Positions 1-64,000 of a DNA stretch of 64,000 bases are shown here, piece after piece. Within the stretch, counting starts at the first letter, position 1; the number at the start of each line of letters is the position of its first letter. Source of the stretch: Flavicella marina (lineage in GTDB: Bacteria; Bacteroidota; Bacteroidia; Flavobacteriales; Flavobacteriaceae); assembly GCF_009193215.1 (NCBI RefSeq), contig NZ_VYVA01000001.1, positions 682,001 to 746,000 of the forward strand, written 5' to 3'. The notes under the pieces were generated by a model that searched no databases, was not told where the DNA came from, and saw nothing but the letters and a program-made list of their open reading frames with translations. Made by a program: the position numbers and the translations under genes.

Positions 1-1831
1 CAGTATTTTTATAATTATAATAAATAGGTACTTGCCCTACATTTTTCGGAAACGTCATAGGTAATTTTCCTGAGGGATTGTAATCGCCATACAAAACTTG
101 AGCAATTGCATTTCCACTTTGACTTCCTAACTGCCAAGCTTCAATTATTGAAGGCACATTTTTATCAGCCCAATTAATTGCCAATGGACGTCCATTCATC
201 AAAACTAAAACAATGTTTTTATTCACTTTATACACAGCTTCTAAAAGTTCTTGTTGTAAGCCTGGAAGTTTTAAATTACTTCTACTTCTAGCTTCACCTG
301 ATTGAAAGCCATGCTCACCTAAAACCATAATCACTACATCTTTATTCTTAGCCGCACGAACCGCTTCTTTAAATCCAGATTTATCTGAGGTATTCACCTG
401 AACTTCCTGAGTAAAAGTAGGATTACCCAGTGCCAGTTTTGGACCAGGGGCGAATGTTATATTGTTCTTTTCATATGATTTTAACCCTTCTAATACAGAA
501 ATAGCTGTTTTGTCTTCAGCTGCAATTCTCCAACTACCCAATGGACTTGTCTTATCATTCGCCAAATCACCAATTACAGCTATATTCAATCCTTCTTTCT
601 TTAGTGGTAATAACTGATTTTCATTTTTTAATAACACTATAGATTTCTTAGCTATATCTAAAGACGCTTTGTGTAATTCTTCACTACCTGTTACTTCTCG
701 CTCTCTATTTACATCACAATATTTATAAGGATTATCAAACAACCCTAATTCGAATTTTACTTTAAGTATTCTTCTTGCAGCGTCATTTACATAAGATTCT
801 TTTACTTTTCCTTCTTCTACCAATTCTTTCATATAGGTAACAAATGTATATGACTCCATATCCATATCAGAACCAGCGTTTACAGCCAACTCTGCAGCAT
901 GCTTGTCATCTTTCGCATATCCATGTGCTACCATTTCTCCAGCAGAATCCCAATCAGAAACAATAAAACCATCAAACCCCCATGCCCCTTTCAAAACCTC
1001 TCGTTGTAAAAATGCATTCCCGGTTGCAGGGATGCCATTCAACTCATTGAAAGAATTCATATAAGTTCTTACTCCTGCTTTTGTTGCCGCGATAAAAGGC
1101 GGAAAAATAATATTATACAAAGTACTCATCCCTACATCCACAGTATTATAATCTCTTCCTGCTTCAGCAAAACCATACCCAGCAAAATGTTTCGCACAAG
1201 CCACAATCGTAATAGCATCCGACAAGTCCTCTCCTTGAAAACCTTGAACTCTTGCTTTAGCAATCAAACTTCCCAAATAAGGATCTTCACCTGCTCCTTC
1301 CATTACTCTACCCCATCTCGCATCTCTTGATATATCAACCATTGGTGCAAATGTCCAATTGATACCAGCTGCTGAAGCTTCCAAAGCCGCATTTTTTGCA
1401 GAGTTTTTAATAGCATCTAAATCCCAACTCGCTGCTTCTGCTAACGGAATTGGAGTCAAAGTCTTGTATCCATGAATCACATCAAAACCTATAATCAAAG
1501 GGATTCCTAATCGTGTTTTTTCAACGGCAATTTTCTGTACTGCCTTCACGTTTTCGACACCTCGTACATTTAACATTGAACCCACCAAACCAGCTTCTAG
1601 ATGTTTGTACTTTAGTTGAGCAGCTCCCTTTTTTGGACTAGGACCTGTTACATTCCAAAAACCATTGTACTGATTCATCTGACCAATTTTTTCTTCGAGG
1701 GTCATCAAACGCAACACAGAGTCAACTTTAAAGTTTAATGAATCTGAAATTGGGTCTGGTACTGGATCTGTTTGACAACCGACAATTAACAGCATAAAAA
1801 ACACAATCACTAAGCGACATAGATTCATCAT
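1..1831 (-). CDS. GH3 beta-glucosidase (BglX-like), 3' end cut by window edge
   Basis: About 610 codons are present and the frame is still open at base 1; GH3 enzymes of this type are about 750 residues. The N terminus (a run of hydrophobic residues ending LIVGCQTD) is a lipoprotein signal, so the enzyme is probably a periplasmic or outer-membrane lipoprotein. The GH3 catalytic domain follows, with the motifs MTLEEKIGQM, GFDVIHGY, KHFAGYG and the nucleophile region VSDWDS (Asp about residue 293). The C-terminal alpha/beta sandwich begins near SIVLLKNE. GH3 enzymes of this group release glucose from the non-reducing ends of beta-gluco-oligosaccharides. Two adjacent in-frame ATGs (1831, 1828) can serve as start. 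It lies 82 bases downstream of the LuxE-like gene and may be cotranscribed with it. Family assignment is firm; substrate is inferred. Confidence 0.9.
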   Translation of the reverse strand, partial: MMNLCRLVIVFFMLLIVGCQTDPVPDPISDSLNFKVDSVLRLMTLEEKIGQMNQYNGFWNVTGPSPKKGAAQLKYKHLEAGLVGSMLNVRGVENVKAVQKIAVEKTRLGIPLIIGFDVIHGYKTLTPIPLAEAASWDLDAIKNSAKNAALEASAAGINWTFAPMVDISRDARWGRVMEGAGEDPYLGSLIAKARVQGFQGEDLSDAITIVACAKHFAGYGFAEAGRDYNTVDVGMSTLYNIIFPPFIAATKAGVRTYMNSFNELNGIPATGNAFLQREVLKGAWGFDGFIVSDWDSAGEMVAHGYAKDDKHAAELAVNAGSDMDMESYTFVTYMKELVEEGKVKESYVNDAARRILKVKFELGLFDNPYKYCDVNREREVTGSEELHKASLDIAKKSIVLLKNENQLLPLKKEGLNIAVIGDLANDKTSPLGSWRIAAEDKTAISVLEGLKSYEKNNITFAPGPKLALGNPTFTQEVQVNTSDKSGFKEAVRAAKNKDVVIMVLGEHGFQSGEARSRSNLKLPGLQQELLEAVYKVNKNIVLVLMNGRPLAINWADKNVPSIIEAWQLGSQSGNAIAQVLYGDYNPSGKLPMTFPKNVGQVPIYYNYKNT

Positions 1832-1913
1832 AACTCTATAGATTTTGAGATGTATTAAATTTAAGATAATTTTTACCTCAATCAAATTAATTATCAAAAA
1901 GGGGAAAAATTTA

Positions 1914-2909
1914 CTACGAAATCAACAAGTTACAACCTCTAATATCTGAGTTGTCAAATCGACCTAAAATTTCAAATGAATTGTTCGAATGAACTTTACC
2001 CAAATCTTGGGTTGCAATAAAGGAACAAGAATTTAAATTCGCCAAATCAATTACATTGATACCTCCTGTCTTCGGACTCGGCAATAGACTCAATGGATCT
2101 TCAGTATCTCTTATCAAAATTTTCATCCAAGGAGGACAATTAAAAACACCTTTCCCAATAGAATACGCTTGACTCAGCAATTCAGTCATTCCGTATTCAG
2201 AATGAATTTCTTGAACACCAAATCCGCGCTTTAAAACAGCGTGTAATTCTTCTCGAATCATTTCTTTACGCTTTCCTTTCATTCCACCGGTCTCCATTAC
2301 TATTGTGTCTTTCAATGAAAATTGATATTTCTCAATCAGATCAAGCAAAGCAAAAGAAACTCCTATTAACAAAGTTTTTTTCTTCTGAGCTTCTAGTTGC
2401 AATAAAACTCTTTGCAATTCATCCAGGTTGTCTAAATAAAAACCACTTTCTGGTTGATGCGATTTTTGTATCAAATCATCAACCATATAAATTAAAGAAG
2501 AACCTTCACGTTCTAAATAGGAAGGCAACAGTGCCAAAACAACAAGTTCTTCAACACCACCATAAAACTTTGAAAAAGCATTCAAATAACTCTTTTCATA
2601 CAAAGAAGCATCCGTTACATGATGCTTGCTTTGAGACATACCCGTTGTTCCACTGCTCAAAAAAGTTTGCTCTATGGGTTTATCCGAGGACAAAACTTTA
2701 TGACTTTTAAAAAATTGAATCGGTAAAAAAGGAATTCTTTGAATTCTATCAATGGCATCAATATCAACGTTTAAATAACCTAAATACGATTTGTATACCG
2801 GGTTATGCATTGCTTGATATCGAAACACTTTTAATGCAAGCGCATTAAACTCATCTTCATTATTAATAGCAAAAATACTGTGTTGTACCAACTCATTCAT
2901 AGAAGGCAA
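1914..2909 (-). CDS. LuxE-like acyl-activating enzyme
   Basis: A 331-residue protein resembling the LuxE / acyl-protein synthetase branch of the adenylate-forming enzymes. It shows an AMP-binding-type loop (SSGTTGMSQSKH, about residues 86-97) and the later motifs METGGMKG and HSEYGMTELLSQAY, which match motifs of this superfamily. LuxE activates a fatty acid with ATP and holds it as an acyl-enzyme. No LuxC, LuxD or luciferase gene lies nearby, so bioluminescence is not implied and the real acyl acceptor is unknown. No signal peptide is visible, so it is probably cytoplasmic. The gene sits 33 bases after the DUF5060 gene and 82 bases before GH3. A second Met at codon 4 could be the start. The family is fairly sure; the function is not known. 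Confidence 0.7.
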   Translation of the reverse strand: MPSMNELVQHSIFAINNEDEFNALALKVFRYQAMHNPVYKSYLGYLNVDIDAIDRIQRIPFLPIQFFKSHKVLSSDKPIEQTFLSSGTTGMSQSKHHVTDASLYEKSYLNAFSKFYGGVEELVVLALLPSYLEREGSSLIYMVDDLIQKSHQPESGFYLDNLDELQRVLLQLEAQKKKTLLIGVSFALLDLIEKYQFSLKDTIVMETGGMKGKRKEMIREELHAVLKRGFGVQEIHSEYGMTELLSQAYSIGKGVFNCPPWMKILIRDTEDPLSLLPSPKTGGINVIDLANLNSCSFIATQDLGKVHSNNSFEILGRFDNSDIRGCNLLIS

Positions 2910-2942
2910 AAATACTGTAATTTTATAGATTTACCTTGCTAT

Positions 2943-5225
2943 TTATTCTTCAAGTGATTTCTCATAAAATGGATTCAACACCAACGATTCCCAACGACCT
3001 CTAGACCATGCTGTCTCATCTTTTTCTGGAATTTTACCGTTAGTAACTGCCCGAGAAGACACTTCAATGACATCATTTTCTTCAAGATAAATCAATCCAA
3101 TCTCAGTGTTCAATCTTTCAAAAGATTTCTCCGTTTCTTCGTTCTTTACCTTTCCTACCACACTTCCATTGACTTTGATGACATAGTCAGATTCTCCATC
3201 ATTTTCAGTTATCGTATTCAATTGAAGTTGATAGACACCTGAAGCTCCCTTAAACTTTAATCTAGCTGCTGCATATTCGTTTCTGTATTTTTTATTTGCT
3301 GCATTGATCGCCAGAGCTTTACTCCCTTTATCTACATAATAAACAACTTTATCGCTTTGTTGAATAGAAAAGTCAGACATCGCTTTGAACTCCAGCAACG
3401 CTAACTTCTTGGCAACAACTGGCTGCACCTTTTTCGTATTGGTCAGTATCGCTACCCAATCTTTTTCCTTTGAAGGAGGCATTCCGATAGATACTTTTTT
3501 ACCCCCATAGACTCTTCTCACAGATCCTTTTTGGAGTTTCCCTCCGGTACGCGGGTTGTACCATCTTACATCAAACTTCCCTGTTACGCCCCATAAATCA
3601 ATATTCGTTTCAACAACTTCTGATAGATAAACTGCATAAACACTGCCATTCTTAGCGAAAACAAAATCATGTTCATTATCTGTTAATCCATCTGCAGATT
3701 TCATTTCATGAAACGGTAAATATTTTTGAAAAAAATCAAGCGCAATATCTGTTTGATTCCATAATATATCTCGAGACCTCCAATCTTCACATTTCAAATC
3801 ATTGTGTGCATATTTATAACCAAAATACCATTCAACTCCAGCACCACCAGCCATTAAATTTGACCATAAAACTTCTGTTCTAATTTCGTTATGTTCTGGA
3901 TCTACAGCATCTGGAAGCGCACCTTTGTCGGCCGGACCAATTTCATCTTGACAAGCAATCCAACGTTTACCTGCTATCGTTGATTTTGAAATCCATTTTT
4001 TTGTGATTTCATGGATATCTTTCGGGTGATGTGTTTGAAACGAAGGACCATCTAAATCTGGATTTCCTAACATTGGCTCTAAAAACAAGTCTTGTGCTTT
4101 TGGATTTGCATGTGTATGCAATACAACAAATCCTTTATAAGGGTCGTGCGATTTGATGTATTTTGCCATCGCCTCTCTATCTTTATCTGTTTGACCTTTG
4201 GGAGTCCAGTGTAAAGGACCATTTTCTTCTCCCAAGTTCCATGTAACTCCTAAATGATGTGAAAAACGCGCAATTAACTCTCTATAATACAACTTGCGTT
4301 GTGTTTTTAATTCACCGATATCCAACAACAATTCGTTTTCGGTTTCTTGTGTTATGATATGCAACATCAAACCAAGTGAATCCATATGATCAAAAACAAT
4401 TTCCCATTGATCTAATTTACTACAATCAAAACGGTAGCGCTCATTTACATCAATCCAAGGCCATACGTCCTTACCATCTCCTTGAACATTCATTGTTAAG
4501 AAGTAAACAGAATTCATTTTTTTTGAATGCAAATAGTTCAAAGCACCAATAATACTTTTTCCTTTGCCATTTTGCCAAGTAGGATTTCCACTTTTCCAAT
4601 CTTGTATATGAGCTTCGTATTTATGTGATGGAGGCGTTTGATCGAACTCAAAATACCCTAAAAAACTCTCGGGACTATCTGCCCCTCCTTTTATAAAGTA
4701 ATCTTTCGTTTCTTGAAATTGTAAGTACCCTTTTTCTGTATACGACAACCTTCCTTTTGCTCGAAAATCTGCCCCTTTTTTATTTGATTTTTCAATCTTA
4801 AATGTTCCCGAAACACCATCAAAATCGACAGGCGCTCCTGCATCATTTTTATCACTCACAGCAATTGCTTTTCCCTTGCGAAAAGAAACTGTATAAGACC
4901 ATTCCCCAATAGCATCAGGACAAAATCGAACTTTCCATATTTTTCCCGATTCAGCACTGGTTTCAGCAGCATTTCCATCAGCAGCGTAAAATCCAGGAAC
5001 TTTATATTGCTTACTCCCATTTGTAAAAGTTACATTCAATCGATAATCTAAAAACGGATTCGTCTTACCATACTCTGACAAGTCTTCACCTTCAAAATTC
5101 AGTGTTATTTTGTGCCATTTTTTCAACTCACCATCTATTCGTACAATTTTATTTTGTGCGAAAACTATTGGAATCATCAACAGAGAAATCAGAATCGTTG
5201 TAAAAGTATTTTTTATGGTATTCAT
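2943..5225 (-). CDS. DUF5060-containing putative secreted glycoside hydrolase
   Basis: A 760-residue protein starting at the ATG at 5225. A longer reading frame to 5300 exists but runs into the thioredoxin terminator, so I reject it. Residues 1-24 form a signal peptide (ending VFAQ). A beta-sandwich of the DUF5060 type follows (about 25-150), then a TIM-barrel-like region. Two acidic motifs fit clan GH-A catalytic positions: LGEENGP (Glu334) and QDEIGP (Glu428); this is inference. A small beta domain (about 520-620) resembles the collagen-binding-like domain often found after such barrels, and the C terminus is another beta region. Related proteins are found in marine polysaccharide loci, but I cannot give a CAZy family or substrate. 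It probably leads an operon with the LuxE-like and GH3 genes. Confidence 0.7.
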   Translation of the reverse strand: MNTIKNTFTTILISLLMIPIVFAQNKIVRIDGELKKWHKITLNFEGEDLSEYGKTNPFLDYRLNVTFTNGSKQYKVPGFYAADGNAAETSAESGKIWKVRFCPDAIGEWSYTVSFRKGKAIAVSDKNDAGAPVDFDGVSGTFKIEKSNKKGADFRAKGRLSYTEKGYLQFQETKDYFIKGGADSPESFLGYFEFDQTPPSHKYEAHIQDWKSGNPTWQNGKGKSIIGALNYLHSKKMNSVYFLTMNVQGDGKDVWPWIDVNERYRFDCSKLDQWEIVFDHMDSLGLMLHIITQETENELLLDIGELKTQRKLYYRELIARFSHHLGVTWNLGEENGPLHWTPKGQTDKDREAMAKYIKSHDPYKGFVVLHTHANPKAQDLFLEPMLGNPDLDGPSFQTHHPKDIHEITKKWISKSTIAGKRWIACQDEIGPADKGALPDAVDPEHNEIRTEVLWSNLMAGGAGVEWYFGYKYAHNDLKCEDWRSRDILWNQTDIALDFFQKYLPFHEMKSADGLTDNEHDFVFAKNGSVYAVYLSEVVETNIDLWGVTGKFDVRWYNPRTGGKLQKGSVRRVYGGKKVSIGMPPSKEKDWVAILTNTKKVQPVVAKKLALLEFKAMSDFSIQQSDKVVYYVDKGSKALAINAANKKYRNEYAAARLKFKGASGVYQLQLNTITENDGESDYVIKVNGSVVGKVKNEETEKSFERLNTEIGLIYLEENDVIEVSSRAVTNGKIPEKDETAWSRGRWESLVLNPFYEKSLEE

Positions 5226-5292
5226 AGTATATTGTTTAGTGCTTGCAAAATAGCAAACACAAATATCAATGAGTATAACATATAACAAAAAA

Positions 5293-5315
5293 AAGAGCAC
5301 AAATGTTGTGCTCTT
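5293..5315 (-). terminator. Rho-independent terminator after thioredoxin
   Basis: A perfect 10-bp inverted repeat (AAGAGCACAA / TTGTGCTCTT) with a 3-base loop, followed on the minus strand by a run of T. It lies 26 bases past the thioredoxin stop and isolates that gene from the DUF5060 gene, which must therefore have its own promoter between about 5226 and 5290. Confidence 0.85.
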
Positions 5316-5340
5316 AACTTATTTTATTTAAAAAACATTT

Positions 5341-5700
5341 TTATTTATCGACTCCTAAAACGTCACCAATAATTCTTTCTAACTCTTGCTTTGGCAAGGC
5401 TCCTTGCGCCATTTGAGGTTGTCCTTCTGAAGGTACAAATAACATAGAAGGAATACTTCTAATACCAAACGCACCTGATAATTCTTGCTCAGCTTCGGTA
5501 TCTACTTTATAAATATTTATTTTTCCTTTGTACTCTTCACTCAATGTTTCTAAAACAGGAGCTAAAGACTTACACGGTCCACACCAATCAGCATAAAAAT
5601 CTATAATACATGGTATCTCTCCTTCAAATTTCCAATCTTTATTTTCTTCATAATTGAATACTTTTTCAAAAAAAGTATCCTTTGTCAACAATTCAGTCAT
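5341..5700 (-). CDS. trxA: Thioredoxin
   Basis: A 119-residue single-domain thioredoxin with the active site WCGPC (Cys40 and Cys43) and the conserved cis-proline segment IRSIPSML. There is no signal peptide, so it acts in the cytoplasm as a dithiol reductant kept reduced by thioredoxin reductase. Length is normal for the family (about 105-120). It is a single-gene unit bounded by its own promoter (-7 element at 5729-5736) and the terminator at 5293-5315. Several thioredoxin paralogues are usual in this group, so the symbol trxA is by family rather than proven orthology. Confidence 0.93.
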   Translation of the reverse strand: MTELLTKDTFFEKVFNYEENKDWKFEGEIPCIIDFYADWCGPCKSLAPVLETLSEEYKGKINIYKVDTEAEQELSGAFGIRSIPSMLFVPSEGQPQMAQGALPKQELERIIGDVLGVDK

Positions 5701-5728
5701 AATATTCTATATTTTTTTATCTGAGTCG

Positions 5729-5736
5729 CAAATTTA
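5729..5736 (-). promoter_or_regulatory. Flavobacterial -7 element for thioredoxin gene
   Basis: On the minus strand TAAATTTG matches the Bacteroidota -7 consensus TAnnTTTG. A TTTG (-33-like, plus-strand 5755-5758) lies 18 bases upstream. The element is 28 bases before the ATG at 5700. Confidence 0.55.
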
Positions 5737-5782
5737 TGCGAATCTTACAGCCTACAAATATGATAAATATCATTCAATGACG

Positions 5783-5790
5783 TATCTTTG
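5783..5790 (+). promoter_or_regulatory. Flavobacterial -7 element for mqo
   Basis: TATCTTTG matches TAnnTTTG exactly, 32 bases before the mqo ATG. No clear TTTG was found at -33. It stands back to back with the thioredoxin promoter in a 122-base divergent region. Confidence 0.55.
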
Positions 5791-5822
5791 CAGCCATTAA
5801 ATAATCCTATTAAGACCTAAAC

Positions 5823-7172
5823 ATGTCTAAAACAATAAAACATTCTGATTTTGTATTGATTGGAGGAGGAATTATGAGTGCCACTTTGGCAATTATGTTA
5901 TTCGAAAAATTTCCAGGGAAAAAAATTACCGTCATTGAAAAACTTCCTAAAATGGCAGAAGAAAGCTCTGAAGCCTGGAATAATGCTGGTACTGGACATG
6001 CTGGAAATTGCGAATTAAATTACACTCCAGAAAAAAATGGTGAAGTTGATACAAGCAAAGCAGTAAAAACAGCAAAGCAATTTGAAGAAACTTTTGAATT
6101 TTGGAAAGAATGTGCTGATAAAGGTTATTTACACAACATAAAAAAATGTATTTCTCAAGTACCTCATATTAGTTTTGTAGAAGGTAAAAAGAACAGTGCT
6201 TATTTAGAAAAAAGATACAACGCTTTAAAAGAAATTTCGCACTTCAAAGAAATGATCTTCAGTAAAGACTATGAAGAAATAGAGAAATGGCTTCCTTTGA
6301 TGATGCAAGGAAGAAATAAAAAGCAACATGTTGCTGCAACATACGTCGAAGAGGGATATGATGTAAATTTTGGAGAAATTGCAGAACAACTTTTTAGGTT
6401 TCTTTCAAAACAAGACAATGTTGAATTGTTGAACAGAAGTAACGTATACAATCTTCAAAAAACGAAAAACAAACGCTGGTTATTAACTATCAAAGGACAA
6501 AGCGTTGGTAAACACTGGAAATTAGTTTCTAACTATGTTTTCATCGGAGCTGGAGGAGGTGCCCTTTCTTTATTAGAAAAATCTGGAATTAAAGAAGCTA
6601 GAGGTTATGGTGGATTCCCTATCAGTGGATTGTGGTTACGTTGTACAAATCCAGAGATAATTGAACAACACCATGCCAAGGTTTATGGAAAAGCAAAAAA
6701 AGGTTCTCCACCTATGTCTGTTCCACATATGGATACAAGAATGATCAACGGTAGAAAAGAATTATTATTCGGACCTTATGCTGGATTCACAACAAAATTC
6801 TTGAAACACGGATCGATGTTTGACTTGCCAAAATCTGTTGAGTTTGACAATATCATGAGTTTGTTAGGAGCGGGATATAAAAACCTTCCTTTGGTATCGT
6901 ACTTAATCAAACAAGTAAGTTTGAATTTCAAAGACAGAATGGAAATGTTGCGTGAATTTTATCCTGAAGCGAACGACGACGACTGGAAATTGGTTGTAGC
7001 TGGTCAAAGAGTTCAAATTATCAAAAGAGATAAAAAAGGATTTGGAAAACTAGAATTCGGTACAGAAATTATCATTTCAAAAGATAAAACAATTGGAGCT
7101 TTATTGGGTGCTTCACCAGGAGCTTCAACATCTTACTCAGTTATGAAAAAAGTTATTGAAAAGTGTTTTTAG
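5823..7172 (+). CDS. mqo: Malate:quinone oxidoreductase
   Basis: A 449-residue FAD enzyme that oxidises malate to oxaloacetate and passes electrons to quinone, replacing or supplementing soluble malate dehydrogenase in the TCA cycle. It acts as a peripheral protein on the inner face of the cytoplasmic membrane. The N terminus has the dinucleotide-binding motif GGGIMSA (residues 14-20), followed by the Mqo signature around EAWNNAGTGHAGNCELNYTP. The C terminus keeps GTEIIISKDKTIGALLGASPG, typical of the family. It is somewhat shorter than the common 490-550 residues but has no frame break. The start is supported by a -7 element 32 bases upstream, and the gene ends at a strong two-way terminator. 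Confidence 0.93.
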   Translation: MSKTIKHSDFVLIGGGIMSATLAIMLFEKFPGKKITVIEKLPKMAEESSEAWNNAGTGHAGNCELNYTPEKNGEVDTSKAVKTAKQFEETFEFWKECADKGYLHNIKKCISQVPHISFVEGKKNSAYLEKRYNALKEISHFKEMIFSKDYEEIEKWLPLMMQGRNKKQHVAATYVEEGYDVNFGEIAEQLFRFLSKQDNVELLNRSNVYNLQKTKNKRWLLTIKGQSVGKHWKLVSNYVFIGAGGGALSLLEKSGIKEARGYGGFPISGLWLRCTNPEIIEQHHAKVYGKAKKGSPPMSVPHMDTRMINGRKELLFGPYAGFTTKFLKHGSMFDLPKSVEFDNIMSLLGAGYKNLPLVSYLIKQVSLNFKDRMEMLREFYPEANDDDWKLVVAGQRVQIIKRDKKGFGKLEFGTEIIISKDKTIGALLGASPGASTSYSVMKKVIEKCF

Positions 7173-7190
7173 CATTTTAATGACCAAAAT

Positions 7191-7227
7191 AAAAAAATAC
7201 CCTAAACGACGTTTAGGGTATTTTTTT
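7191..7227. terminator. Bidirectional terminator between mqo and GreA-like gene
   Basis: A perfect 17-bp stem with a 3-base loop (GAC): A-tract, then TACCCTAAAC, then GTTTAGGGTA, then a T-tract. The A and T tracts flank both sides, so it can stop transcripts from either direction. Its last base is the first base of the stop codon of the convergent minus-strand gene. Confidence 0.92.
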
Positions 7228-7685
7228 TACAATATTTCTTTGATCGTCAATTGATTTCCTTGAAAAGTAAAACTATCGTTTATTGCTTTTCCTAACAACT
7301 GTTTCCCGATAGGTGAATTTGCTGAAACACAAAAATACTCAGATGTATCAACAAGTACTTTACCAATACTGATCCCTATAAAATAGTTGATCGTATCTGT
7401 TCGAATAACGGCTCCTAAAGAACCTAAACTATTTTGTTTTGTGGCATCAATTTTTTCTACCACAAGCTTCATTTGATCAACTTGATGTAACTGCTGACCT
7501 GCTTTTTCCATTTCAAGTTGTAGCATTGCCCTTCCGGTCTCATGCTTATCGCCAGCAGAACTTTTAGATTCAGACACTAACGATTCTTTATTGAGTGCTA
7601 TTGACCTTTCAATTGTATTTAATTTATTCGTCACAAAATCTGCACAAACAGATTTTAAAGCTTCTTTTAATTTTATTGACTTCAT
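7227..7685 (-). CDS. GreA/GreB-like protein (often mislabelled 3-oxoacyl-ACP synthase)
   Basis: A 152-residue protein with the layout of a transcript-cleavage factor of the GreA family. An N-terminal helical hairpin (about 1-75) carries the motif SSAGDKHETGRAMLQLE, and a C-terminal FKBP-like domain carries GSLGAVIRT, ISIGKVLVD and SPIGKQLLGK. True GreA (about 158 residues) binds the RNA polymerase secondary channel and rescues backtracked complexes. Similar flavobacterial proteins are frequently named 3-oxoacyl-ACP synthase in databases; nothing here resembles a thiolase-fold enzyme. Its start codon overlaps the dinB stop by one base (TAATG), indicating translational coupling. It may be a GreA relative with a changed role. 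Confidence 0.7.
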   Translation of the reverse strand: MKSIKLKEALKSVCADFVTNKLNTIERSIALNKESLVSESKSSAGDKHETGRAMLQLEMEKAGQQLHQVDQMKLVVEKIDATKQNSLGSLGAVIRTDTINYFIGISIGKVLVDTSEYFCVSANSPIGKQLLGKAINDSFTFQGNQLTIKEIL

Positions 7686-8791
7686 TAAAATTCTAATTTC
7701 AATTGAACATTCATTACAGCTTCTTTCTTTTTAGTTTGCGTATTTAAATTTGTAACTGAAATACCCAACAGTCGAACCGAATTTTTCATGACATCTTGAA
7801 ACAATAATTCTTCAACAGTATCCAACAAAACCTCTTGAGATTTTACATAATAAGGTAATGTTTTACTTCGTGTCTGTTGTGTAAAGTCTGAATATTTTAT
7901 TTTTAACGTAACTGTTTTACCTGCTACTTTAGACTTCATCAATCTGGATTCTAATTCTTTAGAAATTTTCTCTAATTTTTCTAACATATATACTTCTGAG
8001 GTTAAATTCTCTCGAAAAGTATGTTCAGCTGCTACAGACTTTCTAATTCTATTGGGGGTCACTTTACTTCGATGAATACCTCTTACTATTTGATAATAGT
8101 ATGCACCTGATTTATTAAAGTGCTCGGTTAAAAACTCCTCAGATTTTAACTTTAAATCTTTCCCTGTATAAATACCCAATTTAAACATTTTCAAACGAGT
8201 CACTTTACCTATACCATAAAACTTTTCAATAGGTAAAGCTTCCAAAAAAGACAATACTTCTTCCTGCGGAATGGTCTTCTGACCATTAGGTTTGTTAATA
8301 TCTGAAGCTATCTTTGCGATAAACTTATTCACCGATATGCCAGCAGAAGCTCGCAAACCTGTTTTATCAAAAATCTTATTCCTAATTTCTTCCGCAATTA
8401 AAGTCGCTGAAGGATTATTTTTTTTATTTATGGTAACATCGAGATAAGCTTCATCTAATGACAAGGGTTCAACCAAATCTGTATACTCAAAAAATACTTT
8501 CCTAATTTTTTGAGAAATCTCTTTATACCTATCAAATCGTGCAGGTACAAAAATCAATTCAGGACATAATTTTCTTGCCAACACTCCAGACATTGCCGAT
8601 CGAACACCAAATATTCTGGCCTCATAGCTAGCTGCAGAAATCACCCCTCTCTTTTCACCTCCACTCACGGCAATGGGTTTGTTTTGCAAATCAGGATTAT
8701 CTAATTGTTCTACTGAAGCAAAAAAGGCATCCATATCTACATGGATAATTTTCCTGAAAGTATTAAGTTCTGATTTATTTTCTGACTCCAT
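7685..8791 (-). CDS. dinB: DNA polymerase IV (Y-family)
   Basis: A 368-residue translesion DNA polymerase. The catalytic motifs are intact: HVDMDAFFASVEQ (about residues 17-29) and SLDEAYLDVT (about 109-118), which supply the metal-binding acids. The helix-hairpin-helix region (FYGIGKVTRLKMFKLGI) and the little-finger domain follow. A beta-clamp-binding peptide cannot be placed with confidence at the C terminus. Length is usual (350-370). A minus-strand TACATTTG element ends only 8 bases before the ATG, which would give a very short leader. It is cotranscribed with the GreA-like gene. Confidence 0.95.
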   Translation of the reverse strand: MESENKSELNTFRKIIHVDMDAFFASVEQLDNPDLQNKPIAVSGGEKRGVISAASYEARIFGVRSAMSGVLARKLCPELIFVPARFDRYKEISQKIRKVFFEYTDLVEPLSLDEAYLDVTINKKNNPSATLIAEEIRNKIFDKTGLRASAGISVNKFIAKIASDINKPNGQKTIPQEEVLSFLEALPIEKFYGIGKVTRLKMFKLGIYTGKDLKLKSEEFLTEHFNKSGAYYYQIVRGIHRSKVTPNRIRKSVAAEHTFRENLTSEVYMLEKLEKISKELESRLMKSKVAGKTVTLKIKYSDFTQQTRSKTLPYYVKSQEVLLDTVEELLFQDVMKNSVRLLGISVTNLNTQTKKKEAVMNVQLKLEF

Positions 8792-8798
8792 GCTTTAA

Positions 8799-8806
8799 CA
8801 AATGTA
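8799..8806 (-). promoter_or_regulatory. Possible -7 element for dinB
   Basis: TACATTTG on the minus strand matches TAnnTTTG but ends 8 bases before the ATG, so the transcript would be almost leaderless. No -33 element was seen. Confidence 0.3.
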
Positions 8807-8975
8807 AGAAACACGAAGAAACTGAAGTGATAAAAATAAAAAATCAAGACCTAATTTCACCCAAATAACTTAACACAAACACTACATATTGACAAAATCA
8901 AAATACGTTCTATATTTTTTTTGTAAATTTAAATCAACCACACATACCAATTTCACTAAACTTATCCATCATTTT

Positions 8976-11783
8976 ATGCTGCATAGAATAAAGAAAATAA
9001 TTTTTACACCACTAATTTTCACCTTTACAATTTGTATATCACAAGAAATTCCTCCAATTCAAAACTATACACCAGAAATATACAATGCCGAAAACCAAAA
9101 TTGGTCAATATCTCAAACAGAAAATAATTTTATTTATGTTGCAAATAACGAAGGTCTCTTAGAATTCAATGGAGCCTCATGGAAGCTTTACAATTCACCA
9201 AATCATTCTATCATAAGATCTGTAAAGGTAATCGATGAAAAAATCTATACGGGATGCTATATGGAGTTTGGGTATTGGAAAAAAAACAATTCAGGCATTT
9301 TAAAATACCACTCTCTTACAAATGAACACAATATTCAACTTATTGAAGACGAGGAATTTTGGAATATTTTAGAATTGGGAGAGTGGATCCTATTCCAATC
9401 TCTAAACCGAATTTATATCTTTAATTCGGTAGACAAGCAATTCAAAATCATAAATTCTGAAACAGTTCTTTCTAAAATATTTAAGGTAGACAATACCATC
9501 TATTTTCAAAAACTTAACGATGGACTCTACAAAATAGAAAAGGGAGAGAGTCAGTTGATTTCAAACGATAAAATAGTTCAAGAAAATATAATCGTTGGCA
9601 TTTACAGTAGCGATAAAAATCTTTTAATGCTTACCCAGGAAAAAGGTTTTTACCTATTCAAAAACGATCAAATAAGCAAATGGAAAACAAAATCAGACGA
9701 CTTACTTTCAACAATTAGTGTATACAGCAGCCTTGAAACATCCGACAATAAATTTATTATTGGGACTATTTCACATGGGATATATGAGCTTGATAAATAC
9801 GGAAATATTAAAGCAAAAATAGACCAAGAAAAAGGCCTAAACAACAACACTATACTAAATATCTTCGAAGACAACGATCAAAATATCTGGACAGGACTGG
9901 ATAATGGTATAAGTTGTCTAAACTACAACGCCCCGTTTCAAGTTTTCTACGATAAAAACGGTAAACTTGGAACAACTTACACCTCACTAAAACATAAAGA
10001 GTACTTATACCTTGGAACAAACCAGGGATTGTTTTATAGAAACACCGATTCGAACAATAACTTTCAACTAATTCCAGGAACAGAAGGTCAAGTTTGGAAT
10101 TTACAACTAATAGACAACACATTATTTTGTGGACACAATATAGGTACATTTATAATCGACAGAAACAACGCCAAACAAATTTCTACCGAACCAGGAACAT
10201 GGAAACTAGAGATGTTTCCTGACTCTAAAAACACAATTCTTCAAGGAAACTACAAAGGTTTCTGCGTATTAAAAAAGAATAATGGCGTGTGGAGTTTTTC
10301 TCACAAAATAAAAAATTTCGATATCTCGAGTAGATACTTTGAATTCATAAACCCTTCAAAAATTATTGTAACCCATGAACAAAAAGGTGTATACGAACTA
10401 GAAATAGATGATCGTAACACAAGTTTTTCAAACATGAAGATCAATGCAGAATTAAAAGGTGAAAAATCAAGTATCATAAATTACCAAGGATCTCTATTAT
10501 ATCATTTCAATAAGGGATTGCTAAAATTCAATAGAACTTCAAATAACTTTGAAGTAGACTCCGTGTTTCACAAACCTCTTACAAAGGATGAATCCTATGT
10601 TTCAGGAAAACTCGTAAACACAAACAACTCAAAACTTTGGGCATTCACAAAAGAAAATATCTTGTATTTTTCTCCAGGAAAAATAAATGCTACACCAGAA
10701 GTAACCAAGATATATTTACCCACTAAGCTGAGAAAAAACTATATAGGTTTCGAAAACATAGCTCCTTTATCTGAAGAAAATTACCTTTTAGGAACTTCTT
10801 TTGGCTTCCTAATCATAGACACTAAGAAGCTAAATAAAAAAAGGTACAAAATTGAATTAACTAAGGTAGAAAAACGACAATTAAACGACAGCACGAGCAT
10901 AGTACCTCTCATTAACAATAACAATTACGCGTACAAATACAACAACCTAGATTTCTCTTACAGTGTTGCTTCGTATGAAAAATTCTCAGAAATCAAATAC
11001 CAGTTTATTCTAGAAGGCAGACACAAACACTGGAGTGCTTGGACTAATGAATCTAAAGCTTCTTTTAAAAATCTACCTTTCGGAAAATACACTTTCAGAG
11101 CAAAAGCGATGGTTGGCAATGTTTTAAGTTCTAATGAAATTGTTTTTGATTTCACCATAGAAAGACCATGGTACCTAAGCAACAGATTCGTGCTTTTGTA
11201 TATAGTGATATCTATAGTTCTCATTTTTATCATTCACAACATCTACAAACAATACTACAAAAGACAAAAACAAGAGCTACTTGACAGAGCCCAAAGAGAA
11301 TACGAACACTCACAATTAGAAAACGAAAAAGAAATTATGAAACTACGTAATGACAAATTACGTGGAGATATCGAGAGTAAAAATCGTGAATTGGCTGCTT
11401 CTACCATGAGTATCATAAAAAAGAATGAATTCCTCAATAGCATCAAAAAGGAATTATCTGATTTAGAGAACAACAACATGATAAAACCAGTCATAAAAAT
11501 AATTGATAAAAACCTAAATAACACAAGTGATTGGAAGCTATTCCAAGAAGCTTTTAATAACGCAGACAAAGATTTCCTCACCAAAGTAAAAGACAAGTAT
11601 CCTGAACTAACACCTAATGACTTGCGTCTCTGTGCTTATTTGAGACTAAATTTATCTTCAAAAGAAATAGCTCCATTGCTAAATATTTCACACAAAAGTG
11701 TTGAAATAAAACGTTACCGACTTAGAAAAAAGATGAGATTGGCAAAAAAAGACAATTTGATTCATCATATCTTAGAAATTTAG
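8976..11783 (+). CDS. Membrane-spanning sensor-regulator of the glucan locus (propeller, Y_Y_Y, LuxR-type HTH)
   Basis: A 935-residue protein taking the ATG at 8976; the longer frame from 8889 adds 29 residues before the signal and is not favoured. A signal segment (MLHRIKKIIFTPLIF) is followed by about 620 residues of periplasmic beta-propeller repeats, with WSISQTENNFIYVAN and EDNDQNIWTGLDNGISCL as typical blades. Next come a Y_Y_Y-type domain (about 650-730; KYQFILEGRHKHWSAW), one membrane helix (about 736-758) and a cytoplasmic coiled coil. The C-terminal helix-turn-helix is of LuxR type (ELTPNDLRLCAYLRLNLSSKEIAPLLNISHKSVEIKRYRL). No histidine kinase or receiver domain is present, unlike hybrid two-component sensors. 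It precedes susC in the same direction and probably activates the locus on binding oligosaccharide. Confidence 0.85.
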   Translation: MLHRIKKIIFTPLIFTFTICISQEIPPIQNYTPEIYNAENQNWSISQTENNFIYVANNEGLLEFNGASWKLYNSPNHSIIRSVKVIDEKIYTGCYMEFGYWKKNNSGILKYHSLTNEHNIQLIEDEEFWNILELGEWILFQSLNRIYIFNSVDKQFKIINSETVLSKIFKVDNTIYFQKLNDGLYKIEKGESQLISNDKIVQENIIVGIYSSDKNLLMLTQEKGFYLFKNDQISKWKTKSDDLLSTISVYSSLETSDNKFIIGTISHGIYELDKYGNIKAKIDQEKGLNNNTILNIFEDNDQNIWTGLDNGISCLNYNAPFQVFYDKNGKLGTTYTSLKHKEYLYLGTNQGLFYRNTDSNNNFQLIPGTEGQVWNLQLIDNTLFCGHNIGTFIIDRNNAKQISTEPGTWKLEMFPDSKNTILQGNYKGFCVLKKNNGVWSFSHKIKNFDISSRYFEFINPSKIIVTHEQKGVYELEIDDRNTSFSNMKINAELKGEKSSIINYQGSLLYHFNKGLLKFNRTSNNFEVDSVFHKPLTKDESYVSGKLVNTNNSKLWAFTKENILYFSPGKINATPEVTKIYLPTKLRKNYIGFENIAPLSEENYLLGTSFGFLIIDTKKLNKKRYKIELTKVEKRQLNDSTSIVPLINNNNYAYKYNNLDFSYSVASYEKFSEIKYQFILEGRHKHWSAWTNESKASFKNLPFGKYTFRAKAMVGNVLSSNEIVFDFTIERPWYLSNRFVLLYIVISIVLIFIIHNIYKQYYKRQKQELLDRAQREYEHSQLENEKEIMKLRNDKLRGDIESKNRELAASTMSIIKKNEFLNSIKKELSDLENNNMIKPVIKIIDKNLNNTSDWKLFQEAFNNADKDFLTKVKDKYPELTPNDLRLCAYLRLNLSSKEIAPLLNISHKSVEIKRYRLRKKMRLAKKDNLIHHILEI

Positions 11784-11841
11784 CCTTCCTTTTTCTAATA
11801 CATTACCTTAACATATAAAGAATCAAACATCAAAGTCATTT

Positions 11842-11876
11842 AAACCAGTGTTTTATTAACATTGGTTTATTTTTTT
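11842..11876 (+). terminator. Terminator after the regulator gene
   Basis: AAACCAGTG and CATTGGTTT form a stem (one G-T pair) around a 9-base loop, followed by ATTTTTTTG. It lies 58 bases past the regulator stop and separates it from the susC transcript. Confidence 0.7.
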
Positions 11877-12202
11877 GTTAAAAATCTAATTGTCAGATAT
11901 TTAGTATTTACTTTAAAGAAAAAACATTGCTGAAAATTTTACATGTAGAGTCTATGTATAGGTAATATTTTGGCTTTTACATCTTTACAATCGTAATTTA
12001 GAACAAGAGAATTAGAAGAAAACTATTCTCGAACATTTAACACCTATTATTAAGGTTTTAAATCTGTTTTGAAATTAGAAAAAGGCTCGAGACTTTTCAT
12101 CTTCAAAAAACAACCAACTAACGAAACTTCGGTTTCAACTAACGAAAGAAACTAAATATGATTCCAATTTATTGGAACTTCATTAACTAAAACCAAAAAC
12201 CA
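11877..12202 (+). promoter_or_regulatory. susC upstream region and structured leader
   Basis: The 326 bases before susC contain no open frame of note. I see a direct repeat AACTAACGAAA at 12116-12126 and 12137-12147, spaced 21 bases start to start. Between the copies is a small hairpin GAAAC-TTCG-GTTTC (12123-12136) that in RNA would be a stable C(UUCG)G tetraloop. A second hairpin TTCCAA-TTTA-TTGGAA lies at 12162-12177. No exact TAnnTTTG was found; TATTTTG at 11966-11972 is a weak -7 candidate. The repeats could be a regulator operator or leader-RNA elements. Confidence 0.5.
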
Positions 12203-15200
12203 ATGAAAATTAAACTACTCTATTTTTTGTTTTTCTGCGCAGCTGCAACAGTTACTGCTCAGCAAATTCAAATCTCAGGAACCGTGATTTCTTCAGAGGA
12301 CGATTTTCCAATCGCCGGAGCTAATATATTAGTTCAAGGCAAAAATGCAGGAACCACAACGGACTTTGACGGTAACTATCAGTTGACGGTGGAAAAAGGA
12401 GATTCTCTTATTTTTAGCTATATCGGCTTCGCCTCATCTACGATTCTTGTTGAGTCACAAACAACAATCAATGTTACACTTTCTCCTGACAACCAACTAT
12501 TAGATGAAATAGTAGTGATTGGTTATGGGTCTCAAAAAAAGAAAGAAATTACTGGAGCAGTTTCTGTTATTGACTCAAAGGCTATCGAGAAATTAAACCC
12601 AGTGCGTGTGGAACAAGCCTTACAAGGACAAGTTTCTGGTGTAAATGTAACTACGTCTTCGGGTTCTCCTGGTGCTGCTTCCAATATTAGAATTCGTGGA
12701 GTTTCAACAAACGGAGACAACAACCCTTTAATCTTGGTCGACGGAAATAGAATCACTGATCTTTCTGTAATCAATCCTAATGATATCGCTAGTGTAAATG
12801 TATTAAAAGATGCCACTGCAGGTATTTATGGAGTGCAAGCTGCCAATGGAGTTATCTTAATAACGACCAAAAGTGGTAGAAAAAACACAGAACTAAAATT
12901 TAATATTGACTCTTACATTGGTTTTCAAGAAGCTAGTAATGCTATTGACGTATTGAAACCTAGAGACTATGCGATTCTCGTGAATGAAATGTCTATCAAC
13001 GGAGGAGGCGACCCTAAATATATTGTTTACCCAGAAGATGGAACAGATTGGCAAGAACAAGTATTCACAAATGCACCAATTGCGAACGTTAATTTTGATG
13101 CAAGTGGCGGTACAGAAAAAGCGGCCTACTCATTTGGAGCTTCATACTTAGATCAAGATGGTATCGTTGGTGGAGACAAATCAAACTACAACAGAGCTAC
13201 TGCAAGATTAAATTTTCAATATGACATATTGAAGAACTTAAAATTATCAACTACGGCTATCTATACGCATTCAAACAAGAATAACTTGAGTGAAGGTGCG
13301 GCGGGTTCTGTCTTATTCAATGCCATCAACATGAATCCTGTAATGCCAGTTTATGATGCCAATGAAGATGATGGATTTCAAAAAGCATACAACTTAGGAG
13401 GTGAAATTATCAATCCGGTTGCGCAACTTGCCAATACATATGACACTGCTCAGGTGAATAAAATTAGTGCAACACTTGGTATTGATTATTCATTCTTGAA
13501 CGATAAATTCAAATTAAGCTCAAAGTTTCAAATGAATCATTCGGTAGTAGACAGTCATGTCTTCAAACCTGAAGTGTATTACGGACCTTCAAAAAGCTTT
13601 AACATTACAACAAATGAAGTGTATGAGAACAAAGATTATTACGATGATTATACTTGGGACAACTTCATAACTTATTCGAATACATTCAATAACGACCATT
13701 CTTTAACAGTGCTTTTAGGTATGTCTGCTTTTAAAACATACGGAACTTTTACAGGAATGTCTGGAACCAATTTGCTGATTGATGGTCAACAAGTAAACAC
13801 AATAGAATATGCAAGTGTTGCAAATGCCGAGACTCAAATTAATCGATTCACCGACGAACAGCTAGCACGTGGTTCAAATACATTTGACACTAGATTGCTT
13901 TCATATTTTACAAGAATTCAATACAACTACAAGGGCAAATACCTTTTATCAGGAGTTCTTCGTAGAGATGGTTCAACAAGATTTGGCCCTGAAAACAGGT
14001 TTGGATATTTCCCTTCAGGATCACTTGGTTGGAATATCTCAGAAGAAGATTTCTTAGTCGACAATAGCTTCGTTAACCTATTAAAATTAAGAGTTAGTTA
14101 TGGTATCATCGGATCTGACAAAATTGGAGATTACAGATACTTATCAACTTTATCCGGAGAAGCTACATATGTTAGAAATGATGAAACTGATGCATCTGAA
14201 CTATTACAGGGACTGGCAGAAGGTGCTCTTTCAAATCCAGAAATTCAATGGGAAAAACAAAAAACGTTCAACATTGGTGTCGATACGCGATTGTTCGGAG
14301 ATAGAATTAGCATGACGATAGATGCATTTGACAAAAGAACTGAAGATTTACTTATTACATCTCAAGTATCTGGAATTCTTGGATCATCTGCTCCGGGGTC
14401 AGCTCCTCCAACAATAAACGCTGGTACAGTTCAAAACAGAGGATTTGAATTTCAAATTGCATACAACAGTAAATTCTCAGAAGATTTTAGAATCAACGCG
14501 AGTTACAATTTTACAACACTGCATAACGAAGTATTATTCGTTTCAGGTGAAAATGGTTTCGAAGCAGGTGGAGGATTTGGTGTAGGTATCGGTGTATCTG
14601 ATGCAGCAAGAATGGAAGCAGGCTACCCAATTGGATACTTTTATGGATACAAAACAGACGGAGTATTTACTTCTCAAGAAGAAATTGACAAAAGTCCAAT
14701 TTCATCAACCGACACTGCTCCGGGAGATTTAAAATTAGTTGACACTAATGGAGACAAAAAAATTACTGCAGACGATAGAACCTATATTGGAGACCCAATT
14801 GCTGACGTAACCATGGGATTCAATCTTGGTTTCAATTATAAGAATATTGATTTTAGCGCTTCAGCATTTGCATCTTTAGGAGCAGAAATGGTACGTGACT
14901 ATGAGCGTCAAATCTTAGAAGCAAATAAAGGAACTTACAATTTAGACAGGTGGACACCTACCAAAACCAACTCAAGCGTACCAAGACTAAGTACAGGAGG
15001 AACTCCTCAAAGTAGTTACTTCTCGGATCTATATGTAGAAGATGCTTCATTTTTAAGAATTCAAAATGTACAAGCCGGATATACATTCCAAGAAAACTTA
15101 GTTTCAAAAATCGGATTAGACCGATTGAGGTTATACGTGTCTGTAAACAACCTTTACACATTCACGAACTACCAAGGTTATGATGCTGGAGCATCTTCAG

Positions 15201-15283
15201 GAGCCCCTATCGGCGCAGGTATTGATAAAGGATTTTATCCTGTAGCAAGAACATATATGTTAGGTCTAAACTTAAAATTTTAA
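12203..15283 (+). CDS. SusC-like TonB-dependent glycan importer
   Basis: A 1026-residue outer-membrane TonB-dependent transporter of the SusC/RagA family. A signal peptide (1-20, ending TAQQ) precedes a carboxypeptidase-D-like N-terminal domain (about 22-100; VSG-type start ISGTVISSEDDFPIAGANI). The TonB-box-like stretch EIVVIGYGSQ and plug domain (about 105-230; IRIRGVSTNGDNNPLILVDG, AANGVILITTKSG) are followed by a 22-strand barrel. It forms the channel of the SusCD pair that imports oligosaccharides, here probably beta-1,3-gluco-oligosaccharides by context. The stop is 10 bases before susD, so the two are cotranscribed. Length and motifs are normal, with no break. Confidence 0.95.
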   Translation: MKIKLLYFLFFCAAATVTAQQIQISGTVISSEDDFPIAGANILVQGKNAGTTTDFDGNYQLTVEKGDSLIFSYIGFASSTILVESQTTINVTLSPDNQLLDEIVVIGYGSQKKKEITGAVSVIDSKAIEKLNPVRVEQALQGQVSGVNVTTSSGSPGAASNIRIRGVSTNGDNNPLILVDGNRITDLSVINPNDIASVNVLKDATAGIYGVQAANGVILITTKSGRKNTELKFNIDSYIGFQEASNAIDVLKPRDYAILVNEMSINGGGDPKYIVYPEDGTDWQEQVFTNAPIANVNFDASGGTEKAAYSFGASYLDQDGIVGGDKSNYNRATARLNFQYDILKNLKLSTTAIYTHSNKNNLSEGAAGSVLFNAINMNPVMPVYDANEDDGFQKAYNLGGEIINPVAQLANTYDTAQVNKISATLGIDYSFLNDKFKLSSKFQMNHSVVDSHVFKPEVYYGPSKSFNITTNEVYENKDYYDDYTWDNFITYSNTFNNDHSLTVLLGMSAFKTYGTFTGMSGTNLLIDGQQVNTIEYASVANAETQINRFTDEQLARGSNTFDTRLLSYFTRIQYNYKGKYLLSGVLRRDGSTRFGPENRFGYFPSGSLGWNISEEDFLVDNSFVNLLKLRVSYGIIGSDKIGDYRYLSTLSGEATYVRNDETDASELLQGLAEGALSNPEIQWEKQKTFNIGVDTRLFGDRISMTIDAFDKRTEDLLITSQVSGILGSSAPGSAPPTINAGTVQNRGFEFQIAYNSKFSEDFRINASYNFTTLHNEVLFVSGENGFEAGGGFGVGIGVSDAARMEAGYPIGYFYGYKTDGVFTSQEEIDKSPISSTDTAPGDLKLVDTNGDKKITADDRTYIGDPIADVTMGFNLGFNYKNIDFSASAFASLGAEMVRDYERQILEANKGTYNLDRWTPTKTNSSVPRLSTGGTPQSSYFSDLYVEDASFLRIQNVQAGYTFQENLVSKIGLDRLRLYVSVNNLYTFTNYQGYDAGASSGAPIGAGIDKGFYPVARTYMLGLNLKF

Positions 15284-15293
15284 CACGTAGATT

Positions 15294-16787
15294 ATGAAAA
15301 ATTACAAGATATATATTACGGCTTTCATTATCGCAATGGTAACGCTTACTGCGTGTAGCGATGATTTTATTGACGTGCCTTCAAGAAATCCAAATTCTGA
15401 CGATTTCTTTAAAACAGAACAAGATTATCAAGATGTTTTGATCGGAGTATACGATTTACTTCAAGCCTCTTTCTGGAATGTTATGGTGGGAGAAATTGCT
15501 TCAGACAATACATTGGCAGGTGGAGATCCTGATAACATTGATGGTCCTGCTATGCAAGATATTGATAATATGGTTCACAATGATGTCAACGAACAATTAA
15601 GAGATATATGGAGATGGATGTATGCTGGACTAAACAGAGCAAATTACATGCTTGAATTTAGAGACAATATCGATTTTGACACCAAAAATGACATGATCGG
15701 TCAAGCATTGTTCTTAAGAGCATATTTTACCTTTGAATTGGCAAAGTGGTTTGGACCACTTCCATTACTAGTAGAAAACGGAAGGATTAAAAACAAAAGA
15801 ATGCAGTTTGGTGAACAATTCACAATCTCTAGAACTGCAACAATCGCAGATACGTATACTTTAATTGAAGCAGATTTAATTGAAGCGATTGGTTTGCTAA
15901 ATACGACTCAAGATTTAGAATATAAAGTAACGAAAGGTGCAGCACAGTCTTTATTAGGGAAAGTTTACCTATATCATGCAACTTTTGATGCTGCGAAATA
16001 TACAGATGCTGCGACAGTACTTGATCAAGTGATTTCTGATGGAAATTACACATTAGCATCGAATTTCGGAGACATTTTTGAACATCCAGGTGAAAATGCA
16101 GCTGGTTCTATTTTCGAAGTTCAATATACAGATGTTGAAGGTGCTGGGTTTGACTGTTTGCAATGTAGTGAAGGAAACGTAGCTGTAGGATTTAGTGGAG
16201 TAAGAGAATATGTAGGTCCTACTTTTGACTCAGGTTACGGATTTAATACTCCCACAGCTGAAGCTGCAAGTATTTTTACTACGGGTGACTTAAGAAAAGA
16301 TGCAACCATTTTTGATGCAGAAGCAATTGCTACCAGCTACCAACCAAGTAGAGGGGAAACCAAACTATACAATAGAAAGTACCTTCCTAGAAAAGGAGAT
16401 TTAGGACTTGGAGACAACAATTTAACAAACCCTAATAACTATAGAGCCATCAGATATGCTGATGTCCTTTTGATGGCTGCGGAAGCGAATGTTCAAAAAT
16501 CAGCTCCAGATGTAACAAAAGCTAAAGGCTATTTAGATCTTGTAAGAGACAGAGCTTTTGGAAATACTACGAATAGAATCGATGCTACTCTTGAAAACAT
16601 CTTACAAGAAAGACGTCTTGAACTAATGGGAGAAGGACACAGGTTCTTTGACTTAGTTAGAACTGGAAATGCAGATGGAACTATTGATGGGTTCACTCCA
16701 AATAAAAACGAACTGTTTCCAATTCCACTTATCGAACTTGAATTAGCAGGAGCAGTCGAAAGATGGGGACAAAACCCAGGATACTAA
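15294..16787 (+). CDS. SusD-like glycan-capturing lipoprotein
   Basis: A 497-residue outer-membrane lipoprotein with signal and lipobox at residues 1-21 (VTLTACSDD; Cys21). It shows SusD-family features: YQDVLIGVYDLLQASFW near the N terminus, helical TPR-like units (LFLRAYFTFELAKWFGPLPLL) and the closing motif LQERRLELMGEGHRFFDLVRTG. SusD forms the lid over SusC and binds glycan at the cell surface. The gene lies 10 bases after susC, so the pair should be produced together. Substrate (laminarin-like glucan) is inferred from the neighbouring GH16, GH17, GH30 and phosphorylase genes. Confidence 0.95.
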   Translation: MKNYKIYITAFIIAMVTLTACSDDFIDVPSRNPNSDDFFKTEQDYQDVLIGVYDLLQASFWNVMVGEIASDNTLAGGDPDNIDGPAMQDIDNMVHNDVNEQLRDIWRWMYAGLNRANYMLEFRDNIDFDTKNDMIGQALFLRAYFTFELAKWFGPLPLLVENGRIKNKRMQFGEQFTISRTATIADTYTLIEADLIEAIGLLNTTQDLEYKVTKGAAQSLLGKVYLYHATFDAAKYTDAATVLDQVISDGNYTLASNFGDIFEHPGENAAGSIFEVQYTDVEGAGFDCLQCSEGNVAVGFSGVREYVGPTFDSGYGFNTPTAEAASIFTTGDLRKDATIFDAEAIATSYQPSRGETKLYNRKYLPRKGDLGLGDNNLTNPNNYRAIRYADVLLMAAEANVQKSAPDVTKAKGYLDLVRDRAFGNTTNRIDATLENILQERRLELMGEGHRFFDLVRTGNADGTIDGFTPNKNELFPIPLIELELAGAVERWGQNPGY

Positions 16788-16848
16788 GAATATAAAATTT
16801 TACGAATAAAAGCAATATACCAATACAAACTAAATTAAAACAAACATT

Positions 16849-18291
16849 ATGAATTTACTTAAAAAAGGGATGTATATCCTACTAGGATTAAGCTTGACAA
16901 TAGCTTGTAAAAGTGACGACGAAGGTAATGGAGATTCTACTACCATAACAAACTTAGATTTTGTAATAACAGAGGAAAACGACAACGGAAATAGCGTTGG
17001 AGTTACTCCTTCTTCTACAGGAGGAACTTCCTATTCAATTGACTTCAATGACCCTAATGCAACAGGAAACGAAGATGTAATTGCCTCAAGTGGACCGAAA
17101 GCAACATATACTTATGCAGAAGAATCTGGAACGTATGAAATTACTGTTACTGCATCTGCTGCAAATGCTGCAGACGTTTCAAAAACAAAATCTCACACGG
17201 TGCAATTTGAAGCTGCAACTGTTTTAGCAGATTTTGAAGATGCAGCGAGCTTAAACTTAAGAGACGATGCAGGAGGAGGAGCTGTAATTACTGTTGAGTC
17301 TCAAACAGGAATGGATGGTTCTGCTTCAAATGTGGGTGTAGCTGTTTATAACGGTGCTGGGAATTGGGATGCTTTTTCGATCAACCCTACAGATTATATT
17401 GACGTAAGAACTAAGGGAATTATTACTGTTGAATATTATCAAAGCGAAGGATTAGCTAGAGACATTTTATTGAAACTGGAAAACCCAAAAACAGAACAAG
17501 ATGATATTTTTGCTATCGAAGTATTAACAACATCTACAGCAGATACAGGATGGCAAACACTAACTTTTGATTTCCACTCAAACAATGTTACAGGAAGTCA
17601 CCCAAACCAAGCACTTGACGTAATCTTAGATCAATATGCTACAATGGCTTTATTCGTAGATTTCGGAACTCCAGTTGCTGGAACATACTGGTTTGACAAT
17701 ATTGAAGGAGCAGAATGGGGAATTGCTGTACCTGACTCTGATCAAGATGGTGTTATTGATTCTATCGACAAATGTAAAGATGAAGCAGGACCTGCAGAAA
17801 ATGACGGATGTCCAATAGTTGCAACTCCAACTACACCAGCTCCAACTCCAACAGACACTAACACTATTTCTATCTTTAGTGATGCATATACTAATATTGC
17901 TGTAAGCGAGTGGAATCCAGGATGGGGACAAACGACTACATTAACAGAGATTTCTATCTCAGGTAACGCTACATTAGAATACGGTCTATTCAACTATACT
18001 GGAATTGTAACTAATTACGATAACCCAACGGATGTTAGCGGTAAAACGTATGTTCATATTGACTATCATACACCAAATGCTTCAAGCTTGTCTATTAAAT
18101 TAGTAAACACAGCTGAACCTGATGGGGCTACCAAAGAAGATATTGAAAGCGTAGGAACTATTGTTACAGGATCATGGCAATCGGTTGATATTCCATTAGC
18201 AGACTATACTACAAATTTATCAGGAGTAACTCAGATTGTATTAGAATCTTCAGGAGGAACTGTATTTATTGATAATATATACTTCCACTAA
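16849..18291 (+). CDS. Surface glycan-binding lipoprotein (SusE/F-position protein)
   Basis: A 480-residue lipoprotein (lipobox LTIACKSDD, Cys20) in the position of SusE/SusF or other surface glycan-binding proteins. After the lipid anchor comes a PKD-like beta domain (about 35-120; TYTYAEESGTYEITVTASA). A carbohydrate-binding-like jelly roll follows (about 125-285; VLADFEDAASLNL to YWFDNIEGA). A short calcium-binding thrombospondin type 3-like linker (DSDQDGVIDSIDKC) and a Pro/Thr-rich stretch lead to a second jelly-roll-like module (about 340-480) ending IVLESSGGTVFIDNIYFH. It has no catalytic motif. It probably binds beta-1,3-glucan at the cell surface. A strong hairpin follows its stop. 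Confidence 0.75.
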   Translation: MNLLKKGMYILLGLSLTIACKSDDEGNGDSTTITNLDFVITEENDNGNSVGVTPSSTGGTSYSIDFNDPNATGNEDVIASSGPKATYTYAEESGTYEITVTASAANAADVSKTKSHTVQFEAATVLADFEDAASLNLRDDAGGGAVITVESQTGMDGSASNVGVAVYNGAGNWDAFSINPTDYIDVRTKGIITVEYYQSEGLARDILLKLENPKTEQDDIFAIEVLTTSTADTGWQTLTFDFHSNNVTGSHPNQALDVILDQYATMALFVDFGTPVAGTYWFDNIEGAEWGIAVPDSDQDGVIDSIDKCKDEAGPAENDGCPIVATPTTPAPTPTDTNTISIFSDAYTNIAVSEWNPGWGQTTTLTEISISGNATLEYGLFNYTGIVTNYDNPTDVSGKTYVHIDYHTPNASSLSIKLVNTAEPDGATKEDIESVGTIVTGSWQSVDIPLADYTTNLSGVTQIVLESSGGTVFIDNIYFH

Positions 18292-18313
18292 GAAGAGTAC
18301 TATCATATTTAAT

Positions 18314-18341
18314 AAACTCCACGTTTTTAAACGTGGAGTTT
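18314..18341 (+). terminator. Terminator-like hairpin inside the glucan operon
   Basis: A perfect 11-bp stem (AAACTCCACGT / ACGTGGAGTTT) with loop TTTTAA, followed by only a short T run. It sits 22 bases after the glycan-binder stop and 20 bases before the GH16 start. It could reduce read-through into the enzyme genes or protect the 3' end of the susCD transcript. Confidence 0.7.
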
Positions 18342-18360
18342 TCACTAAAATTCTTAAAAT

Positions 18361-19212
18361 ATGTTTAGACCATTTATCATTCTTTCATTCTCATTTTTAC
18401 TGCTTAACTGCTCTTGTTCTGGCAACGAAAACGAAGAAGTTGTGATCACACCTCCTTCAGAAGATTCAACTTGCCCGGCAACAACAGGCCTCACTCCTAC
18501 CGGAAACTACGATGTCTTAATTTGGGCAGATGAGTTTAATGAAGATGGAAGTCCTTGTTCAGACAATTGGACCTATAATGTTGGAGACAATGGTTGGGGT
18601 AATAACGAAAAACAATACTACAAATTCAACGACCCTGATAATGTAATCATTGAAGACGGATTGTTAAAAATAACTGCGAGAAGAGAAAATTATCGTGGTG
18701 CAGAATTCACTTCTACTAGAATGCTTACTCAAGACAAGTTTAGTTTTGTTTATGGAAAAGTAGAAGTACGTGCAAAACTTCCGGATGGAGGTGGTACTTG
18801 GCCTGCAATATGGATGCTCGGTGACAACATTACCACAGTAGGATGGCCTGAATGTGGTGAAATCGATATTATGGAACATGTTGGTAATAGACCCGGATGG
18901 ACTTCTAGTGCCATACATAATAATGCTGGTCATGGAGGTGGATATTTTGGTGAAGAACAATACATTCAAGATGCTACTTCAGAATTTCATGTATATGGAA
19001 TCTTATGGACGCCAGAAAAAATTGAATTTACAGTAGATGGTGTGGAACACTTTACATACAACCCTTCTGACAAAAACACAAACAACTGGCCCTACACGGC
19101 TAAACAATTTTTAATCTTAAATATTGCGATGGGTGGAGACCTAGGAGGAAACATTCCTTCTTCTTTTACCGAAAGCACCATGGAAATTGATTACGTCAGA
19201 GTCTATCAATAA
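18361..19212 (+). CDS. GH16 endo-beta-1,3-glucanase (laminarinase), lipoprotein
   Basis: A 283-residue single-domain GH16 enzyme with a lipoprotein signal (lipobox about residues 14-17, FLLLNC). The catalytic signature EIDIME places the nucleophile, assisting aspartate and acid/base at Glu167, Asp169 and Glu172. The surrounding motifs WADEFNEDG, YGKVEVRAKLPDGGGTWPAIWM and LNIAMGGDLGG are typical of the laminarinase-type subfamily. It would cut internal beta-1,3 bonds in laminarin at the cell surface or in the periplasm. It is flanked by hairpins at 18314-18341 and 19249-19283, so its message may be a separate unit. Family assignment is very safe, substrate likely. Confidence 0.93.
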   Translation: MFRPFIILSFSFLLLNCSCSGNENEEVVITPPSEDSTCPATTGLTPTGNYDVLIWADEFNEDGSPCSDNWTYNVGDNGWGNNEKQYYKFNDPDNVIIEDGLLKITARRENYRGAEFTSTRMLTQDKFSFVYGKVEVRAKLPDGGGTWPAIWMLGDNITTVGWPECGEIDIMEHVGNRPGWTSSAIHNNAGHGGGYFGEEQYIQDATSEFHVYGILWTPEKIEFTVDGVEHFTYNPSDKNTNNWPYTAKQFLILNIAMGGDLGGNIPSSFTESTMEIDYVRVYQ

Positions 19213-19248
19213 CCGATTACATAAACTTAAAATTAAGTTTGGTTAAGC

Positions 19249-19283
19249 AAAAAAGTGCGGGGATCAAAAATCTCCCACTTTTT
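19249..19283 (+). terminator. Terminator after GH16
   Basis: AAAAAGTG pairs with CACTTTTT, with further GGG/CCC pairing inside and a loop of about six bases. It lies 37 bases past the GH16 stop and 40 bases before GH30. Confidence 0.75.
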
Positions 19284-19322
19284 ACTTAGTCAACTCTTAG
19301 TACATTATTTAACCTAACAATT

Positions 19323-20810
19323 ATGGCATTTTTTTTACATAAAAAAAACGTTCTATTGACGATTTGTGCTCCAGTTTTACTGTTGTTTCTATTTTTTTCA
19401 AAACCTAAGAAAACCTCAATCGACTATACAACAAACATATATACCACAGCACACAAAAGCGATTTGAAACTTACGAAAACTGATAAAATTTCGTTTTCTG
19501 ATTTTCAACAAGCGACAGAAACTGATGTAGTTATTGTAGTGAACCCTAAAAGACAATTTCAAACTTTACTTGGGATTGGTGGAGCCTTAACAGATGCATC
19601 TGCTGAAACTTTTTCTAAACTGCCAAAAAACGCACAAGAAAAAGTTTTAGAAAGTTACTTTGATAAAGACAAAGGCATTGGTTATAGTCTAGGAAGAACA
19701 TCAATTCACAGTTGTGATTTTGGTTCAAAAAGCTTTACCTATATACAAGAAGGAGATACTAAACTTAAAACTTTTTCTATTGAGCAAGATAAAGAACTTA
19801 GAATACCATTCATAAAAAAGGCAATCAAGAAAGCCGGGGGTAAACTCACCTTTTATGTAAGTCCATGGAGTCCTCCAGCATTTATGAAAACGAACAACAA
19901 TATGCTGTTGGGAGGAAAATTAAAAAAAGAATTTTACCAACCATGGGCAAATTATTATGCCAAGTTTATCAAAGCTTATGAAAAAGAAGGAATTCCTATT
20001 TGGGGATTGACCATACAAAACGAACCTATGGCAAAACAAATTTGGGAATCCTGTATTTATACTGCTGAAGAAGAAAGAGATTTTTTAAAAAACAACTTAG
20101 GTCCGACTTTAAAAAACGAAGGATTAGGAGATAAAAAAATAGTTGTTTGGGACCACAATAGAGATTTACTATTTCAAAGAGCTAATACTATTTTTGACGA
20201 CCCTGAAGCATCGAAATACGCTTGGGGATCAGGATTTCATTGGTATGAAGATTGGAAAGATGGAAAACCTATGTTTGACCAAGTAAAAAACGTACAAGAA
20301 GCATACCCAGACAAAAAGCTACTCTTTACAGAAGGCTGTAATGAAAGTTATGATATCAATAGAATAATAAACGAAGATCCGAAATTAGCAGAACGCTATG
20401 GTAAATCCATGATCAATGATTTCAACAATGGAACTGTAGGTTGGACTGATTGGAATATTCTTTTGGATCAAAATGGTGGACCGAATCATGTTGGGAATTT
20501 ATGTTTTTCACCCGTGCATGGAAACACTGAGACTGGAAAATTGATATTCACAAATTCTTTCTACTATATCGGCCATTTTTCAAAATTCATTAGACCTGGA
20601 GCTAAAAGAATTTCTAGTGTATCCAGCGGAAATCAAATACTTTCAACTGCTTTTATAAACAAAGACAATAGCATTGTTATCGTTGTTATGAATCAAGGTA
20701 ATCTTGATCAAAGTTTCAGCATTGAATTAGCAGGAAAAACAGCTAGTACGAATGCAATTGCTCACTCAATTCAATCAATTATTTTGACACCGAACAACCA
20801 CACGAATTAA
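19323..20810 (+). CDS. GH30 family glucanase/glucosidase
   Basis: A 495-residue GH30 enzyme. An N-terminal hydrophobic segment (about 9-26) is a signal or membrane anchor; a lipobox is not convincing. The (beta/alpha)8 barrel holds the acid/base in TIQNEP (Glu234) and the nucleophile in LLFTEGC (Glu337). The side beta domain closes at the C terminus. In laminarin loci of marine flavobacteria, GH30 enzymes act on beta-1,6-linked glucose (side chains), which fits this context; beta-1,6-glucanase or beta-glucosylceramidase-type specificity cannot be excluded. It begins a tight gene row: the transporter starts 14 bases after its stop. Confidence 0.9.
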   Translation: MAFFLHKKNVLLTICAPVLLLFLFFSKPKKTSIDYTTNIYTTAHKSDLKLTKTDKISFSDFQQATETDVVIVVNPKRQFQTLLGIGGALTDASAETFSKLPKNAQEKVLESYFDKDKGIGYSLGRTSIHSCDFGSKSFTYIQEGDTKLKTFSIEQDKELRIPFIKKAIKKAGGKLTFYVSPWSPPAFMKTNNNMLLGGKLKKEFYQPWANYYAKFIKAYEKEGIPIWGLTIQNEPMAKQIWESCIYTAEEERDFLKNNLGPTLKNEGLGDKKIVVWDHNRDLLFQRANTIFDDPEASKYAWGSGFHWYEDWKDGKPMFDQVKNVQEAYPDKKLLFTEGCNESYDINRIINEDPKLAERYGKSMINDFNNGTVGWTDWNILLDQNGGPNHVGNLCFSPVHGNTETGKLIFTNSFYYIGHFSKFIRPGAKRISSVSSGNQILSTAFINKDNSIVIVVMNQGNLDQSFSIELAGKTASTNAIAHSIQSIILTPNNHTN

Positions 20811-20824
20811 TAAACTTTTCAACC

Positions 20825-22339
20825 ATGCAAAAATCTTATACCATTACCATCAGTTTTATAGTCGCCTTAGGCGGATTCTTATTGGGATTTGACAGTGCCG
20901 TTATTTCTGGAGCTGTAGGAGGTATAAGAAATTATTTTGAAATGTCGGACTGGGAATTAGGTTTTTCTGTTGGTTGCGTGATATTTGGAGCAATGATAGG
21001 AAATATTTTTGCAGGACCATTAAGTGATAAATACGGAAGAAAAATCATATTGATCCTCACTGCAATTTTATTTACAGTCTCTGCAATTTGGTCGGCTTTG
21101 GCCACGGCATATTATGTATTTATAATTGCCAGAATTATTGGAGGAATTGGTATTGGCGCGGCAATTTTGATCGCACCTATCTATATCGCAGAAATTGCAC
21201 CACCGAAACTCAGAGGTAGTTTGGTATCATTGAATCAACTCAACATAGTTTTAGGTATTTCTGTAGCCTACTTTTCAAATTATTATTTAAAAGACATTGA
21301 CGGTGAAAGCTGGAGATGGATGTTAGGTGTTGAAGCTATACCCGCAATCATTTATTTTCTTGCTCTTTTTGGTGTTCCGAAAAGTCCTAGATGGCTGATT
21401 CAAAAACTCAACAAAATAGCTGTAGCAGAAACCATACTCATAAAAATTGGGGGAAAAGAATTTGCCACTGAAACAATTGAAGAAATAATAAAAGGAAAAG
21501 ATAAAAAAACAACAACAGGAACTATTTCAGACCTATTTAAAAGCAAGTTTAGTAAAATTCTATTGATTGCTTTTGGTCTTGCATTTTTTCAACAAATTAC
21601 AGGAATCAATGCCATCTTTTATTACGCACCTACTATTTTTGAACAAGCAGGAGGTAGCTCTGATACTTCATTTTTACAAGCCATTGTTGTAGGTCTAATC
21701 AACTTGGTGTTCACTTTTGTAGCAATAGTATTAATTGATAGGTTGGGTAGAAAACCCTTATTAATTATTGGAACTGCAACCATGACTGTTGCGCTTTCAA
21801 TGGCAACAATTGCATTCAACAATGCTACTTACGAAATCAATCAAAATAATTTACAAAAAATTAAAAACACAGAAATTCATACCGCAATTTCATCTTTAGA
21901 AGGATCTCAATATACTTCTCAAAACGAATTATTTAAAGCAGTAGATCCTTTACTAAACATACCTCAACTAAAAGAATTTAAACAAAATGAAATAAAAAAT
22001 CTGATTACAATCAATGCAACATTAGTTTTATTGGCAATATTATTATACGTAGCTGCTTTCGCCATTTCATTAGGACCAGTTATGTGGACAATGTTATCTG
22101 AAATTTTCCCAGGAAACATCAAAGGTATTGGGATATCCGTTGTTGGATTCTTTAACTCCCTTGTTAGTTATACAGTTACACAATTTTTCCCTTGGGAGCT
22201 TACAAACCTAGGGCCAACTTTAACGTTTGCCATTTACGCCATTATGGCTCTTCTTTCTTTAGTTTTTGTTTACAAGTTTGTGATAGAAACTAAAGGAAAA
22301 AGTTTAGAAGAAATTGAAAACCTATTAATACAGCATTAA
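20825..22339 (+). CDS. MFS sugar porter (inner-membrane sugar:H+ symporter)
   Basis: A 504-residue member of the sugar porter family (XylE/GLUT-like) of the major facilitator superfamily. It shows twelve predicted membrane helices, FDSAVISGA in helix 1, GPLSDKYGRK in loop 2-3, PRWLIQ before the central loop and the family motif QQITGINAIFYYAP. The last membrane region carries the PETKG-like ETKGKSLEEIE. It probably imports glucose or a short beta-glucoside. Unusual is an insertion of about 70 mostly helical, lysine- and asparagine-rich residues between helices 9 and 10. The gene ends immediately before the next ATG, with no spacer. Confidence 0.9.
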   Translation: MQKSYTITISFIVALGGFLLGFDSAVISGAVGGIRNYFEMSDWELGFSVGCVIFGAMIGNIFAGPLSDKYGRKIILILTAILFTVSAIWSALATAYYVFIIARIIGGIGIGAAILIAPIYIAEIAPPKLRGSLVSLNQLNIVLGISVAYFSNYYLKDIDGESWRWMLGVEAIPAIIYFLALFGVPKSPRWLIQKLNKIAVAETILIKIGGKEFATETIEEIIKGKDKKTTTGTISDLFKSKFSKILLIAFGLAFFQQITGINAIFYYAPTIFEQAGGSSDTSFLQAIVVGLINLVFTFVAIVLIDRLGRKPLLIIGTATMTVALSMATIAFNNATYEINQNNLQKIKNTEIHTAISSLEGSQYTSQNELFKAVDPLLNIPQLKEFKQNEIKNLITINATLVLLAILLYVAAFAISLGPVMWTMLSEIFPGNIKGIGISVVGFFNSLVSYTVTQFFPWELTNLGPTLTFAIYAIMALLSLVFVYKFVIETKGKSLEEIENLLIQH

Positions 22340-23635
22340 ATGAAAACATTACATACTATTTTATTACTTACTGTTTTTCTATTGGTAGGCTCAACAAGCA
22401 AATCGCAGCAAATGCAACCTGCAAAAGTTACCATTGAAAACTTAAATGGATCTTTCAAACTCAAAGTAAACAATGAACCTTTTTATATCAAAGGTGCGGG
22501 ATTAGAATTTGGAGCGATCGATGCACTTGCAAATCACAATGCAAATTCTTTCAGAACTTGGAGAACTAATAATGGAAAACAATCCGGAAAAGAAGTGTTA
22601 GACAGTGCATATAGCAAAGGTCTCTATGTTACAATGGGGATCGAAATTGGCAGAGAACGACAAGGGTTTGATTATAATGATTCCACTGCTGTACAAGAAC
22701 AGTTTGATCGGGTTAAAGCCGAAGTATTAGAATTAAAAGATCATCCTGCGCTACTCATTTGGGCTATCGGAAATGAATTGAATTTACATCATACGAACCC
22801 TAAAGTTTGGGACGCAGTGAACGATATTTCAAAAATGATACACGAAATAGACCCTAATCATTTAACTACTACCACCCTTGCGGGAATTCAACAAAAAGAA
22901 GTTGACCTAATCAAAAACAGGTGTGAAGATTTAGATGTATTATCTATTCAATTGTATGCAGATTTACCAGAACTACCTATGAGAATTAAGAAGTTCGGTT
23001 GGACAGGCCCTTATATTGTAACAGAATGGGGTGCGACGGGTCACTGGGAAGTTCCGACAACCGAATGGGGAGCACCTATTGAAGAAAACAGTACAATTAA
23101 AGCTGCTAAGTATTTAGACAGATACAATAAAGCAATCGCTGTAGACAAAACACAATGTTTAGGCTCTTATGTTTTTCTTTGGGGGCAAAAACAAGAAAGA
23201 ACACCTACATGGTATGGCATATTCTCTGCAAAAGGAGAAGAAACCGAATCGGTAGATGTGATGCATTATATCTGGAATGATAAATGGCCAGAAAATAGAT
23301 CACCACGAGTAAAAAGCTTTCACCTGAATGGAAAAACAGCTTATCATAATATCAAATTAAAATCCAATACTTCAGCAACTGCATCCATCATTGTAGAAGA
23401 CCCTGACAATGATAAAATTACTTATACCTGGGAAGTATTAAAAGAAAGTACGGATTTAAAAGATGGCGGGGATTTAGAACAAAAACCTATTGAAATTAAA
23501 GTTGAAGTATTGAAAAACAACGAAGGAAAATTTGAATTTAAAACTCCAAACAAGGGTGCCTACAGATTATTCGTCTATGCGAATGATGAAGACAACAATG
23601 TGGCAACCACGAATATTCCATTTTTAATTGAATAA
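22340..23635 (+). CDS. Clan GH-A (GH2-type barrel) putative glycoside hydrolase
   Basis: A 431-residue protein with a signal peptide (about 1-23, ending KSQQ). It resembles the TIM barrel of GH2 without the usual sugar-binding and immunoglobulin-like domains. Candidate acid/base is Glu146 in WAIGNELN and candidate nucleophile Glu229 in YIVTEWGATGHW; both fit beta-strands 4 and 7 of clan GH-A. A beta-sandwich follows (about 335-431; ATASIIVEDPDNDKITYTWEV). Probably periplasmic. Placement between the sugar porter and the phosphorylase indicates a role on beta-glucan oligosaccharides, for example trimming or transglycosylation, but no activity can be read from sequence. Confidence 0.7.
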   Translation: MKTLHTILLLTVFLLVGSTSKSQQMQPAKVTIENLNGSFKLKVNNEPFYIKGAGLEFGAIDALANHNANSFRTWRTNNGKQSGKEVLDSAYSKGLYVTMGIEIGRERQGFDYNDSTAVQEQFDRVKAEVLELKDHPALLIWAIGNELNLHHTNPKVWDAVNDISKMIHEIDPNHLTTTTLAGIQQKEVDLIKNRCEDLDVLSIQLYADLPELPMRIKKFGWTGPYIVTEWGATGHWEVPTTEWGAPIEENSTIKAAKYLDRYNKAIAVDKTQCLGSYVFLWGQKQERTPTWYGIFSAKGEETESVDVMHYIWNDKWPENRSPRVKSFHLNGKTAYHNIKLKSNTSATASIIVEDPDNDKITYTWEVLKESTDLKDGGDLEQKPIEIKVEVLKNNEGKFEFKTPNKGAYRLFVYANDEDNNVATTNIPFLIE

Positions 23636-23678
23636 CTCATAACAGCAGTTTTATACCTGCTGTTTTTAAACACATATA

Positions 23679-26600
23679 ATGAAAACTACTGACATCAACT
23701 TAGAAAGCAAAAAAGCCTCTGTAAAAACTGCTGAAATTGAAGGTAAATTGATTTCTTTTGAAAACGAAAAATATTATAAAATTACGAATAGTGATGAAAT
23801 GCGCCCATTTTTTATGAGTATCGTAAGCGACTCTAATCATTGGATGTTTATTTCTAGTAATGGTGGTTTAACAGCTGGAAGAAAAAATTCAGAATTTGCC
23901 TTATTTCCATATTACACAGATGATAAAATTACTGAATCGGCTGATATCACAGGAAGCAAATCAATTTTTCTTATCCAAAAAAATGAAAATAATTTTCTTT
24001 GGGAACCTTTTTCTATAAGACAAGAAGGACTGTATAACACGCAGCGTAACCTCTACAAAAACAGCTTTGGAAATAAAGTTATTTTTGAAGAAATTAATAT
24101 CGACCTTGGTGTTACCTTTAGGTACCAATGGAATTCAAGCAATCAATATGGGTTTGTAAAAAAATCTAGCTTAATCAACAACTCGACTGATTCCATCAGC
24201 ATAAAACTTATTGATGGAATTCAAAACATAATTCCGGCAGGAGTAACTACAGATTTACAAAACAGTCGAAGTAATCTGGTTGATGCTTATAAAAAAAGTG
24301 AATTAGAAGCAGAAATAGGTTTAGGAATCTATGCTTTAAGTGCAATTATAGTAGACAAAGCAGAGCCAAGTGAGGCGTTAAAAGCAAACATAGCTTGGTC
24401 AACGGGTCTTGACAATCCAACATATCTTATTTCATCTTCCCAACTAAATAATTTTAGAAAAGGAAAAGAACTACATCAAGAGGAAGATATAAAAGCTGAA
24501 AAAGGTGCCTATTTCGTTTCTACCGAAATTGAACTGTACCCAGAAGAACAAAAAGAGTGGATGATAATTGCCAATGTAAACCAAACCATGGTAAATATCA
24601 TCGAAATCTCTAATTTGATTAAATCCGATAAAAATCTTTCTGAAGTTTTACAACTCGATATTGAACAAGGAACCCAAAATTTAATCGACCTAACCTCAAC
24701 TTCTGATGGACTTCAATTATCTGCAGATAAATTGAGAAACACAAGACATTTCTCAAACACACTTTTCAACATCATGAGAGGTGGAATTTTTGACAATGAC
24801 TACAATATAGAAAAGCAAGATTTTATCAAATACATCTCAAAGGCGAACAAAAAAGTTTTCAAAAAAAGAGAGGAAGTTCTGAAGCAACTACCTGAAATTT
24901 TTACACTAAAATTTTTAAAAGAATTTGCAGAAAACGATAGAGACAAAAATTTTATAAGACTGGCATTTGAGTATATGCCATTAAAATTTAGCCGAAGACA
25001 TGGAGATCCTAGTAGACCTTGGAACAAATTTTCAATCAACACAACAAGTGATGATGGAACCAAAATATTAGATTACGAAGGGAATTGGAGAGATATTTTT
25101 CAAAATTGGGAGGCCCTTGCTCACTCCTATCCAGAATTCATTGATAGTATGATTCACAAATTTTTGAATGCTACTACTTTTGATGGATACAACCCCTATA
25201 GAGTTACCAAAGATGGTTTTGATTGGGAAATTATTGAACCTAATGATCCTTGGTCTTATATTGGGTATTGGGGAGATCATCAAATCATTTACCTTCTTAA
25301 GTTTTTAGAGTTTATTGAAAATCATTACCCAAACAAATTAGAAACGTACTTCAAGCAAGAGATTTTTGTATATGCAAATGTTCCTTATAAAATAAAAAGC
25401 TACGAAGATATTCTGAAAAACTCAAAAGACACAATTCTTTTTGATGAGGAACTAGATCATGAAATCAATCAAAGAAGAAACCAGCTTGGCGCAGATGGAG
25501 CTTTAATTACAGATAAAATTCACTCTGTTTACAAAGTAAATATGATTGAAAAATTATTGGCTACTGTGCTAGCAAAAGTTTCTAATTTTATTCCTGAAGG
25601 GGGAATTTGGATGAATACGCAAAGACCTGAATGGAATGATGCAAACAATGCTTTGGTTGGAAACGGAGTTTCTATGGTTACCCTCTATTACTTAAGAAGA
25701 TTTTTAAATTTCTTCGAAGAAATTGTAGAAAAAACAACGAATGAAAACAATGACGTATCAGAAGAATTGGTACAGTTTTTCCTTCAAGTTGTTAAAAGTC
25801 TAGATGAGAACAAAAACATACTAAAATCAACTATCTCAGATGCTGACAGAAAAAATGTTTTAGATGGATTAGGAAGTGCTGGAAGTGCTTATAGAAATTC
25901 TATTTATGAAAATGGTTTTACAAGTCATAAAAAATCAATTACGAAATCAGAACTATTAAATTTCTTTGCACTTACTAAAGAATATTTAGATCAAACAATC
26001 GTCGCAAATAAAAGGAAAGACAATCTATACCATTCTTATAATTTAATGACCATTGAGAACGACAATGAGATATCTATTTCCTATCTACCAGAAATGCTAG
26101 AAGGTCAAGTGGCTGTTTTAAGTTCTGGTTTTATTTCAGGACAAAGTTCTTTAGAATTGTTAGATGCCTTAAAAAATAGCGCCCTATTTCGAGAAGATCA
26201 GTACAGCTATATTTTATATCCAAACAAAGACCTTCCAAGATTTTCTTTAAAAAATAATATTTCCAAGACTATCATTAACAATTCAGAACTATTAGCTCAG
26301 CTTCTAAATGATGGCAACTCAACAATTGTTGCAAAAGACGCTAATGGAAACTTCCATTTTAATGCAAACTTTAACAATGCAGATAGCTTAAAATCAGCCT
26401 TAAATGAATTACCTGAAAGCTATAACGCACTTGTAGAAAAAGATACAGATTACCTATTACAATCCTTTGAACAAATTTTTGATCACAAATCTTTTACAGG
26501 TAGATCGGGCACTTTCTTTGGTTACGAAGGTTTAGGATCCATCTATTGGCACATGGTATCAAAATTAGTTTTAAGTATTCAAGAAACCTGTCTAGTTGCT

Positions 26601-27134
26601 GTTGAAAAGCAAGAAGACTCAAAAATAATCGGAAGATTATTTGACCATTACTATGAAGCCAACGAAGGAATCGGAGTACACAAATCTCCTGAATTATATG
26701 GAGCATTCCCTACCGATCCTTATTCACATACTCCTGGAGGAAAAGGAGCACAGCAACCTGGAATGACAGGGCAAGTAAAAGAAGATGTATTAAGTAGATT
26801 CGGTGAACTAGGTATTTATGTTAAGAATGGAAAAATAGGTTTTAGACCAACTATGTTGCGTAAAGAAGAGTTTTTAAAAGAAGCTAAAAACTTTAAGTAC
26901 AAAAATATTAATGGAGCTTATAAAGAATTACTTATTGAAAAAAACGCTCTTTGTTTTACTTACTGTCAAACACCAATTATCTATAAATTGAGTGACCAAA
27001 ATTGCATTGAAATTACACTTGCAAACAAACAAAATATCACTCTCAACGAAAGAGAACTTGAACAAAACCTAAGCAATAAACTCTTTAGTCGTTCTGGAGA
27101 GATTGAGCAGATAACCGTATCAATCACTAAATAA
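23679..27134 (+). CDS. Probable GH149 beta-1,3-oligoglucan phosphorylase
   Basis: An 1151-residue cytoplasmic protein (no signal peptide) with the architecture of inverting glycoside phosphorylases related to GH94. It has an N-terminal beta-sandwich (about 1-330; GGLTAGRKNSEFALFPYY), a helical linker, a large (alpha/alpha)6 barrel (about 400-1010) and a C-terminal beta domain. The segment PEWNDANNALVGNGVSM carries Asp654 in the place of the GH94 catalytic acid (WND). The length and the GH16/GH17/GH30 setting match GH149 enzymes, which convert beta-1,3-glucan oligosaccharides plus phosphate to glucose 1-phosphate; GH161 is the alternative. Databases often name such proteins cellobiose phosphorylase, but those are about 800 residues. 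Phosphorolysis would save one ATP per glucose. Confidence 0.75.
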   Translation: MKTTDINLESKKASVKTAEIEGKLISFENEKYYKITNSDEMRPFFMSIVSDSNHWMFISSNGGLTAGRKNSEFALFPYYTDDKITESADITGSKSIFLIQKNENNFLWEPFSIRQEGLYNTQRNLYKNSFGNKVIFEEINIDLGVTFRYQWNSSNQYGFVKKSSLINNSTDSISIKLIDGIQNIIPAGVTTDLQNSRSNLVDAYKKSELEAEIGLGIYALSAIIVDKAEPSEALKANIAWSTGLDNPTYLISSSQLNNFRKGKELHQEEDIKAEKGAYFVSTEIELYPEEQKEWMIIANVNQTMVNIIEISNLIKSDKNLSEVLQLDIEQGTQNLIDLTSTSDGLQLSADKLRNTRHFSNTLFNIMRGGIFDNDYNIEKQDFIKYISKANKKVFKKREEVLKQLPEIFTLKFLKEFAENDRDKNFIRLAFEYMPLKFSRRHGDPSRPWNKFSINTTSDDGTKILDYEGNWRDIFQNWEALAHSYPEFIDSMIHKFLNATTFDGYNPYRVTKDGFDWEIIEPNDPWSYIGYWGDHQIIYLLKFLEFIENHYPNKLETYFKQEIFVYANVPYKIKSYEDILKNSKDTILFDEELDHEINQRRNQLGADGALITDKIHSVYKVNMIEKLLATVLAKVSNFIPEGGIWMNTQRPEWNDANNALVGNGVSMVTLYYLRRFLNFFEEIVEKTTNENNDVSEELVQFFLQVVKSLDENKNILKSTISDADRKNVLDGLGSAGSAYRNSIYENGFTSHKKSITKSELLNFFALTKEYLDQTIVANKRKDNLYHSYNLMTIENDNEISISYLPEMLEGQVAVLSSGFISGQSSLELLDALKNSALFREDQYSYILYPNKDLPRFSLKNNISKTIINNSELLAQLLNDGNSTIVAKDANGNFHFNANFNNADSLKSALNELPESYNALVEKDTDYLLQSFEQIFDHKSFTGRSGTFFGYEGLGSIYWHMVSKLVLSIQETCLVAVEKQEDSKIIGRLFDHYYEANEGIGVHKSPELYGAFPTDPYSHTPGGKGAQQPGMTGQVKEDVLSRFGELGIYVKNGKIGFRPTMLRKEEFLKEAKNFKYKNINGAYKELLIEKNALCFTYCQTPIIYKLSDQNCIEITLANKQNITLNERELEQNLSNKLFSRSGEIEQITVSITK

Positions 27135-27145
27135 ATTTTACATAA

Positions 27146-28408
27146 ATGCGAATTATTAATAAATCACTTCTTATTGTACTTATTAGTTTTTCTCTTTTAG
27201 GATGTTCATATAAGCATAAAACCATGAATAAAACTGCTTCAGAAATATTAGGAAATCCAGAATACTTAGCGATGTCTTATGGAGGGTATCGTCAAAACTC
27301 TAGGACCTTTCAACCCAATCTCAATGAGCTAAAAGAGGATATGAAAATTCTTGCTGCTATGGGAGTAAAAATTATCAGAACCTATAATGTTCAACTAGAT
27401 CAAGCAAAAAACATTTTACAAGCCATTACAGAATTAAAAAAAGAAGATGAAAGTTTTGAAATGTATGTAATGCTTGGAGCTTGGATTGATTGTAAAAATG
27501 CCTGGACAGAATACCCAGTTGACCATAATCAAGAAAGTGAATTCAACCAAGATGAAATAAACAGAGCCGTTTCCCTGGCTAATAAACATGCAGATATCGT
27601 AAAAGTAATTGCTGTTGGAAATGAAGCCATGGTGAAATGGGCTACGAGCTATTATGTACAACCGAATGTAATATTAAAATGGGTAAATCATTTGCAAGAG
27701 TTAAAAAAATCAGGTGAATTACCCTCAGATATTTGGATTACAAGTTCCGATAATTTTGCCTCTTGGGGTGGAGGTGACGGAGAATACCACACAGAAGATT
27801 TAAATAATCTGATTCATGCTGTTGATTATATTTCTATGCATACCTATCCTATGCATGACACGCATTACCATCCAATATTTTGGGGCTTGGAAAACGATGA
27901 ATCTAAACTAACATCAATTCATAAAATTGACTCCCTGATGTCAAGGTCCAAAAATTACGCTATTTCACAATATGAAAGGGTAAAAAACTATATGCAAAAC
28001 ATTGGCGCGAACAAACCCATACACATTGGTGAAACAGGATGGGCTAGTTACTCAAATGAACTCTATGGGAATGAAGGATCTAAGGCCACAGACGAATACA
28101 AAGAAGCTATCTATTACAACCTTATGAGGGAATGGACAAACTCTAAAAACATATCCTGTTTCTATTTTGAAGCTTTTGATGAACCATGGAAAGATGCAAA
28201 TAACCCAGGAGGATCAGAGAATCATTTTGGATTATTCACACTAAACGGAGAAGCAAAATATGCTTTATGGGATTTAGTAGATCAAAAAAAATTTGAAGGG
28301 CTTTCAAGAAATGGATATTCTATCAAAAAAACTTATGATGGAAATCTTGAAACACTATTAAACCAAGTTCAATTACCAGAAAATTATTCTGAACAATTAC
28401 ATTATTAA
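27146..28408 (+). CDS. GH17 beta-1,3-glucanase, lipoprotein
   Basis: A 420-residue GH17 enzyme with a lipoprotein signal (SFSLLGCSYK; Cys20). The barrel contains the GH17 acid/base motif VGNEAM (Glu160) and the nucleophile motif IGETGW (Glu296), along with YISMHTYPMHDTHYHP on strand 5 and FYFEAFDEPWK near the end. GH17 enzymes cleave beta-1,3-glucan, endo or exo, and some transglycosylate. In flavobacterial laminarin loci they accompany GH30 and GH16. It would act at the outer membrane. It starts 11 bases after the phosphorylase stop and ends 5 bases before the next gene, so it is part of the same message. Confidence 0.9.
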   Translation: MRIINKSLLIVLISFSLLGCSYKHKTMNKTASEILGNPEYLAMSYGGYRQNSRTFQPNLNELKEDMKILAAMGVKIIRTYNVQLDQAKNILQAITELKKEDESFEMYVMLGAWIDCKNAWTEYPVDHNQESEFNQDEINRAVSLANKHADIVKVIAVGNEAMVKWATSYYVQPNVILKWVNHLQELKKSGELPSDIWITSSDNFASWGGGDGEYHTEDLNNLIHAVDYISMHTYPMHDTHYHPIFWGLENDESKLTSIHKIDSLMSRSKNYAISQYERVKNYMQNIGANKPIHIGETGWASYSNELYGNEGSKATDEYKEAIYYNLMREWTNSKNISCFYFEAFDEPWKDANNPGGSENHFGLFTLNGEAKYALWDLVDQKKFEGLSRNGYSIKKTYDGNLETLLNQVQLPENYSEQLHY

Positions 28409-28413
28409 TAAAC

Positions 28414-29433
28414 ATGCAGAAGAAACTCATTTACATAATTCTAGTGATCTGCTTCAGCTTTGTTAGTTGTGGTGAAGATAAAACTCAAGATAAAATCTCG
28501 GTTCATAAGAGATCTATCCTTGTTAACAACCAACCATATAGTATCAGAGGTATTTGCTATCATCCTGTTTCTAAAGGCGAAGACAGCAGAAGTTTTTCCA
28601 ATTTAGAGACCGATTTAAAACTCATGAAAGAAGCACACATCAATACAATACGTGTGTACCAACCTATTCATGACAAGACAGTTTTAGATAAGATTCATCA
28701 AGCCAATATGAAAATCATCATTGGATTTGGATACAACCAAAATGGCAATTATGATATACTTTCAGGAAGCTTTTTACAGTATATAGAAAAATTTAAAACC
28801 CATCCTGCAATCTTGATGTGGGAACTTGGCAATGAATACAACTATCATCCTGAATGGTTCGATGGGGCTATAAAAAACTGGTATAACGCGATGAACAATG
28901 CTGCGTATGAAATAAAAAAAATCGATCAAACGCATCCTGTCACAACTGCCCATGGCGAATTACCAGATGCTTTGGCATTGGAGTTGTCGCCAAGTATTGA
29001 TGTTTGGGGCATGAATGTATACCGTTGGGATAACCCAGAAAAATTATTCTCTGAATGGGAATCTATCTCTGATAAACCGATGTATTTATCGGAAGCTGGT
29101 GCTGATAGTTATATGACGATTGAAAAACTAAACTACGCTAAGGGAGTCAATGAGAAAGCACAAGCCAATGCTACTAAAAACATATTAAAAAGTGTTTTCA
29201 ACAATGAAAATATTTGTTCTGGTGTTACACTATTTGCCTTCGTGGATGAACTATGGAAAGCGGGTAATAACAATCAACTAGACCCAGGAGGATGGGCTCC
29301 AAATAGTAGCGGAGTCCCGTATGACGGTACACCAAATGAAGAATATTGGGGTATTGTTACAATTGAAAGGTCACCGAAACAAGCCTATTACATCGTAAAA
29401 GAAAAATACCATACAGTTTCTAAAAATCATTAA
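28414..29433 (+). CDS. Clan GH-A putative glycosidase or glucanosyltransferase, lipoprotein
   Basis: A 339-residue lipoprotein (FSFVSCGED; Cys19) made of a single TIM barrel. The start SILVNNQPYSIRGICYHPVSKG resembles GH2 and GH72 barrels. Candidate acid/base is Glu141 in WELGNEYNYH and candidate nucleophile Glu227 in MYLSEAGADSY. It lacks extra domains. The general look is close to GH2 barrels, yet the size and the lack of N-terminal modules also recall GH72 beta-1,3-glucanosyltransferases. I cannot choose between them. It is cotranscribed with GH17 upstream (5-base gap) and a GPH symporter downstream (32-base gap), which supports a glucan substrate. Confidence 0.65.
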   Translation: MQKKLIYIILVICFSFVSCGEDKTQDKISVHKRSILVNNQPYSIRGICYHPVSKGEDSRSFSNLETDLKLMKEAHINTIRVYQPIHDKTVLDKIHQANMKIIIGFGYNQNGNYDILSGSFLQYIEKFKTHPAILMWELGNEYNYHPEWFDGAIKNWYNAMNNAAYEIKKIDQTHPVTTAHGELPDALALELSPSIDVWGMNVYRWDNPEKLFSEWESISDKPMYLSEAGADSYMTIEKLNYAKGVNEKAQANATKNILKSVFNNENICSGVTLFAFVDELWKAGNNNQLDPGGWAPNSSGVPYDGTPNEEYWGIVTIERSPKQAYYIVKEKYHTVSKNH

Positions 29434-29465
29434 CCACGATTTTTAACATAACCTAAACTACACTT

Positions 29466-30896
29466 ATGAAAAAACCAACAACAGCACCCGAAGATATTGT
29501 ACCAATTGGACAAAAAGTTGCCTTTGGAGCGGGTCATCTAGTATTAAACTTACTACCTGGGTCTCTTGCTATTTTTATGTTCTTTCTTCTAACTGCCTTC
29601 GGTATGGATCCATTTTTAGCAGGTCTCTTGGGAGGACTTCCTAGGATATTTGATGCAATTACAGATCCTATCATGGGTTTTATTTCTGACAACACAAAAT
29701 CAAAATGGGGACGCAGAAGACCTTATATTTTTATAGGAGCCATTGCTAGTGGAGTTCTTTTTGCTGTTCTGTGGCAACTAGACCCTGAAAATTCACAAAT
29801 GTTCAACTTTTGGTATTTCTTAATTTTGTCTATGGTGTTTTTAATCGGAAATACCATGTTTGCCACACCCTTAATCGGACTTGGTTATGAGATGACTTCT
29901 GACTATAACGAAAGGACTAGATTGATGGCATTTTCTCAGATCATTGGTCAAATCGCTTGGATGATTGTTCCTTGGTTTTGGGTATTAATTGCGAATCCAA
30001 ACATATTCGAAACACAAGCCATCGGAGTTCAAAAACTATCCGTTATCGTGGGTTCTATTTGTATCGTTCTTGGATTGCTACCTGCTTTATTTTGCAAAGG
30101 AATTGATTCCGCACATATGGAAAACAGAAAGAAAATAACATTCAAAACCATGTTTTCTAACGTTAAAGATTTGTTTCAAGGTATCGTTCAAGTATCGAAA
30201 AACAAACCTTTCATGAAACTCTGTGGTGCTACCTTTTTAGTTTTCAATGGATTTCAATTGGTTGCCTCTTTCAGTTTTTTCATCATTGTATTCTTTATGT
30301 TTAACGGTGACTATGGGTTGGCTGGTACTTGGCCTGCTTGGTTTTCAACTGTAATGGCGTTTGTTACTGCTTTTCTTGTAATACCGGTAGTTTCTTGGAT
30401 GTCTAATAAATTTGGAAAACGAAAAGCATTTATATACTCAACACTAATTTCAATTGTTGGATATATTCTAAAATGGTGGGGGTTCGATCCTGATATGCCT
30501 TGGTTACTGTTTATGCCAATCCCTTTCATATCTTTTGGTATTGGAGGTCTATTTACCTTAATGATGAGTATGACTGCCGATGTTTGCGATTTAGACGAAC
30601 TAGAGAATGGAATGCCTAGAAAGGAAGGTACTTTTGGTGCGATATATTGGTGGATGGTAAAACTTGGACAAGCCTTAGCCTTGGTGTTAGGTGGTTTGGT
30701 CTTAAAGATTGTAGGGTTTGATCAAAATGCAGCCATGCAAACAGCAGAAACCTTGACCAAGTTAAGACTTGCAGATATCATTATTCCTGCAATAACAGCT
30801 GCTCTAGCTGTTTGGGTAATGTGGAGTTATAGTTTAGATGAAAAAAGAGCAAGAGAAATTAAAGAAGTATTAGTAAAGCGTAGAGGAAAATTATAA
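29466..30896 (+). CDS. GPH-family (MelB-like) sugar:cation symporter
   Basis: A 476-residue inner-membrane transporter of the glycoside-pentoside-hexuronide family. It shows about twelve membrane helices, the RIFDAITDPIMGFISDNTKSKWGRRRPYI block typical of MelB-like proteins, and SMTADVCDLDELENGMPRKEG in the second half. These carriers move di- and oligosaccharides or glycosides with Na+ or H+. Together with the sugar porter at 20825-22339 the locus has two unrelated inner-membrane carriers, possibly one for glucose and one for gluco-oligosaccharides that feed the phosphorylase. It ends the plus-strand gene row at a two-way terminator. Confidence 0.9.
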   Translation: MKKPTTAPEDIVPIGQKVAFGAGHLVLNLLPGSLAIFMFFLLTAFGMDPFLAGLLGGLPRIFDAITDPIMGFISDNTKSKWGRRRPYIFIGAIASGVLFAVLWQLDPENSQMFNFWYFLILSMVFLIGNTMFATPLIGLGYEMTSDYNERTRLMAFSQIIGQIAWMIVPWFWVLIANPNIFETQAIGVQKLSVIVGSICIVLGLLPALFCKGIDSAHMENRKKITFKTMFSNVKDLFQGIVQVSKNKPFMKLCGATFLVFNGFQLVASFSFFIIVFFMFNGDYGLAGTWPAWFSTVMAFVTAFLVIPVVSWMSNKFGKRKAFIYSTLISIVGYILKWWGFDPDMPWLLFMPIPFISFGIGGLFTLMMSMTADVCDLDELENGMPRKEGTFGAIYWWMVKLGQALALVLGGLVLKIVGFDQNAAMQTAETLTKLRLADIIIPAITAALAVWVMWSYSLDEKRAREIKEVLVKRRGKL

Positions 30897-30916
30897 TAAA
30901 CCTAGTATTCATAAAT

Positions 30917-30954
30917 AAAAAAACACCCCATTTTTTCAAATGAGGTGTTTTTTT
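30917..30954. terminator. Bidirectional terminator at end of the glucan operon
   Basis: A-tract, ACACC, one mismatch, then CATTT, a 4-base loop (TTTC), AAATG and GGTGT followed by a T-tract: a 17-position stem with one mismatch, flanked by A and T runs on both strands. It separates the symporter from the convergent GH17. Confidence 0.88.
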
Positions 30955-30961
30955 ATTTTGT

Positions 30962-31846
30962 CTAAAATTTTAAGTTTTCATCTTTATCCCATAATCCCCA
31001 GTACGCTCCTACATCACCTTCGGCTCCAGTTTTCCATGACTCATCGAATGAAGAAAAATAAAACAAATCAATATCCTCTTCAGCTGACCATTTTTGGGCA
31101 TTTATAAAATATTTAATAGCATTTTCATAAGAAGGTACCGCACCATGAAAGGTTTGCCCTTTATTTGTCCAACCTGTCTCCGATACAATTACCTTTTTCC
31201 CATTTGCTGCTTTTACAGCTCTTGCATACATTTCTTTCATGTAAAGCAATGAGTATTCCATACTACATCCTTCCCAATAAGGGTAACAATTGGCAAAAAT
31301 AACATCACAAGCATCTGTTATTCTAGGTTTCTGCTCAAACTCATAATAGGCATCAACATAGCCCACAGGAACATCTGGTATTGCATTTTTTACTTGATGA
31401 ATAAAAGCAAGTAATTCCTCTTCCTCAAGATCTCCTCTATACAAAACCTCATTACCTACTGCCGCTAAATCTACATGGCCTTCATTAGCAATCGTGATAA
31501 GATTCTCTATTTCTTTTTTGTTTATTTCTGGATCATCACCAAGCCAAGCACCCACCATCGTTTTCATTCCTAATTCATGTGCAATTTCTGGAATCATTTC
31601 ATTTCCATCTGTACACGAAAAAGATCGAATCCATTTCGTATACGGTTTTATTATTTCTAACCTTCTACGAATCTGAGCTTCCGTAAGAATATCACCTGGT
31701 TGCTGTCCTTCCTCATAGGGGCTGAAGCACAAACCATGCATTCCTTTGTTCAATACTTTTTTAAACAAAAGCTCTAATTCTTCCTTTGATTTATTTGATG
31801 TTTCGATTCCTGTCAAAGACATCATTTTTTCATACCTAACTGACAT
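30962..31846 (-). CDS. Cytosolic GH17-like beta-1,3-glucanase
   Basis: A 294-residue GH17 protein with no signal peptide or lipobox, so probably cytoplasmic. Acid/base is in AVGNEVLYRGDL (Glu133) and the nucleophile in VSETGWTNKG (Glu223); the terminal strand reads FYFSSFDESWKTGAEGD. It is about 130 residues shorter than the lipoprotein GH17 in this locus and starts directly with the barrel. It could hydrolyse imported laminari-oligosaccharides, producing short products for the phosphorylase or GH3, or it could make or turn over an internal glucan. It is transcribed towards the operon and so is under separate control, although it is plainly part of the glucan theme. Confidence 0.85.
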   Translation of the reverse strand: MSVRYEKMMSLTGIETSNKSKEELELLFKKVLNKGMHGLCFSPYEEGQQPGDILTEAQIRRRLEIIKPYTKWIRSFSCTDGNEMIPEIAHELGMKTMVGAWLGDDPEINKKEIENLITIANEGHVDLAAVGNEVLYRGDLEEEELLAFIHQVKNAIPDVPVGYVDAYYEFEQKPRITDACDVIFANCYPYWEGCSMEYSLLYMKEMYARAVKAANGKKVIVSETGWTNKGQTFHGAVPSYENAIKYFINAQKWSAEEDIDLFYFSSFDESWKTGAEGDVGAYWGLWDKDENLKF

Positions 31847-31991
31847 ATTTCTGTTTTTAGTTTGATTAGTGAAATTCGTCGATTTCTCAACAAAATTTAG
31901 ATATGCAAGTTACCATAGTAGCTACTTAGAGAACTAGATTTACCCTATACAAACACTTAACATAATTTTAAAAATAACTATACAAAAAAAA
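31847..31991. other. Intergenic, no gene seen
   Basis: This AT-rich stretch between the cytosolic GH17 start and the GH86 terminator should contain the GH17 promoter, but I find no exact TAnnTTTG. No reading frame, repeat or RNA gene is evident. Confidence 0.4.
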
Positions 31992-32011
31992 GTCAGTGAT
32001 TTCTCACTGAC
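31984..32011 (-). terminator. Terminator after the larger GH86 gene
   Basis: On the minus strand GTCAGTGA and TCACTGAC form a perfect 8-bp stem with a GAAA tetraloop, followed by eight T. It lies 20 bases past the GH86 stop. Confidence 0.9.
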
Positions 32012-32030
32012 CTTCCAATATAAAATACAA

Positions 32031-35000
32031 TTATTTACTAGTAATCTTTATGATTTTTTGATTTTCATTACCTGTTAGTTTTAAATAATATATTCCTGAC
32101 ACTAAACTATATTCTTGTGTATGTATTTCTAAATTCGTTTTACCTGCTATCGAGGCAGTTAATCGTACTCGACCATGTATATCTATTAATGATACTTTTT
32201 CGAATAAATGTTCTTGTTCTAAAGAAACATGAATCACATCTGTAAAGGGATTCGGAAAAACTTTTGTTTCATTCAAGATAGCAGAAGTTTCTTCAGAAAT
32301 CAGTTGTTTTCCAACGTTTTTAGCTGAAGAATTTACAGATACTCCATTTTGAGTACAAGCATCTATATTTGATGTCCAATTTGTACCAACAGGTCTGATA
32401 CTTGCTTTCCATAAATAATTATTTGCTACCACAGGAGCATTCGTAACATTTACATTTATTGTTGCTACACCTGTTCCTGAATTAACGGTAGTTGAACCAT
32501 AACCTAACCATCCTGAATTCCAAAGCTCAACCACAACATCTCTAGTTTGCGTTGCTGAGTATGGAAGATCAACGGTGTATGAAGTACTTGAGCCAATAAC
32601 ACTTGGCATATTTCCACATAAAACTGCATCAGTATTACCTTCAATAACAGCAACATTCGTCATACTGTTATCTGATGCTATTGCGGTAGTCCAATCTCCT
32701 CCGACAGGTCTAATACTTGACTTCCACCTATAGTCTGTACCAACCGCTGGCACGTTAGATAACGGAACACTTATGTTAGTTGTTCCACTTCCTGCTGGAA
32801 CCGTTTTGGTAGCTTGACCAAGCCATCCTGAATCCCAAAATTCAACAACAAGATCTCTCGATTGAGATGCCTGATATGTTACTGCTATTGTATAAGTGTT
32901 CGACGGATTTATGGCGAAAGGAGCTTCTAAATCAATTGTATCTACTGACGGAATCGCAGCTACCGAAACCCCAGTAATGCTATTATCCGTAGCCAAACTT
33001 GTAGTCCAATCTCCTCCAACAGGTCTGATACTTGATTTCCAACTATACCCAGATCCAATTATAGTTGGAGTCGCTAAATTAATGGTAACATCTGTAACTC
33101 CTGTACCTTGGGGTACCGTAACTGTTGCTTGTCCCAACCAACCTGAATTCCAAAGTTCAACCACAACATCTCTAGACTGAGAAGCTTCATAAGCCACACT
33201 TACGGTGTAAGTACTAGCAGGTGCAATTGTCGTTGGAGCTGTTAAGTTTATAGTATTGACTGCCGCAGCCTGAAGTGTCAGATTAATATTTGCCAAATTT
33301 ATCCCAGCAGCTTCTGTATTTACTCTCAATACCTGTTCTCCAGCTACTAGAGAAACTGACTTTGTTACATTGGAATAGGTTGTCCAATTTCCAGTAGCAG
33401 GTAATGCCATACTTCCTGTTTTATTTATCCCATCAAAAGAAATGTTTACATTTCCTCCGTTATTTGGAGCTGAATATCTCAAATCTAACAAATACTGTCC
33501 CTCAGTGGCTACATTTACAGTATATTCCTGCCATTCACCAGCTACTGTCCATCCCACAACGGTATCTCCGTCACCAGATCCTAAATCTACTTTTTCATTA
33601 GTACGATATAAACCCCCTGAATTTCCATTCGTAGTATCGTGATAAGCAACTCCTTCTCCTCCATTATCATAATTTTTAAGCAAAATGGAACCCGGAACAG
33701 CATGAGGAACACCATTAGGATAAGCGGTTTGATCGGTAATCACAGCCGTATCGTATTTTTCTACTTGTAAAATAAGTGATGACACATGTCCTCCGTTATC
33801 TGAAAAAGTAACACTAACTGTGTTATTCGCTTGAATTAAATTCATAGGAACAGGTATTTCAATAGTTCCAAAGAAATCACTTCTGGTACTTTGATCGTAA
33901 CCTTTCCAATTATTAGGCACGGCAACTACAGTTCCGTTTACTTTAACCACGGGAGATTTAGACATCTCATGTTTTCTACCTATTGACATTCGCAATGTGG
34001 CTTTACCCGTACCTGTTTCAACACCATTAAATGAAAAATCCATCTGATTACCATTTGTAATCGCTTGTAAATATTTTGACGTATAATATTTTTTACTTCT
34101 TATCGCATTATCAAAAGCTATATTATTAGAAAATGTATACTCCAATGTTACTGTTTCACCTCCAATTAATGTCATACTTGACGGTGCTGATGTTTCTAGT
34201 GTATTAGTAAAAACTGGATTTTGACTATCATAAACCTTCAGCTTTTTTACCCTTACATTTTGAAAACCTGAAAAAGCATCATCGAAATTCAATTGAATTG
34301 TTTTATTGGATGTATCTAAGTTATTTAAGGCAACATACATTTTTTTACCATCAACAAATGCTTGCGCTTGAATATCTGGATTATCAGAGTTTACTGCGAC
34401 ACGCTTTCCTTTAAACTCTTTCCATAAATCATAAAAATAAATTTTAGGTGTATAGGTCCAACCAGAAGGAGTTGCACCTCCTAAATTTGTTGGTCGTAAC
34501 AAAACTGCTCCATACGGTTGATAATTATTTGCTGCAGTTAAATGCCATGTTGATTTATCAGTTGCAAAGGGAATTGAAATTGCCATTTTGTCCTCTCTTT
34601 CTAATAGATTAAACAAAATATTGTTAAATGATTTCACCGTCTGTGCACTTTCTGTATCAGAATAAGTAGATCCATAACCGCTTGCAATACCACCATATTC
34701 TGTAATCGCATGATCTTTAACTGTACCTAATTTGATATAACTGTAAGCTTCTATCAAATCTAATATAGCTTCTGAATTACTCCCTGATCTAAAGTTATCT
34801 TGGCCTGTTACATTGATACCATCGTACAGATGCACTGAGAAGGCATCCATATTTGCACCAGCTTTATCAATAAACATTTTCATTCGATTGTTCCAATGTC
34901 CAAAATCCCATAATTCCATCGATGGCCATGCGCTCGCATAACCAATAATTTTCATGTTAGCTAATTCTGGTGCTTGGTGCATTTTTTTTCCTATTTCTGA

Positions 35001-35549
35001 AAACCATTCAGCCATCCGTATTCTCATAAGATTTCCATCAGGTTGCTGCGCGGCAAATTCGGCATCATCAGAATGGACGAAGGGTTCGTTCATAGGTTCA
35101 AAAAACTCAGGCCTTCCCGCGTCGTTCACAAAATCTTTCCAATATTCTACTGCCCAATTGGCAGCGGCAACTTTATCTAAATCATACCTTATAACACTTT
35201 TTGGATGTTCAGTTGAAATAAATCGAGACACATTACGAACTTCTGTACCTCCAGTTTTATAAGCAGGATAATTACCAACTGTACCCGTTTGATTGTTAGC
35301 ATAAGAATATGGTCCCCAGAATCCTCTACCTCTACTCACATTATACGTTGAGTAAAAATTGTTCATTTCTGGATCTGAAGTTGTACTTGAGTGAATCGTA
35401 AAGTACTTTGTTCTATCTAATTCAGAGGTACTACCTAAAAATCTTTGAACACTTTGATCAATTGTTACAGTTTGCGAAAAAACTGATAATGGCAATAATC
35501 CCATTATCATAAAAAACAGCAGTTTTTTAATTGGTTGTTGTTTGTTCAT
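32031..35549 (-). CDS. GH86 beta-agarase/porphyranase-type enzyme with CBM6-like domain, triple C-terminal module and T9SS tail
   Basis: An 1172-residue secreted enzyme. A signal peptide (1-26, ending VFSQ) precedes the GH86 barrel with acid/base Glu155 (FFEPMNEPF) and nucleophile Glu284 (HAITEYGG), then the two family beta-sandwich domains (to about 610). A CBM6-like module follows (about 625-755; GEWQEYTVNVATEGQYLLDL). Three copies of a roughly 100-residue module come next, beginning near 775, 886 and 991, each with SRD-VVE-W-SGWLG and SIRPVG--WT. A type IX secretion sorting domain ends the protein (about 1100-1172; VFPNPFTDVIHV to KIIKITSK). GH86 enzymes cut agarose or porphyran of red algae. 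The paralogue upstream lacks the triple module. The specificity of this copy is unknown. Confidence 0.88.
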   Translation of the reverse strand: MNKQQPIKKLLFFMIMGLLPLSVFSQTVTIDQSVQRFLGSTSELDRTKYFTIHSSTTSDPEMNNFYSTYNVSRGRGFWGPYSYANNQTGTVGNYPAYKTGGTEVRNVSRFISTEHPKSVIRYDLDKVAAANWAVEYWKDFVNDAGRPEFFEPMNEPFVHSDDAEFAAQQPDGNLMRIRMAEWFSEIGKKMHQAPELANMKIIGYASAWPSMELWDFGHWNNRMKMFIDKAGANMDAFSVHLYDGINVTGQDNFRSGSNSEAILDLIEAYSYIKLGTVKDHAITEYGGIASGYGSTYSDTESAQTVKSFNNILFNLLEREDKMAISIPFATDKSTWHLTAANNYQPYGAVLLRPTNLGGATPSGWTYTPKIYFYDLWKEFKGKRVAVNSDNPDIQAQAFVDGKKMYVALNNLDTSNKTIQLNFDDAFSGFQNVRVKKLKVYDSQNPVFTNTLETSAPSSMTLIGGETVTLEYTFSNNIAFDNAIRSKKYYTSKYLQAITNGNQMDFSFNGVETGTGKATLRMSIGRKHEMSKSPVVKVNGTVVAVPNNWKGYDQSTRSDFFGTIEIPVPMNLIQANNTVSVTFSDNGGHVSSLILQVEKYDTAVITDQTAYPNGVPHAVPGSILLKNYDNGGEGVAYHDTTNGNSGGLYRTNEKVDLGSGDGDTVVGWTVAGEWQEYTVNVATEGQYLLDLRYSAPNNGGNVNISFDGINKTGSMALPATGNWTTYSNVTKSVSLVAGEQVLRVNTEAAGINLANINLTLQAAAVNTINLTAPTTIAPASTYTVSVAYEASQSRDVVVELWNSGWLGQATVTVPQGTGVTDVTINLATPTIIGSGYSWKSSIRPVGGDWTTSLATDNSITGVSVAAIPSVDTIDLEAPFAINPSNTYTIAVTYQASQSRDLVVEFWDSGWLGQATKTVPAGSGTTNISVPLSNVPAVGTDYRWKSSIRPVGGDWTTAIASDNSMTNVAVIEGNTDAVLCGNMPSVIGSSTSYTVDLPYSATQTRDVVVELWNSGWLGYGSTTVNSGTGVATINVNVTNAPVVANNYLWKASIRPVGTNWTSNIDACTQNGVSVNSSAKNVGKQLISEETSAILNETKVFPNPFTDVIHVSLEQEHLFEKVSLIDIHGRVRLTASIAGKTNLEIHTQEYSLVSGIYYLKLTGNENQKIIKITSK

Positions 35550-35846
35550 TTTAGTTTGAGTTTAGTTTTGGTTGACACTTTTCTTCTAAAAAATGCCTCA
35601 TACAATTTACCTTACAAGACAAAACAACTCCCAAACAAATGGTTTTCAATACAACTCATATGATTTGTGCGTATTTCTGCAAACTAAAAAAACTACTTGA
35701 TGTCATATTCTCATTGACAAGACAAGTAGTTTTTCATTTTAAATTCTAAATAGGAAACAACTCAAATAAGACATTTGTTTTCCCTGATTTTATGGATAAA
35801 CCCCTAGAATTATGGAGTTTGATTTATTTCTTTATACAATAAATGG
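35550..35846. other. Intergenic region between the two GH86 genes
   Basis: 297 bases with no gene. The left part (to about 35685) must hold the promoter of the larger GH86, since a terminator-like hairpin at 35688-35734 blocks read-through. No exact TAnnTTTG is present on the minus strand. The remainder up to 35846 is the 3' end of the smaller GH86 transcript. Confidence 0.4.
35686..35734 (-). terminator. Terminator-like inverted repeat between GH86 genes
   Basis: A perfect 12-bp inverted repeat AAAAACTACTTG (35688-35699) / CAAGTAGTTTTT (35723-35734). The 23 bases between them contain an inner TGTCA / TGACA pair, so the stem can extend with a bulge. On the minus strand it ends in seven T. 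It lies 113 bases past the stop of the 846-residue GH86. Confidence 0.75.
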
Positions 35847-38387
35847 CTAAATTTTGACAACCTTTTTAACATAAGAGCCTGATTCTCCGTTCAATTTAAT
35901 GAAATAAATTCCATTAGTAAGATTTTCTAAACGTTCATGATCGATTAAAACCTTAGACTCACCGTTGCTATTTTTTCTGAGAATTACATTCCCAATTACA
36001 TCTAACAATTCGATATTACTAATATTTGAATCTGGAACTGAAACATTTAATCTCTTTTCGAAAGGATTAGGATAAACTATGATATCATTCTCATTTACTT
36101 TTTCTACCGATAATGGTGCTTCAGAGGTAAATTCAAACCAATTTAAGTTTACACCTCCATTATTTACATACAAACGAATAATTTGAGATCCTGCATCTAA
36201 ACTAACCTCTTTCGTTACCGTCTGATAGACTTGCCACCCACCTGTTGGAGGCAGTGCAATAACACCTGTCTTATCAACACTATCAGCGTACAGTGTAACT
36301 CCACCTGTTGCACTTTCAGCTGCGTACCTCAAATCAAAAGAATATAGTCCAGCTGTTTCAACATTTACTGAATACTCTAACCATTCTAAATTCTCTACGT
36401 ACGAAATATTATAACCTCCTTCATTACATGTCTGAATATCTACTTCTGATGTAGGTCTATATTGACCATTAATATTTGATACTGTTGTATCGTAAAAGGC
36501 AAAACCTGTGTCTCCACTATCAAAATCCTCACATTCAATTCTAGTTGTGATTACATGAGGAACACTGTCGGGATAAGCCGATTGATTCGAAGGAGCAGCT
36601 CCCTCTTTTTCAACAGACAATATCGCTGATGCTACATGCCCTCCTGTATCTGAAAATTTAATTGTTACAGTGTTGTTTGTAGTAAGTAAATTCATGTCTA
36701 CAGGAATTTCTATCGTCCCAAAAAAGTCATCTCTATTGGCTTGATCATATCCTTTCCAATTGGTAGGCACAATTACTGCAGTTCCGTTTACTTTTACTTC
36801 AGGAACTTTACTTACGTTATGCTTTCTTCCAATAGACATTCTTAAACTAGCGCTTCCAGTACTCACATCAACATTGTTAAATTCAAATGAAATAGGATTA
36901 TTTTGAGAAATAGGTTGTAAATATGAAGAAGCGTAATATTTTTTTCTTATTACTGATGTATCAAATACTATTGACGAAGAAAATGTATATTCTAAGGTTA
37001 CTGTTTCTTCGCTTATCAATGTTACTGAAGATGGTGCCGTTTCTAACAAATTATTTGAAAAAACTGGATTTGCATTATCATAAATTTTAATCGATTTTAC
37101 TCGAACATCTTGGAATCCTGTCAAACCGTCTACAAGACTCAAGTTTACCGTTTGAGAATTATCGTCCAAATTATTTAATGCGACATACAATTTATTTCCT
37201 TCAACAAAAGCTTGTGCTTGAATATCTGGATTATCAGAATTAACAAAAACTCTCTTCCCTTTAAACTCTTTCCACAATTCATAAAAATGAATTTTAGAAG
37301 TATACACCCAACCGGTTGGAGTCGGCTCCCCTAAATTTTCTGGTCGTAACAATACTGCTCCATAAGGTTGGTAGTTATTGGCTTCTGTCAAATGCCACAA
37401 TGCTTTACCTGTGGCAAAAGGAATTGTAATTGACATATTATCTTCCCTTTCTAATAAATTGAAAAGTATGTTGTTGTATGACCTTACTGTTTGTGCACTT
37501 GTAATATCAGAATACGTGTCAGGATAACCACTTGCGATACCACCATACTCTGTAATAGCATGATCTTTTATTACCCCCCATTTGATATAACTATAGGCTT
37601 CAATCATATCTAATATAGCCTCTGAATTACTACCTGAACGCAAATTATTCTGTCCGGTTACATTGACTCCATCGTACAAATGTGTTGAAAAACCATCCAT
37701 ATTATCACCGGCAGTATCCATAAACATTTTCATGTTATCATTCCAATGTCCAAAATCATTTATTTCTAAAGATGGCCAAGCTGAAGAATAACCAACTACT
37801 TTCATATTTTCCAATTCTGGTGCAGCGTGAATTTTAGCTCCAATTTGATTGTAGACCTGTGCCATTTGTAATTTAATTCTAGACTCTTCATTATTATTCC
37901 ATCCTCCAGAATAATAATCAGACGCGTGGACAAAAGGCTCATTCATTGGCTCAAAAAATTCTGGTCTACCAGCATCATTTACATAATCCTTCCAATATTC
38001 TACAGCCCAATCACCTGCGGCTTCAGCATTTAACCCATCGATAAACACACTACCTGGATGTTCTGTGGAAATAAATCGAGATACTGCTCTTACTTCTGTT
38101 CCACCTGCTTTGTCTGCTAAATAATTCCCTGGACTTCCTCCTTTGCTATTACTGTAAGAATAAGGCCCCCAAAAACCTCTTCCTGGGTAAGCATTATAAT
38201 CTGCATAGAATTGAGCGATGTCTGAATCTGAGGAGTTGTCGTGAATTGTAAAATATTTAGTTCTGTCTAATTCTGAAGTTTCATTCAAAAAACGCTGCTT
38301 CGAATAATCGATTGTAACCGTTTGGGCATTTAGAAAAAAAGCTAAAAACAGGGTAAAAAATAATGGGGTAGATTTAAAAAAATTCAT
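35847..38387 (-). CDS. GH86 beta-agarase/porphyranase-type enzyme with CBM6-like domain and T9SS tail
   Basis: An 846-residue secreted paralogue of the neighbouring GH86. Signal peptide 1-22 (FFLNAQ). The barrel carries the acid/base Glu150 (FFEPMNEPF) and nucleophile Glu280 (HAITEYGG), and follows the neighbour almost motif by motif (RGFWGPYSY, GGTEVR, LRSGSNSEAILDMIEAYSYIK). Beta domains and a CBM6-like module come next (about 625-755; LEWLEYSVNVETAGLYSFDLRYAA), then directly the T9SS sorting domain (about 770-846; VYPNPFEKRLNVSV to YVKKVVKI). It would be exported by the type IX system and act on agar- or porphyran-like galactan outside the cell. The missing triple module is the chief difference from its partner. 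Confidence 0.88.
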   Translation of the reverse strand: MNFFKSTPLFFTLFLAFFLNAQTVTIDYSKQRFLNETSELDRTKYFTIHDNSSDSDIAQFYADYNAYPGRGFWGPYSYSNSKGGSPGNYLADKAGGTEVRAVSRFISTEHPGSVFIDGLNAEAAGDWAVEYWKDYVNDAGRPEFFEPMNEPFVHASDYYSGGWNNNEESRIKLQMAQVYNQIGAKIHAAPELENMKVVGYSSAWPSLEINDFGHWNDNMKMFMDTAGDNMDGFSTHLYDGVNVTGQNNLRSGSNSEAILDMIEAYSYIKWGVIKDHAITEYGGIASGYPDTYSDITSAQTVRSYNNILFNLLEREDNMSITIPFATGKALWHLTEANNYQPYGAVLLRPENLGEPTPTGWVYTSKIHFYELWKEFKGKRVFVNSDNPDIQAQAFVEGNKLYVALNNLDDNSQTVNLSLVDGLTGFQDVRVKSIKIYDNANPVFSNNLLETAPSSVTLISEETVTLEYTFSSSIVFDTSVIRKKYYASSYLQPISQNNPISFEFNNVDVSTGSASLRMSIGRKHNVSKVPEVKVNGTAVIVPTNWKGYDQANRDDFFGTIEIPVDMNLLTTNNTVTIKFSDTGGHVASAILSVEKEGAAPSNQSAYPDSVPHVITTRIECEDFDSGDTGFAFYDTTVSNINGQYRPTSEVDIQTCNEGGYNISYVENLEWLEYSVNVETAGLYSFDLRYAAESATGGVTLYADSVDKTGVIALPPTGGWQVYQTVTKEVSLDAGSQIIRLYVNNGGVNLNWFEFTSEAPLSVEKVNENDIIVYPNPFEKRLNVSVPDSNISNIELLDVIGNVILRKNSNGESKVLIDHERLENLTNGIYFIKLNGESGSYVKKVVKI

Positions 38388-38484
38388 TCTATATTGTGGC
38401 TATAATTGATTCGCAAAAATCAACTACTTAACACATTCTTTCGGAGTCATATGGTTTTTGACAAGTAACAAATGAATAAACATG

Positions 38485-38492
38485 TATATTTG
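38485..38492 (+). promoter_or_regulatory. -7 element for the small repeat protein
   Basis: TATATTTG matches TAnnTTTG and lies 40 bases before the ATG at 38533; a TTTG ends 24 bases upstream. Its position inside the longer reading frame from 38482 argues for the downstream start. Confidence 0.5.
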
Positions 38493-38532
38493 TGTTCACT
38501 TAATTTTCAACCTCATTAAAACCACAAAACTC

Positions 38533-38919
38533 ATGAAAAAACAAATTCTCTTTATTGTTCTTGTTACTTTTTCTTTAACCTTGTGCAATGCACAATCGTT
38601 AAATAGTCTATCTAAAAGTGTTACTTCTACTAGTAAAGAAGCACAAATGGAAACGTTGTTCAACCAACCTGAAACCCAAAAACAAATCGCAGCAAATCTT
38701 CATAAAAGTTCGGAACTTTCTAATGAAGCGATTAACTATTTAAAAAACAATCCAGATACCAAAGCAGAAGTTACCAAGGTGATCACTCAGAACCCAACTT
38801 CTAAGCAAAAAATCATGAATTATATCACTCAGAACCCGCAACTGATTTCTAAGGTAATGGACTATTTTAAAACCAAACCTGAGCTTATGGAAAAAGCCCT
38901 CAAACTAGTGGGTATGTAA
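38533..38919 (+). CDS. Small secreted protein with 14-residue helical repeats, unknown function
   Basis: A 128-residue protein starting at the ATG at 38533, followed at once by a good signal peptide (MKKQILFIVLVTFSLTLCNAQ, cleavage after about residue 21). The mature part begins with a Ser/Thr-rich stretch and ends in four consecutive 14-residue units of the pattern Y-[LIF]-x-[NT]-x-P-x6-[VI]-x2, for example YITQNPQLISKVMD and YFKTKPELMEKALK. These should be amphipathic helical hairpins. I do not recognise a family. It is a single-gene unit, convergent with gdhA and sharing its terminator. It lies outside the GH86 pair on the opposite strand, so a link to algal polysaccharide use is only positional. 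Confidence 0.7.
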   Translation: MKKQILFIVLVTFSLTLCNAQSLNSLSKSVTSTSKEAQMETLFNQPETQKQIAANLHKSSELSNEAINYLKNNPDTKAEVTKVITQNPTSKQKIMNYITQNPQLISKVMDYFKTKPELMEKALKLVGM

Positions 38920-38922
38920 AAC

Positions 38923-38953
38923 AAAAGGCTACTTGTTAATAAGTAGCCTTTTT
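38923..38953. terminator. Bidirectional terminator (small protein / gdhA)
   Basis: A perfect 12-bp stem AAAAGGCTACTT / AAGTAGCCTTTT with loop GTTAAT, T-rich on both outgoing sides. It lies 4 bases after the small-protein stop and 21 bases from the gdhA stop. Confidence 0.9.
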
Positions 38954-38973
38954 CGTTTTAGTTCAAATAAACT

Positions 38974-40317
38974 TTATACAACACCCTGAGCTAACATTGC
39001 ATCTGCAACTTTTACAAACCCAGCAATATTAGCTCCTTTCACATAATCTACATAGCCATTTTCATCTTTACCATATTTCACACATGACTGATGAATATCT
39101 TCCATTATTTCTTTTAATTTCTCATCAACTTCTTCACGTGACCATTTGAATCGTAAGGAGTTTTGCGTCATTTCTAAACCGGACGTAGCAACACCTCCCG
39201 CATTTGAAGCCTTTCCTGGAGCAAATAGAATTTTTGCTTTTTGAAATTCATGGATTGCCTCAGGAGTCGATGGCATATTAGCTCCTTCACTTACACAAAT
39301 ACATCCGTTTTTTAGCAATGTTTTTGCGTCATCACCATCAAGTTCATTTTGGGTTGCACAAGGCAAAGCTATATCACAAGGAACAGACCAAGGTCTTTCT
39401 CCTTTCATAAATAGTGCCGTAGGATACTTATCTACATATTCAGAAATACGCCCTCTTTTCACATTTTTTAATTCCATAACAAAAGCCAATTTCTCTTCAT
39501 CAATTCCTTCTGGATCATGAATACTACCCGATGAATCAGAAAGCGTCAAAACTTTAGCTCCTAACTGAAGTGCTTTTTCAGCAGCAAATTGTGCAACATT
39601 TCCTGAACCAGAAACTAAAACACGTTTCCCTTCGAAAGAATCGTTTTGTTCCCTTAACATATCTTGTGCAAAATAAACGTTACCATATCCTGTTGCCTCT
39701 GGACGAATTAACGAACCTCCCCAGCTCAATCCTTTACCTGTCAACACACCTGTAAATTCATTTTTTAATTTTTTATATGCCCCAAACAAAAATCCAATTT
39801 CTCGAGCACCCACTCCAATATCTCCTGCAGGTATATCTGTATTCGGGCCAATATGTCTTGACAATTCACTCATAAAAGCGTGACAAAAACGCATGATTTC
39901 TTTATCTGATTTCCCTTTTGGATCAAAATCGGAACCACCTTTTCCACCTCCCATAGGCAAGGTTGTCAGAGCATTTTTAAATACTTGTTCAAAAGCTAAA
40001 AACTTTAAAATACTCATATTAACCGTCTTATGAAATCGCAACCCTCCTTTGTAGGGTCCGATTGCAGAATTCATTTGAATTCGATATCCTCTATTTACAT
40101 GTATAATACCATTATCATCTACCCAAGACACTCTAAAGGTAATAACGCGTTCTGGCTCTACCATCCTCATCAATATATGTTGCCCTCGATAAATATCTTG
40201 ACTTTTTATATAAGGAATTACAGTCTCAGCGACCTCTTGAACGGCTTGTAGAAATTCTGGTTCATTGCCATCTCTTTCTCTAACCAAATCCATAAACTCG
40301 TCAATTATTTTTTGCAT
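38974..40317 (-). CDS. gdhA: NADP-type glutamate dehydrogenase
   Basis: A 447-residue hexameric-type glutamate dehydrogenase that makes glutamate from 2-oxoglutarate and ammonium. It shows the substrate-binding block GPYKGGLRFHKTVN and catalytic lysine region TLPMGGGKGGSDFDPKGKS. The GARE-type motif DIGVGAREIGFLFGAYK and the Rossmann motif GSGNVAQFAAEKALQLGA are also present. Length and motifs match the bacterial NADP-dependent class (about 445-450). It is cytoplasmic and the main ammonium-assimilating step with GS/GOGAT. The gene stands alone and shares a terminator with the convergent small protein. Confidence 0.95.
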   Translation of the reverse strand: MQKIIDEFMDLVRERDGNEPEFLQAVQEVAETVIPYIKSQDIYRGQHILMRMVEPERVITFRVSWVDDNGIIHVNRGYRIQMNSAIGPYKGGLRFHKTVNMSILKFLAFEQVFKNALTTLPMGGGKGGSDFDPKGKSDKEIMRFCHAFMSELSRHIGPNTDIPAGDIGVGAREIGFLFGAYKKLKNEFTGVLTGKGLSWGGSLIRPEATGYGNVYFAQDMLREQNDSFEGKRVLVSGSGNVAQFAAEKALQLGAKVLTLSDSSGSIHDPEGIDEEKLAFVMELKNVKRGRISEYVDKYPTALFMKGERPWSVPCDIALPCATQNELDGDDAKTLLKNGCICVSEGANMPSTPEAIHEFQKAKILFAPGKASNAGGVATSGLEMTQNSLRFKWSREEVDEKLKEIMEDIHQSCVKYGKDENGYVDYVKGANIAGFVKVADAMLAQGVV

Positions 40318-40479
40318 AGTTTCGATTTTTTTAAATTTTGTAATCCAAAATACTGAAAATTTAACTTAGTTGCTTTCTATATTTTTTATTTATCGAAACT
40401 TTAAGATGAAATTAGATGTAACCATTACTGTTTACACTACTATTCATACAAAAAAGTAGTACAGGTCTTTTTCTTTTTT

Positions 40480-40487
40480 TAAATTTG
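40480..40487 (+). promoter_or_regulatory. -7 element for pheS
   Basis: TAAATTTG (TAnnTTTG), 19 bases before the pheS ATG, followed by GCAG as in many flavobacterial promoters. Confidence 0.5.
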
Positions 40488-40506
40488 CAGCCTAATTTCA
40501 GATACA

Positions 40507-41526
40507 ATGTTAGATAAAGTAAAAGAGCTGATTGGAGATGTAAAAGCATTTAATGCTACTACAAAAGAAGAAGTAGAACAATTTCGAATTCAATACCTTG
40601 GTAGCAAGGGTATTTTAAAAGACTTATTCAACGATTTTAAGAATGTTGAAAATGAGTTAAAAAAAGATATCGGACAAGCTTTGAATCAATTGAGAGGGGC
40701 AGCTACTGATCGTGTGAACGAATTAAAAAATTCTTTTGAAAACAATTCTGAAACTCAAAGTGCATATGGTGATTTAACACGTCCTGCTGAACCTATTAAT
40801 TTAGGAGCGAGACATCCTATTTCGATTGTAAGAAATCAAATTGTCGAGGTATTCGATAGAATAGGGTTCACCGTATCTGAAGGACCAGAAATTGAAGATG
40901 ATTGGCATAACTTTACTGCATTAAATCTACCAGAATACCATCCAGCTCGAGATATGCAGGACACTTTTTTTATTGAAAAGGACCCTGATTTATTATTGAG
41001 AACTCATACTTCGTCAGTTCAAACGAGGTATATGGAAGAAAACAAACCACCAATTAGAACTTTATCTCCAGGTCGTGTGTTTAGAAATGAAGATATCTCT
41101 GCTCGTGCTCACTGTATATTTCACCAAATTGAAGGTTTATATATCGATACAGATGTATCTTTTGCAGATTTGAAGCAAACGCTATTGTATTTTACGAAAG
41201 AAATGTTTGGAAAATCTAAGATTAGATTACGTCCTTCTTATTTCCCTTTTACCGAGCCTAGTGCAGAGGTAGATATCTATTGGGGATTAGAAACTGAAAC
41301 TGATTATAAAATCACGAAAGGGACAGGTTGGTTAGAAATTATGGGATGTGGAATGGTTGACCCAAATGTTCTGAAAAACGCAAATATCGATCCTACAAAA
41401 TATAGCGGTTATGCTTTTGGAATGGGAATTGAAAGAATTGCCATGTTATTGTATCAAATACCAGACATCAGAATGTTTTACGAGAACGATGTTCGTTTCT
41501 TAGAACAGTTTAAATCAGTTTTATAA
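40507..41526 (+). CDS. pheS: Phenylalanyl-tRNA synthetase alpha subunit
   Basis: A 339-residue class II aminoacyl-tRNA synthetase subunit, the catalytic half of the (alpha-beta)2 enzyme that charges tRNA-Phe. An N-terminal coiled coil (about 1-90; FRIQYLGSKGILKDLF) binds tRNA. The core has motif 1 region GARHPISIVRNQIVEVF, motif 2 GRVFRNEDISARAHCIFHQIEGL and motif 3 region GYAFGMGIERIAMLLY. The length is standard. A short conserved-type gene follows 28 bases downstream; the beta-subunit gene pheT is not in this window, which is common in this phylum. Confidence 0.96.
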   Translation: MLDKVKELIGDVKAFNATTKEEVEQFRIQYLGSKGILKDLFNDFKNVENELKKDIGQALNQLRGAATDRVNELKNSFENNSETQSAYGDLTRPAEPINLGARHPISIVRNQIVEVFDRIGFTVSEGPEIEDDWHNFTALNLPEYHPARDMQDTFFIEKDPDLLLRTHTSSVQTRYMEENKPPIRTLSPGRVFRNEDISARAHCIFHQIEGLYIDTDVSFADLKQTLLYFTKEMFGKSKIRLRPSYFPFTEPSAEVDIYWGLETETDYKITKGTGWLEIMGCGMVDPNVLKNANIDPTKYSGYAFGMGIERIAMLLYQIPDIRMFYENDVRFLEQFKSVL

Positions 41527-41554
41527 TACTGTACTTCTCAAAACACACATTCAA

Positions 41555-41956
41555 ATGAAAAAAGACATTCATATACCTGAAGTTACTGATGTATTTATGG
41601 CCATTGTAAAAGAATACAATGAAGATTTTAAATGCGACGACTGGAATGCGTATATCATCAACAACAAAAATGTTGATTTAGAAATGTGTTTGATTGTATC
41701 AAAAGGAGACGAAGAGAAGACACAATTAAAAACCTCTGTTCTTCGTAAAAAAATTGAAAAATTACCTGCCAACTCATTCGCAAAAGTTGAATACATCAAT
41801 CCTGCAGTGTTAAGATTAAATAATTCATTCGAGGTTTCTTTTTTTGAAGGAAATAGAATGTTCGACAAAAAATTCACCTTTAAAAAAGGAACTGTAAAAG
41901 ATGGGGCACTAAGAATGATTCCTTTCTTAAAAAAAGAAGGAGTACTTATCAAATAA
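41555..41956 (+). CDS. Hypothetical protein downstream of pheS
   Basis: A 133-residue cytoplasmic protein with no signal peptide or membrane helix. It has a mixed alpha/beta pattern with short strands such as WNAYIINN, VDLEMCLIVSKG and FAKVEYINPAVLRL. I recall no domain name. It is probably cotranscribed with pheS (28-base gap), and similar flavobacterial proteins have sometimes taken the name of PheS from this neighbour, although none of the synthetase motifs are present. The open frame on the other strand (41569-41952) has no promoter or family likeness and I treat it as a shadow. Function unknown. Confidence 0.75.
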   Translation: MKKDIHIPEVTDVFMAIVKEYNEDFKCDDWNAYIINNKNVDLEMCLIVSKGDEEKTQLKTSVLRKKIEKLPANSFAKVEYINPAVLRLNNSFEVSFFEGNRMFDKKFTFKKGTVKDGALRMIPFLKKEGVLIK

Positions 41957-42062
41957 TTCCTAGCACAATTTTTGTTTCTTTTAGAGATTGTTAGGCAATC
42001 TTATACAGATTACTTATCTTTATTTTTTATTTTTCTTCCTAAAGAGAAAAAAATTTATTTCT

Positions 42063-43133
42063 ATGAAACTTTTTTTTAGCTTAATCTTATTTTGCTTTTC
42101 CCTTCTTTCATCTGCACAAATTTCTACGCTTTATGTAGGTAGTTATACAAAAGGAGATAGTGAAGGAATTTATTCATTTGAATTCAATAGCGAAACTGGG
42201 GCACTAAAAAAACAATCTCTAGTCGCTAAAACCAATAATCCTTCTTATTTAATTACGAGTTCTAATAAAAAAATGGTGTATGCCATTTATGAGACAAATA
42301 ATTATTTGAACACTGAGTCTGGTGCTGTGGCTTCTTTTGATGTTTTAGATGATGGAACTCTTGAAAAAAATGCAGAAATTAGTTCTTTTGGTGGTCATCC
42401 ATGTCACTTAAGTTTGAATGACAAAGGAACTAGATTGGCAGTTTCGAATTATACTGGTGGTACTTTCAGCCTTTACTCTCTAGACAAAAAAGGAAAAATC
42501 GATACTCTTTTACAAGTTGAAGACTTGAATAGAGACTCTATAAAAGCACACACACACTCAGCTCAGTTTCACAAAAATGATTTATTCGTTGCAGATCTGG
42601 GAATTAACACCATAGAACATTTCAGTATTAAAGACTCTATTTACACCAGAGTAAAAAGTATTGAAATGACTGAAAAAAGTGGACCAAGACATTTTGCAAT
42701 TACCAAAAATGCGGATTTTATCTATGTCATTAACGAATACGGAGGAACGATTAGCACCTTAAAAAAAGAGGGGAATTCTTATACAAAAGTAAAAGACATA
42801 TCAACATTAGGGGAGAACTTCAAAGGCAAAAACTCTTGTGCTGACATACATCTTTCATCTGATGAAAAATACCTGTATGGATCTAATAGGGGTGAGAACA
42901 CTATTGTTGTTTTTGAAAGAAACAAAAAAGATGGAAGTCTTAAAAAAACACAAAGTATCAGCTGTCATGGAAATTGGCCTCGAAACTTTACACTTGGTCC
43001 AAAAGGAAACTTCTTGCTAGTAGCAAATCAAAAATCAAGTAATATTGCTATCTTTTTAGTTGACAAAGCAAGTGGAGAGCTTACATACATTTACGATGTA
43101 AAAACACCCAACCCTACTTGTTTAAAGTTCTAA
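42063..43133 (+). CDS. Secreted lactonase-family beta-propeller (6-phosphogluconolactonase-like)
   Basis: A 356-residue protein starting at the ATG at 42063; the TTG-started extension to 41988 only adds residues before the signal peptide (MKLFFSLILFCFSLLSSAQ). The mature part is a seven-bladed propeller of the lactonase family (PF10282), with YVGSYTKGDSEGIYSFEFN at the start. The repeating blocks GGHPCHLSLNDKGTRLAVSNYTGGTFSLYSL and SGPRHFAITKNADFIYVINEYGGTI follow. Cytosolic relatives hydrolyse 6-phosphogluconolactone; an exported copy cannot do that, so the substrate is unknown. It ends two bases from the convergent gpsA stop with no terminator between. Confidence 0.82.
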   Translation: MKLFFSLILFCFSLLSSAQISTLYVGSYTKGDSEGIYSFEFNSETGALKKQSLVAKTNNPSYLITSSNKKMVYAIYETNNYLNTESGAVASFDVLDDGTLEKNAEISSFGGHPCHLSLNDKGTRLAVSNYTGGTFSLYSLDKKGKIDTLLQVEDLNRDSIKAHTHSAQFHKNDLFVADLGINTIEHFSIKDSIYTRVKSIEMTEKSGPRHFAITKNADFIYVINEYGGTISTLKKEGNSYTKVKDISTLGENFKGKNSCADIHLSSDEKYLYGSNRGENTIVVFERNKKDGSLKKTQSISCHGNWPRNFTLGPKGNFLLVANQKSSNIAIFLVDKASGELTYIYDVKTPNPTCLKF

Positions 43134-43135
43134 AC

Positions 43136-44131
43136 TTAATCTAAGAATTCTGTTAACAATTTAAATTGTCTCTTCGGACTTCTTTTTAAGTAAACCACAT
43201 TGTAGACCGCATCAATGATAGGTGTATTTGCTTGGTAAGTTTGATTTAATTCAAAGGCACTTTTAACAGCATAATACCCTTCGGCGACCATACTCATCTC
43301 CATCATTGCAGATTTCACGGTATACCCTTTACCTAACATATTACCAAACATTCTATTTCTACTAAAAGTAGAATAACCAGTTACTAATAAATCTCCTAAA
43401 TAAGCAGAGTTATTAATGTTACGTTTCATTTTATGCACTTTTTTGATATAGCCTTTCATTTCTCTAATGGCATTAGAAATAAGTACCGCCTGAAAATTAT
43501 CACCATAGCCTAAACCATGAGCAATACCAGCAGCAATGGCATAAATATTTTTTAGCATTGCCGCATATTCTGTACCTATAATATCGTCAGAAGTTTTACA
43601 TTTGATATAATCTCCAGATAAAACAGCACTTAGTTGTTCTGCTTTTTCCTCATCTTGACATGCAATTGTCAAATAAGACAAGCGTTCCATCGCTACCTCT
43701 TCAGCATGACATGGTCCTGTAATTACTCCAATATTTTCAAATGGAATTCCATGATGATTGTGCAAATGTTCTCCAACGATCAATCCAGTTTCAGGTACGA
43801 TTCCTTTTATCGCAGAAAAAATAGTTTTTTCAGTTAAATCTTCTGTAACCTTAGATAGTTCTGACATTAAAAAAGCAGAAGGAATTGCCAAAATTAATAT
43901 ATCAGCATAGACTGCCATTTCATTTGCATCACTAGACAAATACAATTGATCTGTATTAAATTCAGCTGATGACAAATAATTCGGGTTGTGTTTATTCTCT
44001 TTGATATAATCTATTGAGCTATCAGAGCGCATATACCACCCCACAGTTTCTAGGTTTTCGCAAAGCATCTTAACAATTGCAGTTGCCCAACTTCCACCAC
44101 CAAACACGGCTACTTTTAAAGATTTACTCAT
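43136..44131 (-). CDS. gpsA: NAD(P)-dependent glycerol-3-phosphate dehydrogenase
   Basis: A 331-residue cytoplasmic enzyme that reduces dihydroxyacetone phosphate to sn-glycerol 3-phosphate, the backbone of phospholipids. The N-terminal Rossmann fold has VFGGGSWATAIVKML (residues 9-23) and the family motifs AIKGIVPETG, GPCHAEEVA and KNIYAIAAGIAHGLGYGDN, the latter with the catalytic lysine. Length matches the family (330-340). A -7 element at 44158-44165 supports the start. The gene is divergent from the flippase gene. Confidence 0.94.
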   Translation of the reverse strand: MSKSLKVAVFGGGSWATAIVKMLCENLETVGWYMRSDSSIDYIKENKHNPNYLSSAEFNTDQLYLSSDANEMAVYADILILAIPSAFLMSELSKVTEDLTEKTIFSAIKGIVPETGLIVGEHLHNHHGIPFENIGVITGPCHAEEVAMERLSYLTIACQDEEKAEQLSAVLSGDYIKCKTSDDIIGTEYAAMLKNIYAIAAGIAHGLGYGDNFQAVLISNAIREMKGYIKKVHKMKRNINNSAYLGDLLVTGYSTFSRNRMFGNMLGKGYTVKSAMMEMSMVAEGYYAVKSAFELNQTYQANTPIIDAVYNVVYLKRSPKRQFKLLTEFLD

Positions 44132-44157
44132 AGATAAAATTAACGGATTGTAAAAAT

Positions 44158-44165
44158 CAAAAATA
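44158..44165 (-). promoter_or_regulatory. -7 element for gpsA
   Basis: TATTTTTG on the minus strand (TAnnTTTG), with a TTG 18 bases upstream; it lies 26 bases before the gpsA ATG. Confidence 0.5.
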
Positions 44166-44235
44166 AGAATTTTAACGTAACATCAAGCATCTTGAAAGAG
44201 TTTCCTCTTCCCTATTTCTTAGCACTAAGAATTAG

Positions 44236-44243
44236 TATATTTG
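44236..44243 (+). promoter_or_regulatory. -7 element for flippase gene
   Basis: TATATTTG (TAnnTTTG) ends 21 bases before the TTG taken as the flippase start, which supports that non-ATG start. Confidence 0.5.
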
Positions 44244-44264
44244 ACAAAATTCTAACCCATTCCA

Positions 44265-45707
44265 TTGAGTACATTCAAACGCTTTTTTAAAGACACCATT
44301 ATCTACGGAATAGCTGCTGTACTACCTAAAGCTATTAATGTTTTATTGGTAAGACTACATACCAGTTCTTTAACTACAAGCGAGTACAGTGTTAATACCA
44401 GTTTTTATGTTTGGGCAGCCTATTTTAATATTTTGCTGACCTATGGTATGGAAACGGCGTTTTTTCGATTTTTTAATTCTGAAAAAGAAAAGGGCAAGGT
44501 AGTCTCTACTGCATTTATCAGTATTTTAACTACAAGTATTGTCGCTCTTATAGGTTTACAACTATTCAGCGATGCTATTGCTACTTTTTTAGGCTTTTCG
44601 AAACCATTATATTTTTCTTTACTGGTATGGATTTCAATTTTGGATACCCTAATCGTAATTCCATTTGCCTATTTACGTGTAAAAGGTCTCTCAAAAAACT
44701 ATACACTTTTTAGAGTTTTAAATATCGGTATCTATGCTTTTTTCAATTTGTTTTTTTTATGGTACTTACCTAAAAATTTCTATAGCTTACCAAATATTTT
44801 AGAATCCATTTACCAACCTAATTTTAAAGAAGGCTATATCTTTATCGCCAATTTAATAGCAAGTGCAGTAACATTTCTTTGTGTACTTCCTTTGATTATA
44901 AAATTTGATTTTTCTTTTGACAAGTTCCTGTTTAAAAAAATGATTCGCTATGCTTGGCCAATTTTAATCGCAGGATTAGCATACACAACCAACGAAAATT
45001 TAGACAAACTTCTCTTAGAAGATTGGCTAGGAAAAGATATAATGGGTGCTTATGCGGGTGCTTATAAAATCGGGGTGATTATGTCGTTGTTTATCATGGC
45101 ATTTAGATTAGGAGCAGAACCCTTTTTCTTCAATCAAGCTGATAAAAAAAATGCCAAAACTTCGTATGCAATAATTTTAAAATGGTTTGTAATTATTGGT
45201 GTCGTTTTCGTTGTTTCAATTGTTGCCTATATCGATTTTATCGCATCAATTTTCTTAGGTAGTGATGAATATTTCATGGCGCTTTCTATTGTTCCAATCA
45301 TTTTAATTGCCAACTTGTTTTTAGGTATTTACAACAACCTTTCTATCTGGTATAAATTGACAGACAAAACTCGATTCGGAATGTATATTTCTGTTATCGG
45401 AGCAGTGATCACCATCGCAATGCTTTTTATACTCATTCCAAAAATCGGATTCATAGGAGCCGCTTGGGCTACAGTAACAGCCTATGGAAGTATGTTATTG
45501 ATTTCTTATCTCTTAGGTAGAAAGTTTTACCCTGTACCCTATGACATTAAAAGAATAAGTCTTTATTTGCTATTGTGTATCGGTATCTCTAGTATATCAT
45601 TCATGCATTTCAAAGGAGCGTTTTTGATAAACACTGCTTTTATAATATCATTGATCGGACTGATTGCCTTTTTAGAACAAAAAGAACTGAGGCGATTTAT
45701 CAAATAA
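44265..45707 (+). CDS. Polysaccharide flippase (Wzx/PST-type, MOP superfamily)
   Basis: A 480-residue integral membrane protein with about fourteen hydrophobic helices, the layout of the polysaccharide transporter family that flips lipid-linked oligosaccharide units across the inner membrane. Visible motifs are the N-terminal FKDTIIYGIAAVLPKAINVLLVRLHT, the charged helix YGMETAFFRFFNSEKEKGKV and the central GLAYTTNENLDKLLLEDWLGKDIMGAYAGAYKIG. The start codon is TTG; no ATG is available before the well-conserved N-terminal helix, and a -7 element fits. No glycosyltransferase genes flank it, so its substrate is unknown. It ends one base from the convergent DUF4837 gene. Confidence 0.85.
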   Translation: MSTFKRFFKDTIIYGIAAVLPKAINVLLVRLHTSSLTTSEYSVNTSFYVWAAYFNILLTYGMETAFFRFFNSEKEKGKVVSTAFISILTTSIVALIGLQLFSDAIATFLGFSKPLYFSLLVWISILDTLIVIPFAYLRVKGLSKNYTLFRVLNIGIYAFFNLFFLWYLPKNFYSLPNILESIYQPNFKEGYIFIANLIASAVTFLCVLPLIIKFDFSFDKFLFKKMIRYAWPILIAGLAYTTNENLDKLLLEDWLGKDIMGAYAGAYKIGVIMSLFIMAFRLGAEPFFFNQADKKNAKTSYAIILKWFVIIGVVFVVSIVAYIDFIASIFLGSDEYFMALSIVPIILIANLFLGIYNNLSIWYKLTDKTRFGMYISVIGAVITIAMLFILIPKIGFIGAAWATVTAYGSMLLISYLLGRKFYPVPYDIKRISLYLLLCIGISSISFMHFKGAFLINTAFIISLIGLIAFLEQKELRRFIK

Positions 45708-45708
45708 T

Positions 45709-46704
45709 TTATTTTAGGTGAATCGTTTTTAATACAGCTTCTACCTCAAACATATAATCTCTTTTATTCACTGAAGGTGCATATACAAAAGCCTCTAAAA
45801 CTACCCATCTGTTATTCTCAGTATCTTCAATAGCAAAATTCAAAAAAGGACCTGCCATAAAATCATTTAGAACCTCCCATTTTCCATAAGTAACATAACA
45901 AGATTTCTCATCTAATTCTGTCTGAAACACTCGCGGTGTATACAATTTCTCGGTAATCATATGCATGTTTTCTTTCCTTCCTGGAATATATTTTTTACCA
46001 ATCGTATCTCTCATATTTGAAATCGTTTCTACCAAACCTTTTTTAGATGCCGGCATCGGAACACTGTACACCAAAATATTCGATGTTCCATCTCCTTGTG
46101 CAATACCTCCAGACAAATGCTGACGTAACCATAAAAAATCACCCGTATCATCGACCTTTCTAAAAATTTTAGGAATTGTCATTTCTAACCCTAAATTATT
46201 CAACGTTTGAAAAGCATCTTGATCGTATGCATTTTTTCTATGACTTCGTTGAACATTTTCAATATCGAAATTCTTGAATGTACTTATTATTTGTTCTTTG
46301 TACAAGTCTAGCATTTCAGTCAAATCTTCATTACTAGTTGCGGTAACTTTTACAATTTGCTGCGGTTTTGCGTAGACATTTTGTTCTGCTTGAAAACTAT
46401 TTGTAGAATCAACAGTTACCACTAAAACATTTCTACTTGCTTTGAACATTTTTCCGAAAGAATCTTCAGGTACTTGAGTAATACTAAACTGATTTTCATC
46501 TTGTGGCATACCCAAAACAGGTGTCATGATAATCTCTTTCAGCTTATCTCCAGACGCACCATTCCATCTACTTTCATTCATCACTACCAACAGGTGATTC
46601 ATACGCCCATTTGACTCCATATAAATACGTTGTTCCTTTTTTTCTTTTGAATCACAAGCTATTACAAGCAAGAAAACACTGAATAGTAATAAAAATTTCT
46701 TCAT
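45709..46704 (-). CDS. DUF4837 family lipoprotein
   Basis: A 331-residue lipoprotein (VFLLVIACDSKEKK; Cys17) of the DUF4837 family, which I know from Bacteroidota only and which has no assigned function. The sequence has the family pattern: NHLLVVMNESRWNGASGDKLKEII, then QVPEDSFGKMFKASRNVLVVTVD, and later GKWEVLNDFMAGPFLNFAIEDTENNRWVVLEAFVYAP. It is probably anchored in the outer membrane facing the periplasm. It follows the MltD-like gene by 26 bases and an OmpA-type gene upstream, suggesting a role in the cell envelope. Confidence 0.8.
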   Translation of the reverse strand: MKKFLLLFSVFLLVIACDSKEKKEQRIYMESNGRMNHLLVVMNESRWNGASGDKLKEIIMTPVLGMPQDENQFSITQVPEDSFGKMFKASRNVLVVTVDSTNSFQAEQNVYAKPQQIVKVTATSNEDLTEMLDLYKEQIISTFKNFDIENVQRSHRKNAYDQDAFQTLNNLGLEMTIPKIFRKVDDTGDFLWLRQHLSGGIAQGDGTSNILVYSVPMPASKKGLVETISNMRDTIGKKYIPGRKENMHMITEKLYTPRVFQTELDEKSCYVTYGKWEVLNDFMAGPFLNFAIEDTENNRWVVLEAFVYAPSVNKRDYMFEVEAVLKTIHLK

Positions 46705-46730
46705 GATAATTTTGTTTTTTAGATTGGTAT

Positions 46731-48287
46731 TTAGATTTGGTAAATCACTATTTTTTTACCTGGTACGATGCTATTAGCATCCCAAATTCCATTCCAATCT
46801 TTTATTTGTTGTACGGTAATTTTTTTATACTTCTTTGAAATACTCCAAAGTGAGTCACCCTTTTGAACAGTATACTCAATTTTTTTAGCGTTCTTAGGAA
46901 TATTTATTTCTTTTTTCTTTTTTGATGAAGACGTACTTTTGGCAACGGTAAAGTTTAATTTTTTAGGATATACTGTTAGTCTTTGTCCCACTTTCAAATT
47001 ACTGGTTCGCAAACCATTCCATTTTTTAAGATCCGAGACTCGTACACCATATTTGTTTGCAATTTTACCTAAATAATCGCCACTTTTTACCGTGTATCGA
47101 ATACGCTGGTTCATTTCAAAATACTGTGGCAAAGGTTTTTCTCGTTTCGCTTCTTCTTCTGCGGCCAAAGCATATATTTCTTTTTCATTTTTTACAAAAA
47201 CCGAGACTTTTTCTAATGGCAAACGAACAGAATAATTCTTACCCCTAACAAATGGAATGATATCCAACTTATATTCTGGGTTTAAAAATTGGAGCATTTC
47301 ATTACTTACATTTAATGTTTCATGTAATTGATCAAAAGTTAGGGTACGTTTTATACGTATCGTATCTGTAGCAAAATGATGGACCATCGGATGTGTTGGC
47401 GTTATTTTATGTTCTTCGGCATATTCAAAAACATACATATTTGCATAAAATGCGGGTACATAACCAGCAGTTTCTCTCGGTAAAAAAGGCCTAATATTCC
47501 AATAATTTCTGTGACCTCCCGAACGACGAATCGCCTTCGAAACATTACCCGGCCCTGAGTTATATGCTGCCAAAGCCAAATCCCAATCATTGAATGTTTT
47601 GTACAAACTTTCTAAATACTTACAAGCAGCTTCTGCAGATTTAACAGGGTCTTGTCTTTCATCTACATAAGAGCTAATATTCAAATCAAATTGTTTTCCT
47701 GTTTGGTACATAAACTGCCACATACCTGTTGCACCAACCCATGATTTTGCCCTAGGGTTTAAACCTGATTCTACAACTGCTAAATATTTTATCTCTAAAG
47801 GAATATCGTATTTATCTAAATACGACTCGAACATTGGAAAATAATACAATGCCCTAGCCATCATTTTAGGATAGTACTTAGAGCGTGTTTTCAAATACTG
47901 TTTTATCAAACGTTCTAATTCAACATTGTATTCTAAATTGAATGGGGTTTGCTCGTTAAGATATGCCAATCTTTCTTTTAACACTTCCGTAGACAACGAT
48001 ACATCGTTCATAGAAATTGCGTCTTTACTCCCATCAAAAGAAACTGAGATTGGCTGGTACAAAGGGGAGCTATACATGGTTTCAAGCCACAAACTATCAA
48101 TCACAACGGGATGGTTTGCTACTTCTTTTTTTACAACTGTATCTATTTCGATGGTAGCTACTTCGTGAAGTGAATCTAAAATAATTGCTGTAGAGTCAAC
48201 ACTTTTTTCTTGTGCAGATATCGCATTCAAACACACTACAAACCAAAAACCTACTCCACATTTAAAACGCATACCTTTACCGTACAT
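46731..48287 (-). CDS. MltD-like membrane-bound lytic transglycosylase with LysM domains
   Basis: A 518-residue periplasmic enzyme using the ATG at 48287 (a TTG one codon earlier is possible). Signal peptide about 1-25 (ending AISAQ). The transglycosylase (SLT) domain spans about 135-300, with catalytic Glu in LAVVESGLNPRAKS, then GATGMWQFMYQTGKQFDL and ALAAYNSGPGNV. Two LysM repeats near the C terminus bind peptidoglycan (about 390-440, YTVKSGDYLGKIANKYG; about 470-517, YTVQKGDSLWSISKKYK). It cleaves glycan strands to 1,6-anhydromuropeptides during wall remodelling. It is immediately downstream of the OmpA-family gene in an envelope operon. Confidence 0.92.
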   Translation of the reverse strand: MYGKGMRFKCGVGFWFVVCLNAISAQEKSVDSTAIILDSLHEVATIEIDTVVKKEVANHPVVIDSLWLETMYSSPLYQPISVSFDGSKDAISMNDVSLSTEVLKERLAYLNEQTPFNLEYNVELERLIKQYLKTRSKYYPKMMARALYYFPMFESYLDKYDIPLEIKYLAVVESGLNPRAKSWVGATGMWQFMYQTGKQFDLNISSYVDERQDPVKSAEAACKYLESLYKTFNDWDLALAAYNSGPGNVSKAIRRSGGHRNYWNIRPFLPRETAGYVPAFYANMYVFEYAEEHKITPTHPMVHHFATDTIRIKRTLTFDQLHETLNVSNEMLQFLNPEYKLDIIPFVRGKNYSVRLPLEKVSVFVKNEKEIYALAAEEEAKREKPLPQYFEMNQRIRYTVKSGDYLGKIANKYGVRVSDLKKWNGLRTSNLKVGQRLTVYPKKLNFTVAKSTSSSKKKKEINIPKNAKKIEYTVQKGDSLWSISKKYKKITVQQIKDWNGIWDANSIVPGKKIVIYQI

Positions 48288-48290
48288 CAA

Positions 48291-49241
48291 TTACTCTGTA
48301 AGTAATTTAGCAATTTCATCAAGGTTGGGAGATAGAATGATTTCAATTCTTCTATTCTTTGCCTTTCCTTCTTTAGAATTGTTACTTGCTACAGGAACGT
48401 ACTCACCTTTTCCTGCTGCGGTTATTTGTTTTGCGTCTACATTGGCATCTTCAAGAATTCGAACGATTGCTGTAGCTCTTTTTACCGACAAGTCCCAGTT
48501 GTCTTTGATTACCGGACCATGAAATGGATCGTTATCTGTATGTCCTTCAATCAGCACACTGATATCAGGGTTGTTTGCTAAAACACGTGCTAATTTTTTT
48601 ACTGCATTGGCACCGTTTTCTCCAACAGCCCAACTTCCAGAGCTAAACAATAATTTGTTTTCCATTGAAACGTATACTTTCCCATTTTTGTTTACAACGG
48701 TAAGTCCTTTCCCTTCAAAACCTTTCAATGCATTGGCAACTGTAGTTTTCAATTGTTGCATTGCTGCTTCTTTTTCAGCAATTAATTTCTCTAATTCATC
48801 AATTCTACTTGAACGTTCAGACAATTCATTCTCAAGTTTTCGTAAACGAGCACCTTCTTCTAATAATTTTGTTTCTTTTTCATCTAATTGAGAAAGCAAT
48901 TTTCTATTCTCAACAGCATTTTTTTCTAAAGCAGATGAACTTTTTGAAGCCAAAAGATCGTACGTCTTTTTTAACTCGGCATAAGAATTTCTCAAAGCAT
49001 CGGCCTCTCGTTGCAATGCCTTTTCTTTTTGTAATAAATCTGTCTGTTTATTTTCGAGCTTTTTAATGTAATCTTTGTTTTCATTTTTGTTCAATTGCAA
49101 ATCGTCATTTTGAACCAAAAGCTCTTTATTCTCATCTTGTAATTGTTTGTATTTACCTTCTAAATCGGTAAAAACCTTTTTTGAAACACATGATACTGTA
49201 ACCATCGCAACAATAATTCCTAGGGATATTTTCTTTATCAT
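48291..49241 (-). CDS. OmpA-family peptidoglycan-binding lipoprotein with coiled coil
   Basis: A 316-residue protein starting at the ATG at 49241; the longer frame to 49280 would overlap the exonuclease gene. A lipoprotein signal (AMVTVSCVSKK) is followed by a long coiled coil rich in Glu/Lys/Leu (about 25-165). The OmpA C-terminal domain follows (about 190-305), with VLIEGHTDNDPFHGP, NWDLSVKRATAIVRIL and GKAKNRRIEIIL, the peptidoglycan-binding signature. It should tether the outer membrane to the wall across the periplasm. The stop touches the MltD-like start region, which suggests coupled expression of a wall-binding and a wall-cutting protein. Confidence 0.88.
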   Translation of the reverse strand: MIKKISLGIIVAMVTVSCVSKKVFTDLEGKYKQLQDENKELLVQNDDLQLNKNENKDYIKKLENKQTDLLQKEKALQREADALRNSYAELKKTYDLLASKSSSALEKNAVENRKLLSQLDEKETKLLEEGARLRKLENELSERSSRIDELEKLIAEKEAAMQQLKTTVANALKGFEGKGLTVVNKNGKVYVSMENKLLFSSGSWAVGENGANAVKKLARVLANNPDISVLIEGHTDNDPFHGPVIKDNWDLSVKRATAIVRILEDANVDAKQITAAGKGEYVPVASNNSKEGKAKNRRIEIILSPNLDEIAKLLTE

Positions 49242-49249
49242 TTTTTTGA

Positions 49250-50011
49250 TTATTTTTTTAATTCTACAACAATTGGACAATGATCTGAATGTTTAGCTTC
49301 TGGCAAAATATAGGCTCTTTCTAATCTATCTTTGAGTGGTTCTGTAACCAAATGATAATCTATACGCCAACCTTTGTTATTATTTCTAGCATTCGCTCTG
49401 TAACTCCACCAGCTATAGTGATGTGGCTCTTTGTTAAAAAATCGGAAACTATCAATAAAACCATTTTTGATAAAACCATCTAACCAAGCTCTCTCTTCTG
49501 GTAAAAAACCTGAAACACCTTTCATTTTTGGATTGTGAATATCTATCTCTTCATGACAGATATTGTAATCACCACAAATTATCAAATTTGGAATTTCTTT
49601 TTTTAGTTCATTTACATATACCTGAAATTCATCCATAAATGTGAATTTAAAATCCAAGCGCGCATCATTAGTCCCAGAAGGTAAATACAAACTCATTATA
49701 GAAACCGTATCAAAATCGACACGTAAATTTCTACCTTCAAAATCCATAGATTCTATACCGGTTCCGAAAACGACATTATTTGGTTTTTCTTTACACAAAA
49801 TCGCAACTCCACTATACCCCTTTTTTTGTGCCGAAAACCAATAGCTATATTTGTAACCAGCATTTTCAAATAGCGTTAGATCTAACTGCTCTTCTTGGGC
49901 TTTAATTTCTTGTAAACACAAAACATCAGGATTGGCAGCTTCTAACCATTCAATAAATCCTTTCTTCAAAGCTGCTCGAATTCCGTTTACATTATATGAT
50001 ATTACTTTCAT
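49250..50011 (-). CDS. xth: Exodeoxyribonuclease III / AP endonuclease
   Basis: A 253-residue enzyme of the EEP (endonuclease/exonuclease/phosphatase) fold that nicks DNA at abasic sites and removes 3'-blocking groups. Key motifs are SYNVNGIRAA, DVLCLQEIKAQEEQLD (metal-binding Glu), GDYNICHEEIDIHNPK and WRIDYHLVTEPL with the terminal HSDHCPI. Length is standard (250-270). The ATG overlaps the stop of the upstream synthetase gene by four bases (ATGA), so it is translationally coupled to a gene of unrelated metabolism. Confidence 0.94.
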   Translation of the reverse strand: MKVISYNVNGIRAALKKGFIEWLEAANPDVLCLQEIKAQEEQLDLTLFENAGYKYSYWFSAQKKGYSGVAILCKEKPNNVVFGTGIESMDFEGRNLRVDFDTVSIMSLYLPSGTNDARLDFKFTFMDEFQVYVNELKKEIPNLIICGDYNICHEEIDIHNPKMKGVSGFLPEERAWLDGFIKNGFIDSFRFFNKEPHHYSWWSYRANARNNNKGWRIDYHLVTEPLKDRLERAYILPEAKHSDHCPIVVELKK

Positions 50012-51819
50012 CTATTTTGCTGGTATTTTTCTCTTAATTCTTTTCGTTTGACTTTTTTTGAAGCCGTGCGCGGCAAGTTATCAATTTCTACCAAATCTAC
50101 CACTTTGAACAATGGATTTAATTCAGATTTTACACAGTTTTGTACTTTCTTTAACGCTGATTTTTCGGAGTTCGTATGCAACGGAACATAATAAATAATC
50201 AATTCATTTGGACCACCTCCATTCGCAGAAACCCCAATAGCGGCAGATTCTTTTACAAAATCTAACCCATTTACTATAGATTCTATTTGAACAGCTGCGA
50301 CCTTTATACCTCCTAAATTCATCGTGTCATCTACACGTCCATTTGCTTTGTAATAACCACTTCCTAAAAGTTCCATTTCATCTCCATGTTTCCGCAATTT
50401 TTTGGCCTTAAACTTGGGTACATCTTTGTAATACACTTCATGATGATTTCTGTTCAACAGAGTAGTTGACAAGCCTAAGACAGGTGGTATGATAAAAACC
50501 TCCCCTTTAGAACTCTGTTCACCAATTTCATCTAACAACACAAACTCTCCACCCAACGCTTGAGAAGAAAACTGGCTAGGAATGTTATCTTGCAATACCG
50601 TACTTGCAATGTAACCTCCACCAATTTCGGTTCCCCCACAATATTCAATTATTGGTTTAACATTGGCTAGCTGCATAAGATACTCCATGCCTGTTGGATT
50701 CGAAACTTCACCAGTTGAACTGAAACAACGAATCGAATTCCAATCATACGATTCCATTGTTTTAGAGATTTTCCATGATTTTACAATACTCGGTACAACA
50801 CCTAACATAGTTACATTTGCCTTTTCAACAAACTCTCCGAATTCAGATTCTATCGGAGATCCTTCGTACAATGCAATACTAGCTTTGTTCATTAGAGCAG
50901 CAAACACCAACCAAGGTCCCATCATCCAACCCAAATTTGTTGGCCAACATACGACGTTCTCTTTATGAATATCATGATGGTAATAGCCATCACTTGCTGA
51001 TTTTATGGGGGTGCTATGATTCCATGGTATCGCTTTTGGCTCACCCGTTGTTCCAGATGAAAACAAAATAGTCATCGCTTGTGAAGGGTCTACTTTTATA
51101 GATGTAAAGCTGATTTTTGAATTTATAAAATTATCAAAAGTCACATCATGTTTTTCTAGAGAACTATCGTGTCTTAGTTTTTGAACTACTACCGATTTAT
51201 ACCCCCCAATAGATACACATCTCTTATATAAATAATGGATGCGATCTGCTCTTACAAAGCCATCCTGTGTAAACAGTATTTTTGGCTTGGTAATTTTCAA
51301 ACGAACAGCTATTTCAGCTTCTGAAAAACTATCTGCTATAGTAGCCACAACCAATCCTGCTTTAATTGCCGCTAAATAAATTGCTACGGCTTCAAAATTC
51401 ATAGGCATATAAATAGCAACTACATCTTTTGGTTTTAGACCTGCATTTACAATACCATTTGCAATTTGATTTACCTTGTGATCAAGTTGTTTTTGACTAT
51501 ACCTCTTTAAAGTACCAGACGCATCGTTTACAATTACCGAAATACTATCAGCATCATTTTGAAAACAAGAATCTACAATATTCATTTTAGCTCCATAAAA
51601 CCATCGTGCATTTTCTACACCGCCTTCTAAGTTTAAAACTTCTTTGTAGTTTTCATCAAAAACAACACCCAATTTATTTGCAGTTGTTTCCCAAAACAAT
51701 TCTTTATTTTCAACAGACCATCGCCAAAAATCTTGATACGAGTCAATATTGATTTCTTGCATCATTTTGTAAATATTGCTGTTTTCAATAACAGATCGAC
51801 TAGGTGTCCAACAATGCAT
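50008..51819 (-). CDS. Acetoacetyl-CoA synthetase-like acyl-CoA ligase
   Basis: A 603-residue adenylate-forming enzyme of the ACS/AACS family. The N terminus (CWTPSRSVIENSNIYKMM, then DFWRWSVENKELFWE) is the type seen in acetoacetate-CoA ligases. The AMP-binding loop SSGTTGEPKAIPW (about 256-268) and the motifs YCGGTEIGGG and NGRVDDTMNLGGIKVAAVQIE follow, and the C-terminal catalytic lysine region TASKKVKRKELRE is intact. It would activate acetoacetate or a short acid to its CoA thioester. It is shorter than typical AACS (about 650). The upstream terminator at 51857-51882 belongs to the PBP1A gene, so it probably has its own promoter in the space before its start. Confidence 0.75.
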   Translation of the reverse strand: MHCWTPSRSVIENSNIYKMMQEINIDSYQDFWRWSVENKELFWETTANKLGVVFDENYKEVLNLEGGVENARWFYGAKMNIVDSCFQNDADSISVIVNDASGTLKRYSQKQLDHKVNQIANGIVNAGLKPKDVVAIYMPMNFEAVAIYLAAIKAGLVVATIADSFSEAEIAVRLKITKPKILFTQDGFVRADRIHYLYKRCVSIGGYKSVVVQKLRHDSSLEKHDVTFDNFINSKISFTSIKVDPSQAMTILFSSGTTGEPKAIPWNHSTPIKSASDGYYHHDIHKENVVCWPTNLGWMMGPWLVFAALMNKASIALYEGSPIESEFGEFVEKANVTMLGVVPSIVKSWKISKTMESYDWNSIRCFSSTGEVSNPTGMEYLMQLANVKPIIEYCGGTEIGGGYIASTVLQDNIPSQFSSQALGGEFVLLDEIGEQSSKGEVFIIPPVLGLSTTLLNRNHHEVYYKDVPKFKAKKLRKHGDEMELLGSGYYKANGRVDDTMNLGGIKVAAVQIESIVNGLDFVKESAAIGVSANGGGPNELIIYYVPLHTNSEKSALKKVQNCVKSELNPLFKVVDLVEIDNLPRTASKKVKRKELREKYQQNR

Positions 51820-51856
51820 ATTTTATTAATTTGAAGATATTTAAAAATACAAAAAA

Positions 51857-51882
51857 AGTGCAAATGAACATTCATTTGCACT
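51857..51882 (-). terminator. Terminator after PBP1A gene
   Basis: A perfect 12-bp inverted repeat AGTGCAAATGAA / TTCATTTGCACT with a 2-base centre (CA), followed by seven T on the minus strand. It lies 23 bases past the PBP1A stop. Confidence 0.92.
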
Positions 51883-51905
51883 TCTAAATAAATTTAAGTT
51901 TCTTA

Positions 51906-54224
51906 TTAAAACGCAGTTTCTTCTTCAATGGTTTCAACCGGAATCTCTTCACCCGAATCGTCTAATTGAGGTGCTGTTTCACAGTCTAGTTGGATACTTA
52001 CAAATTTCGGTTTTTCAAAATCTTCTTGACTAATATTTAACGTAGAATCTGCATATACTTTTCTCATATAAATCGCCCAAGTAGGTAGTGACATTGTTGC
52101 ACCTTGACCTTGTACTATATCTTCAAAATGCGTTGCTCTATCATCAGCACCTGTCCATACTCCAGTTGCTAAATTTGGAACAACTCCCATAAACCAACCA
52201 TCAGATTGATTTTGTGTTGTACCTGTCTTTCCTGCGATTGGATTTTCAAACTGATATGGGTACCCTGTAGAAATACTATCCGGATAAGAACCCCATTTGC
52301 TGCGCAATCTTACACCAGAACCTGCTTCGGTAACCCCTTTTAACAAGTCGACAACAACATATGCTGATTCTTCACTCAACACCTGCTCTGTTTTAGGAGT
52401 AAACTCTTGGATTACGGTACCATTTCTATCTTCAATACGCAACACCATCATTTGATTTACACGCAAACCTTTATTTGCAAATGTTGAATACGCTCCAACC
52501 ATATCATACAAACTTGCATCAATTGTACCTAAAGCTATTGATGGGTATGCTGGAATATATGAATCAATACCTGCTCTTTTCGCCAATCGAACTACGGTTT
52601 TTGGACCTACCATATGGATCAATCTTGCAGTAATTACATTGACAGATTTTGCAAGTGCCTGCTTTAAGGTTAACTCACCACCATAAGTATCTCCCGAGTT
52701 TTTTGGTGTCCAATCTTCATCCATTCCATACGCCTCTTTAGGAATTGTATACAACGTATTCGGAAATTTTTCACAAGGTGATAGTTGCAATTGATCAATC
52801 GCAGATGCGTACACAAACGGTTTAAATGTTGACCCGACTTGTCTCTTTCCTAACTTCACATGATCAAACTGAAAATATCTGTGATTGATTCCTCCTACCC
52901 AAGCTTTGATATGACCTGTCTGTGGTTCAATAGACAACAAACCACTATGCAAAAAATGTTTGTAGTAACGAATCGAATCATATGGACTTAAAATTGTATC
53001 CTTGGTACCTTTCCAAGTAAATATTTTCATTTCACGTTTTGTGTGAAAAGCTTTTTTTATTTCTTCATCCGATTTATTTGCCTTCTTCAATAATCGATAA
53101 CGATCGGTATTTTTCATGGCTCGCGTCATCGTAGCTTCAATTTCTTCGTCTTCTAAATCGTAAAAAGGCGCTGTTGGATTTCTCTTTTGTTCTTTGAAAA
53201 ACACACGTTGCAAGTTTGAAACATGAGCCTCAACAGCTTCTTCAGCATAGGTCTGCAATCGAGAGTCAATAGTAACATAAATCTTAAGACCATCTCTATA
53301 TAAATTATGATATGTGCCATCGGCCTTTGGATTCTGCTTGATCCATTTTTTCATATAATCTCTCAAGTACTCTCTAAAATACGTTGCCAGTCCTGTATAA
53401 TGCTCCTCTGGAGAAAAATCTAGTTTTATCGGAAGTGCTTGCAATGAATCTTTTTCTTTTTCAGAAATAAATTCGCTTCTCACCATTTGTGATAACACCT
53501 GATTTCTTCTCAATAAAGATTTCTTTTTAGATATTTCTCTATTCGGATTATATTGCCTCGGGTTTTTAAGCATTGCTACAAGCACAGCAGACTCTTCAGT
53601 ATTTAATTCAAATGGCTCTTTACCAAAATAGATCCTCGTGGCTGAACGAATACCTATCGCATTGTACAAGAAATCAAACTTGTTCAAATACATTGTGATA
53701 ATTTCTTCTTTGGTATACTGTCTTTCCAATCGAATAGCAATAATCCACTCATTGGCTTTTTGTAAAATTCGTTTGAAAACATTTCTAGACCCCTCTCCAT
53801 GAAATAACAATTTCGCCAATTGTTGTGTAATTGTACTAGCGCCACCGCCTTTTCCTAATTTCACAACAGCACGCAAAGTACCTCGAAAATCAATTCCTGA
53901 GTGTTCGAAAAAACGTTCGTCTTCGGTAGCCACCAAAGCCTTCACCAAACTCTCGGGAAGGTCTTTAAATTTCACTGGTGTTCTATTTTCCAATGCATAC
54001 TTACCAAGTGTCTTTCCATCAATAGAAATAATCTCAGTTGCAAAATTCGTTTCTGGATTTTCGAGTTCTTCAAAGGTTGGCAACTCTTCAAAAACTTCCA
54101 TAGAAGCGAGTATAAACAAAGAGCTTACTCCTAATACCCCCACTATAACTAGGCTCCAAAACCATAGCGTATATTTCAAATACCCGGTAGATTTCTTATC
54201 TTTTATTTCGTTTTCTTTAGCCAT
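51906..54224 (-). CDS. Penicillin-binding protein 1A (bifunctional transglycosylase/transpeptidase)
   Basis: A 772-residue class A penicillin-binding protein that polymerises and cross-links peptidoglycan. A short cytoplasmic N terminus and one membrane helix (about 18-40) anchor it in the inner membrane. The transglycosylase domain has VATEDERFFEHSGIDFRG and GASTITQQLAK (about 90-140). The transpeptidase domain has the active serine in GSTFKPF (Ser465), SVNVI and KTGTTQ. A short acidic, disordered tail ends the protein. Length is normal for the group. It is followed by a strong terminator, so it is probably transcribed with gldH upstream or alone. Confidence 0.94.
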   Translation of the reverse strand: MAKENEIKDKKSTGYLKYTLWFWSLVIVGVLGVSSLFILASMEVFEELPTFEELENPETNFATEIISIDGKTLGKYALENRTPVKFKDLPESLVKALVATEDERFFEHSGIDFRGTLRAVVKLGKGGGASTITQQLAKLLFHGEGSRNVFKRILQKANEWIIAIRLERQYTKEEIITMYLNKFDFLYNAIGIRSATRIYFGKEPFELNTEESAVLVAMLKNPRQYNPNREISKKKSLLRRNQVLSQMVRSEFISEKEKDSLQALPIKLDFSPEEHYTGLATYFREYLRDYMKKWIKQNPKADGTYHNLYRDGLKIYVTIDSRLQTYAEEAVEAHVSNLQRVFFKEQKRNPTAPFYDLEDEEIEATMTRAMKNTDRYRLLKKANKSDEEIKKAFHTKREMKIFTWKGTKDTILSPYDSIRYYKHFLHSGLLSIEPQTGHIKAWVGGINHRYFQFDHVKLGKRQVGSTFKPFVYASAIDQLQLSPCEKFPNTLYTIPKEAYGMDEDWTPKNSGDTYGGELTLKQALAKSVNVITARLIHMVGPKTVVRLAKRAGIDSYIPAYPSIALGTIDASLYDMVGAYSTFANKGLRVNQMMVLRIEDRNGTVIQEFTPKTEQVLSEESAYVVVDLLKGVTEAGSGVRLRSKWGSYPDSISTGYPYQFENPIAGKTGTTQNQSDGWFMGVVPNLATGVWTGADDRATHFEDIVQGQGATMSLPTWAIYMRKVYADSTLNISQEDFEKPKFVSIQLDCETAPQLDDSGEEIPVETIEEETAF

Positions 54225-54267
54225 TTATTTTTGAATTACACCGAAAATGAACCGATGTTGTTAATTA

Positions 54268-54762
54268 TTATTTTTGCTTTTCTACTCTAAAACCTACATC
54301 AGAAATTCCTTTTACTATAGCCACACCATCAAGCTGATTTCTTTTTCGCATCGCTTGTTGGATGTTAATTTCATACTGTCCTTTTTCTTTGAATCTAAAG
54401 GCCTCTTTATAGAACAATTTACTTTCTTTTAAATCTGTAAAACCTTTACCCAACCAATTTCCATAGGCATCTGCCATTTGATATTCTAAGGTATCAACAA
54501 CATGAAAACCATTCGGATATTGCATTTCAGTTATCAAAAACAAATTCGAAAATTCATATTCGTTGGTATTTCTAACCTGAATAAATAAGTCGTATTTATT
54601 AAGAGTATCTGAAATATCAAATTCGAAATGCACCAAATTTTCTTTTTCCCACCCTGCGGTTCCAACAGGCGTATAGGTATCATAGATTCTATATTCATCG
54701 CAAGCGATAAAAGACAACATCACAAGTGACATACACAGCCATTTATGCATCTTTATTGGCAT
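54268..54762 (-). CDS. gldH: Gliding motility lipoprotein GldH
   Basis: A 164-residue lipoprotein (VMLSFIACDEYR; Cys21 from the first ATG) matching GldH, one of the proteins needed for gliding on surfaces and for filament function in Flavobacterium. Its family features YDTYTPVGTAGWEKENLVHFEFDI and LFIQVRNTNEYEFSNLFLI are clear. The ATG at 54762 overlaps the end of the RicT-like gene by 20 bases; the next ATG (54750) reduces this to 8 and also leaves a full signal peptide. The overlap indicates coupling. Its presence agrees with T9SS-exported GH86 enzymes in the same genome. Confidence 0.9.
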   Translation of the reverse strand: MPIKMHKWLCMSLVMLSFIACDEYRIYDTYTPVGTAGWEKENLVHFEFDISDTLNKYDLFIQVRNTNEYEFSNLFLITEMQYPNGFHVVDTLEYQMADAYGNWLGKGFTDLKESKLFYKEAFRFKEKGQYEINIQQAMRKRNQLDGVAIVKGISDVGFRVEKQK

Positions 54763-56236
54763 TAGAATCAGGTTTGTTATTATTTGGTTTTCTTCTTCTG
54801 TTGTTAGTACGTCTAGGCTTTTGATTTGCTCCTTCAGCGTTCACTTTATCACTTGGTCCATTCTGAGGTTTTTGACCAGACTGAGCTTGCTTATTTTTAT
54901 TCTGAGGTCTTCTCTTTTTAGCAGCACCTTGTTTTTGCCCATTACCACTATTCTCATTAGGATTCTGTGACTTTTGTTTTGGCTGACTGTTTCCTTGAGG
55001 TTTGTTTTGAGCACCTTCTTGTTTTTGCGAATTTGTCGGTCGACGTTTTCCTTGATTTTTCTGTCTAGGTGTATTTTTATTTGCAGTACCTCCTTGTTTT
55101 CCGTCTTGAGGTTTTTTCTTTTTTCTTCTCTTATTTTTTGATTTCGGTTTATCAAAACGTGTAAGACTGTCTTGACCTACAACATTTTCAAACTCTATTT
55201 TCGTCGGTGCTACAGTTTCAGATTCAAGCTCTTCTAAACTAGGTGCTTTTTCACCACGTTTATTCATAGCAATAACTTCATTTACCTGCTCTAAGGTAAG
55301 CTTGTACCATTTGTATCCCTCTTCTTTTGAAGCATACCAAAGCAAACCTTTAAAGATATCCATCTTCACAAAAGTCGCTCTCCCTTTTTCAGTATCTAAA
55401 GCAACATCTTGTTTAGGAAATGCCTTTAGCGCATCTAAATAAGAATCCAATTCAAAATTCAAACAACATTTCAATTTTCCACATTGCCCTGCAAGTTTCT
55501 GTGGATTTAACGAAAGTTGTTGGTAACGAGCTGAAGCGGTATTTACTTTTCTAAAATCTGTTAACCAAGTAGAACAACAAAGTTCACGTCCACAAGAACC
55601 AACTCCACCTAATCTAGCAGCTTCTTGACGAAGACCAACCTGCTTCATTTCAACACGAATATTAAAAGCACTTGCTAAATCTTTAATCAATTGTCTAAAA
55701 TCGACACGATCTTCTGCTGTATAATAAAACGTCGCCTTATTTCCATCTCCCTGATATTCAACATCAGACAATTTCATTTTCAATCCCAAACGACCCAAAA
55801 TCTCTCTACCTCGTCTTTGTGTTTCGATTTCTTTATCTCTTGCTGCTTGCCAAATTTCGATATCACGAACACTTGCTTTTCGATAAATTTTCTTTACCTC
55901 TTCACTATCGTGCGCAATTTTTTTCTTTTTCATCTGAACACGCACCAATTCTCCAGTCAATGAAACGGTTCCGATATCGTGACCTGGTGCTCCTTCAACA
56001 GCGACAATTTCACCAATTGTCAATTGAAAATTATTGGTATTCTTAAAAAAATGTTTTCTTCCGTTTTTAAAACGAACCTCAACAATATTGAATGGTTCTT
56101 GACCACTTGGTAATGCCATATTAGACAACCAATCAAAAACTGTTAATTTGTCGCAGCTCCCAGTTGCACAACTCCCGTTGCTTTTACAACCATTAGGAAC
56201 TCCGGATTTATTTGTAGAGCACGAAGTACAGCCCAT
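54743..56236 (-). CDS. RicT/YaaT-like PSP1 protein with long basic disordered tail
   Basis: A 497-residue protein from the ATG at 56236 (the frame extends to 56302, but the Met at 56236 begins the cysteine-rich MGCTSCSTNK). The PSP1/RicT core (about 60-275) has VEVRFKNGRKHFF, IEIWQAARDKEIETQRRG, GGVGSCGRELCCSTWL and AGQCGKLKCCLNFELDSY; the cysteines match those that bind Fe-S clusters in Bacillus RicT. The last 150 or so residues are low-complexity and rich in Lys, Arg, Asn, Gln and Pro, suggesting RNA contact. In Bacillus the Ric proteins act with RNase Y in mRNA processing. Database names mention sporulation, which does not apply here. Confidence 0.85.
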   Translation of the reverse strand: MGCTSCSTNKSGVPNGCKSNGSCATGSCDKLTVFDWLSNMALPSGQEPFNIVEVRFKNGRKHFFKNTNNFQLTIGEIVAVEGAPGHDIGTVSLTGELVRVQMKKKKIAHDSEEVKKIYRKASVRDIEIWQAARDKEIETQRRGREILGRLGLKMKLSDVEYQGDGNKATFYYTAEDRVDFRQLIKDLASAFNIRVEMKQVGLRQEAARLGGVGSCGRELCCSTWLTDFRKVNTASARYQQLSLNPQKLAGQCGKLKCCLNFELDSYLDALKAFPKQDVALDTEKGRATFVKMDIFKGLLWYASKEEGYKWYKLTLEQVNEVIAMNKRGEKAPSLEELESETVAPTKIEFENVVGQDSLTRFDKPKSKNKRRKKKKPQDGKQGGTANKNTPRQKNQGKRRPTNSQKQEGAQNKPQGNSQPKQKSQNPNENSGNGQKQGAAKKRRPQNKNKQAQSGQKPQNGPSDKVNAEGANQKPRRTNNRRRKPNNNKPDSNANKDA

Positions 56237-56456
56237 ATATGTTTTTCTATTTTTGGATGCTGAATAATCAAAACAGCATGTATATTTATAATCAATAAGC
56301 AAACGTTTAAAAAGCTGATTTATTTGCTTTTAGAAGTAGGTTTACAAATTTCCTTCAATTCGTAAAGATAGCATAAAAATAAAAACTAGAAAACGCTGTA
56401 AAACGTTCTCTTGTTTTTATTTTTTTAAAAGAAATTTAAAAAATTTCTTCTTCATT

Positions 56457-56687
56457 TTAGATGTGTTTTACATCAATAATTTTTACCGGACAAGCCTTCT
56501 TTGCCTCTATAGAAGCATCTATAATGGTATCATCAGGCGACTTTAATGTAAAAAAACCTTTTTTCTCAACAGCATGTAACAAAACTGACTTTCCATCCTT
56601 TTTAGACATTTGAAATTGTCCAGGTGCCAATTCAACACAATAATTGCAACCGATGCACTTTTTTCTTTGTAAAGTAACTACTACCAT
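56457..56687 (-). CDS. Small 4Fe-4S ferredoxin
   Basis: A 76-residue ferredoxin with the cluster motif CIGCNYCVELAP (three cysteines) and a fourth ligand in KKACPVKII. That spacing fits one [4Fe-4S] cluster of the monocluster type. It has no signal peptide. Its ATG overlaps the U32 gene stop by one base (TAATG), so it is translationally coupled to an enzyme family that itself holds an Fe-S cluster. An electron-supply role for the U32 enzyme is inference. Confidence 0.85.
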   Translation of the reverse strand: MVVVTLQRKKCIGCNYCVELAPGQFQMSKKDGKSVLLHAVEKKGFFTLKSPDDTIIDASIEAKKACPVKIIDVKHI

Positions 56688-57931
56688 TAGGCTTCGACTA
56701 CATTTTCGACGATTTTATACAACTTATCTGATGGACGAATTCTAAAATCTAGTTTTAGGGTACAACTATCTCCTTTTGTTGCTTTTTCAGACAAAACATC
56801 GTCAACCATAATTTCTTTTACTTGCATTTCTTGAGCTCCTGTTGTAGGCCCAGTTATCAAAATGGTATCTCCAACAGTAACATCGTATGCTTCAATCTTA
56901 AACTCCCCAACATTGGCTTTTGGGTAATAGTGCATTCCTTTTCCTAGATACACTTTTTTCTGAGTTGCGTGCGAACCAGATCCTTTGCTCCACTCTCCTA
57001 ATTTTTGTCCTAAGTAATAACCAGACCAAAAACCGCGATTGTAAACTTTCTCTAATTCTTGCATCCAAGAAATAACTTTTTCTTTGCTAAAAGTCCCCGC
57101 TTCTAAACTATCAATTGCTTGTCTATAACATCGAATCACACGAGCCACATATTCTGGTGCCCTTCCTCGACCTTCAATTTTCAATACCTTAATACCGGCA
57201 TCAGCAATTTCATCTAAAAAATCTATGGTACACAGATCTTTTGGCGACATGATATATTCATTATCGAGTTCCATTTCAAAACCTGTTTCTTGATCGATAA
57301 CGGTATATTTTTTTCTACAATTTTGCTTACAAGCCCCTCTATTTGCAGATGAATTTGCAGAATGTAAGCTCATATAACATTTCCCAGAAACTGCCATACA
57401 CAACGCCCCATGACCAAATATTTCGATTTCAACCAACCTCCCCGACGGTCCTTTGATTTCTTCTTTTTCAATCAACTCAGTTATTTTCTGAACTTGACGT
57501 AAACTCAACTCACGACTCAAAACAATAGTATCGGCAAACATTGCGTAAAACTTAACAGTTTCAATATTTGTTACATTGATTTGAGTTGAAATATGAACTT
57601 CCATTCCAACCTCTCTTGCTGTTGCAATCACAGCCTGATCCATTGCAATTACTGCAGTAATATTTGCTTCTTTAGCTCGCTTGATCAGTGTTTTAACAAT
57701 CGACAAATCGTGATCGTAAACTATAGTATTTAATGTTAAATACGAACGAACTCCTTTCTCAGAACAACGTTTTTCAATTTCTTCTAAATCATCAAGCGTA
57801 AAATTGATAGAAGCTCGAGCACGCATGTTTAATTGTTCTACCCCGAAATACACAGAATCTGCACCATTATCTAAGGCAGCTTGTAGCGATTCAAAATTTC
57901 CGGCCGGTGCCATTAATTCAATTTTCTGCAT
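56687..57931 (-). CDS. U32-family protein, probable tRNA U34 hydroxylation enzyme TrhP
   Basis: A 414-residue member of the U32 (peptidase-like) family. The N-terminal TIM barrel (ELMAPAGNFESLQAALDNGADSVYFG) is followed by the cysteine cluster CMAVSGKC...GACKQNC...LC, which fits the [4Fe-4S] site of the family, and a C-terminal beta domain (about 330-414). In E. coli the closest relatives are RlhA (23S rRNA) and TrhP/YegQ (tRNA 5-hydroxyuridine, O2-independent, using prephenate). The direct linkage to TrhO, whose product is the same modification, favours the TrhP role. Only four bases separate it from trhO and its stop overlaps the ferredoxin start. Confidence 0.78.
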   Translation of the reverse strand: MQKIELMAPAGNFESLQAALDNGADSVYFGVEQLNMRARASINFTLDDLEEIEKRCSEKGVRSYLTLNTIVYDHDLSIVKTLIKRAKEANITAVIAMDQAVIATAREVGMEVHISTQINVTNIETVKFYAMFADTIVLSRELSLRQVQKITELIEKEEIKGPSGRLVEIEIFGHGALCMAVSGKCYMSLHSANSSANRGACKQNCRKKYTVIDQETGFEMELDNEYIMSPKDLCTIDFLDEIADAGIKVLKIEGRGRAPEYVARVIRCYRQAIDSLEAGTFSKEKVISWMQELEKVYNRGFWSGYYLGQKLGEWSKGSGSHATQKKVYLGKGMHYYPKANVGEFKIEAYDVTVGDTILITGPTTGAQEMQVKEIMVDDVLSEKATKGDSCTLKLDFRIRPSDKLYKIVENVVEA

Positions 57932-57935
57932 GGCC

Positions 57936-58967
57936 TTATTTTTTATATTTCAACGCTTCAGACCTTCCTTTTTTGAAAATCTTATTGCTATTCCCTTTTC
58001 CTTTGCGCAATTCTTTTTGCACTTCAAATGGCAACGCAGCCACATCTTTACATTCATCTGAGCAACAAGTATTCATCTTCTCTTGACAAGATTCGCATTG
58101 AATAAATAACAAATGACATGCTTCATTTTCACAATTCACATGTGTATCACAAGGTTCTCCACACTGATGACAATTAGACACGACATCATCAGAAATACGT
58201 TCAGCTCTTCTGTGATCGAAAACGAAATTTTTTCCTTTAAATTTATTTTCGATACCGGATTCTTCAACTTGACGTACATAATTAATAATCCCGCCTTCAA
58301 GTTGAAATACATTTTTAAAACCTTTATGTTTGTAGTAGGCACTCGCTTTTTCACAACGAATACCACCTGTACAATACATCAATAAATTTTTGTCTTCTTT
58401 GTGTTCTTTTAAATCTTCCTCTATCAAATCTAAAGAATCTCGAAAGGTATCTACATCTGGAGTTACAGCTCCATCAAAATGACCGATTTCACTCTCGTAA
58501 TGATTACGCATATCTACGCAAACTGTATTCGGATCTTCTAGCATTTTATTAAAATCTTCTGCTTTCAAATGCACTCCTATATCGGTTACATCAAAAGCAT
58601 CATCTTCTAATCCATCAGCGACAATTTTATTACGTACTTTGATTTTCAATTTCAAAAACGATTTATTGTCGTGCTCAACAGCAACATTCAATCGAATGTC
58701 TTTTAGAAAGGAAATCGCATCTAGTTGTTCTTTTAGTTCAAGAAAATTTTCGGCTGGCACTGATATCTGAGCGTTAATACCTTCGTAAGAAACATAAGTT
58801 CTACCCAAAACACTCAAGGCATCCCACTCTAAAAATAGTTTATCTCTAAAAAGTTGAGGGTTTTCTATTTTATGATATTGATAAAAAGAAATAGTAAGGC
58901 GGTCTTTACCAGCCTCATCGATTAATTGCGCACGTTCTGCTGCGCTTAACTTATTGTACAGTTGCAT
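57936..58967 (-). CDS. trhO: tRNA uridine(34) hydroxylase TrhO (rhodanese family)
   Basis: A 343-residue protein from the ATG at 58967; the frame continues to 59051 but a -7 promoter element (59000-59007) lies inside the extension. It has an N-terminal acylphosphatase-like domain (about 1-95; LTISFYQYHKIENP). A rhodanese domain follows (about 110-225) with the active cysteine in MYCTGGIRCEKASAYY, and a C-terminal cysteine-rich zinc-binding-like region (about 240-310; CHQCGEPCDTH, CESCQEKMNTCC). TrhO (YceA) makes 5-hydroxyuridine at the tRNA wobble base using O2. It leads an operon with the U32 gene and ferredoxin. Confidence 0.9.
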   Translation of the reverse strand: MQLYNKLSAAERAQLIDEAGKDRLTISFYQYHKIENPQLFRDKLFLEWDALSVLGRTYVSYEGINAQISVPAENFLELKEQLDAISFLKDIRLNVAVEHDNKSFLKLKIKVRNKIVADGLEDDAFDVTDIGVHLKAEDFNKMLEDPNTVCVDMRNHYESEIGHFDGAVTPDVDTFRDSLDLIEEDLKEHKEDKNLLMYCTGGIRCEKASAYYKHKGFKNVFQLEGGIINYVRQVEESGIENKFKGKNFVFDHRRAERISDDVVSNCHQCGEPCDTHVNCENEACHLLFIQCESCQEKMNTCCSDECKDVAALPFEVQKELRKGKGNSNKIFKKGRSEALKYKK

Positions 58968-58999
58968 GCTATACCAATTTATGTTAAACAAATATTTTG

Positions 59000-59007
59000 C
59001 AAAAGTA
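59000..59007 (-). promoter_or_regulatory. -7 element for trhO operon
   Basis: TACTTTTG on the minus strand (TAnnTTTG) with a TTTG 22 bases upstream. It is 33 bases before the ATG at 58967 and so decides that start over 59051. Confidence 0.6.
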
Positions 59008-59080
59008 CGATTTTGTATCCATTTACCATCAAATACAAAAGCGTTATTCAAACAACCATTAAAACTACCTCGAGAAAACT

Positions 59081-59088
59081 TACATTTG
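59081..59088 (+). promoter_or_regulatory. -7 element for BamA/TamA-like gene
   Basis: TACATTTG (TAnnTTTG), 33 bases before the ATG at 59122. It is back to back with the trhO promoter. Confidence 0.5.
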
Positions 59089-59121
59089 TAAGATAATAAG
59101 TACTTTTACAAAAAAAACTAC

Positions 59122-60264
59122 ATGCGTTTCTATCTCAAAACACTATTTTTTTTCTTTCTTTTAGCCTTTTCTTTTAACGCAGCAAATTCGCAAGAAAAAG
59201 AAAAAAGTATGTTTAAACATGCCAGCGACAATAAATTTGATGCTAGTAATTTTTTAAACTCTACTGTTGGATTTTTGCCTGTACCTATTTTTATAACTGA
59301 ACCAGCTGTTGGGTATGGAGGAGGATTGGTTTTGGCCTATTTTCACAAAAAAAAGAAGGGAGACAAACGTCCATTAGGTCTATCTCCAACAATTACTTTT
59401 GGTGGAGGCGCTTATACTGAAAACGGAACTTGGGCTGGATTTATAGGACACCAGGGTTCGTACAAAAAAGACAATATTAGATACTTAGGTTTTTTAGGAT
59501 TTGTTTCTCCTAATCTAACATTTTACGGACCAGGTCTCGGTGGAATTACAGATAAAAAATATGAATTCAACATGCAGGGTTTTTTGACACTTCAAGAAAT
59601 TCTTTTACGAGTTAAAAAAGACATCCCTCTTTTTGTGGGAATGAATTACACCTATTTTAACAATAATATTTCTTTTCAAACGGGAATTAATATTCCAGGT
59701 CTTGACGTTATTGAAGGACAAATAGAAAATGCAGGGTTACATGGAGTGATTGAGTACGACGGTCGAGACAATACGCTTACCCCAACAAAAGGAATAAAAT
59801 CGGTTTTAGAAGCAGGGAAATTTGCAGAATTTTTAGGAGGAGACCAAGATTATTGGGATCTTGATTTTAGAACCTATGGATATGTGCCCGTAATAGATCA
59901 AAAATTATTTTCTTCTTACCGATTACAAGTAGAATCTACAACCGATGAAACACCATTTTATGCATTGCCATTTATATCGCTTCGAGGAATACCTGCTTTG
60001 AGATACCAAGGAAATAACGTGGTCACCATGGAAACAGAGTGGAGATGGAATGTATATGATAGATGGAGTTTAGTTGGGTTTGTTGGTGCTGGAGACGCCA
60101 TGGAAGATTTTTCAGAAATTGGTAAAAACATCAAAGTTGCTGCTGGTGGTGGATTCCGATATTTTCTTGCAAAGGATTATGGTTTACATGCAGGTATCGA
60201 CATCGCCAAAGGCCCCGAGCAATGGGCATGGAAATTTACCGTTGGTAGCAACTGGGGGAGATAA
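59122..60264 (+). CDS. Outer-membrane beta-barrel, BamA/TamA C-terminal (surface antigen) type
   Basis: A 380-residue outer-membrane protein with signal peptide 1-23 (ending AANSQ). It consists of a barrel like that of the surface-antigen (D15/Omp85) domain without POTRA domains. Features are FITEPAVGYGGGLVLAYF, the repeated aromatic strands GFLGFVSPNLTFYGPG and the Omp85-like YDGRDNTLTPTKGIKSVLEAG. The strand GIPALRYQGNNVVTMETEWRW follows, and the protein ends KFTVGSNWGR. Such POTRA-less proteins occur widely in Bacteroidota and their cargo is not known. It is a single-gene unit, divergent from trhO. Confidence 0.8.
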   Translation: MRFYLKTLFFFFLLAFSFNAANSQEKEKSMFKHASDNKFDASNFLNSTVGFLPVPIFITEPAVGYGGGLVLAYFHKKKKGDKRPLGLSPTITFGGGAYTENGTWAGFIGHQGSYKKDNIRYLGFLGFVSPNLTFYGPGLGGITDKKYEFNMQGFLTLQEILLRVKKDIPLFVGMNYTYFNNNISFQTGINIPGLDVIEGQIENAGLHGVIEYDGRDNTLTPTKGIKSVLEAGKFAEFLGGDQDYWDLDFRTYGYVPVIDQKLFSSYRLQVESTTDETPFYALPFISLRGIPALRYQGNNVVTMETEWRWNVYDRWSLVGFVGAGDAMEDFSEIGKNIKVAAGGGFRYFLAKDYGLHAGIDIAKGPEQWAWKFTVGSNWGR

Positions 60265-60411
60265 TCTCCGATACTACACCTTGTTAAATTCATCTTTACT
60301 TCTCAAAAATTTGATAAAAATTAAACAAACTGTATAATTTTTATACAACTTGTTGATTCATAAGTTACAAAAGTACGATATTTGCATTCTCAAATATTAA
60401 AATTAAATACA

Positions 60412-61401
60412 ATGAAAATAGCTGTAGTTGGTGCTACTGGAATGGTAGGAACTGTAATGTTAAAAGTTTTAGCTGAAAGAAATTTTCCGGTAACAGAATT
60501 AATTCCGGTTGCTTCTGCAAGATCTGCTGGTAAAAAATTACCTTTTAAAGGAAAAGATTATACAGTAGTTACACTTGAAGATGCAGTTAAAATGAATGCT
60601 GACATTGCTTTATTTTCTGCAGGAGGAGATACTTCTTTGGAGTGGGCTCCTAAATTTGCTGCCGCTGGCACAACTGTAGTAGACAACTCATCTGCTTGGA
60701 GAATGGATCCAACTAAAAAATTAGTAGTACCTGAGATCAATGGAGATGTATTGACAAAAGAAGATAAAATTATAGCAAACCCAAACTGTTCTACCATTCA
60801 ATTGGTGATGGCTTTGGCTCCTTTGCATGAAAAATACAAAATGAGACGTTTGATTGTTTCGACTTACCAGTCTGTTTCTGGAACAGGTGTTGCAGCTGTA
60901 AGACAAATGGAAAACGAAACTCAAGGAATTAAAGGTGAAATGGCATACCATTACCCGATCAACAGAAATGCAATTCCTCATTGTGATGTTTTCATGGAAA
61001 ATGGATACACAAAAGAAGAAATGAAATTGGTAAAAGAGCCTAAGAAAATCTTAAGAGATGATTCTTTTGCTGTTACGGCAACTGCTGTTCGTATTCCTAC
61101 CGCTGGTGGACATTCAGAATCTGTAAACGTAGAATTTGTAAATGATTTTGACGAAGCTGAAGTACGTCAATTATTACACGATTTCCCTGGAGTAGTGGTA
61201 CAAGACAATCTAGAAACTAACACATATCCAATGCCTGCATTCGCACACGATAAAGATGAAGTTTTTGTAGGACGTATTCGTAGAGACGAGTCTTTACCGA
61301 ATACATTAAACATGTGGATTGTTGCTGACAACTTGCGTAAAGGTGCAGCTACAAATACCGTTCAAATTGCAGAATACTTAATCGCTAACGATTTGGTATA
61401 A
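60412..61401 (+). CDS. asd: Aspartate-semialdehyde dehydrogenase
   Basis: A 329-residue cytoplasmic enzyme reducing aspartyl phosphate to aspartate semialdehyde, a branch point to lysine/diaminopimelate, threonine and methionine. The ATG at 60412 starts the Rossmann motif MKIAVVGATGMVGTVML directly; the frame from 60382 adds ten unneeded residues. The catalytic cysteine lies in NPNCSTIQLVMAL, with substrate residues in RIPTAGGHSESVNVEF. Length fits the family (330-340). A strong terminator follows 42 bases after the stop. Confidence 0.95.
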   Translation: MKIAVVGATGMVGTVMLKVLAERNFPVTELIPVASARSAGKKLPFKGKDYTVVTLEDAVKMNADIALFSAGGDTSLEWAPKFAAAGTTVVDNSSAWRMDPTKKLVVPEINGDVLTKEDKIIANPNCSTIQLVMALAPLHEKYKMRRLIVSTYQSVSGTGVAAVRQMENETQGIKGEMAYHYPINRNAIPHCDVFMENGYTKEEMKLVKEPKKILRDDSFAVTATAVRIPTAGGHSESVNVEFVNDFDEAEVRQLLHDFPGVVVQDNLETNTYPMPAFAHDKDEVFVGRIRRDESLPNTLNMWIVADNLRKGAATNTVQIAEYLIANDLV

Positions 61402-61409
61402 CTTACGAA

Positions 61410-61429
61410 CCCTTCGACTAAGCTCAGGG
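61410..61429. repeat. Possible REP-like intergenic repeat unit
   Basis: The 20-base sequence CCCTTCGACTAAGCTCAGGG, an imperfect palindrome with CCCT/AGGG ends, sits just after asd. I recall very similar short units (CCTTCGACTnnGCTCAGG) scattered between genes in many Bacteroidota genomes. Only one copy is in this window, so repetition cannot be shown here. Confidence 0.4.
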
Positions 61430-61442
61430 GTATTTATAAAAT

Positions 61443-61476
61443 AAAAATCCCGTTAGATAGACTAACGGGATTTTTT
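61443..61476 (+). terminator. Terminator after asd
   Basis: A perfect 14-bp stem AAAAATCCCGTTAG / CTAACGGGATTTTT with loop ATAGA and a T run; it can also serve the convergent minus-strand gene. Confidence 0.93.
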
Positions 61477-61484
61477 ATTTTCGA

Positions 61485-62378
61485 TTAAAACCTCCAATAG
61501 GCAAATACACCCATTCCGTATCTAAACAATACCTCGTGTTCAATTAAATTTTGATCGAGCGACAACTGAGAATTCAACCCCATAATAACTCTTTCTGTTT
61601 CTAACTGAATCCCAAAATTACTATTTGTCATATAACCCGAAGTACGTCGATCAATTATATCAAATCGCTCTGAGGGTTTGAACTGATCGTAATTAACCCC
61701 AACATAGGGTGACATTTTCAATTGTTTGCTTAGTTGAATTCCATAAGCAATACTCGTATTCACTTGTGTTTGATTTCCATATTTAAACTCCTCACTATTG
61801 GTATTCTTAATAAAATACACTGCACTTATATTGAACGAAAATTGATTTAAATTCAAGGCATACTGCAGCGGTAAAGCAATATCTAAACTACCTGTACCTA
61901 ATTGAGTGGATGATGTTTTATTATCTTGTGAACTTGCCAAATCAAATTTACCCGTGGGTAATTTCAAACCTAAACCTAATTTTAAAACATGTTTACTCGC
62001 TTCGTTTAAAACACTAATCAATCCGTATATAGAAACATCCCCTAACCCGCTTAAGCTAACATCTTCTTCACTCGTATACCTGTAATTAAAACGGTACGGT
62101 AAAATAACATTGATCAATATTCGATCATTTATTTGGTATTGACCTGTCGCGGTTACTGTATTAATTCTATCATCAGCCAACGGACTGTCTTCAAACACAC
62201 CTTCTTTGTACTGAAAAAACATATGATTGTAGCTCATTCCAATAAAATTACCATGTATTGCATTGGTAAACACACTGTTGTTAGCCGAACCACAACTACA
62301 AACATCACAAGCATAACTCGTGACAGAAAAAAACAATACAAAAATTAAACATCTAAGGTTTTGCAAAACGAGTATCAT
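61485..62378 (-). CDS. Putative outer-membrane protein with CDVCSCG motif, linked to MbnH/MbnP
   Basis: A 297-residue protein with a signal peptide (about 1-23) whose mature end begins CDVCSCGSANNSVF, a cysteine cluster suited to metal or haem chemistry. The rest is a run of amphipathic beta-strands (GQYQINDRILINVILPYRFNYRY, LSGLGDVSIYGLISVL, GLGLKLPTGKFDL) ending in Phe (YWRF), as expected of an outer-membrane barrel of the kind called transporter or MetA-pathway phenol degradation protein. Its start overlaps the MbnH-like gene by 26 bases. The context points to export or uptake of a metal, probably copper or iron, but function is not known. Confidence 0.7.
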   Translation of the reverse strand: MILVLQNLRCLIFVLFFSVTSYACDVCSCGSANNSVFTNAIHGNFIGMSYNHMFFQYKEGVFEDSPLADDRINTVTATGQYQINDRILINVILPYRFNYRYTSEEDVSLSGLGDVSIYGLISVLNEASKHVLKLGLGLKLPTGKFDLASSQDNKTSSTQLGTGSLDIALPLQYALNLNQFSFNISAVYFIKNTNSEEFKYGNQTQVNTSIAYGIQLSKQLKMSPYVGVNYDQFKPSERFDIIDRRTSGYMTNSNFGIQLETERVIMGLNSQLSLDQNLIEHEVLFRYGMGVFAYWRF

Positions 62379-63459
62379 TTAAAAATTCATCATCTGTTAG
62401 GGTTTTTAAAAAAGCAATAATTGAAGCTTTTTCTTCTTCAGTCATTGCGATTCCTAACACTTCATTTCCGTTAACATCAGACACCAAACGAGCATCTAAA
62501 TTCTCCATTTTTACCATATATGGATAGGTATCTGTATCGTAAAAATCAAGTACTTTTTTCAAAGTAACAAAACGACCATCATGCATATATGGAAAAGAAA
62601 CTTCAACATTTCGTAAACTTGGCACCTTGAATTTATAATAGTCAGGATGCGCTTTTCCTTCTTCAACAGTCAAACCTGGGTTGGCTATTGTAATTCTAGA
62701 TCTACCCAGTTCATCTGGCAATTTTGAATTTACACCGATTCCATTATTTACAAACTCTTGATTGGTAAACAACTCTCCTGAATGACAATTGGCACATTTT
62801 TGCTGAAACAATGCCAAGCCTCTTTTTTCTTCTTCAGAAAACTCACCTCCTGACTCATCTCGAACATACTTATCATAAGTAGAATTTGCTGAAACCATAG
62901 CTCCCATAAATTTCGCTAAAGCTTTTAGCATGTTTACAGAATTTACTGGTGAATCACCACCAAAAACGTCGGCAAACTCTGAAGGATACTCTTTGTCTAG
63001 CTTTAATTTTTCTATTACATTCTCCAAAGTCTCATTCATCTCAACTTCTTCAGTAATCGGAATCACTGGCTGTTTCCAAAGTAATTCAACAGCACCATCC
63101 CATGTGAAAGCATCCATAAAAGCCAAGTTTTGAATTGGCTGTGAGTTTCGAGCTCCTAACACATCTACCAACACCCCTTCACTTAAATCATGTCCATGAT
63201 GTGTAAATGCAAATGCTTGGTTATGACATTCAGCGCACGAAATAGCATTTCCGGCAGATAATTTTGTATCATAAAACAACTTTCTCCCCAGCTCAAACCC
63301 TTTGGTATCGATAGGATTATCTTCTAAGTCGTACGTTGGAGTAGGAAAATTTATCGGCTGTTCAAAACCAACTTCAAGCTTTGATTCCATGATAGCCTCT
63401 GAATCAGAACAAGCAATAAAAACCGTCGATATTACAAGTGATATTAATAAATATTTCAT
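62353..63459 (-). CDS. Di-haem cytochrome c peroxidase / MauG-MbnH-like lipoprotein
   Basis: A 368-residue periplasmic lipoprotein (VFIACSDSE; Cys17) with two c-type haem motifs, CAECH (Cys75-His79) and CANCH (Cys222-His226). The fold signature LGRKLFYDTKLSAGNAISC, FTWDGAVE and FPYMHDGRFVTLKKVLDFYD is that of the bacterial di-haem peroxidase superfamily. Members next to MbnP-type genes are called MbnH and oxidise a tryptophan of their partner; ordinary members remove H2O2. The MbnP-like gene 40 bases upstream favours the MbnH role. Haem attachment shows export to the periplasm. Confidence 0.85.
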   Translation of the reverse strand: MKYLLISLVISTVFIACSDSEAIMESKLEVGFEQPINFPTPTYDLEDNPIDTKGFELGRKLFYDTKLSAGNAISCAECHNQAFAFTHHGHDLSEGVLVDVLGARNSQPIQNLAFMDAFTWDGAVELLWKQPVIPITEEVEMNETLENVIEKLKLDKEYPSEFADVFGGDSPVNSVNMLKALAKFMGAMVSANSTYDKYVRDESGGEFSEEEKRGLALFQQKCANCHSGELFTNQEFVNNGIGVNSKLPDELGRSRITIANPGLTVEEGKAHPDYYKFKVPSLRNVEVSFPYMHDGRFVTLKKVLDFYDTDTYPYMVKMENLDARLVSDVNGNEVLGIAMTEEEKASIIAFLKTLTDDEFLNDTRFAKP

Positions 63460-63499
63460 AGTTTGTTACTCCCAAAAAGAGCATCGATAGATGTAATTA

Positions 63500-64000
63500 T
63501 TAATGACTGTGACTAGAACCTTCACTATCTGAATGATCGTGATCGTCTTGTTCAACATCTTCTAAATCAACTGCTTCATCTAAAGGATGTACGTGATGTA
63601 CTTCAAAAATATTTGCATAATTATCAGCAAAATCAGAACTGTTTGGAGCTCCCAAATAAACCGTTACTCCATTATCTGGAGTAAATAACTTCTCAATATT
63701 CACTTTTACATGTACGCTAGGTGATACTTCATTTTTTACGGTAATATTCTGTGGGAAATCTAACGTTACCGTTCTAAACCCATCAAAATCTCCTTTTTTA
63801 CCGATATGTATCCATAAATTATCTGCGTCTTCTGTTTCAGATTTTGCCATATGATTCATCATATTCAACTTGTTTGTCGCTTCAATTTTAGAAAATATAT
63901 AAGAGTTCGGGTTCCAGCTCCAGTTCATATCAGCTGAAGCCAAGTCAAATAATCTTGATTGTGCATCAGCACTACCACTAGCAACCTCATCACTTACCCC
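63500..64000 (-). CDS. MbnP-like protein, 5' end cut by window edge
   Basis: At least 166 residues; the frame is open to base 64000 so the start and probable lipoprotein signal lie outside. The stretch MNWSWNPNSYIFSKIEATNKL matches the core of MbnP-like proteins, and VTLDFPQNITVKNEVSPSVHVKVNIEKLF follows. The C terminus is rich in His and Asp (HHVHPLDEAVDL, DDHDHSDSEGSSHSH), good for metal binding. MbnP partners of MbnH carry an oxidised tryptophan that helps bind copper; the Trp pair WSW is a candidate. A TTG at 63943 is not the true start since the frame continues upstream. Confidence 0.75.
   Translation of the reverse strand, partial: GVSDEVASGSADAQSRLFDLASADMNWSWNPNSYIFSKIEATNKLNMMNHMAKSETEDADNLWIHIGKKGDFDGFRTVTLDFPQNITVKNEVSPSVHVKVNIEKLFTPDNGVTVYLGAPNSSDFADNYANIFEVHHVHPLDEAVDLEDVEQDDHDHSDSEGSSHSH

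Follow-up and report, generated by a model that had tools for sequence, protein, structure and literature searches.

A four-gene MbnP/MbnH unit with a cysteine-bearing outer-membrane barrel in Flavicella marina and other Bacteroidota

The closest described counterparts of the locus considered here are MbnP and MbnH of M. trichosporium OB3b (TIGR04052/TIGR04039, the 'metallo-mystery pair'; structure 7l6g), a pair that is conserved far beyond the producers of methanobactin (PMC3621798). How MbnP and MbnH work outside methanobactin producers is an open question, and little is known of how copper crosses the outer membrane in Bacteroidota. Two further systems, MopE/SACCP of Methylococcus capsulatus and CorA/CorB of Methylomicrobium album, likewise combine a surface copper protein with a di-haem MauG-like partner, the copper site being made up of histidine ligands and an oxidised tryptophan (kynurenine and two histidines), as described in PMC3912023. 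In the text consulted no barrel linked to MopE or CorA is described, unlike the unit of F. marina. No sequence relation of MopE/SACCP or CorA/CorB to this unit was detected. Tryptophan and histidine are conserved in MbnP; the kynurenine modification itself is invisible in sequence.

As to outer-membrane channels, the COG4313 protein Pput2725 (4rl8) and FapF share with the F. marina barrel both twelve strands and an N-terminal segment that precedes strand 1. The pore of 4rl8 is occluded by its first ~14 residues, which enter from the periplasm, and the cargo ascribed to COG4313 channels consists of hydrophobic molecules and not of ions (PMC4493636). COG4313 and FapF are tied to hydrophobic compounds or to an amyloid protein, and no CDxCGC tip has been described for either. 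OprC and NosA are large TonB-dependent outer-membrane copper receptors with a plug, whereas the F. marina barrel is small and possesses neither plug nor TonB box.

The locus lies at the end of a stretch of 64,000 nucleotides of the forward strand, hereafter the window (C7:682001-746000), in the 3.16-Mb, 99.8% complete genome of F. marina. It resembles the OB3b system in the gene pair, the W-x-W motif, the MbnP fold and the tyrosine-ligand type of enzyme. It differs in that both proteins score below the respective NCBI equivalog cut-offs, in that MbnP is devoid of the four-cysteine motif and bears a histidine triad, in that both proteins are lipid-anchored, and in the linkage of a barrel and of a small membrane protein. 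Nor are there methanobactin genes, as the earlier note on this DNA had remarked for the window: a match to MbnB (PF05114) is absent from the whole genome. The pair is of a known kind, whereas the four-gene unit, its two unnamed families and the match between histidines and barrel appear undescribed in the literature searched. That search found no text on MbnP in Bacteroidetes, a mention within the MbnH literature being possible.

Architecture of the locus

The genes for MbnP, the MbnH-like enzyme and the barrel occupy positions 61485-64000 of the window on the minus strand (Table 1), in the tight row that had earlier been recognised as a His-rich MbnP-like protein, a di-haem MbnH-like lipoprotein and a barrel with a cysteine cluster. 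The trio is real, but the unit comprises four genes, since just outside the window, upstream on the same strand and separated from MbnP by 150 bases, lies the gene of a 130-aa membrane protein (L004:6529-6921; handles beginning with L denote fetched loci, L004 being the stretch of F. marina read past position 64000). This protein carries CENKDKPQLQCNGKCHLAKEL and a C-terminal PP, and we coined the name CNGK for such small CxGKC...PP membrane proteins. Its conserved core of C, CxGxC and PP is kept in 40/40 relatives, and no match to it was found in Pfam or NCBIfam. The gene order is accordingly CNGK, MbnP, MbnH-like di-haem enzyme and barrel, the start of the barrel gene overlapping the end of the enzyme gene by 26 bases.

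The unit is bounded by two terminators, both strong, of which the downstream one is shared with the convergent asd gene and closes the operon; terminator-like sites in the stretch number seven as against 1.5 expected. Between the upstream terminator and CNGK there is a promoter-like TTTG-N19-TATTTTTG, a type corresponding to the Bacteroidetes promoter consensus, and TAnnTTTG precedes the unit in 74/111 loci compared with 12 in shuffles. From this arrangement the four genes are predicted to form a single transcription unit. A shared upstream palindrome of the kind expected for a metalloregulator site was found in at most 4/92 loci, shuffled sequences giving up to 3, and for this reason no operator is claimed. 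All four genes have dN/dS values below 0.2 relative to the Flavicella relative, a comparison in which dS is saturated, and are under purifying selection. The earlier note had suggested looking beyond position 64000 for partners such as TonB receptors; in the F. marina genome none adjoins the unit on either side, including past 64000, although some relatives have one beside theirs.

Table 1. Positions of the genes, motifs and terminators of the unit (window numbering unless a locus is named)
Feature	Position	Strand	Basis or remark
Terminator-like hairpin, 14 pairs	61443..61475	.	closes operon; common to convergent asd gene
Predicted 12-strand outer-membrane barrel, N-terminal Cys cluster, 297 aa	61485..62378	-	AlphaFold pLDDT 83.7, pTM 0.81
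His130 of barrel	61989..61991	-	36/37 Flavobacteriaceae
C24-D-V-C27-S-C29 cluster at mature N-terminus of barrel	62292..62309	-	conservation
MbnH-like di-haem lipoprotein, 368 aa	62353..63459	-	TIGR04039 236 bits; CCP_MauG E 3e-48
Tyr307, MauG-type axial tyrosine position (Met in classical peroxidases)	62539..62541	-	aligned to Tyr of 6e1c
Second haem-c motif CANCH	62782..62796	-	sequence
First haem-c motif CAECH	63223..63237	-	sequence
MbnP-family lipoprotein, C-terminal 166/292 aa in window	63500..64000	-	Pfam PF20243 above cut-off
H262-V-H264 of MbnP, C-terminal HxH of triad	63587..63595	-	alignment
H223 of MbnP (PxxH), first histidine of barrel-linked triad	63710..63712	-	alignment
H191 of MbnP	63806..63808	-	56/56 in family, with or without barrel (nearly all)
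W153-S-W155, conserved W-x-W motif of MbnP	63914..63922	-	family alignment
Upstream terminator	L004 7052-7018		before CNGK; terminator scan

The MbnP lipoprotein and its di-haem partner

The MbnP gene is cut by the end of the window and reaches the window-equivalent position 64378 (L004:5500-6378). Whereas the fragment scores 43 bits against PF20243 (MbnP), the full-length protein reaches 99.2 bits, above the gathering cut-off of 27, in agreement with the family name that had been given to it from the window. The outcome that the earlier note had named as a refutation, a complete protein lacking any MbnP match, thus did not arise. The score against the equivalog TIGR04052 (MbnP_like_WxW) is 27.2 bits, below the NCBI cut-off of 140, as is that of the F. 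johnsoniae MbnP (44.5 bits). An AlphaFold model, built on a close Flavicella relative (L130) in place of F. marina's own copy, matches M. trichosporium MbnP 7l6g with Z 12.8 over 201 residues, the next-best structural match having Z 4.9. On these grounds of profile and model we assign the protein to PF20243, with a predicted MbnP fold. The W-x-W aligns to that of 7l6g, its tryptophans being kept in 55/56 (W153) and 54/56 (W155) family members, and the tail is rich in histidine (HHVHP...HDHSDSEGSSHSH). The four-Cys motif that figures in the 7l6g entry name is lacking in the window MbnP, which like 117/143 MbnP relatives has no cysteine after residue 35.

MbnP probably resides on the cell surface, and the enzyme may do so too. 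The family consensus after the lipid-bearing cysteine of MbnP is C-S-S/N-D-D-D, and that of the enzyme is similarly acidic, recalling the SDDDD and SDDFE export signals that bring Bacteroidetes lipoproteins to the surface (PMC5080379); the F. marina N-termini themselves, CNNSDTN and CSDSEA, fit such a signal less well than does the family consensus.

The best NCBIfam match of the enzyme is TIGR04039 ('MbnH family'), a hypothetical equivalog whose NCBI cut-off of 362.85 bits is missed. The closest solved chain is 6e1c, annotated 'Di-heme enzyme' (E 9e-39). Both haem motifs are kept in 65/65 aligned relatives, and Trp120 in 49/65. In MauG-type enzymes a tyrosine ligates the six-coordinate haem, as opposed to the methionine of classical di-haem cytochrome c peroxidases (PMC6405878). 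The corresponding column of the alignment holds Tyr in 59/65 and Phe in 6/65 sequences, and methionine in none of the 65, which leaves the enzyme without the Met at the high-potential haem by which a classical di-haem cytochrome c peroxidase is recognised. The tyrosine predicts, without proving, high-valent chemistry on a protein partner over simple peroxidase work. The F. marina genome contains two further di-haem peroxidase-like genes unaccompanied by MbnP (G000:C17:5772-6650 and G000:C12:467677-468651).

The barrel and the histidines of MbnP

The barrel lies outside any named family and, on the evidence of its model, possesses a COG4313-type fold. No family in Pfam or NCBIfam matched it above cut-off, and neither the PDB, searched by sequence, nor plasmid records yielded a match; PF13557, a family related to the COG4313 channel fold, does not match the window barrel, while a distant relative scores 20.5 against a cut-off of 22. 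The best structural match, with Z 25.1 and an rmsd of 2.5 A over 245 residues, is the COG4313 channel 4rl8, followed by FapF (Z 24.8), at sequence identities of 12-17% to these structures; the efflux barrel PcoB, with Z 12.7, falls far under 4rl8. The nearest relatives are those of a Flavicella MAG (85% identity) and of Wenyingzhuangia.

Whereas the window barrel starts with YACDVCSCG, the family motif is CDxCGC. All three cysteines are present in 37/37 barrels from Flavobacteriaceae and, across the phylum, in 36, 34 and 31 of 36, respectively. Apart from these cysteines, His130 alone among the metal-type side chains of the barrel is strongly conserved. The structural alignment sets residue 31 of the model against the first residue of 4rl8, so that CDVCSCG (residues 24-30) would come just before the segment that enters the pore and would be situated either inside the lumen or at the mouth facing the periplasm, the model being weak there (pLDDT below 50 at residues 29-40).

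Relatives of the barrel were found in 56 of 395 Bacteroidota genomes (57 matches), and 41 of the 57, including all 31 strongest, lie near an MbnP gene on the same strand. For the comparison of neighbourhoods 60 loci were fetched, then 80 more with organism names. By our own tally, the order CNGK-MbnP-enzyme-barrel recurs in 74/81 Bacteroidota loci, F. johnsoniae included, amid flanks that change and are unrelated; the barrel heads the row instead of closing it in L089 and L091, which represent two distant groups. Additional genes accompany some units: CNGK, a TonB receptor and PepSY in 11 loci, another TonB receptor in 6, and SCO, CNGK, SOD and YHS in others.

The MbnPs of barrel operons are distinguished by three additional histidines, one in PxxH (H223) and two in a C-terminal HxH (H262 and H264). 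After dereplication (n=114) this triad was present in 44/52 barrel-operon MbnPs and in 0/62 MbnPs that lack a barrel. Forty of the MbnPs were fetched after the rule had been seen, and among these the triad was missing from 38/38 barrel-less and present in 2/2 barrel-linked proteins. Six triad MbnPs were counted as barrel-linked with the barrel three genes away, with its ORF uncalled, or as the leading copy where the pair is doubled. The eight exceptions comprise five MbnPs associated with CDFC-type barrels of distant families and three second copies, second MbnP copies in barrel operons being devoid of the triad. A Pagel-type likelihood test on a 74-row tree (own script, best tree only) gave p = 9e-8, while an independent-pairs test restricted to firm branches, underpowered with about five usable pairs, gave ~2.7 pairs in agreement and 0 in disagreement (p 0.25). 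The match between histidines and barrel is thus clean, but few independent events stand behind it.

The third gene, earlier taken for a partner of the pair, is indeed one, being linked to MbnP across Bacteroidota and matched to its histidine signature. The idea that the trio may represent an independent metal-acquisition system is partly supported: pair and partner are upheld, and the arrangement is phylum-wide and not peculiar to this genome.

Two departures from the pattern may be added. In L097 and L099-L103 the barrel is of the CDFC type and the MbnPs mostly display ER-HH-VGPxNLADR or similar in place of the triad, possibly constituting a second subtype. In L250, L255, L260 and L266, barrel-less MbnPs have the PxxH histidine together with a shifted HGVH tail.

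Metal hints, candidate mechanism and alternatives

Variant units offer some guidance as to the metal. In L212, L226 and L228, a related barrel with histidines instead of cysteines near its N-terminus is combined with CNGK, SCO and PCu(A)C, the latter two verified by Pfam in L212 and assigned in L226 and L228 by the like layout. Overall, SCO (PF02630) is present in 12 loci, and these CNGK-barrel operons with SCO and PCu(A)C provide the best hint for copper. A His-rich transporter-like gene lies upstream of the operon in L212, L226 and L228, and the F. marina genome has four SCO genes.

Set beside the observed gene content, operon structure, conservation, predicted folds, tyrosine position and histidine-barrel association, the reading that we hold to be on balance probable is that of a methanobactin-independent outer-membrane module of Bacteroidota for metal acquisition, most likely of copper. 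From what known MbnH/MauG-type enzymes do, MbnH acting on a tryptophan of MbnP via bis-Fe(IV), we infer that the MbnH-like enzyme, with peroxide, would oxidise a tryptophan of the W-x-W motif in a lipid-anchored MbnP, itself probably flipped to the cell surface, and so finish the metal site, whose ion the PxxH and HxH histidines would hold or hand over. The CDxCGC-tipped N-terminus of the COG4313-type barrel would reach into the pore from its periplasmic end, and the thiolates of this tip would draw the ion through and release it to the periplasm, where, or at the inner membrane, the CxGKC...PP protein may act. This specific itinerary, in which a transition metal, in all likelihood copper, would cross the outer membrane without TonB, passing from a peroxide-matured surface MbnP by way of a three-histidine contact to a Cys-tipped channel that serves as thiolate relay or gate, is put forward tentatively and must be considered rather doubtful in its details. 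The occurrence of the unit in the genetically tractable Flavobacterium johnsoniae, together with residue-level predictions for W-x-W, PxxH, HxH, CDxCGC and the tyrosine, makes it amenable to study. Weighing against the reading are the hydrophobic cargo ascribed to COG4313 channels, the MbnPs without a triad beside CDFC-type barrels, the weaker export signals of the F. marina copies, and the likeness of linked TonB receptors to zinc receptors.

The same architecture could instead handle zinc, or another or several divalent ions, the kynurenine-type site being reduced or absent and the histidines binding the metal. HxH/PxxH and CxxCxC would suit zinc too, and the linked TonB receptors resemble zinc receptors as much as copper receptors, that beside some units scoring 141.6 bits against ZnuD and 85.9 bits against the copper receptor, both far below cut-offs. 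Yet nearly all units retain W-x-W together with the Tyr-ligated di-haem enzyme, and the neighbouring SCO and PCu(A)C genes favour copper, so that we regard a metal other than copper as unlikely. Transport direction, for its part, is unreadable from sequence, and PcoB does figure among the structural matches, albeit at the distance noted above; hence one may conceive of metal tolerance, with MbnP and MbnH oxidising or trapping copper outside the cell and the barrel acting as a pore for export or sequestration. This appears improbable, given that neither an efflux pump nor a copper sensor is repeatedly encoded next to the unit in the compared loci, that SCO and PCu(A)C work in the delivery of copper, and that the characterised analogues CorA and MopE are copper-repressed (PMC3912023).

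Membership of the CCP_MauG superfamily, a match to bacterial peroxidases at E 1.7e-35 and the SOD genes of some units would also accord with an ordinary surface peroxidase directed against H2O2, MbnP being its electron donor or scaffold and the barrel an unrelated porin. With Tyr and not Met at the axial-ligand position, a strict pairing of the enzyme with MbnP and a barrel linkage far too consistent for an unrelated porin, we consider this very improbable. The acquisition module, with copper as its most likely cargo, remains the preferred interpretation.

Two exceptions lend it support. Loci L094 and L095 combine CNGK and a barrel bearing the full or partial Cys motif, MbnP being absent nearby. 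In its stead there is a small His-rich lipoprotein of no known family ending in HCHPM or HVHPE (L094:6590-7054, minus strand; L095:7854-8300, plus strand), and such HxHP-ending lipoproteins can perhaps stand in for MbnP. In L119, L120, L122 and L123, barrel-less MbnP/MbnH pairs are preceded by CNGK, a lipoprotein of ~307 aa and a TonB-receptor-like gene of ~660 aa, as if the receptor replaced the barrel. Where relatives of the barrel lack the motif, as in L104, L105, L214 and L218-L224, the adjoining genes are unrelated, for example those of DUF3179 proteins. Among the barrel relatives beside DUF3179-type proteins, those of L214, L218-L224 and L227 start with QTCSCAG or QACCSAG, a pairing as yet unnamed.
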